A stretch of DNA of 32,941 nucleotides, from the NCBI GenBank assembly GCA_947487905.1, contig CANLAV010000014.1:1-32941 (forward strand), in the 5' to 3' direction. Below, piece after piece: positions 1-32,941 of this stretch. This stretch comes from Bacteroidota bacterium (GTDB taxonomy: Bacteria > Bacteroidota > Bacteroidia > B-17B0 > Aurantibacillaceae). A model generated the notes under the pieces. It was not told where the DNA came from and did not search any database. It saw only the letters and a program-made list of their open reading frames with translations. Within the stretch, counting starts at the first letter, position 1. Every line of letters begins with the position of its first letter. Position numbers and translations under genes: made by a program.

Positions 1-66
1 ACTATTGTAGTTACTGAAAACGGCAAACCGGTTGGTATGTTAGATATTCAGGATATGAAAGGATAA
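1..66 (+). CDS. C-terminal end of a CBS-domain protein, probably arabinose-5-phosphate isomerase (partial)
   Basis: The window opens inside a reading frame that encodes 21 residues and ends at a TAA at 64-66. The residues include NGKPVGMLDIQDM, which resembles the last strand and helix of a CBS domain (G-x-P/V-G-M-L-x-I-x-D). This ending is typical of KdsD/KpsF-type arabinose-5-phosphate isomerases (SIS domain plus two CBS domains), which supply the Kdo precursor for lipopolysaccharide. Other CBS proteins end in a similar way, so the family is an inference from a very short fragment. The catalytic part lies upstream of the window. Confidence 0.5.
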   Translation, partial: TIVVTENGKPVGMLDIQDMKG

Positions 67-117
67 ACCCATTTTAAAAATAAGGTTACTTGTTAATACC
101 ATCATACTAAAAAAATC

Positions 118-1233
118 ATGAAACATTTATTCTCAATAACCTTATTTTTTATTTTTGCGACAAGCGCGAATAGTCAAATTACGATAACGGGTAGTAACAT
201 GCCTGCTTCTGGAGATACTGCCAGATATAGCAATGCACTAGCTTCAAGTGTTGGAAATTATACTGTTACTGGCGCAAATTATAATTGGAATTTTAGTTCG
301 CTTATTCCAACTGGGCAGGCAGTAAGAAAATTTCAAGCATCAACCTCAACACCGTATTTCTTTTATTTTTTGCCTCCTCAGTTTGGTGAAAAAACATTAG
401 ACTCTCTTCCATTACCAGCTATTCCTGGACCTGGATTAACTATTTCTATAAAAAATATTTATAGTTTTTACCGTAAAACCCCCATTATTGGAACAACAAC
501 ATCCTTTGATGCGGAAGGATTAGGGTTAACATTATCAGGCATTCCAGTAGGAGCAACGTTTACTGATAATGATGAACTCTATCAATTTCCGTTAAATTAT
601 TTGGACAGAGATTCTTCTACTTTTAATTTAACTACGCCTACAAGTACTTTAATTCCTTTTACCTATAAAAAAAGAGGTTATAGAATCACTAAAGCAGATG
701 GTTGGGGTTCCATTACAACACCATATGGAACAGCAAATTGCTTAAGAGTTGTAACGACTCAATACTCTATTGATACGATTAAAATAAACGCCTTGCCTGC
801 TCCATTTAATAAATTTGGATTTCCGAATTACGAAAGAAAATACCAATGGTTAACATTAGGAGAAAAAATCCCCTACTTTGAAATTATTGGAAATGTGGTT
901 GGTGCCAATTTTGCACCAACACAATACAGATACAGAGACATTGCAAGAACCATTGTAGGATTGAAAGAAGAAAGCGCTCCATTAATTGCCATCAGTGTGT
1001 TTCCAAACCCAACTAATCGTGATTTTACAGTAATTATTCCACAACAAAACGAACCTGTAAATTGTGTCTTAACTGACTTACAAAACAAGGTGGTATTAAC
1101 ACAATCATTCGAAAAAAATAACGATGTGTTTAATGAGCATCATATTCAAACAGAATGGTTATCGAAGGGGATATATTTCCTAACCTTAACAACTTCTTCA
1201 CAAAAGCAAAACTTAAAAATAATAGTACAATAG
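118..1233 (+). CDS. Secreted protein with T9SS type A C-terminal sorting domain
   Basis: A 371-residue exported protein. It starts with a signal peptide (Lys at position 3, hydrophobic core 4-15, likely cleavage near residue 19 before Gln). The final 80 or so residues form a type A sorting domain: FPNP near residue 297, then L-x-K-G-I-Y-F-L near 351, and a Lys-rich last strand ending IIVQ. In Bacteroidota this domain directs proteins through the type IX secretion system to the cell surface or medium. The middle has no catalytic motif that I recognise. It is rich in Thr, Ser, Tyr and Pro, as in surface beta-sandwich proteins. It stands alone between the CBS gene and a small membrane protein, so its role cannot be inferred from context. 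The ATG at 118 is the first in frame and fits the signal peptide. Confidence 0.85.
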   Translation: MKHLFSITLFFIFATSANSQITITGSNMPASGDTARYSNALASSVGNYTVTGANYNWNFSSLIPTGQAVRKFQASTSTPYFFYFLPPQFGEKTLDSLPLPAIPGPGLTISIKNIYSFYRKTPIIGTTTSFDAEGLGLTLSGIPVGATFTDNDELYQFPLNYLDRDSSTFNLTTPTSTLIPFTYKKRGYRITKADGWGSITTPYGTANCLRVVTTQYSIDTIKINALPAPFNKFGFPNYERKYQWLTLGEKIPYFEIIGNVVGANFAPTQYRYRDIARTIVGLKEESAPLIAISVFPNPTNRDFTVIIPQQNEPVNCVLTDLQNKVVLTQSFEKNNDVFNEHHIQTEWLSKGIYFLTLTTSSQKQNLKIIVQ

Positions 1234-1289
1234 TTTTATATAGTCAATAAATAATTTATTTTTACCAAAAAAATTTAAAACCACCATTT

Positions 1290-1607
1290 ATGAGTTCACA
1301 TCACGACGATCACAACCATTCAACGGAACCTAAAAAAGTTCATTTCAGTACACCTTTAATATTAGGACTTGTTACCACTTTATTAATTTTAATTGCAGTT
1401 AGTACCTGCGACAACAAAAAACACGAAGCCTCTGAAGAAGCTGCAGCGACTACACATGAAGAAGTTGCAACTGAAACTCACCATAACAGATCAACTTCAG
1501 CTCATGTAGTAGCTATTGATACAACCGTTAAAGCAAGTGTTGATACTTTAAAACCAATACATGCTGCTGATAATTTATCTGACCATACAGTAACCCAATC
1601 ACACTAA
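1290..1607 (+). CDS. Small His-rich membrane-anchored protein, function unknown
   Basis: A 105-residue protein that I cannot assign to a family. The first 20 residues are polar and His-rich (five His in the first 18). A hydrophobic segment at about 21-39 follows, then VSTC at 37-40 and a long acidic, Ala/Thr/His-rich tail with no predicted secondary structure. The hydrophobic stretch could be one transmembrane helix. Alternatively, VSTC could act as a weak lipobox with Cys40 as the lipid site, although Thr at -1 is unusual. It starts 56 bases after the T9SS cargo gene on the same strand, so co-transcription is possible. A strong palindromic terminator follows. The amino-acid composition suggests metal binding or a flexible periplasmic spacer, but that is only inference. 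Confidence 0.7.
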   Translation: MSSHHDDHNHSTEPKKVHFSTPLILGLVTTLLILIAVSTCDNKKHEASEEAAATTHEEVATETHHNRSTSAHVVAIDTTVKASVDTLKPIHAADNLSDHTVTQSH

Positions 1608-1631
1608 AAACAATATCTAATTTCAATACAT

Positions 1632-1665
1632 AAAAAAAGGCAGAATAATTATTCTGCCTTTTTTT
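1632..1665. terminator. Bidirectional intrinsic terminator
   Basis: A perfect inverted repeat reads A-tract, GGCAGAATAATTATTCTGCC, T-tract. It has T-runs on both strands and lies between the ends of the plus-strand small protein gene (1607) and the minus-strand recN (1677), so it can end transcription from both sides. Confidence 0.9.
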
Positions 1666-1676
1666 ATGTAAATTTT

Positions 1677-3332
1677 TTAAAGTTTTAATAATTCTTTTGC
1701 GTTCTTTAATGCGGCTTCGGTTGGCTTACCCGAACTAAGCATTTTTGCGATTTCTTCGATCCGCTCACTTTGTTGTAATACTTTAATGTGAGAGGTTGTT
1801 CGATCGGTTTGATCTGTTTTGTAAACAAATAAATGGTTTTCTCCTTTGCTCGCCATTTGTGGCAAGTGTGTGATAACAATAACTTGAAGCGACGAACCCA
1901 TCTGTTCGAGAATAATGCCGATTTTATCTGCCACATCACCACTTACTCCTGTATCAATTTCATCAAACACGATGCTTGGCAATAACGTTCGCTCTGCTAA
2001 TAATGATTTTAAACACAACATCAATCTTGAAAGTTCGCCACCAGAAGCCGCTTTCCCTATCTCTTTAAAATCCTGCCCTTTATTAGCAGAAAACAGAAAT
2101 TCAATTTTATCTAATCCATTGATTGTAAATTCTTCTAACTGTGAAATAGAAATGTGAAATTGTGCATGAGGCATAGATAAACTTGCTAACATGCTTTTTA
2201 CTTGAGCTTCAATATCCGAAACAGATGCTTTTCTTTGTTTTGAAAGATTCTTTGCTAAACTTAAACATGAATCATGTTGAACCGTTATTTCTTTTTTTAC
2301 TTTTTCAATTTGCGTTTCAATAGAAGAAAATTGTTGTAACTGATCCTCAAATGTTTGCTTGATATTCAATAATTCCTCTTCTGTTTTGACTTGATGTTTT
2401 TTAAGTAACTTATTTAATTTATCAAGTTGTGCATTAACGATTTCTAACTTTTCATTATCATACACCACATCATCTTCAGTTGCCATGATATCGGCATTGA
2501 GTTCTTTTAATTCAATGCTTAACGAATGAATGCGCTCATGCAATTCATTAAACTGTGCGCCGTATTTTGAAATACTTTGTAAGCCTTGCTTAACTTGCGC
2601 CAATACAGATAGCATATTTTCATCTCCACCATTAATTGCTTCGCTTGCCTTTACTAAATGTCCTTTTATGAATTCAGCATTTTCAAGTGCTTCACTTTCT
2701 GTTTCTAAGGCTCCTAATTCTCCTACCTTAATATTAGCTTCTTCTAACTCTGAAAATTGAAACTGAACGTAATCAAATTCTTTTTTAGCTTGAGTTTCCT
2801 TTTCAATGAGGATGTCTAATTGTTTTTTTAATTTTTGTAAACCAGCATACTCTATTTTGTATTGAGCGTAATCGGATTTTGTTTTAGCAAATGCATCTAC
2901 TAACTCTAATTGAAACTGATTTTCTTTCAATAAAATAGTTTCATGTTGCGAATGAATATCAATCAATTGTTCGCTCAACGCTTTTATAACGGCTAATGTT
3001 ACTGGCGTATCATTTACAAATGCTCTTGATTTTCCTTCAACCGTAATTTCTCTTCTAATGGTTGTTATGTCTTCGTAATCTAATTCGTTGGCATCGAAAA
3101 AAGAATTTAATTGATAGGGTGCAATATGAAAGCGCGCCTCAATGATGCATTTCTTTTGCTTGTTATTTAGTACGTTCAGATCAGCACGATGCCCCAAAGT
3201 TAAACCCAATGCTCCCAACAAAATAGATTTACCAGCTCCTGTTTCGCCTGTAATAACGGTTAATCCGTTATTGAAGTGAATGTCTGTTTCTTCAATTAAA
3301 GCAAAATTTTGTATTCGTAAACTCTGTAACAT
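1677..3332 (-). CDS. recN: DNA repair protein RecN
   Basis: SMC-like ATPase of double-strand break repair, 551 residues, the usual RecN length. The N-terminus has a Walker A motif GETGAGKS at about 29-36. The centre (about 150-370) is rich in Glu, Lys, Leu and Gln as expected for the coiled-coil arms. The C-terminal head carries the ABC signature SGGELSR at 430-436 and Walker B IVFDEID near 454-460, followed by the TGVSG D-loop region and the switch His in VITHLPQMA. Together these form a complete split ATPase. The ATG at 3330-3332 gives the conserved opening MLQSLRIQNFALI. The gene is divergent from the primary sigma gene across about 200 AT-rich bases and converges on the palindromic terminator. 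In many Bacteroidota recN stands near envelope biogenesis genes; no such neighbours are seen here. Confidence 0.96.
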   Translation of the reverse strand: MLQSLRIQNFALIEETDIHFNNGLTVITGETGAGKSILLGALGLTLGHRADLNVLNNKQKKCIIEARFHIAPYQLNSFFDANELDYEDITTIRREITVEGKSRAFVNDTPVTLAVIKALSEQLIDIHSQHETILLKENQFQLELVDAFAKTKSDYAQYKIEYAGLQKLKKQLDILIEKETQAKKEFDYVQFQFSELEEANIKVGELGALETESEALENAEFIKGHLVKASEAINGGDENMLSVLAQVKQGLQSISKYGAQFNELHERIHSLSIELKELNADIMATEDDVVYDNEKLEIVNAQLDKLNKLLKKHQVKTEEELLNIKQTFEDQLQQFSSIETQIEKVKKEITVQHDSCLSLAKNLSKQRKASVSDIEAQVKSMLASLSMPHAQFHISISQLEEFTINGLDKIEFLFSANKGQDFKEIGKAASGGELSRLMLCLKSLLAERTLLPSIVFDEIDTGVSGDVADKIGIILEQMGSSLQVIVITHLPQMASKGENHLFVYKTDQTDRTTSHIKVLQQSERIEEIAKMLSSGKPTEAALKNAKELLKL

Positions 3333-3532
3333 AGATTATAAATATCGGCAATTAAATAAGTTTAATGTTTTTGTTTTTGTTAAAAAGATAGGTGTTTTTT
3401 CAACAAAACTTATTTTTCAAATTTTAACCAATAATTATACATTATAGTTCAATCATTAAATATATATTTTCACCCAAAGGCCTGTAACTTTATGCTAAAT
3501 CAATCGTAATATTAGTATACTAATTAAAAAAC

Positions 3533-4396
3533 ATGAGGCAGCTAAAGATTATCAAACAAATTACTAATCGAGAAACAGCATCTCTTGATATGTATTTGCA
3601 AGACATTGGCAGAGTTGAATTAATTACTGCCGAGGAAGAGGTTATATTAGCACAAAAAATTAAACAAGGCGACGAAGTTGCTTTAGATAAATTAGTAAAA
3701 GCCAATCTTCGTTTTGTTGTTTCTGTTTCAAAGCAATATCAAAATCAAGGATTAAGCTTGCCCGATTTAATTAACGAGGGCAATATGGGATTGATTAAAG
3801 CAGCAAGACGATTTGACGAAACCCGTGGTTTTAAATTTATATCGTATGCTGTGTGGTGGATCAGACAAAGTATTTTACAAGCCTTAGCTGAACAATCGCG
3901 CGTGGTAAGGTTACCCTTAAATAAAATTGGTGCCATTAATAAAATTAATAAAACCTTTGCGTTATTAGAACAGCAATTAGAAAGAGAGCCTATACCAGAA
4001 GAGATTTCTGAAATGATTGACATGTCGCCAGCTGACATCAGAGAATCGATGAGAAGCCAAGGCAGACACGTGAGCATGGATGCTCCCATTGGAAATTTAG
4101 ACGACGCTGGAAACATGTATGATTTAATGGCAAATGGAACCAGCTCGCCCGATAATGACTTACTCATGGAGAGTTTACGAAAAGAGATTGATCGTTCGTT
4201 GGCTGGATTAACGCCCAGAGAAATGGATGTATTGAAACTGTATTTTGGATTAAACGGAAGTCATCCACATTCATTAGAAGAAATTGGCGAAAAATTTGAG
4301 TTAACCAGAGAAAGAGTAAGGCAAATAAAAGAAAAAGCCGTGCGCCGCTTAAAACACTCCTCACGAAGTAAATTATTAGCGGGCTATTTAGGATAA
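3533..4396 (+). CDS. rpoD: Primary RNA polymerase sigma factor (RpoD/SigA, short Bacteroidota type)
   Basis: A 287-residue sigma-70 protein. Region 1.2 lies near residues 18-48 ([16 protein letters not shown]). Region 2 follows with [18 protein letters not shown] and the -10 recognition and melting helix [14 protein letters not shown]. Region 3 is at about 140-200 and region 4 at the C-terminus with HTH residues [17 protein letters not shown]. It lacks the long region 1.1 and non-conserved insert of proteobacterial RpoD. This is the normal form of the housekeeping sigma in Bacteroidota, which recognises TTG / TAnnTTTG promoters. Its start MRQLKI(I/T)KQIT is the conserved opening in the phylum. 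The gene is monocistronic, divergent from recN, and followed by a hairpin terminator. Confidence 0.95.
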
Positions 4397-4425
4397 CAGT
4401 TTTGTTTAGTGTGTAAGTTGAGTGG

Positions 4426-4462
4426 AAACGGGGGCTTTGTGTTTAGGGCCTCCGTTTTTTTT
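4426..4462 (+). terminator. Intrinsic terminator of the primary sigma gene
   Basis: AAACGGGGGC at 4426-4435 pairs with GCCTCCGTTT at 4448-4457 through a 10-bp stem with a single G-U wobble. A T-run continues to 4462. It lies 30 bases after the sigma factor stop codon. Confidence 0.85.
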
Positions 4463-4587
4463 ATGCCAGAGTGTTGAAGAGAATATTAATATAACGGTTT
4501 AGGGCTTTGTGGGATTTTCTTTGTTTATACTTTGATTTTAGAGTACAACCCATTAAAAGAAATGTAATTCAGTATGTTCTCTTGAAC

Positions 4588-5058
4588 TTAATTTTTATAT
4601 AACTTCACTCTGCCGTCATGAAAATTGTCTACAATTAACACCAAACAAGGTTGTGATTCAAAGGATTGAAGGTCGCCTTCAGTGAGTTTATAATACAGTT
4701 TGATTTCTCGATTATCATTTACAAGACTATTAACGGTTAAGGTTGTTCGTTTAAACGAACTGCTTGGAATAATTGCTATAACGTATTGTTTCGAAAAATC
4801 AATGGAGGTTGGAAATCCATCTGTGCCCATTGTAGTAGCTGTTCCAAAAATATGTTCAAAGTCCTCGCGTATTGTTATTTTTGGGTTTTTTAGTGACCCT
4901 ATAGCGTAAGTGTTTTTTACAAAATAATTTTTAGCTTCGGTATAAGGCACATTAGTCATATTGGATTGAACAATAGTGGTGTTTTGTTTATATACTTTAG
5001 TACACGCACTAAAATAAAATAAAGACAAACAACAAGCGATGGAAATGTTACTTTTCAT
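4588..5058 (-). CDS. Putative lipoprotein, function unknown
   Basis: About 156 residues when read from the ATG at 5056-5058; a TTG at 5068-5070 in the same frame would add four residues but is less likely. A short basic N-terminus and a hydrophobic stretch end in F-S-A-C with Cys19 as the probable lipid-modified residue, so it should sit on the outer or inner membrane facing the periplasm. The mature part ends in alternating beta-type sequence (KLYYKLTEGDLQSFESQPC, then VLIVDNF) that recalls small beta-sandwich lipoproteins. I do not recognise the family with confidence. It is followed by the sigma gene terminator region in the opposite sense and preceded by a DUF1330 gene on the same strand with a 78-base gap. 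Confidence 0.7.
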   Translation of the reverse strand: MKSNISIACCLSLFYFSACTKVYKQNTTIVQSNMTNVPYTEAKNYFVKNTYAIGSLKNPKITIREDFEHIFGTATTMGTDGFPTSIDFSKQYVIAIIPSSSFKRTTLTVNSLVNDNREIKLYYKLTEGDLQSFESQPCLVLIVDNFHDGRVKLYKN

Positions 5059-5136
5059 GATTAGAGCCAATAGATAAAATTACAATGATTAAACGTTCTA
5101 ACTAACCGTTAGGCAATTTGAAAATAAGAAAAGTGA

Positions 5137-5445
5137 TTAGTTTTCGCAAATAATATAGTCCACCATTCTAGTATAAGCCTTTTCGCGCAATTCATTCAAC
5201 GCATTAAACTCTTCGCTTGCCATCATGTCTTTGATTGATTGAACATTTGGAAACGTAAAAATGGCCATTGTTTTAATGCCACTATTTCCCATAATCTGTT
5301 CAATGGTCCGGTAGCGACCCACATTAACTGCACCATACAAATTAAAAACGCCTGCAATTTGAAATACATAAGAATTATAACTGAACACGTCATTCGGGTT
5401 AGGAATAGCAGTCACGATTAAATATATATTAGTATCTGTCTTCAC
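5137..5445 (-). CDS. DUF1330 family protein (ferredoxin-like dimeric alpha-beta barrel)
   Basis: A 102-residue cytosolic protein. The pattern is that of DUF1330: a first strand (YLIVTAIPNP), a helix, a central strand, then FTFPNVQSIKDMMASEEFNAL, which matches the family's F-P-s-x-x-A-x-x-W-x-x-S-x-E-Y-x-x-L segment, and a last strand VDYIICE. Members are small alpha-beta barrel proteins related to NIPSNAP and antibiotic monooxygenase folds, with no agreed reaction. It lies between a lipoprotein gene and a DUF3050 gene on the same strand with a 69-base gap to the latter. Co-transcription with DUF3050 is possible but not shown. Confidence 0.75.
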   Translation of the reverse strand: MKTDTNIYLIVTAIPNPNDVFSYNSYVFQIAGVFNLYGAVNVGRYRTIEQIMGNSGIKTMAIFTFPNVQSIKDMMASEEFNALNELREKAYTRMVDYIICEN

Positions 5446-5514
5446 AATCAGTCTTTTATAAGGCGACTAAATTAGAAGAATTTAATTATAAAAGAAACGG
5501 GTTAGGCTTTTATT

Positions 5515-6291
5515 TTACTTTTTTGAGGTCAAATGGTCAAAAACGCCGTCCCAAAGTTTAATTCGTTTTTGTAAAGAAAGAATGGTTGCCTCTTCAGCCT
5601 CTTTCCAAAATTGCTCATTTTCACCACATAAGTTAGCTGTCATTTGTAAAGCTAGATGACTGTGATGATCCCCATCCACTTCAATGTGTCGTTCTAAATA
5701 ATACTTAAAAATAGAAATGTCATTAGGAAAGTTTTTATGAATGTCGCTAATAATAGACATAAACATGCCTGGAATTAAATCTTCACGACCAAATGTGAAA
5801 ATAGCAGATTGCAGATATTCTTTTTTGCTATTAATAATTTGAAATGTAAATTCCACAAATTCTCTAGCTTCTTTAGGAATGTCGGCTTTAGTAAATGCTA
5901 GATCAAAATCGTTTGTTTCTTTTAATATTGAAATAAATGATTCGATTTGCTTTGTGTCGGCTCCGCATTGCTTCATGGCATCAACATACAATTCGAAATG
6001 GCTTTTTCTATTACCATCTAAATCCACATCAGCTTCTTCGCCAACAACTATCTCATTAATCAAATGCCTTGTTTCTGCATTTCCTTTAGGAAACCAAGGC
6101 GCAGTCGTACAGGTTAAATTTGTTTGCAATGTTTTAAGCAACGACATAAAATCCCAAACGGCATAAATATGATATTGCATAAAAATTTTTAAATCATCCA
6201 CATTTTTAATCATAGAATACACTTTGTGATTCATGATTTCTTGCCTAAGTGGTTCTATGTTTAATTTTAATCTTTCGATGTGAGTGTTCAT
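5515..6291 (-). CDS. DUF3050 protein, haem-oxygenase-like fold with a probable diiron site
   Basis: A 258-residue all-helical soluble protein matching DUF3050 by its opening (LKLNIEPLRQEIMNHKVY), the YHIYAVWDFM helix near 40-49, and WFPKG...NEIVVGEEADVD. The family belongs to the haem-oxygenase/TenA structural group. Residues that look like the metal ligands of haem-oxygenase-like diiron oxidases are present: Glu85 or Glu86 with His98 in the second helix pair, Glu170 in FGREDLIPG, and H202-x3-D206-x2-H209 in the last core helix. No signal peptide is seen. Function in the family is not established. The layout suggests O2-activating oxidase chemistry, but that is inference. It lies downstream of glmS on the same strand with 106 bases between. 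Confidence 0.85.
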   Translation of the reverse strand: MNTHIERLKLNIEPLRQEIMNHKVYSMIKNVDDLKIFMQYHIYAVWDFMSLLKTLQTNLTCTTAPWFPKGNAETRHLINEIVVGEEADVDLDGNRKSHFELYVDAMKQCGADTKQIESFISILKETNDFDLAFTKADIPKEAREFVEFTFQIINSKKEYLQSAIFTFGREDLIPGMFMSIISDIHKNFPNDISIFKYYLERHIEVDGDHHSHLALQMTANLCGENEQFWKEAEEATILSLQKRIKLWDGVFDHLTSKK

Positions 6292-6352
6292 ATGAGAAAA
6301 GTAATTCTGTTTTTATTTCATCATACTTTTGATATGACACTTTAAAAACAAA

Positions 6353-6370
6353 CAACCATAAAAATGGTTT
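6353..6370 (-). terminator. Weak hairpin after glmS, possible terminator
   Basis: AACCAT and ATGGTT arms (6354-6359 and 6364-6369) with a four-base loop give a 6-bp stem. In the minus-strand sense it is followed by a T-rich stretch. It sits 28 bases after the glmS stop codon. The stem is short, so function is uncertain. Confidence 0.3.
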
Positions 6371-6397
6371 AAAAGTAAATTGATAAAAAATGATTCG

Positions 6398-8245
6398 TTA
6401 TTCCACCGTTACACTCTTTGCTAAATTACGCGGTTGGTCTACATTACAGCCACGCATCACTGCAATGTGATACGATAATAATTGCCAAGGAATAACAGAA
6501 ACTAATGGCACTAACGATTCATCGGTTTCAGGAATTTCTATGACATAATCTGCAATGTTTTTTACTTCTGTATCGCCAGATGTAACAATGGCAATGATTT
6601 GTCCTTTACGTGCTTTTACTTCTTGAATATTACTGACTACTTTTTCGTAGTTAGGCCCTTTGGTTGCAATTACAAAAACTGGCATATGGTCGTCAATTAA
6701 AGCGATGGGCCCGTGCTTCATCTCTGCAGCAGGATAGCCTTCTGCATGAATGTATGATATTTCTTTTAATTTTAAGGCGCCTTCTAAAGCCACAGGAAAC
6801 GAATAACCTCTTCCTAAATACAAGGCATTTGTACTGTCTTTATATTTTTCAGCAATAAGTTTAATAGTATCATTTAATTTTAAAACGGCTTCTATTTTTT
6901 GAGGAATAGCTTCCATTTCGTATAATAGCTGACGGTAACGACTTTCAGCTAATGTGCCTTTTGCTTTTGCAACATGTAATGCCATTAAGGTTAATACTGT
7001 TACTTGAGCTGTAAATGCTTTTGTTGACGCTACGCCAATTTCGGGGCCTGCATGCGTGTAAGAACCAGCGTGTGTCGCTCTTGCAATAGAAGAACCAACT
7101 ACATTACAAACGCCAAAAATAATGGCTCCTTTTGATTTTGCTAATTCAATAGCTGCTAATGTATCCGCCGTTTCGCCACTTTGCGAAATAGCAATGACTA
7201 CATCATCCGGATAAATAACAGGGTTACGGTATCTAAACTCAGAAGCGTATTCCACTTCTACCGGAATGCGCGCGTATTCTTCAAATAAATATTCGGCCAC
7301 CATGCCGGCGTGCCAAGATGTGCCACAAGCGATGATGATAATGCGTTTGGCATTTATGAATTTTGTTTCATGTTCTTCAATACCACCCATTTTTAAATGT
7401 CCTGTTGCAGAATTTAATCGCCCACGCATGCTATCAAAAATAGAACGGGGTTGCTCATAAATTTCTTTCAACATAAAATGATCGTAGCCCCCTTTTTCAA
7501 TCGCCTCTAATTCCATCTCTAATTCTTGAACATACGGTGTAATTTCTTTATCACGAATAGTACGAATTTTTAATTCTTCTCCTCTTCTAATAATAGCAAC
7601 GTGTTCGTCTTCGATGTATACTACATTTTTAGTGTACTCTACAATGGGCGAAGCATCGGATGCAATAAAAAATTCATCGTGGCCAACACCGATTACCATC
7701 GGACTTCCTTTTTTTGCTGCAATCAAAGTATCGGGATCGTTTTTATCTAAAATAACAATGGCATAAGCTCCATTCACTTGTTGCAAGGCAGCCATCACAG
7801 CATGACCTAACTTCATGTCTTTTTCGTGAGTGCGAATGTCTTCAATTAAATGAATAAGAACTTCTGTATCGGTTTGCGAAAGAAATTGATGCCCTCGTTT
7901 TTGTAAACGTTCTTTAATAACGGCATAGTTCTCAATAATCCCATTATGAATAATGACTAAGTCTTTTGTTTGAGAATAATGCGGATGCGAATTCACGTCA
8001 TTTGGTTCTCCATGCGTTGCCCAGCGCGTATGTCCAATGCCAATTGTTCCAGTTAAATCTTTTCCTATAGAATACTCAAGTAAATCAGAAACCTTTCCCT
8101 TTTTTTTATAGACGTTTAACTCTTGCTGTGGGTTTAATAATGCGACACCGGCACTATCGTACCCACGGTATTCTAAACGTTGTAATCCTTTAATAATAAT
8201 AGGAAAAGCCTCGCGATTCCCAATATATCCTACAATTCCACACAT
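6398..8245 (-). CDS. glmS: Glutamine--fructose-6-phosphate aminotransferase (isomerizing)
   Basis: Makes glucosamine-6-phosphate from fructose-6-phosphate and glutamine, the entry step to UDP-GlcNAc for peptidoglycan and lipopolysaccharide. It is 615 residues, the normal length. The class II glutamine amidotransferase domain begins MCGIVGYIGN, with Cys2 as nucleophile once Met is removed, and includes HTRWATHG and the HNGIIENY loop. Two SIS sugar-isomerase domains follow (about 290-430 and 465-600), with the first containing CGTSWHAG and SQSGETADT. The C-terminus LAKSVTVE is the canonical ending that caps the active site. No glmS ribozyme-like structure is evident in the short upstream region. 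Start ATG at 8243-8245. Confidence 0.98.
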   Translation of the reverse strand: MCGIVGYIGNREAFPIIIKGLQRLEYRGYDSAGVALLNPQQELNVYKKKGKVSDLLEYSIGKDLTGTIGIGHTRWATHGEPNDVNSHPHYSQTKDLVIIHNGIIENYAVIKERLQKRGHQFLSQTDTEVLIHLIEDIRTHEKDMKLGHAVMAALQQVNGAYAIVILDKNDPDTLIAAKKGSPMVIGVGHDEFFIASDASPIVEYTKNVVYIEDEHVAIIRRGEELKIRTIRDKEITPYVQELEMELEAIEKGGYDHFMLKEIYEQPRSIFDSMRGRLNSATGHLKMGGIEEHETKFINAKRIIIIACGTSWHAGMVAEYLFEEYARIPVEVEYASEFRYRNPVIYPDDVVIAISQSGETADTLAAIELAKSKGAIIFGVCNVVGSSIARATHAGSYTHAGPEIGVASTKAFTAQVTVLTLMALHVAKAKGTLAESRYRQLLYEMEAIPQKIEAVLKLNDTIKLIAEKYKDSTNALYLGRGYSFPVALEGALKLKEISYIHAEGYPAAEMKHGPIALIDDHMPVFVIATKGPNYEKVVSNIQEVKARKGQIIAIVTSGDTEVKNIADYVIEIPETDESLVPLVSVIPWQLLSYHIAVMRGCNVDQPRNLAKSVTVE

Positions 8246-8375
8246 AAAAACGGTTTTTAAAAACTTAGGCTAAGATAACATATTTTTTACAACCCGTAAT
8301 AGAAATTAAACCATAAAAAAGGCAATTATACCTCAAAAAGTGATTCCAGTTGAAAAGACCATTGACGGAAATTTT

Positions 8376-9281
8376 CTATTTACAAAGTTGCGTAAGCGCT
8401 GACTTCAAATCTGGGTATTTTAAAATAAATCCTTGTTTTATCAACCTATCATTGCTCACCCTCGATCCTTCTAAAATAACATTTGCCATTTCACCATACA
8501 TCCATTTTAAAATTGATGCTGGAATTAAGGGCATAAAAAAAGGTCGATGTAGCGCATTTGCCAACTGTTTTGAAAAAGAAAAATTAGTGGCATGTTCGGT
8601 TGCTACTGCATTATAAATGCCATTATAAGCAGGATTAAAAAGCATTTCACAAAAAAGAGAAACTAAATCATCGATGTGAATCCAAGGCATAAATTGCTCA
8701 CCAGTACCAACACCTGAGCCTAAGCCCATTTTAAAAATTGGGAGTAACTTTTTTAACGCGCCTCCATCTTTAGCTAACACCACGCTGATTCGCGCGATAG
8801 TTTGTCTATCAGAAAACACTTCAAAATCATCGTAAGCGTTCTCCCACTCAATACACGTATCAGAAATGAAATCATCTAGTCCTAAATCATTTTCTGTATA
8901 AATGCGAGAGGACGTTCGCGCAGAATAAATACCAACAGCACTTGCTCCCACAAATGACTTCAACCGTATGTTTCTTTTTTGTAAAATAGACAAAACTAGT
9001 TCGGCTGATTTTACACGCGTGTCTAAAATTTCTTTCCTGCGTTCGCGTGTCCATTTTTTATCGGCAATACCACAGCCTGCTAAATGTATAATGTGTTCTA
9101 CTCCATCAAATGCTTTTTCATCAATAGTTGATTTTTCAACATCCCATAAAAAATAATTGATTGAATCACTCTTAATAAGCGTGCGCGATAATACAGAAAC
9201 CTGATGCCCATCTTCAATCAATTTTTTACACAATACTGTTCCAATTAATCCTGTTCCTCCTGTCAATAAAATTTTTGCCAT
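8376..9281 (-). CDS. TIGR01777 family NAD(P)-binding epimerase-like protein (YfcH/SDR39U1 type)
   Basis: A 301-residue short-chain dehydrogenase of the extended type. The Rossmann motif GGTGLIGTVL at 8-17 is the TIGR01777 hallmark. It is followed by HLAGCGIADKKWTRERRKEI, which is characteristic of the family, and a serine/tyrosine region SAVGIYS. The C-terminus carries the DUF1731-like segment (MANVILEGSRVSNDRLIKQGF). The substrate is unknown. Members are widespread and often listed as putative sugar-nucleotide epimerases. Its start is 66 bases from the divergent ferredoxin gene, so the two promoters must overlap or abut. Confidence 0.93.
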   Translation of the reverse strand: MAKILLTGGTGLIGTVLCKKLIEDGHQVSVLSRTLIKSDSINYFLWDVEKSTIDEKAFDGVEHIIHLAGCGIADKKWTRERRKEILDTRVKSAELVLSILQKRNIRLKSFVGASAVGIYSARTSSRIYTENDLGLDDFISDTCIEWENAYDDFEVFSDRQTIARISVVLAKDGGALKKLLPIFKMGLGSGVGTGEQFMPWIHIDDLVSLFCEMLFNPAYNGIYNAVATEHATNFSFSKQLANALHRPFFMPLIPASILKWMYGEMANVILEGSRVSNDRLIKQGFILKYPDLKSALTQLCK

Positions 9282-9307
9282 AGCTTACCGTTCTTATACT
9301 ATCTTTA
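9275..9307 (+). promoter_or_regulatory. Candidate promoter of the ferredoxin cluster
   Basis: TTG at 9275-9277, a 22-base spacer and TATCTTTA at 9300-9307 match the Bacteroidota TTG / TAnnTTTG pattern at all but the last -7 base. The -33 element would lie inside the start of the divergent epimerase gene. Pattern match only. Confidence 0.35.
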
Positions 9308-9347
9308 CAACTGAAAAAAGATTTTGTTTAAAATTACCCATAATAAA

Positions 9348-9668
9348 ATGAATAATGTTTTTGATATCCATATTTTTATTTGCACCAACGAAAGATTGTC
9401 CATTGAAAAAAAGAGTTGTGGCGAACAACATGGTCTGAATTTAATTGCTGAATTTAAGACGCAATTAAACGCACAAAAGTTACCATTAAAAATTAGAACT
9501 CAAAAATCAGGCTGTTTAGGCATCTGTCAATTTGGTCCCACCATTGCGATTTATCCTGAAGGAATATTTTATGTTGGCGTGCAGATAGAAGATGTAAAAG
9601 AAATAGTTGAATCGCATATCATCAACAAAACACTTGTAGAGCGTTTAGTTTTAAAAAATGGACATTGA
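9348..9668 (+). CDS. Thioredoxin-like (2Fe-2S) ferredoxin
   Basis: A 106-residue soluble electron carrier, read from the ATG at 9348. An in-frame TTG at 9324 would add eight residues without family support. Four cysteines are placed as in thioredoxin-fold 2Fe-2S proteins (Shethna-type and NuoE-like): Cys12 in FICTN, Cys24 in KSCGE, Cys56 in SGCLG and Cys60 in GICQFGP. The family's proline-rich loop YPEG follows. It should bind one 2Fe-2S cluster; redox partners are not known. Its last codons overlap the next gene by 11 bases, so the two are almost certainly translated from one message. A GNAT gene follows. Confidence 0.9.
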   Translation: MNNVFDIHIFICTNERLSIEKKSCGEQHGLNLIAEFKTQLNAQKLPLKIRTQKSGCLGICQFGPTIAIYPEGIFYVGVQIEDVKEIVESHIINKTLVERLVLKNGH

Positions 9669-9996
9669 TATTCGAGATTTAGAAAAGCCGAGCTTGTTTG
9701 ATAAATTTAAAGTTCAAACCTATAAAGATTATGAATTATCAGGTGTTTTGGAATACTTGCCAATGATGAAAAGTCATCATTTCCAAAACTTAAAACATGA
9801 ATTCCATCAATCGGTTTTGAAATTAGAATTATCTCATGCCTTAAAAAATTTACTGTATCGCATTGATTTAACAGAATCACAAATTAAAAAAGCATGTGCT
9901 AAGAGTTCTGAAATGCCTTTACAAGAAGTGCTGGCAGAATTAATGATTAAACGCATTTTGCAAAAAGTTGTATTAAAAGAATTATATTCAAACTAA
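9658..9996 (+). CDS. Unknown protein translationally overlapping the ferredoxin gene
   Basis: A 112-residue soluble protein without cysteine-rich or membrane segments; its single Cys lies near residue 80. It is mainly helical in appearance: MKSHHFQNLKHEFHQSVLKLELSHALKNL and a C-terminal amphipathic helix MIKRILQKVVLKEL. I do not recognise a family. The ATG at 9658 lies inside the final codons of the ferredoxin gene (11-base overlap), which suggests translational coupling and a working link to the Fe-S protein. The next gene, a GNAT acetyltransferase, starts one base after its stop. Confidence 0.75.
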   Translation: MDIDIRDLEKPSLFDKFKVQTYKDYELSGVLEYLPMMKSHHFQNLKHEFHQSVLKLELSHALKNLLYRIDLTESQIKKACAKSSEMPLQEVLAELMIKRILQKVVLKELYSN

Positions 9997-9997
9997 C

Positions 9998-10465
9998 ATG
10001 AGCGTCATTATTAGAAAAGGTTTGCTAGAGGATATTGCTAACGCATTACAGTTAGTAAAAGAGTTAGCTGCATTCGAACTAGCTCCAAACGAAGTGGAAG
10101 TAACGATTGAGGAAATGATCAATTGGGGATTTGGCACTGATAAGTTATTTGATTTTTTTGTAGCAGAAAAAAACAAGACCATTATAGGCATGGCTCTTTA
10201 TTACTATAAATACAGTACTTGGAAAGGAAAGTGTTTGTTTTTAGAGGATATTATTGTCACCGAAAATGAGCGCGGACAAGGCATCGGTAAACTGCTTTTC
10301 AACGAAGTGATTAAAGTTGCTAAAGAAGAAAAAGTGAGACGCATGGAATGGCAAGTATTAGATTGGAATAAAGCTGCCATTAATTTTTACAAAACTTACC
10401 ATGCAAACTTAGATGGAGAATGGATTAATTGTAAATTAACTGATTTTGACTTAAAAAAAATTTAA
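9998..10465 (+). CDS. GNAT family N-acetyltransferase (diamine acetyltransferase-like)
   Basis: A 155-residue acetyl-CoA-dependent transferase. Motif A for CoA pyrophosphate binding is RGQGIG at 92-97, preceded by the strand FLEDIIVTENE. Motif B follows with WQVLDWNKAAINFYKT, whose N-x-x-A-x-x-F-Y ends the GNAT core. The whole sequence, including the early LVKELAAFELAP and the YSTWKGKCLFLEDI strand, resembles spermidine/spermine (SAT1-like) acetyltransferases, so a polyamine or small amine is the likely acceptor. It closes the three-gene cluster that begins with the ferredoxin, and ends three bases from the convergent gmk stop. Confidence 0.9.
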   Translation: MSVIIRKGLLEDIANALQLVKELAAFELAPNEVEVTIEEMINWGFGTDKLFDFFVAEKNKTIIGMALYYYKYSTWKGKCLFLEDIIVTENERGQGIGKLLFNEVIKVAKEEKVRRMEWQVLDWNKAAINFYKTYHANLDGEWINCKLTDFDLKKI

Positions 10466-10468
10466 AAA

Positions 10469-11044
10469 CTACTTTTTTGAAATAAATTCAAGAACAACTT
10501 TTTCGGCTTTTATAAGAGCTTCTTCAAGCACTTCATTTAAAATAAACATGTCGAATAAATCTGCTGTTTTAATTTCCTTTTCTGCCTTTTCTACACGACG
10601 CGAAATACTCTCTATGCTATCAGTACTTCTCGTGTTTAAGCGTTCTTCTAATATTTTGATACTTGGAGGCATCACAAAAATAGACATCGCTACCTCACCA
10701 AATATTTTTTTTAAATTTAATCCTCCCTCTACATCAATATCAAAAATAACATGTTTTCCTTTAGCCCATATGCGATCCACTTCGCTTTTCAATGTTCCAT
10801 AGTAATTATCAACATAAACTTCCTCCCACTCTAAAAATTCTTGATTGTCTATTTTTTGTTTAAATTCTTCAACTGTTAAGTAATGATAATCTTTCCCATT
10901 CTCCTCAACGCCACGTTTTGGACGACTTGTAGCTGAAATAGAAAACTCTAATTGATTTGGAAATGTTTTTAATAGATGCCTGACAATGGTTGTTTTACCA
11001 GAACCAGAGGGCGCAGAAAATATAATGAGTTTTCCTTTAGTCAT
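10469..11044 (-). CDS. gmk: Guanylate kinase
   Basis: Converts GMP to GDP with ATP for nucleotide and (p)ppGpp supply. It is 191 residues, the usual bacterial length. The P-loop APSGSGKT spans 11-18. The GMP-binding part begins with SATSRPKRGVEENGKDYHYL, where SxTxRxxRxxE and DYxF/Y bind GMP, and continues with EWEEVYVDNYYGT. The core strand VIFDIDVEGG and the lid with RRVEKAEKEI complete the enzyme. It is the last gene of a likely lysS - lipoprotein - gmk transcript, 27 bases after the lipoprotein stop. Confidence 0.96.
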   Translation of the reverse strand: MTKGKLIIFSAPSGSGKTTIVRHLLKTFPNQLEFSISATSRPKRGVEENGKDYHYLTVEEFKQKIDNQEFLEWEEVYVDNYYGTLKSEVDRIWAKGKHVIFDIDVEGGLNLKKIFGEVAMSIFVMPPSIKILEERLNTRSTDSIESISRRVEKAEKEIKTADLFDMFILNEVLEEALIKAEKVVLEFISKK

Positions 11045-11071
11045 AATATAAATGGTGGATGATTTAGGGTT

Positions 11072-11605
11072 TTATTTGTCTTTATAAATAACTAAATTAA
11101 TCATGCCTTGTATTGGTGAGCTATTATCTGTTAAAGATACAACAAAAGGTTTGCGTTGACCTTCAAAACAATTGTAAACTACATAACCTTTGTCTTCAAT
11201 AGGATTCGGTAATTTTTTTTCGTAAAACGTTTTTAACTGTGCAAATAATCTTGAACACAATTCTAAATCCTTACAGTTTATTTGTACTTCTACTTCATCT
11301 AAGCTATCATTCTTTAGACTATAGGAAACCGAGTAATTTGTATTGGTATCAACTTGGTATTCGAAATACAAAAAATCTGGGGCTACTTCAGTTGGCAATT
11401 TTGTTTCTGATTTGGTGATGATGGACGCTTTAGAATTTAAATCAACACCACGAATAACACCAACATTAGATCTAATAATTTCGTCTAAAGTAACATCGTA
11501 ATCAGAAAATATACGCGGCTTATTCTCTTCTACTTTAACCGCATCACTGCAAGAAAATACGACTAAAATAAGAAGCAAAAATAAGGGGTATAACGGTTTG
11601 CGCAT
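11072..11605 (-). CDS. Putative lipoprotein, function unknown
   Basis: A 177-residue protein with a type II signal peptide: basic start, Leu-rich core and VFSC with Cys19 as the likely lipidation site. The mature domain alternates short strands and contains three further cysteines (ending INCKDLELC and VYNC), which could form a disulphide in the periplasm. No family is recognised. It lies only 11 bases downstream of lysS and 27 upstream of gmk, so it is probably carried on their message, although its function need not be related. Confidence 0.75.
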   Translation of the reverse strand: MRKPLYPLFLLLILVVFSCSDAVKVEENKPRIFSDYDVTLDEIIRSNVGVIRGVDLNSKASIITKSETKLPTEVAPDFLYFEYQVDTNTNYSVSYSLKNDSLDEVEVQINCKDLELCSRLFAQLKTFYEKKLPNPIEDKGYVVYNCFEGQRKPFVVSLTDNSSPIQGMINLVIYKDK

Positions 11606-11616
11606 ATATAATAATT

Positions 11617-13149
11617 TTAGTTAACCGTTTCGTGTTTTGTTTCAGGTCGCATTTGAGGAAACAATAATACATCCTGAATTGAAGGTTGATTAGTTAACAA
11701 CATGCATAACCTGTCTATTCCAAAACCAATACCTGCAGTAGGAGGCATGCCGTATTCTAAAGCGCGTAAAAAATCGTAATCAATAAACATAGCTTCGTCA
11801 TCACCTCTCTCCATGAGTTTAACCTGATCTTCAAATCGTTCACGCTGATCAATTGGGTCGTTTAATTCAGAATAGGCATTTGCAATTTCTTTTCCATTAA
11901 TCATTAATTCAAAACGTTCAACCAAACCTTCTTCTGTTCTATGTTTCTTTGTTAATGGACTCATTTCAACAGGATAATCCGTGATGAATGTTGGTTGAAT
12001 ATAATTAGCTTCGCATTTTTCTCCAAATAAGGTGTCAATCAATTTTGCTTTACCCATAGTTTCATCCATATCAATATGCAATGATTTACAAACGGCTCTT
12101 AATTCTACTTCGTCCATTTTACTTACATCAACACCGGTATGCTCTTTAATGGCGTCAAAAATAGTAATGCGTTTAAACGGTGGTGCAAAACTAATTGATC
12201 TATCTCCAACAGTTAATTCAGTAGTACCATGCAAATCTACGGCAATTTTTTCAAGCAACTTTTCAGTTGTATTCATCATCCAAAAATAATCGCGATAAGC
12301 TGCATAAAATTCTAATACTGTAAATTCAGGATTATGCGTTCTATCCATTCCTTCATTACGAAAATTACGACTAAACTCATACACCCAATCAAATCCACCA
12401 ACAATTAAACGTTTTAAATATAGTTCGTTAGCAATGCGTAAATACAATGGCATGTCTAAGGCATTATGATGCGTTAAAAAAGGACGAGCCGCAGCTCCGC
12501 CTGGAATAGACTGTAATACTGGTGTATCCACTTCTAAAGCCCCTTGATCATTTAAAAAATTTCTAATAGATGAAATAATTTTTGTTCGTTGTTCAAATGT
12601 TTTCTTAACGCTTGGATTGATGATTAAATCCACATAACGCTGGCGGTAACGAAACTCAGGGTCAGTTACTTCATCAAATGATTTTCCGTCTTCATCTGTT
12701 TTTACAACCGGTAATGGTTTTAATGATTTAGCTAATAATTTAAAATGGGTAACATGAATAGAAGTTTCGCCCGTTTTAGTTGTAAACACATAGCCTTGAA
12801 TTCCGATGATATCACCAAGATCAATTAATTTTTTCCAAACTGTATCATACAATTGCTTATCCTCTTCATTCGGGCAAATATCATCTCGTCGCACATAAAT
12901 TTGAATACGATCCGTGCTATCTTGCAATACGGCAAATGCGGCTTTACCCATATCACGAACGCTCATGATCCGACCAGCCAAACTGATATCTTTGTAATTT
13001 AATTTATCACGTTCATAGTTTTCCTTAATATCTTGAGCCGTTACATTGATTTGGAACTCTTCGGCCGGATAAGGCTCTATTCCTAATTTTTTTAATTCGG
13101 CTAATTTCGCTCTTCGGATTTCTTCTTGTTCACTAAGTTCTTGAGACAT
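11617..13149 (-). CDS. lysS: Lysine--tRNA ligase (class II)
   Basis: Charges tRNA-Lys. I take the ATG at 13147-13149, giving 510 residues (MSQELSEQEEIRRAKL), because this matches the family start. The frame stays open for 23 more codons upstream to another ATG at 13218, and that extension looks non-coding. The N-terminal OB-fold anticodon-binding domain (about 55-160) precedes a class II core: motif 1 near FLNDQGALEVDTPVLQ, motif 2 with YEFSRNFRNEGMDRTHNPEFT, and motif 3 near the C-terminus with GIGFGIDRLCML. It is the first gene of a likely three-gene transcript with a lipoprotein and gmk. Confidence 0.97.
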   Translation of the reverse strand: MSQELSEQEEIRRAKLAELKKLGIEPYPAEEFQINVTAQDIKENYERDKLNYKDISLAGRIMSVRDMGKAAFAVLQDSTDRIQIYVRRDDICPNEEDKQLYDTVWKKLIDLGDIIGIQGYVFTTKTGETSIHVTHFKLLAKSLKPLPVVKTDEDGKSFDEVTDPEFRYRQRYVDLIINPSVKKTFEQRTKIISSIRNFLNDQGALEVDTPVLQSIPGGAAARPFLTHHNALDMPLYLRIANELYLKRLIVGGFDWVYEFSRNFRNEGMDRTHNPEFTVLEFYAAYRDYFWMMNTTEKLLEKIAVDLHGTTELTVGDRSISFAPPFKRITIFDAIKEHTGVDVSKMDEVELRAVCKSLHIDMDETMGKAKLIDTLFGEKCEANYIQPTFITDYPVEMSPLTKKHRTEEGLVERFELMINGKEIANAYSELNDPIDQRERFEDQVKLMERGDDEAMFIDYDFLRALEYGMPPTAGIGFGIDRLCMLLTNQPSIQDVLLFPQMRPETKHETVN

Positions 13150-13355
13150 GTTCAATTTTTTTTCGAAGTTAAATAAAATGCCTTTGTTTACTGCAAACAC
13201 TTTCAACTTAGTATTCACAATTTATGAAACAATTTCAGGACAAAACCAATACGTTACTTTCTAATATATACCTAACCATTTATCGTAAAAATAACAAAAG
13301 AATAAAATTTTAATTAACTGAAAATCAATTGATTAAATTATTTTGTTTAACAATA

Positions 13356-13387
13356 TTGCTGTTTTATTAAACATATCTATATATTTG
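13356..13387 (+). promoter_or_regulatory. Promoter of the ECF sigma factor gene
   Basis: TTG at 13356-13358, a 21-base spacer and TATATTTG at 13380-13387 match the Bacteroidota housekeeping consensus TTG / TAnnTTTG exactly. A start site some 7 bases downstream would leave a leader of about 30 bases before the ATG at 13425. Confidence 0.65.
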
Positions 13388-13424
13388 TTTAATCTTTTTA
13401 CTAAACCAGTTAAACAAAATAAAT

Positions 13425-13931
13425 ATGACCGCTATTGAATTTAATACCAAACTATCAAATGAAAAACAATCATTAAATAATTTTGCTTTGAGTTTAACGC
13501 ATAATGTGGATGATGCGCTGGATTTATTGCAAGATACATTTGTGAAGGCCATAACCTATAAAGATAAGTTTGAAGATAGTACAAACTTTAGAGCTTGGCT
13601 TTTCACCATTATGAAAAACACATTTATTAATTCGTACCGAAGAGCTTTAAGAACAAAGCAAATTATGCAAACGAATTCGGATGTAGCAATGGCTCGAGCT
13701 TGGAAAAATAATTATCAAGATATAACAGAATCAAGGTTAGCAGCAAAAGATATTTATAATAAAATTGAACGTTTGGAAGATCAATATAAAATTCCATTCA
13801 CTAGATATTATAACGGATATAAATACGAAGAGATTGCAAAAGAAATGCAACTTCCATTAGGCACTGTAAAAAGTAGGATTTTTTTAGCGCGTAAAATTTT
13901 GATGGAATCTATTCTAAAGTCGCAAAACTAG
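13425..13931 (+). CDS. ECF-type RNA polymerase sigma factor
   Basis: A 168-residue sigma factor with only regions 2 and 4. Region 2 includes DDALDLLQDTFVKAITYKDKF and FRAWLFTIMKNTFINSYRR (residues about 25-70). Region 4 ends in the HTH YEEIAKEMQLPLGTVKSRIFLARK. It recruits core polymerase to a regulon that cannot be read from the window. No anti-sigma gene (zinc-binding ZAS or FecR-like) is adjacent; the next gene encodes a probable outer-membrane protein. Regulation may therefore be transcriptional, or the partner may lie elsewhere. A good housekeeping-type promoter stands in front of it. Confidence 0.93.
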   Translation: MTAIEFNTKLSNEKQSLNNFALSLTHNVDDALDLLQDTFVKAITYKDKFEDSTNFRAWLFTIMKNTFINSYRRALRTKQIMQTNSDVAMARAWKNNYQDITESRLAAKDIYNKIERLEDQYKIPFTRYYNGYKYEEIAKEMQLPLGTVKSRIFLARKILMESILKSQN

Positions 13932-13989
13932 TTTTACATTTAATGAGTGATTTATTTTAATTGATAATCAAAAAATTATACATTTGGTT

Positions 13990-14946
13990 ATGAAATTTAC
14001 TCTAAAAATTATTGGTTTATGGTTGTGTTTATATTTAGTAAGTCTTAAAGGCTTTTCACAATCCAACGAACACACAGAAGAGGATTCAAGTTCAATCGTT
14101 ACTGTAAATCCAAATCAAAAAACATTTCATGCGGGTGTTTACGTGGGCGCATTCTGGGCTAATCATTCAACTGCTGGATTATATGATGGTTATGGCTTTG
14201 ATGAATTTGGCGTAAGAAATACATTTGCTAATAGCATATTATACAATCAAATTGTAAATATTTACGGTGGTGGTTATGGTGGCGTTGATCTTATTGCCCA
14301 ACTTCTTAATGTAGAGCATAAAGATTGGTATTTTAACGAACAGAATATGCCGGCAAATTTAAGGTATACCACAACGTATATGGTTGGATTAAACACCCGA
14401 TACCAAGTTGATAAAAAAACAAATATCATTTTTAATATTAATGCATCCAAACTTGTTGTAGACGGGAAATTCACAATCAGTTCGACCACTACAAGTAATG
14501 GATTTCAAAGTCAAGCGAAACAAAATCAATTTACAATTACTGGAGCTGAACAACGCATGATGATGCAATTAGGATATCAAAAAATAATTGGAAAGAACGA
14601 GAAATTAAAACTGATGGTTGAAGGTGGATTAAATATTATTTTTTCTAAAGCTCAAAAAAATATGATTTATCTAAACAGTGACTTATTTAATGGTGCAAAT
14701 AATATTTCTGTTGATTTAATCAATATATACAATCAAGTGCCTTACAGTTATTACAGTCCGAAGTATTTAGTTGGCGCTGGAATCGGTGCTTTTGCCGGTA
14801 CTGGATTGCATTTAACTATAAATCCTAAATACACCGTTCAACTTTTATACAGTCCGTCTTACGACAGAATTAGTATTGGTTATAATCCAAAATTTAAATT
14901 ACAAAATGGATTTGGATTACGTTTTTATTATAATTTAAGTCAATAA
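13990..14946 (+). CDS. Probable outer-membrane beta-barrel protein
   Basis: A 318-residue exported protein, read from the ATG at 13990; an in-frame TTG at 13984 adds two residues. A signal peptide with a hydrophobic core ends near FSQ at about residue 24. The mature protein shows many amphipathic strands alternating aromatic and polar residues (for example TTTYMVGLNTRYQV and KYTVQLLYSPSYDR), and it ends in a strand finishing LRFYYNLSQ. An aromatic-rich last strand is typical of outer-membrane barrels. There is no plug domain or enzymatic motif. It follows the ECF sigma gene by 58 bases and is convergent with corA. No family is recognised. Confidence 0.75.
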   Translation: MKFTLKIIGLWLCLYLVSLKGFSQSNEHTEEDSSSIVTVNPNQKTFHAGVYVGAFWANHSTAGLYDGYGFDEFGVRNTFANSILYNQIVNIYGGGYGGVDLIAQLLNVEHKDWYFNEQNMPANLRYTTTYMVGLNTRYQVDKKTNIIFNINASKLVVDGKFTISSTTTSNGFQSQAKQNQFTITGAEQRMMMQLGYQKIIGKNEKLKLMVEGGLNIIFSKAQKNMIYLNSDLFNGANNISVDLINIYNQVPYSYYSPKYLVGAGIGAFAGTGLHLTINPKYTVQLLYSPSYDRISIGYNPKFKLQNGFGLRFYYNLSQ

Positions 14947-14957
14947 AAAAGTAACCA

Positions 14958-16004
14958 TTACATCCACTTCCTTCTTTTAAAATAAATTAGCAAGCCTGTA
15001 ATAATTGAAATCATCACAGCCCAAATAAAATAATAACCATTTTGGGTTTTTAGTTCGGGCATGTTGTCAAAATTCATTCCATACACTCCAGCAATAAATG
15101 TAACAGGAATAAAAATGGATGACATGATTGTTAACACTTTCATGACTTCATTCATTTTATTGGCATTGGTGCTTAAATAAATATCCATGATGCCCGATAA
15201 TAAATCACGATATGTTTCAACAGTATCAATGATTCGTGTAACGTGATCGCTTAAATCTCTCAAATAAATATCAGTTGATGGATTCATCAAATGTGTTTCT
15301 GAGCGAACCATATTATTTATCATATCACGAAGAGGCCAAACTTGTTTTCGTAAATAAATCATTTCACGCTTCAGGTGATATAATTCAAGCAGTGATTTTT
15401 TATCCGAATTATTAATAATATCTTCTTCAATTTCTTCAACTTTATCCCCAATTTTTTCAATACATGTAAAATAACAATCCACCACCGCATCCATTAATGC
15501 ATAGGCTAAATAGTCGGCGCCTAATTTTCTAACTCTCCCCTTTGCCGTTCTTAATCTATTTCTAATAATGTCAAACGCATCTCCTCCTTGTGGTTCTTGA
15601 AAAGAGATAACCGTATTGTCTAATAAAATGATAGCTAACTGCTCCGAATCAACCTGATTAGAGTAAGTTATCATTTTCATCATCGCAACAACATAATGCT
15701 CATAGTCTTCAAATTTTGGCCGCTGATCAATATGTACGATATCCTCCAGTGTTAAAGGATGTATGTCATATATTCTTCCAATGCTTTCAATTAAATCTGT
15801 TTGATGAATTCCTCCAACATTAATCCATTTTACCATATTCGGTTTAACGTGTGAGACGCAATCTTCTAAATTATAATACTCATCTTCAAAAAACTCTGTT
15901 TCGTTAAACTCAATTAATGTGATTTTTACAGGTTCGTTTCTCGCTTCACCATTGTAAAATAATGTACCTGGAGGTGAGCCAATATTTTGAGAATTTGTTG
16001 CCAT
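14958..16004 (-). CDS. corA: Magnesium/cobalt transporter CorA
   Basis: A 348-residue pentameric divalent cation channel of the inner membrane. The long N-terminal cytoplasmic funnel domain (about 1-285) is rich in charged helices (KIGDKVEEIEEDIINNSDKK). The two C-terminal transmembrane helices frame the selectivity motif YGMNF, with G309-M310-N311, followed by the MPEL periplasmic loop. A basic tail (KRRKWM) ends the chain. It is 23 bases downstream of the aspartate kinase gene on the same strand, so the two are likely co-transcribed. Mg, Co or Ni as main substrate cannot be told from sequence. Confidence 0.95.
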   Translation of the reverse strand: MATNSQNIGSPPGTLFYNGEARNEPVKITLIEFNETEFFEDEYYNLEDCVSHVKPNMVKWINVGGIHQTDLIESIGRIYDIHPLTLEDIVHIDQRPKFEDYEHYVVAMMKMITYSNQVDSEQLAIILLDNTVISFQEPQGGDAFDIIRNRLRTAKGRVRKLGADYLAYALMDAVVDCYFTCIEKIGDKVEEIEEDIINNSDKKSLLELYHLKREMIYLRKQVWPLRDMINNMVRSETHLMNPSTDIYLRDLSDHVTRIIDTVETYRDLLSGIMDIYLSTNANKMNEVMKVLTIMSSIFIPVTFIAGVYGMNFDNMPELKTQNGYYFIWAVMISIITGLLIYFKRRKWM

Positions 16005-16027
16005 GAGTATAAATTAATAAATAATAA

Positions 16028-17305
16028 TTAAAGTCCTACTTCATTTTGAAGCACCATTTGCACAGTAAATCGGCTGCGTTGTTCCAATAAAATTATTTTA
16101 TTTTTAGTCAAAGAAGAAATGGTATCAACAGTATAATACCTAACTGTCATCAACTCTAAATTTGTGTTGTACAATACTTTAAATGCGGTTTGAAGTTCTT
16201 CAACTAATGAATTTATTTTTGTTTGGTCGTGGTCGCAACACACAGAAAAACTAATTGCAGACAGCTGCATCAAATTTATTTTGACATGATGTTTTGAAAA
16301 AACTTCGAAAATATAACTCAAATTATTTTCTGCAATAAATGAAAAATCTTTTGGTTGAAATGAAATTAGAACTTGGTTGATTTTAAAAATATAAGATGGG
16401 ATATTTAATCGCGTTTCCGAATTTTTAATTACTGTTCCCTCTTGTTCAGGTTTTAAAAATGATTTTACATACAACGGTATGTTTTTATTTTGTAGTGGCT
16501 TAATCGTTTTAGGGTGTATAACCGTGGCGCCATAATACGTTAATTCTATTGCGTCTTGATAACTCAATTCATCAATTTTTTTTGTATGATTAAACCATTT
16601 TGGGTCTGCATTTAAAACCCCAGGAACATCTTTCCAAATGGTAACACTTTCTGCATTTAAACAATAAGCAATAATAGAAGCCGTGTAATCAGAACCTTCG
16701 CGACCTAATGTGGTTGTAAAATTTTCTGATGTTCCTCCAATAAATCCTTGCGTTATAATAATAGGAGTTTGATTGAAAAGTGGTGTTACTGATTTTTTTA
16801 ATAATGATTCTGTTAAATCAAAATCAACTATAGCATCGCGATAGGTATTATCAGTTTGAATAAGCCCACGTGCGTCAATCCAAGTGTTATTAACGTTCAC
16901 ACTGTTTAGATAGGCCGAAACAATCTTAGTAGATAGTACTTCACCAATACTTATGATTTGATCGTATTCAAAATCGTAAGAATGTGTAGGTTCGTCTTCT
17001 ATTGACCAATGAAGTTCAACAAATGTGTTTTCTAAATCTTGATAAATCGGATGTGTAGTACTTGAAAATAATTGATTGCATATGTCGAAATGAAATTTTT
17101 TGATCCCATCTAAAATTAAACTCGGATTGCCAGTATGGTAAAAAAAGGCATTGGTTAACTCTTCTAAAGCGTTGGTTGTCTTTCCCATTGCAGAAATAAC
17201 AACACAAAGCTTGCTGTCTTTATGAACTTGCTTTAAAACCTTAGCTACATTTATAACAGCTTCCGAGTCTTTTACTGAAGCGCCACCAAACTTAAATACT
17301 TGCAT
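16028..17305 (-). CDS. lysC: Aspartate kinase (monofunctional)
   Basis: Phosphorylates aspartate, the first step to lysine, threonine, methionine and diaminopimelate. It is 425 residues. The amino-acid kinase domain starts VFKFGGASV, a conserved variant of KFGGTS, and includes the TLGREGSDYTAS substrate loop and VTIWKDVPGVLNADP. The C-terminal third holds two ACT-type repeats (about 300-420), where allosteric inhibition by amino acids would occur. No homoserine dehydrogenase domain is fused, unlike ThrA. No riboswitch-like structure is visible upstream, where only about 100 AT-rich bases separate it from the coxA terminator. It leads a two-gene unit with corA. Confidence 0.93.
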   Translation of the reverse strand: MQVFKFGGASVKDSEAVINVAKVLKQVHKDSKLCVVISAMGKTTNALEELTNAFFYHTGNPSLILDGIKKFHFDICNQLFSSTTHPIYQDLENTFVELHWSIEDEPTHSYDFEYDQIISIGEVLSTKIVSAYLNSVNVNNTWIDARGLIQTDNTYRDAIVDFDLTESLLKKSVTPLFNQTPIIITQGFIGGTSENFTTTLGREGSDYTASIIAYCLNAESVTIWKDVPGVLNADPKWFNHTKKIDELSYQDAIELTYYGATVIHPKTIKPLQNKNIPLYVKSFLKPEQEGTVIKNSETRLNIPSYIFKINQVLISFQPKDFSFIAENNLSYIFEVFSKHHVKINLMQLSAISFSVCCDHDQTKINSLVEELQTAFKVLYNTNLELMTVRYYTVDTISSLTKNKIILLEQRSRFTVQMVLQNEVGL

Positions 17306-17319
17306 GTTATTATTTTAAA

Positions 17320-17327
17320 CAAAGATA
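17320..17327 (-). promoter_or_regulatory. Candidate -7 box of the aspartate kinase promoter
   Basis: On the minus strand this reads TATCTTTG, an exact TAnnTTTG box 15 bases before the lysC start codon. No clear TTG is found 17-23 bases upstream, so the -33 part is weak. A start here would give a very short leader. Confidence 0.4.
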
Positions 17328-17400
17328 CAGTTAGACTGATATAAATAAATATTTAATATATGATTTTTAATTCTATTAACCCTAATAGTAAAAAGATATC

Positions 17401-17430
17401 AAAAAAAAATCCCGATTAATCGGGATTTAA
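17401..17430 (-). terminator. Intrinsic terminator of the act-cox operon
   Basis: AAATCCCGATTAATCGGGATTT at 17407-17428 is a perfect palindrome. In the minus-strand sense it is followed by a run of nine T. It lies just after the coxA stop codon and marks the end of the respiratory operon. Confidence 0.9.
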
Positions 17431-17436
17431 ATTTTT

Positions 17437-19257
17437 TTAATGTTCTCCATCACCGCTCTCTCCTTCAGCAAGAGGAACCGTTTGAGGTATAAAGTCACTT
17501 TCTGAGCCCGGCTTACTGTAGTCATAAGCCCAGCGGTGAACTACTGGTAATGACCCTGGCCAGTTACCATGAATGTTTGCCATAGGCGTTGTCCATTCTA
17601 ATGTATTCGAATTCCATGGATTTTGAGGAGATTTTTCTCCACGAAACATACTGTAAAAGAAATTAAACAAGAAGATAACTTGTGCTAAGGCAGCTAAAAT
17701 AGCAAACACTGTAACAATTTCATTGATGTCAACTAAATTATCAAACATTGGGAAATTACTATTTGTATAATAACGACGAGGTACACCAGCCAATCCTAAG
17801 AAATGCATTGGGAAGAAAACGCCATAAGAACACACAAAGGTTATCCAGAAATGTAAATATCCAAGCTTTTTATTCATCATACGTAAGAACATTTTAGGGA
17901 ACCAATGATAAACACCTGCAAACATGCCAAAAATAGCTGATAAACCCATTACAATGTGGAAGTGAGCAACCACAAAATACGTATCGTGTACGTTAATATC
18001 TAAGGTCGAATCAGCTAAAATAATCCCAGTAACACCACCTGTTACAAATGAGGAAACTAACCCGATAGAAAACAACATGGCAGGAGTGTATTGGATATTT
18101 CCTTTCCATAAAGTAGTGATGTAGTTAAATGCCTTTACAGAAGAAGGAATAGCAATCAATAAGGTTGTAAATACGAAAACAGAACCTAAAAAAGGATTCA
18201 TCCCTGTAATAAACATATGATGACCCCAAACAATAAACGATAAGAACCCAATGGCTAACATAGAGCCAATCATCGCTCTGTAACCAAAAATTGGTTTACG
18301 AGAATTAGTTGCGATAACTTCAGATGTAATACCTAACGCTGGTAAAATAACAATGTAAACTTCAGGATGACCTAAAAACCAAAATAAATGTTCAAATAAT
18401 ACTGGGCTTCCACCTACATTATCTAATGGACGACCGCCAATATAAATATCGGATAAGTAAAAACTAGTTCCTAAGCTTCTATCACAAATTAATAATACAA
18501 CTGCTGAAACTAAAACAGGGAAAGATAAAACCCCTAAAATAGCTGTAATTAAAATAGCCCACATGGTTAAAGGCATGCGAGTCATTTTCATTCCTTTGGT
18601 ACGTAAGTTAATAATGGTTACAATGTAATTAATACCTCCTAATAAAGAAGATACAATGAATAATGTCATTGAAATTAACCACATCGTCATCCCCAATTTA
18701 GATCCTGGCATTGCTTCTGGCAAAGCTGATAACGGAGGATAAATTGTCCACCCTCCTGAAGCAGGGCCGTCAGTGATAAATAAAGAAGCAATCATGATTA
18801 CGCTTGATAAAAAAAAGAACCAATACGATAACATATTTAAAAACCCAGAAGCCATATCACGTGCACCAACTTGATATGGTATCAATAAATTAGCAAACGT
18901 TCCAGATAATCCTCCCGTTAATACAAAGAAAACCATCAATGTACCGTGTATAGTGACCAAAGCCAAATACATATTAGGATCAAGAATGCCATCTTTACCC
19001 CACGTATCACCAAGCATGGCATTAATAAATGCAAATTTTTCTCCTGGCCAAGCTAATTGCATTCGGAAAATAATAGACATCATCATTGCAACCACAGCCA
19101 AAATAATGGCAGTAATTAAAAATTGACGAGAGATCATTTTATGATCCATGCTAAAAATATATTTAGCTACAAATGATTGGTGCTCTTCTTCGTGAGCGTG
19201 ATCATGAGCATGATGTCCTGCGTGTTCTGATAAATCAATTGAATGTGCGTTTGCCAT
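17437..19257 (-). CDS. coxA: Cytochrome c oxidase subunit I (A1-type, aa3)
   Basis: The catalytic subunit that reduces O2 to water and pumps protons, 606 residues with 12 or more membrane helices. Haem a ligands are His104 (TIHGTLMVF) and His434. Haem a3 ligand is His432 (HDTYFVVAHFH). CuB ligands are His297, His346 and His347. Tyr301 in GHPEVY is placed for the His-Tyr crosslink. The A1-family proton route is complete: Asp134 and Asn141 of the D-channel, Glu299 and Lys375 of the K-channel. The cytoplasmic N-terminus is unusually His-rich (HAGHHAHDHAHEEEHQ). It is the last gene of the operon, before a terminator. Its acceptor partner is subunit II, encoded just upstream. Confidence 0.97.
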   Translation of the reverse strand: MANAHSIDLSEHAGHHAHDHAHEEEHQSFVAKYIFSMDHKMISRQFLITAIILAVVAMMMSIIFRMQLAWPGEKFAFINAMLGDTWGKDGILDPNMYLALVTIHGTLMVFFVLTGGLSGTFANLLIPYQVGARDMASGFLNMLSYWFFFLSSVIMIASLFITDGPASGGWTIYPPLSALPEAMPGSKLGMTMWLISMTLFIVSSLLGGINYIVTIINLRTKGMKMTRMPLTMWAILITAILGVLSFPVLVSAVVLLICDRSLGTSFYLSDIYIGGRPLDNVGGSPVLFEHLFWFLGHPEVYIVILPALGITSEVIATNSRKPIFGYRAMIGSMLAIGFLSFIVWGHHMFITGMNPFLGSVFVFTTLLIAIPSSVKAFNYITTLWKGNIQYTPAMLFSIGLVSSFVTGGVTGIILADSTLDINVHDTYFVVAHFHIVMGLSAIFGMFAGVYHWFPKMFLRMMNKKLGYLHFWITFVCSYGVFFPMHFLGLAGVPRRYYTNSNFPMFDNLVDINEIVTVFAILAALAQVIFLFNFFYSMFRGEKSPQNPWNSNTLEWTTPMANIHGNWPGSLPVVHRWAYDYSKPGSESDFIPQTVPLAEGESGDGEH

Positions 19258-19299
19258 TTTTTTAACTCTTTATTTTGTAAACAATACTTTTTATTTTAT

Positions 19300-20331
19300 T
19301 TATTTTGATGCTAATGTTTTTACTGCCTTTTGCTTCGCAATCCAGGCATTATAATCTTTTTCACTTTCAACAATAATTGTCATTTGCATATTATAATGAG
19401 AAGCTCCGCAAATTTTTGCACAATATAATAAGTAATCGAACTCAACAGGTTCTTTATTATCTTTTGCACGAACATCATTAATCCCTTTCATTAACTGAAT
19501 CACATAAGGATCTTTTCGCATTTCAGCAGTCGTTTTGTTTGGCGTAAATCTGAATTCTGTTACCATGCCCGGAACACAATTCATTTGAGCTCTAAAATGT
19601 GGCATAAAAGCCGAGTGAATGACATCACGTGAACGCATTTTAAACTCAATCTCTCTATTAACAGGAATGTGAAACTCATTTCTAACAATAATGTCATCAA
19701 AAGAAGTAGCGTCTAAAGTATCAAGACCTACAATATTTTGACCATCGATTTGACGATAATCCGTTGAACCTAATACTTTATCCTTTCCAGCATAACGCGC
19801 TGTCCAATCAAATTGTTTTGCGTATAATTCGATTGTAATTTTGTTAGGGTCAGTTGAGCGATCCGTAATTTCATTCCAATATTTTAATCCAAAGATAATG
19901 ATACCAGCTAAAACAACAGCAGGAAGAACGGTCCAAACCATTTCTAAACGATTATCATGAGCAAAGAACGTAGCTTTAGTTTTATCTTTCCCTGAGTATT
20001 TATATGCAAAATAAAACAATGTACCATTTGTTAAAATCGTTGCAATAGTAATAATCCACATATTAATATTCCATAATTGGTCAACTTTTAACCCATGAAC
20101 AGATGCTGCGCCTGGCAAAGAGTTATCTTCCCAACGATCTATTTGCCACAACAAAGATGCAAATAGCAATATCCCAAAAATTAGCATTAATTTGCCATTG
20201 AAGGTATTGTCTTTTTCTGTAACATTCCACTCTTTAGTATTTTTAAACTGTCGAGATAACTCAACAACACGCATTAGCTGATGAACAGCGATAATTAAGA
20301 GTACAAGTCCGATTAATATTAACAATTTCAT
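19300..20331 (-). CDS. coxB: Cytochrome c oxidase subunit II (CuA)
   Basis: A 343-residue membrane-anchored subunit that takes electrons into the oxidase. The N-terminus shows several hydrophobic helices (about 1-20, 47-63, 90-110, 130-150). The periplasmic cupredoxin domain carries the CuA ligands His239 (DVIHSAFMPHFRAQM), Cys304, Cys308, His312 and Met315 in CAKICGASHYNM. The usual Glu of C-x-E-x-C is replaced by Lys306. I recall this as common in Bacteroidota. There is no CxxCH at the C-terminus, so this is an aa3 rather than caa3 arrangement and needs an outside cytochrome c or ACIII as donor. It lies 47 bases downstream of actF. Confidence 0.96.
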   Translation of the reverse strand: MKLLILIGLVLLIIAVHQLMRVVELSRQFKNTKEWNVTEKDNTFNGKLMLIFGILLFASLLWQIDRWEDNSLPGAASVHGLKVDQLWNINMWIITIATILTNGTLFYFAYKYSGKDKTKATFFAHDNRLEMVWTVLPAVVLAGIIIFGLKYWNEITDRSTDPNKITIELYAKQFDWTARYAGKDKVLGSTDYRQIDGQNIVGLDTLDATSFDDIIVRNEFHIPVNREIEFKMRSRDVIHSAFMPHFRAQMNCVPGMVTEFRFTPNKTTAEMRKDPYVIQLMKGINDVRAKDNKEPVEFDYLLYCAKICGASHYNMQMTIIVESEKDYNAWIAKQKAVKTLASK

Positions 20332-20378
20332 ATTATAACAATTTTATAGTTCGATTTATTGATGTTTTCGATGTTTGA

Positions 20379-21611
20379 TTAATAAGAGTGGTGTAAACTT
20401 TCTGATAAGAAAGGATGGTTTTTTACTAATAAAGGTTTCTTCGCAAGATTTGTTAATACCACATAAATAAACAATCCTAAGAAAAAGAAGAATGTTCCAA
20501 CTTCCATCCAGCTTAATCCTGTCCAATTGTGCCCAACTGTACCTGGCATTACAATCATGATCATGTCTAAATAATGTCCAACAAAAATAATTGCTCCAAC
20601 AAAAATCAAGAAGAAGAAGTTACGTTTTGAATCTCTACTCATTAACATAATCATTGGAAATGCGAAGTTTACAAAAAACACAGTCCACATTAATGCTTTA
20701 TAAGATTCCCAACGTGTTTTGTAATATACAACCTCTTCAGGAATATCAGCATACCAAATTAACATGAATTGAGAAAAATATAAATAAGCCCAAAGGAATG
20801 ATATAGCAAACATCCATTTACCGATATCATGGACTGTACTTTCTGTAACAAAATCTAGGTACCCTAGTTTTTTCAACCAAACAACTAATATTGTAACTGT
20901 AATCATAGAACTAACCCACATGCCAGAGAATACATACCAACCCATCATGGTAGAGAACCAGTGAGTGTCAATACTCATCAACCAATCCCATGCCGCTGTT
21001 GAAGATGTATAAGCAAATAGTACTAAAAAATAAGCACTTAACTTAATGTTTTTCCAATGAAATCCTTTAGAATCTTCTTGGCCCAAAGCATCTGCCTCAC
21101 TTGAGTTTTTTCTTAGCTTCCATGAAAATAACACCCAAGAAACCATGTATAAAATTGTTCTAATCCACCAAAACACACCAAAATAACCAATTTTTCCAGC
21201 GATAACTTTATCGTAATTTGGAGAAGCAACATCATCAACACCTTCTGTCATCCAAGGGTAAATAGTGTTCATGTGTAATTGTCCAAAAATAAATATCAAT
21301 AATAAAAAAGATAATCCATAAGGTAAAAAAGTTGTTGTTGCTTCGATGATTCTTTTTATGGTAGTTGACCATCCAGATTCAGCCGCGTATTGCAATGCTA
21401 AAAAGAATACAGATGCTAAAGCAATCCCCATAAAGTAAAATGAGCCTGCAAAAATATTAGCCCAAGCTCTATTATGCTGATAATGATGGTCTTCAGCGTT
21501 TGTATCAAAAACAAACATACAAATGATAGAAATTAATCCAACTGCCATTAAAAGCATGGATGCCATTTTTGTTTTTGAAGGAAATACGAAATTTAATTTT
21601 TCAGTGTTCAT
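20379..21611 (-). CDS. actF: Alternative complex III subunit ActF (quinol-binding membrane subunit)
   Basis: A 410-residue polytopic membrane protein of the NrfD/PsrC-like family with about ten hydrophobic helices, such as MASMLLMAVGLISIICMF and AYTSSTAAWDWLMSIDTHWF. The WDWLMSID-H-W segment is typical of ActF. In ACIII it pairs with ActC in the membrane as the second NrfD-type subunit and is linked to quinol chemistry or proton movement, but its role is less certain than ActC's. The short N-terminal helix and the WYADIPEEVVYY loop near the middle are features of the Bacteroidota form. It follows actE by 48 bases and precedes coxB by 47, tying complex III and IV genes in one transcript. Confidence 0.95.
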   Translation of the reverse strand: MNTEKLNFVFPSKTKMASMLLMAVGLISIICMFVFDTNAEDHHYQHNRAWANIFAGSFYFMGIALASVFFLALQYAAESGWSTTIKRIIEATTTFLPYGLSFLLLIFIFGQLHMNTIYPWMTEGVDDVASPNYDKVIAGKIGYFGVFWWIRTILYMVSWVLFSWKLRKNSSEADALGQEDSKGFHWKNIKLSAYFLVLFAYTSSTAAWDWLMSIDTHWFSTMMGWYVFSGMWVSSMITVTILVVWLKKLGYLDFVTESTVHDIGKWMFAISFLWAYLYFSQFMLIWYADIPEEVVYYKTRWESYKALMWTVFFVNFAFPMIMLMSRDSKRNFFFLIFVGAIIFVGHYLDMIMIVMPGTVGHNWTGLSWMEVGTFFFFLGLFIYVVLTNLAKKPLLVKNHPFLSESLHHSY

Positions 21612-21659
21612 ATTATTGTAATTCAGTTATGTCTTTAAATTCGTTTAATTAATATACAA

Positions 21660-22298
21660 TTAAGGCTTTGCTACTACTGTGTTAGTTGGAACCGCTTTTA
21701 CTGTAGAATCAACCGCAACTGTTTTTGGTCCTTGTAATTTTTGCACATAATGTACTAAAGTCCAACGCTCTTGAGTATTTAAAAGACTAGCATGATTTCC
21801 CATAGAATTTTTTCCATAAGTAATCGAGTGGAAAATTTTACCTTCTGGTAAATTTTTTAACGGTCCATTGTATGCTGGTGGTGGTCCTGGCAACTTAGCT
21901 GCTACCTTTCCATCACCCGCTCCAGTTGCTCCATGACAGTGTATACAAAATTTCCCAAAAAGCACTTCACCGTCTTTTTCAACTTGAGGCGTTAAAGCGA
22001 TGGGGTTTTTTAAATACAGACCTGCTTGTTCGTATCCTTCAACTGTATTTGGATAAACGTAAGGCATATAACCTCTAGCGATAGTTCCGCTCACTGGCAA
22101 CATAGCACTATTTAAAGTGTCGTCTCCAATAATATAAGTTCCGTAATTTTCAACAGATGGCGAGCGATACATGTCAGGCATAAATTCGAATCCAGGACTG
22201 TTTGCGTCTTTTTTGCCACATGATGTAAAACCTGCAACTAACATTACTACGAAGGTTCCGCAAGTAAAGAGTTTCAAATTTTTATAAGATATATTCAT
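21660..22298 (-). CDS. actE: Alternative complex III subunit ActE (monohaem cytochrome c)
   Basis: A 212-residue lipoprotein cytochrome c. The type II signal peptide ends GFTSC with Cys27 as lipid anchor. The haem motif is Cys118-x-x-Cys121-His122 (FCIHCHGATGAGDG). Met166 in GKNSMGNHA is a good sixth ligand. The preceding MPDMYRSPSVENYG segment is conserved in ActE, which wraps around the ActB-ActA body. The haem hands electrons from the ActA relay to an outside acceptor or to the oxidase. It lies 30 bases downstream of actD and 48 upstream of actF. Confidence 0.94.
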   Translation of the reverse strand: MNISYKNLKLFTCGTFVVMLVAGFTSCGKKDANSPGFEFMPDMYRSPSVENYGTYIIGDDTLNSAMLPVSGTIARGYMPYVYPNTVEGYEQAGLYLKNPIALTPQVEKDGEVLFGKFCIHCHGATGAGDGKVAAKLPGPPPAYNGPLKNLPEGKIFHSITYGKNSMGNHASLLNTQERWTLVHYVQKLQGPKTVAVDSTVKAVPTNTVVAKP

Positions 22299-22328
22299 CA
22301 GTATTATTTTTAATTTTATTTTGTACTA

Positions 22329-22877
22329 TTAATATTTTGCTTCAATCACTAAAGTCCCTTTGTAATTAATTTCTTCTGCGCCATTAGCTCTCAAGATTTC
22401 GTCAGCCTTTTTTGATTGTTCTTCGTTCAACTCTAAATAAATCATGAACTTATCGTCTGTTGTACGAGGGTCTGGATTTTTTGCTTTTGCGCCTGGTACT
22501 AACATACAACGCAATAGATAGGTTAAAGCCATTCCGTGGGCCGCACAGAATACAGTAGCTTCAAAAGAAATCGGAATAAATGCAGGAATGTTAAAGTAAT
22601 AACTCCAATTTGGTTTTCCACCAATATCATTTGGCCAATCATGAATCATCATATACCACATCATTAACGTAGCTAAGCCTAAACCTATCAGGCCATAAAT
22701 AAATGCACAAATAGCTAGGCGTGTGCGCGGGACACCAATGATTGGATCAATACCATGTAATGGAAACGGTGTATAAACTTCGTTGATACGAATTCCTGAA
22801 GATCGTAATTTCTTACAAGCTTCTAACAAAGGAACTTCATCTGAAAATATGCCGTGTATAATGTTTTTTGTTATCAT
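22329..22877 (-). CDS. actD: Alternative complex III subunit ActD (DUF3341)
   Basis: A 182-residue inner-membrane protein matching DUF3341. A soluble N-terminal ferredoxin-like part (IIHGIFSDEVPLLEACKKLR) contains the conserved VYTPFPLHGID. Two transmembrane helices follow (about 55-80 and 100-125), and a cytoplasmic C-terminus ends in a strand (GTLVIEAKY). The subunit has no cofactor and supports the membrane module with ActC. It sits 57 bases after actC and 30 before actE. Confidence 0.95.
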   Translation of the reverse strand: MITKNIIHGIFSDEVPLLEACKKLRSSGIRINEVYTPFPLHGIDPIIGVPRTRLAICAFIYGLIGLGLATLMMWYMMIHDWPNDIGGKPNWSYYFNIPAFIPISFEATVFCAAHGMALTYLLRCMLVPGAKAKNPDPRTTDDKFMIYLELNEEQSKKADEILRANGAEEINYKGTLVIEAKY

Positions 22878-22933
22878 ATCGTTTTAATAAATCAAACTTT
22901 TTTATTTTATTTTTTTCGCTAACACTATTTAAT

Positions 22934-24319
22934 TTAGTGAGCGTGTTCTTCTGCTAATTTTTTATGTTCTTGTCCTGATGATTTTAAAATAGATTTTAAC
23001 TCAGCTTGGGCAATAACTGGGAATGTACGAGAATATAATAAGAATAATGTAAAGAACATTCCGATAGTGCCAACAAAAATACCTACATCGATAAATGATG
23101 GTGAATATGAATTCCAAGTAGATGGTAAATAGGTGCGGCATAAAGTAGGAACAATGATAACAAAACGTTCGAACCACATACCAATGTTAACAACAATAGA
23201 AAGAACAAACGTAAACGCTAAGCTTGTACGTAATTTTTTAAACCAAAACAATTGTGGCGAAATAACATTACAAGTCATCATAATCCAATAAGCCCAAGCC
23301 ATTGGACCAGTTGCTCTGTTTAAGAATGCATATTGTTCCCATTCAACACCAGAATACCAAGCCATAAACAACTCCGTTAAATAAGCCACGCCTACAATAG
23401 ACCCTGTAACAATAATTACAATATTCATGTATTCAACGTGTTTAATGGTAATGTATGCTTCTAATTTATATACTTTACGAACGATTAACATTAATGTTAA
23501 TACCATGGCAAAACCAGAAAATACAGCTCCAGATACGAAATAAGGAGGGAAAATAGTTGTATGCCACCCCGGTAAAATAGAAGTAGCAAAGTCCATGGAT
23601 ACAATCGAGTGAACTGAGAATACTAACGGTGTAGATAATCCAGCTAAAACCAAAGAAACCTCTTCAAAACGACTCCAATGACGAGCGCTTCCACCCCAAC
23701 CAAAAGACAATAATGCATATACTTTTTTCATTTTAGGTTTAACAACTCTGTCACGAATCATAGCAAAATCAGGAATTAAACCAATATACCAGAACACAAT
23801 AGAAACAGTAGCATACGTTGAAACGGCAAAAACGTCCCATAACAAAGGAGAGTTAAAGTTAGGCCACAAAGAACCAAATTGATTTGGTAATGGGAATAAC
23901 ATATAATCTAACCAAGGACGACCAGTATGTAGTGTTACGAAAATAGCTGCACATAATACCGCAAAAATAGTCATTGCCTCAGCTGAACGGTTAATTGCCA
24001 TACGCCACTTTTGACGGAACAATAATAATACTGCAGAAATTAATGTCCCAGCGTGACCAATACCAATCCACCAAACGAAGTTTGTAATATCCCAAGCCCA
24101 ATCAACACCGTTATTAGAGCCCCAAGCTCCAATTCCAACGCCTATTGTGTATGATAAACATCCGATGCCCCACATAAACCCTAATACCGATATAGTAAAT
24201 AAAATATACCATAATCGATTGGCTTTCCCTTCAATCGGAGCAATAATATCGTCGGTGATTTTTCGGTAAGTTGGGTTACCTAATATCAATGGTTCTCTTA
24301 TCTGTGATTCTGCGTGCAT
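22934..24319 (-). CDS. actC: Alternative complex III subunit ActC (NrfD-like quinol-oxidising subunit)
   Basis: A 461-residue integral membrane protein of the NrfD/PsrC family with about ten helices. The cytoplasmic N-terminus includes LILGNPTYRKITDDI, typical of ActC. Conserved membrane segments include GIGHAGTLISAVLLLFRQKWR and the SIVSMDFATSILPGWHTTIFPPYFVSGA stretch near the quinol pocket. It contacts the Fe-S subunit ActB, to which it passes electrons from menaquinol. The C-terminus is charged and ends EEHAH. It follows actB by 41 bases. Two separate NrfD-type subunits (ActC and ActF) are normal for ACIII. Confidence 0.96.
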   Translation of the reverse strand: MHAESQIREPLILGNPTYRKITDDIIAPIEGKANRLWYILFTISVLGFMWGIGCLSYTIGVGIGAWGSNNGVDWAWDITNFVWWIGIGHAGTLISAVLLLFRQKWRMAINRSAEAMTIFAVLCAAIFVTLHTGRPWLDYMLFPLPNQFGSLWPNFNSPLLWDVFAVSTYATVSIVFWYIGLIPDFAMIRDRVVKPKMKKVYALLSFGWGGSARHWSRFEEVSLVLAGLSTPLVFSVHSIVSMDFATSILPGWHTTIFPPYFVSGAVFSGFAMVLTLMLIVRKVYKLEAYITIKHVEYMNIVIIVTGSIVGVAYLTELFMAWYSGVEWEQYAFLNRATGPMAWAYWIMMTCNVISPQLFWFKKLRTSLAFTFVLSIVVNIGMWFERFVIIVPTLCRTYLPSTWNSYSPSFIDVGIFVGTIGMFFTLFLLYSRTFPVIAQAELKSILKSSGQEHKKLAEEHAH

Positions 24320-24360
24320 AATATGATTAATTCAGAATTTATAATTATTTTTTATTTTTT

Positions 24361-27300
24361 TTATGAATGATGTTCTTCTTTATGCGCTTCTCCTGTTGGA
24401 GCAACATGTGATGCGTGAGTATGCATTTCCTCTTCCTGATTTCTAACTTTTAATAAATAAGAAACAGTTGGCTTAATCCCTACTTCCTCTAATAAAACGT
24501 AGTTTTTATCATCACATCTCCATTTAGAGATTTCAGCCGTTTCGTCGTTAGCGTCGCCAAACATAATTGCATTTGTAGGACAAGCCTGTTGACAAGCCGT
24601 TTTAATAGCTCCATCTACGATTGGCATTTTTTCTGTCTTAGCAACTAATTTCCCGGCTTGAATACGTTGAACACACATTGAGCATTTTTCCATAACACCA
24701 CGGCTACGAACCACAACATCTGGATTTAACACCATACGGCCCAAATCTTGTTGTGCAGGATTTACATCCGCAAAATCAGTATTATCAATATAATTAAACC
24801 AGTTGAAACGACGAACTTTAAACGGACAGTTGTTGGCACAGTAACGAGTACCAATACAACGGTTATAAGTCATCATGTTCAATCCTTCTGAACTATGGCT
24901 AGTTGCTAAAACTGGACAAACTGTTTCACATGGTGCGTGATTACAATGCTGACACATCATTGGTTGGAAAGTTACCGTCGGATTATTCGAAGGATTTTCC
25001 ATATCCAAATACATTTGTTTAGTTCCTATATGTTCTTCCTGAGCCTTATCTTTGTTCATATCAGAAGTATAATAACGATCGATGCGTAACCAATGCATTT
25101 CACGTGTTTTACCAACTTCTTCCTTACCAACAACATGTACGTTATTTTCAACAGTACAAGCAACAACACAAGCAGCACAACCAATACAAGATGTCATATC
25201 GATGGTTAATCCCCATTTATGATTCATACGAGGATGATCAGCCCATAAATCAACTTCTGCAATAGGGGTTTTGCCCCCGCCATGAGCTGGTAATGCCGCA
25301 ATAGGATTCCAAATTTCTTTTTCTTTGTTTTTATATTCTTTTAAAGAAACTTCACGTAATAAATACTCTTCACGACCCATAATTGTATGGTGAATTTGAG
25401 TAGCCGCAAATTTATGTTCTTCCTTAGTAGCTTTAACAGATACAGATAAGTTTGAATTCGTAAAAGTATTATTTGAAATACTAACAAATGGATAAGCGTT
25501 TTGTCCAACACCAAATGCAACTTTCATTGAACTTGCTTGTCTTCCGTAACCAATTGCTAACCCAATTGTTCCTTCTGTTTGGCCTGGTTGAGGATAAACG
25601 GGAACTTTAATTGTTGTGCCATTCACTGTTAATTCTGCGATAGAACCAATAATGTCTTGACGCTTCATTTCATTTAATCCTAATTTAGCAACATCAGCAG
25701 GGCTCATGGTAATATAGTTATCCCACGTTACCTTAGAGATAGGATCAGGTAACTCCATTAACCATGGATTATTACTTTGAGTACCATTTCCTAGACCAAC
25801 TTTTTCATAAACGACAAGTTCAAACTCTCCTCCTTTTGAAGAAGTAGCTGTATTTGCAAATTTATTATAATCAACAGAAATAACTGTTGCTTCAGTAGCT
25901 CCAAGTAAGGTAATCGTTTTAATAAAGCCAACATTTGAATTAACGTCTGAAGTTAACGAATCAGAAATAGCAGACGCAACACCAGTTGTTTCAATTTTTC
26001 CAGTTGAATCAACTTTTACAGGAGTGAAAGGAATGTCTTTAACAACAGAAACTTTTAATACTCCATCATGCAATGTATGAGCCCAAAAAGAGGCGAAATC
26101 TGAGTATTTTCCTTGTTGAGGAAATACATGATTATTCCAATATCCTTGTAAATAAGCTAAATAATCTGTTTTAATTCCAGACCATTTTAATAAGGTATCT
26201 TGCACTTGACGAGTTCCTTCATAACGAGGGGCTCTGAATATTTGATTAATAGTTGGTTGTTGTAATGAATAATGTCCACGTTTTGGATTTGCATCACCCC
26301 AAGATTCTAGGAAGTTATTATCTGGACAAACATAATCAGCAAGCAAAGAAGTTTCATCTAACGATTGAGAAAAAGAAACTTTTGTTGCAATCTTCTTGTA
26401 TGCAGCTTCAAACTTTAAAGATGCTGGAGTAGTATAAACAGGGTTACAGTTGTAAGTCATTAATGTCCCAACTTTACCAGCATTCATATCAGCAACTAAA
26501 TCAATAAAATCTTTATCGTTTCCTTGCTTTAAATTAAAGTGTAAATCAACATCAACTGTTTTACCATAATTTCCAAGCATTTTATTAATGCCATTCACTA
26601 ATGTTTGGCACGCTTCATCATTATAACCACAAACAACAATCGATTTTCCTTTATTTTCAACTAACTCTTTGGCTGCTTTTGAAATTGCTTTCGAAGCCGC
26701 AGAATTAGAAATTTTTCCTTCAGATACTTTTGAATTTCCTGTAGCCTTAGCCACTTCATTATATAAGGATGAAATAACTTTTCCAAATTCAGATGGCTTA
26801 ACCATATAACGCTCATCAGCATTAGCTCCCGTTAAAGATAAATTAGCTTCAAAATGGTAATGTTTACTCATTTCCAAATTTTCTCTATTTACTTTACGTG
26901 TTTTGCTATATTGATTTGCGAATTCAATTGGATTCAACCAAGTTCCTAAAAAATCACAAGCTATACCAACAATCGTTTTTGCCTTTGAGAAATCGTAAGA
27001 TGAAACGACTGATTTTCCAAATACATTTTTATTTGCACGGATTAAAGCTGAATAAGAAACAGCATCATAAGTAACGTGTTTAGCGTTTGGATACTTTGAT
27101 GTAAATTCTGCAATTACAGCCTTAGTAGATGGACTAATAATTGTTGATGATAAAATAACAGCTTGCCCAACAGATATCGATTTTACAACAGCATCATCAA
27201 CATTTTTCCATGTTGTTAATTGACCCTTTGCTAATGGTCCTGTTAAACGAGCTCCATCATATAAACTTAAAACCGAAGACTGAACTCTTGCGCTTGTTGC

Positions 27301-27690
27301 ACCATTAGATACTTTAGATAAATCATTCCCTTCAATCTTAATTGGACGTCCTTCACGTGTTTTAACAAGAATAGATGCATAATCATGTCCATCATAAAAT
27401 GTTGAAGCATAAAAATTAGCTACTCCGGGAGTTACTTCTTCTGGTTTTACTACGTATGGGATTGCTTTATTAACAGGGGTTTCACAAGCAGCTAACGCAA
27501 CCGCGGCCGTGCTAAATCCCATTACCTTTAAGAAATCTCTACGGCTTGTGCCATTAGTTTTTGCATCATCACCTGTAAGGAAATCTTCCATTGGTAAATT
27601 CTCTGCAAACTCATTGTTTTTGCTTTGTACAAAGGCTTCGCTGTTGTTTAATTCAGGTAAACCTTTCCAGTATTTTTTTGACATTGTCAT
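24361..27690 (-). CDS. actB: Alternative complex III subunit ActB (MoCo-lacking oxidoreductase fused to Fe-S domain)
   Basis: An 1109-residue periplasmic subunit. The N-terminus carries the unusual Tat-like motif TSRRDFLK with Arg50-Arg51, then a hydrophobic core and ALAAC, so Cys69 may be lipidated. The region about 80-800 is related to molybdopterin oxidoreductases but is a degenerate scaffold with no metal centre in ACIII. The C-terminal ferredoxin domain has fifteen cysteines in the right places: 835, 838, 841, 845; 913, 916, 921, 925; 945, 951, 955; 1003, 1006, 1033, 1037. That matches three 4Fe-4S and one 3Fe-4S cluster. The C-terminus is His-rich (about seven His in the last 22 residues). 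It begins 36 bases after the actA stop. Confidence 0.96.
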   Translation of the reverse strand: MTMSKKYWKGLPELNNSEAFVQSKNNEFAENLPMEDFLTGDDAKTNGTSRRDFLKVMGFSTAAVALAACETPVNKAIPYVVKPEEVTPGVANFYASTFYDGHDYASILVKTREGRPIKIEGNDLSKVSNGATSARVQSSVLSLYDGARLTGPLAKGQLTTWKNVDDAVVKSISVGQAVILSSTIISPSTKAVIAEFTSKYPNAKHVTYDAVSYSALIRANKNVFGKSVVSSYDFSKAKTIVGIACDFLGTWLNPIEFANQYSKTRKVNRENLEMSKHYHFEANLSLTGANADERYMVKPSEFGKVISSLYNEVAKATGNSKVSEGKISNSAASKAISKAAKELVENKGKSIVVCGYNDEACQTLVNGINKMLGNYGKTVDVDLHFNLKQGNDKDFIDLVADMNAGKVGTLMTYNCNPVYTTPASLKFEAAYKKIATKVSFSQSLDETSLLADYVCPDNNFLESWGDANPKRGHYSLQQPTINQIFRAPRYEGTRQVQDTLLKWSGIKTDYLAYLQGYWNNHVFPQQGKYSDFASFWAHTLHDGVLKVSVVKDIPFTPVKVDSTGKIETTGVASAISDSLTSDVNSNVGFIKTITLLGATEATVISVDYNKFANTATSSKGGEFELVVYEKVGLGNGTQSNNPWLMELPDPISKVTWDNYITMSPADVAKLGLNEMKRQDIIGSIAELTVNGTTIKVPVYPQPGQTEGTIGLAIGYGRQASSMKVAFGVGQNAYPFVSISNNTFTNSNLSVSVKATKEEHKFAATQIHHTIMGREEYLLREVSLKEYKNKEKEIWNPIAALPAHGGGKTPIAEVDLWADHPRMNHKWGLTIDMTSCIGCAACVVACTVENNVHVVGKEEVGKTREMHWLRIDRYYTSDMNKDKAQEEHIGTKQMYLDMENPSNNPTVTFQPMMCQHCNHAPCETVCPVLATSHSSEGLNMMTYNRCIGTRYCANNCPFKVRRFNWFNYIDNTDFADVNPAQQDLGRMVLNPDVVVRSRGVMEKCSMCVQRIQAGKLVAKTEKMPIVDGAIKTACQQACPTNAIMFGDANDETAEISKWRCDDKNYVLLEEVGIKPTVSYLLKVRNQEEEMHTHASHVAPTGEAHKEEHHS

Positions 27691-27725
27691 GTGTGATATT
27701 TCTTCTAATTACCGGTTTCTAAAAA

Positions 27726-29018
27726 TTAATAGTGACACTTAGCGCATTCAAGTCCGCCGATTTTTTCAACCGTCAACTTAACGTCGTGTTGTCCTTTATA
27801 TTTTTCTTTTAAAGCTTTATGTATTTTGTCATAATAAGCGTTGCCTTCCATTGCAACTTCTGTTTTTCTATGACACTCAATACACCATTTCATAGTAAGT
27901 GGAGATTGTTGTTGCACTACTTCCATTTCCTTTACTTTCCCATGGCAATTTGCACAATCTTGTTTACCAACAACGACATGTTGCTTATGATTGAAATAAA
28001 CGTGATCAGGAAGATTATGAATTTTAATCCACTTGATAGGATTTTGAGGGTTTGTGTAATTTCCTGTTTTAGGATCAAAACCTGATGCTTCGTAAATTTT
28101 AGCAATTTCTTTTTCCCCGTATTTTGGTCCTTTTTGAATTGCTTTGTGGCAATTCATACAAACATTAACTGAAGGAATACCCGCATGTTTAGATTTTTCT
28201 ACTGAATTATGGCAATACTGACAAGCAATTTCGTTGTCACCTGCATGTAATTTATGAGAAAACTTAATTGGTTGTGGTGGTTGATAGCCTTTTTGAGTTT
28301 TATAATCATAATATACTCCTAAATTATAACAAGCGTTCCAGCAAGACTTCATTCCTATAAATAAAATAATAATAACACATACACCTACTAATCTGCGATG
28401 GCTTCCCATCCAGTGTTTTACCTCTTCTACAAATGTCATTTCAGGTACTTCAGGCTTACCTTCTTTCTTATTAAAAGAATTAGCCAATGAATGACGAACA
28501 CTTCTTAGAGCGCCAACAATGATTGCTAATAAAACAATTGAGCCTAATAGTAAATACAATGGGTCAATAGCACCTTTTACTTCTTCTGTTTTTTCTTCTG
28601 TTGTTCCGCCTTCGCCTGATCCAGATGCCGAAGGTTTAACTTCAGCTGGTGGAGCAATAATATAAGCAACTACAGATTTTAATTCATCATCAGTTAAATA
28701 CTCAAATTCGCTCATACCATCAACACCGCCATTATTAGCCACTAATGATTTTGCATAAGCATCGCCAGAAGCAATGACTTTATTGTTGTTCTTGATCCAT
28801 TTTGATAACCATTCTGTTTCTGGTTTTGGAACACGACCTGCTACTCCTAACAAACCTGGACCCGTTAATTTTTGATCCGTTAATGAGTGACAAACAGCAC
28901 AATTTTGTTTAAAAATTTTAGCGCCATCTTGAGCTTTTAAATTAATTGAAAAAGCGAATAACAAAAAAACCGCAGAAATAAAGGGTTTTAAAGAGAAATG
29001 AGACATATTGTTATGCAT
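27726..29018 (-). CDS. actA: Alternative complex III subunit ActA, multihaem cytochrome c with an added N-terminal c domain
   Basis: Read from the ATG at 29016-29018 it has 430 residues; an ATG at 29004-29006 would trim four, and further upstream codons look non-coding. A signal peptide precedes a monohaem cytochrome c domain (CAVCH at 40-44, likely Met102 ligand), a Ser/Glu-rich linker, a helix near 153-176 and a second near 210-225. The pentahaem part then has CQYCH 266, CMNCH 287, CANCH 355, CIECH 379 and CAKCH 425, the last three residues from the end. That makes six haem c sites instead of the five of the basic ActA. It is the first gene of the operon, with promoter-like boxes upstream and a MerR gene divergent from it. 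Confidence 0.94.
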   Translation of the reverse strand: MHNNMSHFSLKPFISAVFLLFAFSINLKAQDGAKIFKQNCAVCHSLTDQKLTGPGLLGVAGRVPKPETEWLSKWIKNNNKVIASGDAYAKSLVANNGGVDGMSEFEYLTDDELKSVVAYIIAPPAEVKPSASGSGEGGTTEEKTEEVKGAIDPLYLLLGSIVLLAIIVGALRSVRHSLANSFNKKEGKPEVPEMTFVEEVKHWMGSHRRLVGVCVIIILFIGMKSCWNACYNLGVYYDYKTQKGYQPPQPIKFSHKLHAGDNEIACQYCHNSVEKSKHAGIPSVNVCMNCHKAIQKGPKYGEKEIAKIYEASGFDPKTGNYTNPQNPIKWIKIHNLPDHVYFNHKQHVVVGKQDCANCHGKVKEMEVVQQQSPLTMKWCIECHRKTEVAMEGNAYYDKIHKALKEKYKGQHDVKLTVEKIGGLECAKCHY

Positions 29019-29070
29019 AGAATTGTATCTAATTTTGAATGTGTTTAGCAATTTAATGACATTATTATGA

Positions 29071-29092
29071 CAAAAATATGCGCACAAAAATA
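29071..29092 (-). promoter_or_regulatory. Tandem -7 boxes of the act operon promoter
   Basis: The minus strand reads TATTTTTG at 29092-29085 and again at 29078-29071. Both are exact TAnnTTTG boxes, 14 bases apart. Neither has a perfect TTG at 17-23 bases upstream. They would give 5' leaders of roughly 50 to 65 bases before actA. They are supported by position and sequence only. Confidence 0.5.
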
Positions 29093-29110
29093 ACAGAATG
29101 TTATATATGT

Positions 29111-29128
29111 ATGTAGTAAATTTTACAT
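29111..29128. promoter_or_regulatory. Inverted repeat near the act promoter, possible regulator site
   Basis: ATGTA at 29111-29115 and TACAT at 29124-29128 form an inverted repeat with an 8-base spacer. It overlaps the expected -33 region of the upstream act -7 box, in the 249-base gap shared with the MerR gene. Short AT-rich repeats like this arise by chance, so the regulatory reading is weak. Confidence 0.25.
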
Positions 29129-29267
29129 TTTATTCCATTTTTTATTAATTTATAATGATTCTAAATAAAAAAGTTATAAATCAACAATAATTGGTTTGAT
29201 TTTTGTTCTATTCAATCGATAAAATAAACATAGAGCTCGCTTTGTTGTTATATTTACATATAAAATT

Positions 29268-30149
29268 ATGAATACACATTACACAATAAAAGATTTAGAA
29301 AGGCTGTCTGGGGTAAAAGCCCATACATTAAGGGTTTGGGAGCAACGATACGGCATTCTACAACCGGAGCGTACAGATACAAATATCAGATTTTATTCGT
29401 CAGATGATTTAAAAAATATTTTAAATATTTCTTTATTAAATAATAATGGAATTAAGATTTCAAAAATTGCAAAATTATCTAGCAGCGAAATACTAAATGA
29501 GGCGCAAATAATACTAAATACATACAGTAAAGAAAGTGATCAAATTGATAATTTGGTGCTCAGCATGATTGAAATGAATGAAGTGAAATTTGAAAAAATA
29601 ATTTCAAACTGTGTGATTCATTTTGGATTTGAAAACACCATGGAAAAGGTTGTGTTTCCGTTTTTAAGACAAGTTGGAAACATGTGGCAAATGGGACTTA
29701 TAAACACTATACAAGAACATTTTATTACGCATTTAATTCGTCAAAAAATTATAGTTGGCATTGATGGTTTGTTTCATGAAATTTCGCCAAATCCAAAAAC
29801 ATTTTTATTGTATTTACCAAATAAAGAATTACATGAACTTGGTTTGTTGTACTGCAATTTTTTAATAAAAGCGAAGGGCCATAAGTGTTACTATTTAGGG
29901 CAATCTGTCCCGATAGAAGATTTAGAGAAAGCAAATGAATTAGTTTCTCCTGATGTGATTGTTACCTCGTTCACAAATCCAATGGATGAGAACACAGTTA
30001 CTGATTATTTAAAAACGATTGCTAAGACTTTCAAAAATAAGTCTATACTAATTTCAGGTAGAGTGTTTTCCTTTTTTAGTCATAAACTTGAGTTGCCAAA
30101 AAACGTTTGTTTATTACACTCCTATGATGAGTTTAAAAATCTACTGTAA
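29268..30149 (+). CDS. MerR family regulator with cobalamin-binding domain (CarH-like)
   Basis: A 293-residue transcription factor. The MerR winged helix occupies residues 4-70, with the LRVWEQRYGILQPERT recognition part typical of the CarA/CarH/LitR group. A helical B12 cap domain (about 90-165) and a Rossmann B12-binding domain (about 175-290) follow. The adenosylcobalamin-cap signature W140-x9-E150-H151 is intact. So is E187-x-H189-x-x-G192, where His189 would be the lower cobalt ligand, followed by the GHKCYYLGQSVP loop. In CarH these features make a repressor that dissolves its DNA-bound tetramer in light. Here that role is inferred. The gene is divergent from actA and is 20 bases upstream of a DUF4296 gene on the same strand. 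Confidence 0.9.
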   Translation: MNTHYTIKDLERLSGVKAHTLRVWEQRYGILQPERTDTNIRFYSSDDLKNILNISLLNNNGIKISKIAKLSSSEILNEAQIILNTYSKESDQIDNLVLSMIEMNEVKFEKIISNCVIHFGFENTMEKVVFPFLRQVGNMWQMGLINTIQEHFITHLIRQKIIVGIDGLFHEISPNPKTFLLYLPNKELHELGLLYCNFLIKAKGHKCYYLGQSVPIEDLEKANELVSPDVIVTSFTNPMDENTVTDYLKTIAKTFKNKSILISGRVFSFFSHKLELPKNVCLLHSYDEFKNLL

Positions 30150-30169
30150 ATTACTACCTTTACCTTAGC

Positions 30170-30523
30170 ATGAAATTTAAACTAAGACATTTATTTACTT
30201 TTTCTATTTTTATAATATCGTGTGCAGCGAAACATGAAGACGACGTTTTAGTTCCTCCAACTATTCTTGATAGCCATCAGTTGGTAGAAATACTTACTGA
30301 TGCTTATTTAGCTGAAGGCGCTGCGGGCATTAATATTAAAGGGGTTTCGGGGCAACAATTTGATTCTGTTTATTTATTTAATCCATTAAAAGAACACGGT
30401 TGTTCTAAATCAAAATTTGATTCCTCCATGGTTTTTTATACTCACCATCCAATCGTTTTAAAAAATATTTACGATCAGGTATTAGAAGAACTTAATAAAA
30501 TAGCGGCACGAGATTCCATATGA
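30170..30523 (+). CDS. DUF4296 domain lipoprotein
   Basis: A 117-residue lipoprotein with a signal ending FIISC (Cys18). The body matches DUF4296: VPPTILDSHQLVEILTDAYLAEGA, then a long gap and FDSSMVFYTHHPIVLKNIYDQVLEEL. The family is confined to Bacteroidota and has no known function. It overlaps the next gene by four bases (ATGA at 30520-30523), so translational coupling is likely, and it starts 20 bases after the MerR gene. Confidence 0.88.
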   Translation: MKFKLRHLFTFSIFIISCAAKHEDDVLVPPTILDSHQLVEILTDAYLAEGAAGINIKGVSGQQFDSVYLFNPLKEHGCSKSKFDSSMVFYTHHPIVLKNIYDQVLEELNKIAARDSI

Positions 30524-31740
30524 AACAGTTAATTTCTGAAATAAAAACATTAGCCGAACTTGGGTTTCAAGAAGTTGTTTCTATTAGAAGACACATTCAT
30601 AAATATCCTGAATTATCATTTAAAGAATTTCAAACTGCTGAATTTATTTGTTCGGTTTTAGATACATACAATATTGCATATCAAAAAAATATTGTAGGAA
30701 CAGGAATCATTGCAATCATTGAAGGACTAAACCCTTCTAAAAAGATCATTTTACTTCGTGCAGATTTAGATGCATTGCCAATCGTTGAAGAAAATAAAAC
30801 TGATTATGCATCTGTGAATGAAGGAATCATGCATGCTTGCGGACATGATGTGCATAGTGCTTCTGTTTTAGGCACTATCATTATTATAAGCAAATTAAAA
30901 AACAAATTTAGTGGTACTGTAAAAATTATGTTCCAGCCTGGCGAAGAAGTATTGCCAGGTGGCGCATCTTTAATGATTGATGCCGATGTTTTAGAAAACC
31001 CACATGTTGATTGTGCAATTGCCCAGCATGTATTTCCGAGTATGCCAGCTGGTAAAGTTGGATTTAGAAATGGCATGTATATGGCTAGTACAGATGAAAT
31101 ACATATAACCATACATGGTAAAGGCGGACACGCAGCCATGCCTGCTGAATACATCAATCCATTAAATGCAGCAGCTACGATTATTCAAACTATTGAAAAA
31201 GAATTTCCGTTTTATCTCGATGAAGAAGGTGTTTCTAAAAATACACATAACGGTATTCCAACCGTCGTTGCATTTGGAAAAATTGAAGGAAAAGGAGCAA
31301 CTAATGTTATTCCTTCTAGCCTATACTTAGCAGGAACGCTGAGAACAATGGACGAAGAGTGGCGAAAAGAAATAAAAGAAAAAATAAAAGGAATTATTCA
31401 ATCGGTATGCGAAAATTATAACACAACCGCTGATATTAATATTGTAAACGGATACCCTTTTCTGGTAAACGATGTTCCTCTTACAAATCGCTGCAAACAA
31501 TTTGCCATAGATTATCTAGGAGAAGAGAACGTAGAAGAATTGCCACTAAGAATGACAGCAGAAGACTTCGCATACATTACTCAAAAAGTACCAAGTTGTT
31601 TTTATCGATTAGGGACAGGCAATGAAGAAAAAAATATTACCTCAGGAGTTCATACCTCAACATTTGATGTTGATGAAAAAGCTTTAGAAATTTCAACTGG
31701 GCTAATGGCCTATATCACAATGTGCGAGCTTGAGTCTTAA
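30520..31740 (+). CDS. M20 family metallopeptidase, N-acyl-L-amino acid amidohydrolase type
   Basis: A 406-residue cytosolic zinc hydrolase of the M20D group (hippurate hydrolase or N-acetyl-diaminopimelate deacetylase relatives). Metal ligands and catalytic residues are visible: Cys107, His109 and His112 in HACGHDVHSA, the Glu142-Glu143 pair in QPGEEV, and His170 in IAQHVF. The early RRHIHKYPELSFKE is also typical. The dimerisation domain starts near residue 185 (ITIHGKGGHAAMP). There is no signal peptide, so it likely acts on small N-acyl amino acids in the cytoplasm. It overlaps the DUF4296 gene by four bases and ends one base before the convergent M28 gene. Confidence 0.93.
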   Translation: MKQLISEIKTLAELGFQEVVSIRRHIHKYPELSFKEFQTAEFICSVLDTYNIAYQKNIVGTGIIAIIEGLNPSKKIILLRADLDALPIVEENKTDYASVNEGIMHACGHDVHSASVLGTIIIISKLKNKFSGTVKIMFQPGEEVLPGGASLMIDADVLENPHVDCAIAQHVFPSMPAGKVGFRNGMYMASTDEIHITIHGKGGHAAMPAEYINPLNAAATIIQTIEKEFPFYLDEEGVSKNTHNGIPTVVAFGKIEGKGATNVIPSSLYLAGTLRTMDEEWRKEIKEKIKGIIQSVCENYNTTADINIVNGYPFLVNDVPLTNRCKQFAIDYLGEENVEELPLRMTAEDFAYITQKVPSCFYRLGTGNEEKNITSGVHTSTFDVDEKALEISTGLMAYITMCELES

Positions 31741-31741
31741 A

Positions 31742-32887
31742 TTATAATGTCTTATTAAAATCAATTAATAATTTTCCGACATCATTATAATCTGTTAATG
31801 GCAAGGTTTTTTCGATATCATACACATCGTGATAGGATGTTATTCCTCCTAATGTGTAAATAAAAAAACAAGGAACTCCTTTCTCTGAAAACCAATAATG
31901 ATCGCTATTTGCAGCTTTGCCTCTTTGCTTAATTTGAGACACATACTTCTTTTGATTATTTACACTTACTAATTTTTCAAACTGAGATTTATATACTGAA
32001 GCGTTTACAACCATAATGCCATCGTCGCCAGTTCCAAGTAAATCAAGGTTTGTAAGAAATTTAATTTCTTTTAATGGAAATAATGGATGTTCCGTATAAT
32101 ATTTTGATCCAAGCAAGCCTGCCTCTTCTCCACTAAATAATAGAAATGCCACAGAATACTTTGATGGGTTTTTTTGATAATACTTTGCTAAGTTTAGCAA
32201 CATACTTACTCCGCTTGCATTATCGTTTGCGCCAGGAAAATAAGCTGTTTTACCCATGGCACCTAAATGATCATAATGAGCAGAAAACACTAAAAAACTA
32301 TCTGGTTGTTCTATTCCTTTTACGTAACCAGCTATATTTTGAGATTCAAAATCACGAATGAATTTATTTTTAAATTCAACGTTTATTTCTTTCAATTCAC
32401 TCATAAATGAATCCTTTAATAGTTCAACAACCACTTCATTTTTTAGACTTGTAGCAACTGTATAAGTCAGTTTCTTTTTTAATCTTAATTCGATTTCTTT
32501 ACCCTCATTAGCTGAAACGAAAGTAAGGCTATCTTTTCTTATTAATTTAAAATTGGAATTTATTGCTTGTGATGTCGGGTCAATTAAAAAATGTTCCCCA
32601 GCTTTTAATTTTTTTCCATCAATGACTACATCGATTTTGTTTGGAAAAGAATTTACATCAAATCGATATGTTTGCGAAAATGATGCATTGAATGGGTCTA
32701 GCCCGATTTCTTTAAACTCTTTTTTTAAATAGTGCGCTGCTTTATTAACGGCATTATTTACGTAACCTCTTCCTAAAAATTTTTTTGAAGTTAATTTTTT
32801 AATCACACTTCGCGCGTAAACTGTGTCCTGAGCCTCAACAACAAGAACGGAAATGAAAAAAAGAAAAACTAAAAAAAATCTATTCAT
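31742..32887 (-). CDS. M28 family metallopeptidase, exported
   Basis: A 381-residue aminopeptidase-like enzyme with a signal peptide (residues 1-19, cleavage before Gln20). The N-terminal half (about 21-190) is a non-catalytic module. The M28 domain shows H204-Y-D206 in SAHYDHLG, Asp222 in PGANDNASG bridging two zinc ions, the Glu254-Glu255 pair in SGEEAG, Asp282 in NLDLLG, and a final His in SYHDVYD near residue 360. All the ligands of a co-catalytic dizinc peptidase are present. It likely trims peptides in the periplasm. The gene is complete within the window and convergent with the M20 gene, with one base between the stops and no terminator visible. Confidence 0.92.
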   Translation of the reverse strand: MNRFFLVFLFFISVLVVEAQDTVYARSVIKKLTSKKFLGRGYVNNAVNKAAHYLKKEFKEIGLDPFNASFSQTYRFDVNSFPNKIDVVIDGKKLKAGEHFLIDPTSQAINSNFKLIRKDSLTFVSANEGKEIELRLKKKLTYTVATSLKNEVVVELLKDSFMSELKEINVEFKNKFIRDFESQNIAGYVKGIEQPDSFLVFSAHYDHLGAMGKTAYFPGANDNASGVSMLLNLAKYYQKNPSKYSVAFLLFSGEEAGLLGSKYYTEHPLFPLKEIKFLTNLDLLGTGDDGIMVVNASVYKSQFEKLVSVNNQKKYVSQIKQRGKAANSDHYWFSEKGVPCFFIYTLGGITSYHDVYDIEKTLPLTDYNDVGKLLIDFNKTL

Positions 32888-32941
32888 CTCTCAGTCATTA
32901 AAATCTCTTTGCAACCAAATTCATTAAGCTTTTAACTAACT

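Follow-up and report, generated by a model that had tools for sequence, protein, structure and literature searches.

The gene considered here, merR, encodes a MerR-family protein and lies back to back with actA, the first gene of an operon for alternative complex III and its oxidase (actA to ctaD, minus strand), in a Bacteroidota genome. The locus raises the question of whether the merR product is a light sensor based on vitamin B12 and, if so, whether it governs respiration or other genes. The window, which is the whole stretch of 32,941 nucleotides that was analysed, contains the features collected in Table 1. The original prediction, made from these letters alone, had proposed a CarH-type sensor facing actA across 249 bases; this distance is correct when counted from merR to the upstream ATG of actA.

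Table 1. Positions of the genes, protein domains and DNA elements discussed in the text.
Feature	Position	Strand	Remarks
Distal inverted repeat, TGTTTA-N18-TAAACA	13344..13373	.	Proposed operator in front of the ECF sigma gene
Proximal inverted repeat, TGTTTA-N19-TAAACA	13386..13416	.	Proposed operator in front of the ECF sigma gene; first half-site fused to a TAnnTTTG box
ECF sigma factor gene	13425..13931	+	Divergent from lysS; proposed direct target; orthology to merR-linked sigma genes
actA, first gene of the alternative complex III/oxidase operon	27726..29006	-	Divergent neighbour of merR, judged no target
actA promoter region	29056..29092	-	TATTTTTG box at 29085-29092 and 11-bp tandem TGTCAT repeat at 29056-29072
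Everted half-site pair, TAAACA-N15-TGTTAT	29225..29251	+	merR promoter
merR (carH-like) gene	29268..30149	+	ORF of 293 aa with ATG start
MerR DNA-binding domain	residues 5-72		merR product
Four-helix B12 cap with W140-x9-EH	codons 29685-29720	+	merR product
Rossmann B12 domain with E187-x-H189	H189 codon 29832-29834	+	merR product
DUF4296 protein gene	30170..30523	+	20 bases behind merR; Pfam
M20 peptidase/amidohydrolase gene	30520..31740	+	Overlaps the DUF4296 stop; Pfam

The domain composition and key residues of the merR product were examined against known CarH proteins. Pfam gives matches to MerR_1 (PF13411, 4e-16) and B12-binding_2 (3.7e-6, above its cut-off), while the B12-binding match (7e-6) stays below cut-off with 26.3 of 32.1 bits. 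W140-x9-E150-H151 and E187-x-H189-x-x-G192 are found at the predicted positions. Among 35 aligned orthologue sequences with 31-76% identity to the merR product, none deviates at W140, E150, H151 or H189, and E187 is nearly invariant; hence the motif is no chance match. The recognition helix is of the RxWERRY type (R22-V-W24-E-Q-R-Y28), with R22, W24, E25 and R27 invariant in the same 35 sequences. The Wx9EH cap motif that characterises CarH (PMC9304148) is present. Of the B12 motif D/ExHx2G/P-x41-SxT/V-x22-27-GG, the elements E187-x-H189-x2-G192, S234-x-T236 at x41 and G264 at x27 are present, and R265 stands in place of the second glycine of the last pair. CarA, which is B12-independent and has lost the Trp of Wx9EH, was rejected as a class given the invariant W140.

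The fold points the same way. The AlphaFold model (pLDDT 89) finds TtCarH as its best PDB match in Foldseek (5c8e/5c8d, E 3e-16), and the top 12 matches are all full-length TtCarH chains, followed by the light-responsive CtMerR (8jbt, also 8jbs) and by TtCarH B12 domains; the B12 domain of the model reaches a TM-score of ~0.8 by target. With phmmer, full-length TtCarH (5c8d) is matched at 1.2e-20. Class II LitR, consisting of the four-helix bundle only, was ruled out by the Rossmann B12 domain seen in both model and alignment. The light signature of SignatureFinder (GxxW, EH, GxxH, GxxxP; PMC11796333) is present in its GxxW, EH and GxxxP elements; GxxH is replaced by K186-E-L-H189, the Gly position holding K186 here and Gly in some orthologues. 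The NCBIfam equivalog TransRegCarH (NF052513) scores best among all equivalogs, with 103.5 bits (E 1.2e-29) against a cut-off of 400 bits. Because the GxxH element is lacking and the NF052513 cut-off is not reached, we call the protein CarH-like rather than CarH.

Moreover, His132, the light-state cobalt ligand of TtCarH, corresponds to Q141, and together with K186 and the GR pair this departure may make the cofactor chemistry different from that of TtCarH. The three substitutions and the subthreshold B12-binding match could also fit a carotenoid regulator that is no B12 photoreceptor and that senses through a partner or through cobalamin level alone, like CarA and class II LitR, two cases in which proteins of this kind have lost B12 sensing (PMC9304148, PMC9758184). 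We regard this reading as unlikely, since the Wx9EH motif by which CarH is told from CarA is intact (PMC9304148), the His ligand is invariant in the 35 orthologues, an adenosyltransferase is present in the same genome, and the bis-His state that TtCarH adopts in the light is reported not to hold for every light-responsive B12 domain (PMC11796333). This adenosyltransferase is of the PduO type (E 1e-61), so that adenosylcobalamin (AdoCbl) could be made from cobalamin. By its residues, its fold and the gene associations described below, the merR product is a probable CarH-type vitamin-B12 light sensor, and the original prediction is upheld on this point.

With regard to possible targets, it had been noted that no crt gene lies in the window. 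This is true, but the same genome has crtI-crtB-idi on another contig (C24), and the window itself contains a carotenoid-linked ECF sigma factor gene; both had been missed. In other Bacteroidota, homologues of this sigma gene are often found directly behind merR, and often before crtI-crtB, and in one genome (G010, locus L170) the sigma gene is still close to crtI-crtB-idi. Among 80 named Bacteroidota loci, an ECF sigma gene stands within a few genes of merR in 45 and crtI/crtB in 24. In the same 80 loci these neighbourhoods often include crtZ, folE, queD or photolyase as well.

The phyletic distribution across 80 relatives shows the same association. Indeed, merR and the ECF gene are both present in 38, merR only in 9, the ECF gene only in none and neither in 33 (Fisher 2e-14), and the corresponding counts for merR and crtB are 41, 6, 5 and 28 (Fisher 6e-11); the exceptions thus include nine relatives with merR that are without the ECF gene and five with crtB that are without merR. 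By comparison, actA is present in 77 of the 80. Within the genus, four members (G007, G013, G016 and G018) are without merR, ECF gene and crtB, three unlinked loci, and have kept actA; they fall in three places on a tree of ActA sequences, and the pattern suggests at least three losses. On this tree, which was built quickly from one gene and whose deep part is unsure because several branches are long, 13 supported independent pairs differ in merR; crtB changes in the same way as merR in 7.8 of them and in the opposite way in 0.2 (median p 0.008), and the ECF gene in 7.2 and 0.0 respectively (median p 0.016). Hence retention and loss of merR go along with those of crtB and of one ECF sigma gene, and the association with carotenoid genes that marks CarH and class I LitR is found for crtB/crtI both phyletically and in the neighbourhoods.

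Several further observations concern these loci. Directly behind the ECF sigma gene lies a gene for an outer-membrane-type protein (13984-14946), conserved in most genus members and possibly co-transcribed with it. In most genus members (L164, L165, L167, L169-L172, L175-L178), crtI is faced by another, divergent desaturase-like gene whose product has 26-29% identity to CrtI; its place is taken by an MBL-fold gene in the present genome and in G002. The gap upstream of crtI contains CGTAAGTTTAA, which is common to genus members.

Upstream of the ECF sigma gene, an inverted repeat was found in 68 of 82 distinct upstream regions, compared to 0.09 expected from dinucleotide shuffles. The half-sites are spaced by 24-25 bases in 101 of 108 pairs, the repeat is often doubled with copies 41-44 bases apart, and flanking bases outside the search pattern are symmetric as well, giving TTTGTTTAAY-N14-RTTAAACAAA. 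In 21 of the 68 cases, among them the present genome, a TAnnTTTG box, which we take to be the Bacteroidota -7 consensus, is fused to the proximal copy; such an arrangement would suit a repressor. The TAAACA half-site fits the TnnACA half-site of CarH, and published CarH operators are 11-bp direct repeats, not inverted ones (PMC9304148). Such direct repeats (nnnnTnnACAn) were rejected as the operator here, the conserved sites being inverted TnnACA-type half-sites 24-25 bases apart. Where merR lies directly before crtI with no ECF gene (G028, G030, G033, G037 and G039), the inverted repeat precedes crtI and/or merR, and it was not found in four crt loci of genomes without merR (L200-L203).

Within the present genome, seven matches to the repeat were obtained compared to eight in a reversed control, and the only tandem is the one before the ECF gene (13344-13416). 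Likewise, in searches of this genome for a regulon, neither the inverted repeat nor the everted element described below exceeded the reversed control, and for this reason the sites used as evidence were limited to those with phylogenetic support. In several relatives the inverted repeat was also seen between divergent genes for folE (GTP cyclohydrolase I) and an SRPBCC-family protein (L053 16080-16109, L188 5994-6023, L189 3324-3353, L069 10091-10165), suggesting that pterin synthesis may belong to the regulon. The folE copy of the present genome was rejected as a target, with no site conserved across the genus.

The inverted repeat is absent from the merR and crtI promoters of the present genome, which have an everted form instead. 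Across the genus, this everted pair, TAAAC-N16-TGTT, recurs in the promoters of merR, crtI and photolyase, with a related form before photolyase; in the present genome it is found before crtI (C24:18550-18576) and before photolyase (L344). Before photolyase it is conserved in most of the genus and also in G016, which is without merR and ECF gene. Since merR promoters keep it in genus members whose actA lies elsewhere, the pair in the merR-actA gap belongs to merR. TAAAC-N16-TGTT may be a promoter read by the ECF sigma factor. At the photolyase gene of L209 (1501-2836) on contig C28 of the present genome, the inverted repeat lies across the start codon and the everted TAAAC-N16-TGTT just upstream.

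It could be argued that the inverted repeat is bound by the ECF sigma factor itself or by another regulator, with merR only travelling with the cluster, given that no other gene has the repeat as regularly as the sigma gene (68 of 82) and that the everted element of the merR, crtI and photolyase promoters resembles a two-box promoter. This is improbable in our view: the inverted repeat is symmetric over the full half-site, it occurs before crtI and merR in genomes that have merR and no ECF gene, and the four crt loci read from genomes without merR yielded no copy near crt.

The position of merR beside actA was then weighed against gene order in relatives. Within the genus, merR, DUF4296 and M20 form a trio that is fixed in all 12 members with close merR orthologues and absent outside the genus; the DUF4296 and M20 genes are genus-specific trio members, outside the wider light circuit. 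Upstream of merR, 10 of these 12 members have other genes. In the genus actA adjoins merR only in the present genome, G002 and G008, which form one clade (support 99) on the ActA tree, consistent with a single change; in the remaining genus members other genes, most often one conserved pair, stand before actA, and actA was found near merR in none of the 80 named Bacteroidota loci. That merR lies beside genes for respiration is thus a chance outcome of recent changes in gene order. In place of the close orthologue, two members of the genus, G001 and G014 (L052, L053), have a divergent copy of merR (44-48% identity) at a different locus, which suggests replacement.

The actA promoter gives a concordant picture. 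Throughout the genus, actA has kept a TATTTTTG-type box and the TGTCAT repeat, with less strict conservation in the family, and the promoter is alike in genomes where merR adjoins actA, lies far away or is missing. This 11-bp tandem repeat was rejected as a CarH site, since the T of TnnACA is lacking and genomes that have no merR retain the repeat, and the inverted repeat is present in none of the actA promoters read. The proposal that light or cobalamin sets the complex III/oxidase operon through a merR product bound to the shared gap is therefore very improbable: the divergent adjacency is kept in three related genomes and the actA leader has a repeat with the period of CarH operators, but that adjacency arose once, the promoter and its repeat do not change with the position or presence of merR, and the sole conserved TnnACA-type pair in the gap is that of the merR promoter. 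Light or cobalamin control of respiratory electron flow is thus unsupported in view of the linkage, phyletic and promoter evidence, and conservation of the gene pair, which the original prediction had put forward as a check, turned out against it. Its other suggestion, autoregulation with a distant target, comes close to the evidence, the likely targets being the ECF sigma gene at a distance of 15 kb and the crt genes of contig C24.

Taken together, we consider it likely that the merR product is a CarH/class I LitR-like, AdoCbl-dependent dark repressor of a light regulon comprising the ECF sigma factor, carotenoid genes and photolyase, with the act/oxidase operon outside its control. The computation establishes the family of the protein, its key residues and fold, the associations with other genes, the repeat resembling an operator and the lack of linkage to actA; B12 and light sensing, DNA binding and repression would follow by analogy with CarH, as described in PMC4557120 and PMC9304148. 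Several observations weigh against this reading: the residue differences from TtCarH, the inverted instead of direct repeats, the count of single matches in the present genome, the everted form at its merR and crtI promoters, the relatives with merR and no ECF gene or with crtB and no merR, and the photolyase element of G016. In the dark, the AdoCbl-loaded protein would sit on the paired inverted repeats over the ECF sigma promoter and keep the sigma gene repressed. Light would break the Co-C bond and release the protein from DNA. The ECF sigma factor would then be made and would turn on crtI-crtB-idi, probably photolyase, and merR, acting on promoters with the everted TAAAC-N16-TGTT element, the putative sigma-dependent promoter. 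With somewhat less confidence, we lean towards a switch common to the Bacteroidota, in which a CarH-type B12 repressor would act on the doubled inverted-repeat operator of a dedicated ECF gene and thereby on a sigma cascade for carotenoids, pterins and photolyase.

What is new here is the sigma gene in the window, the proposed operator and the association across the Bacteroidota. The CarH literature consulted centres on Thermus, Bacillus and Myxococcus, and no description of a Bacteroidota CarH-ECF circuit was found in the open-access literature searched. A tempting link from light to respiration is removed and a testable regulon stands in its place. The Bacteroidota, among which pigmented species are common, seem to have a CarH version that is wired to an ECF sigma factor and a different operator. 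If this is true, the operator geometry would imply a mode of DNA binding unlike that of the CarH tetramer on direct repeats, pigment and photolyase would be under light/B12 control in many cultured species (e.g. Algoriphagus, Pontibacter, Marivirga), and new green-light switches could become available.

Compared to CarH of Thermus thermophilus, Bacillus megaterium and Myxococcus xanthus (class I LitR), the present system has in common the MerR domain, the Wx9EH cap, the Rossmann domain with ExHx2G and SxT, the fold, the carotenoid genes as associated targets and the TnnACA-type half-site (PMC9304148). It differs by an identity of ~21% over the structural alignment, by having Q at the His132 position, K at the GxxH glycine and GR at the GG pair, by a proposed operator of 24-bp-spaced inverted repeats, usually double, instead of 11-bp direct repeats, and by a sigma factor gene placed between sensor and crt genes. 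CtMerR of Chloracidobacterium thermophilum is likewise a MerR protein with a CarH-type B12 domain, light-responsive in vitro (PMC11796333), although it is 17% identical to the merR product. In Pseudomonas, class II LitR (PplR/PmlR), a repressor from the LitR/CarH family, controls a light regulon that includes photolyase and folE (PMC9758184), genes that also neighbour the Bacteroidota merR-ECF pair. Class II LitR has the four-helix domain only, acts with a LOV protein and uses TGTACA-N12-TGTACA sites, whereas the Rossmann B12 domain is kept here.

In Streptomyces coelicolor, the regulator LitR and the ECF sigma factor LitS jointly drive light-induced carotenoid production. Phylum, operator and gene order are different from those described here, and the likeness lies in the pairing of regulator and sigma factor. 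CarQ of Myxococcus is again an ECF sigma factor in light-induced carotenogenesis (PMC9304148); unlike the sigma factor proposed here, it is held by the anti-sigma factor CarR, answers singlet oxygen and acts apart from CarH.
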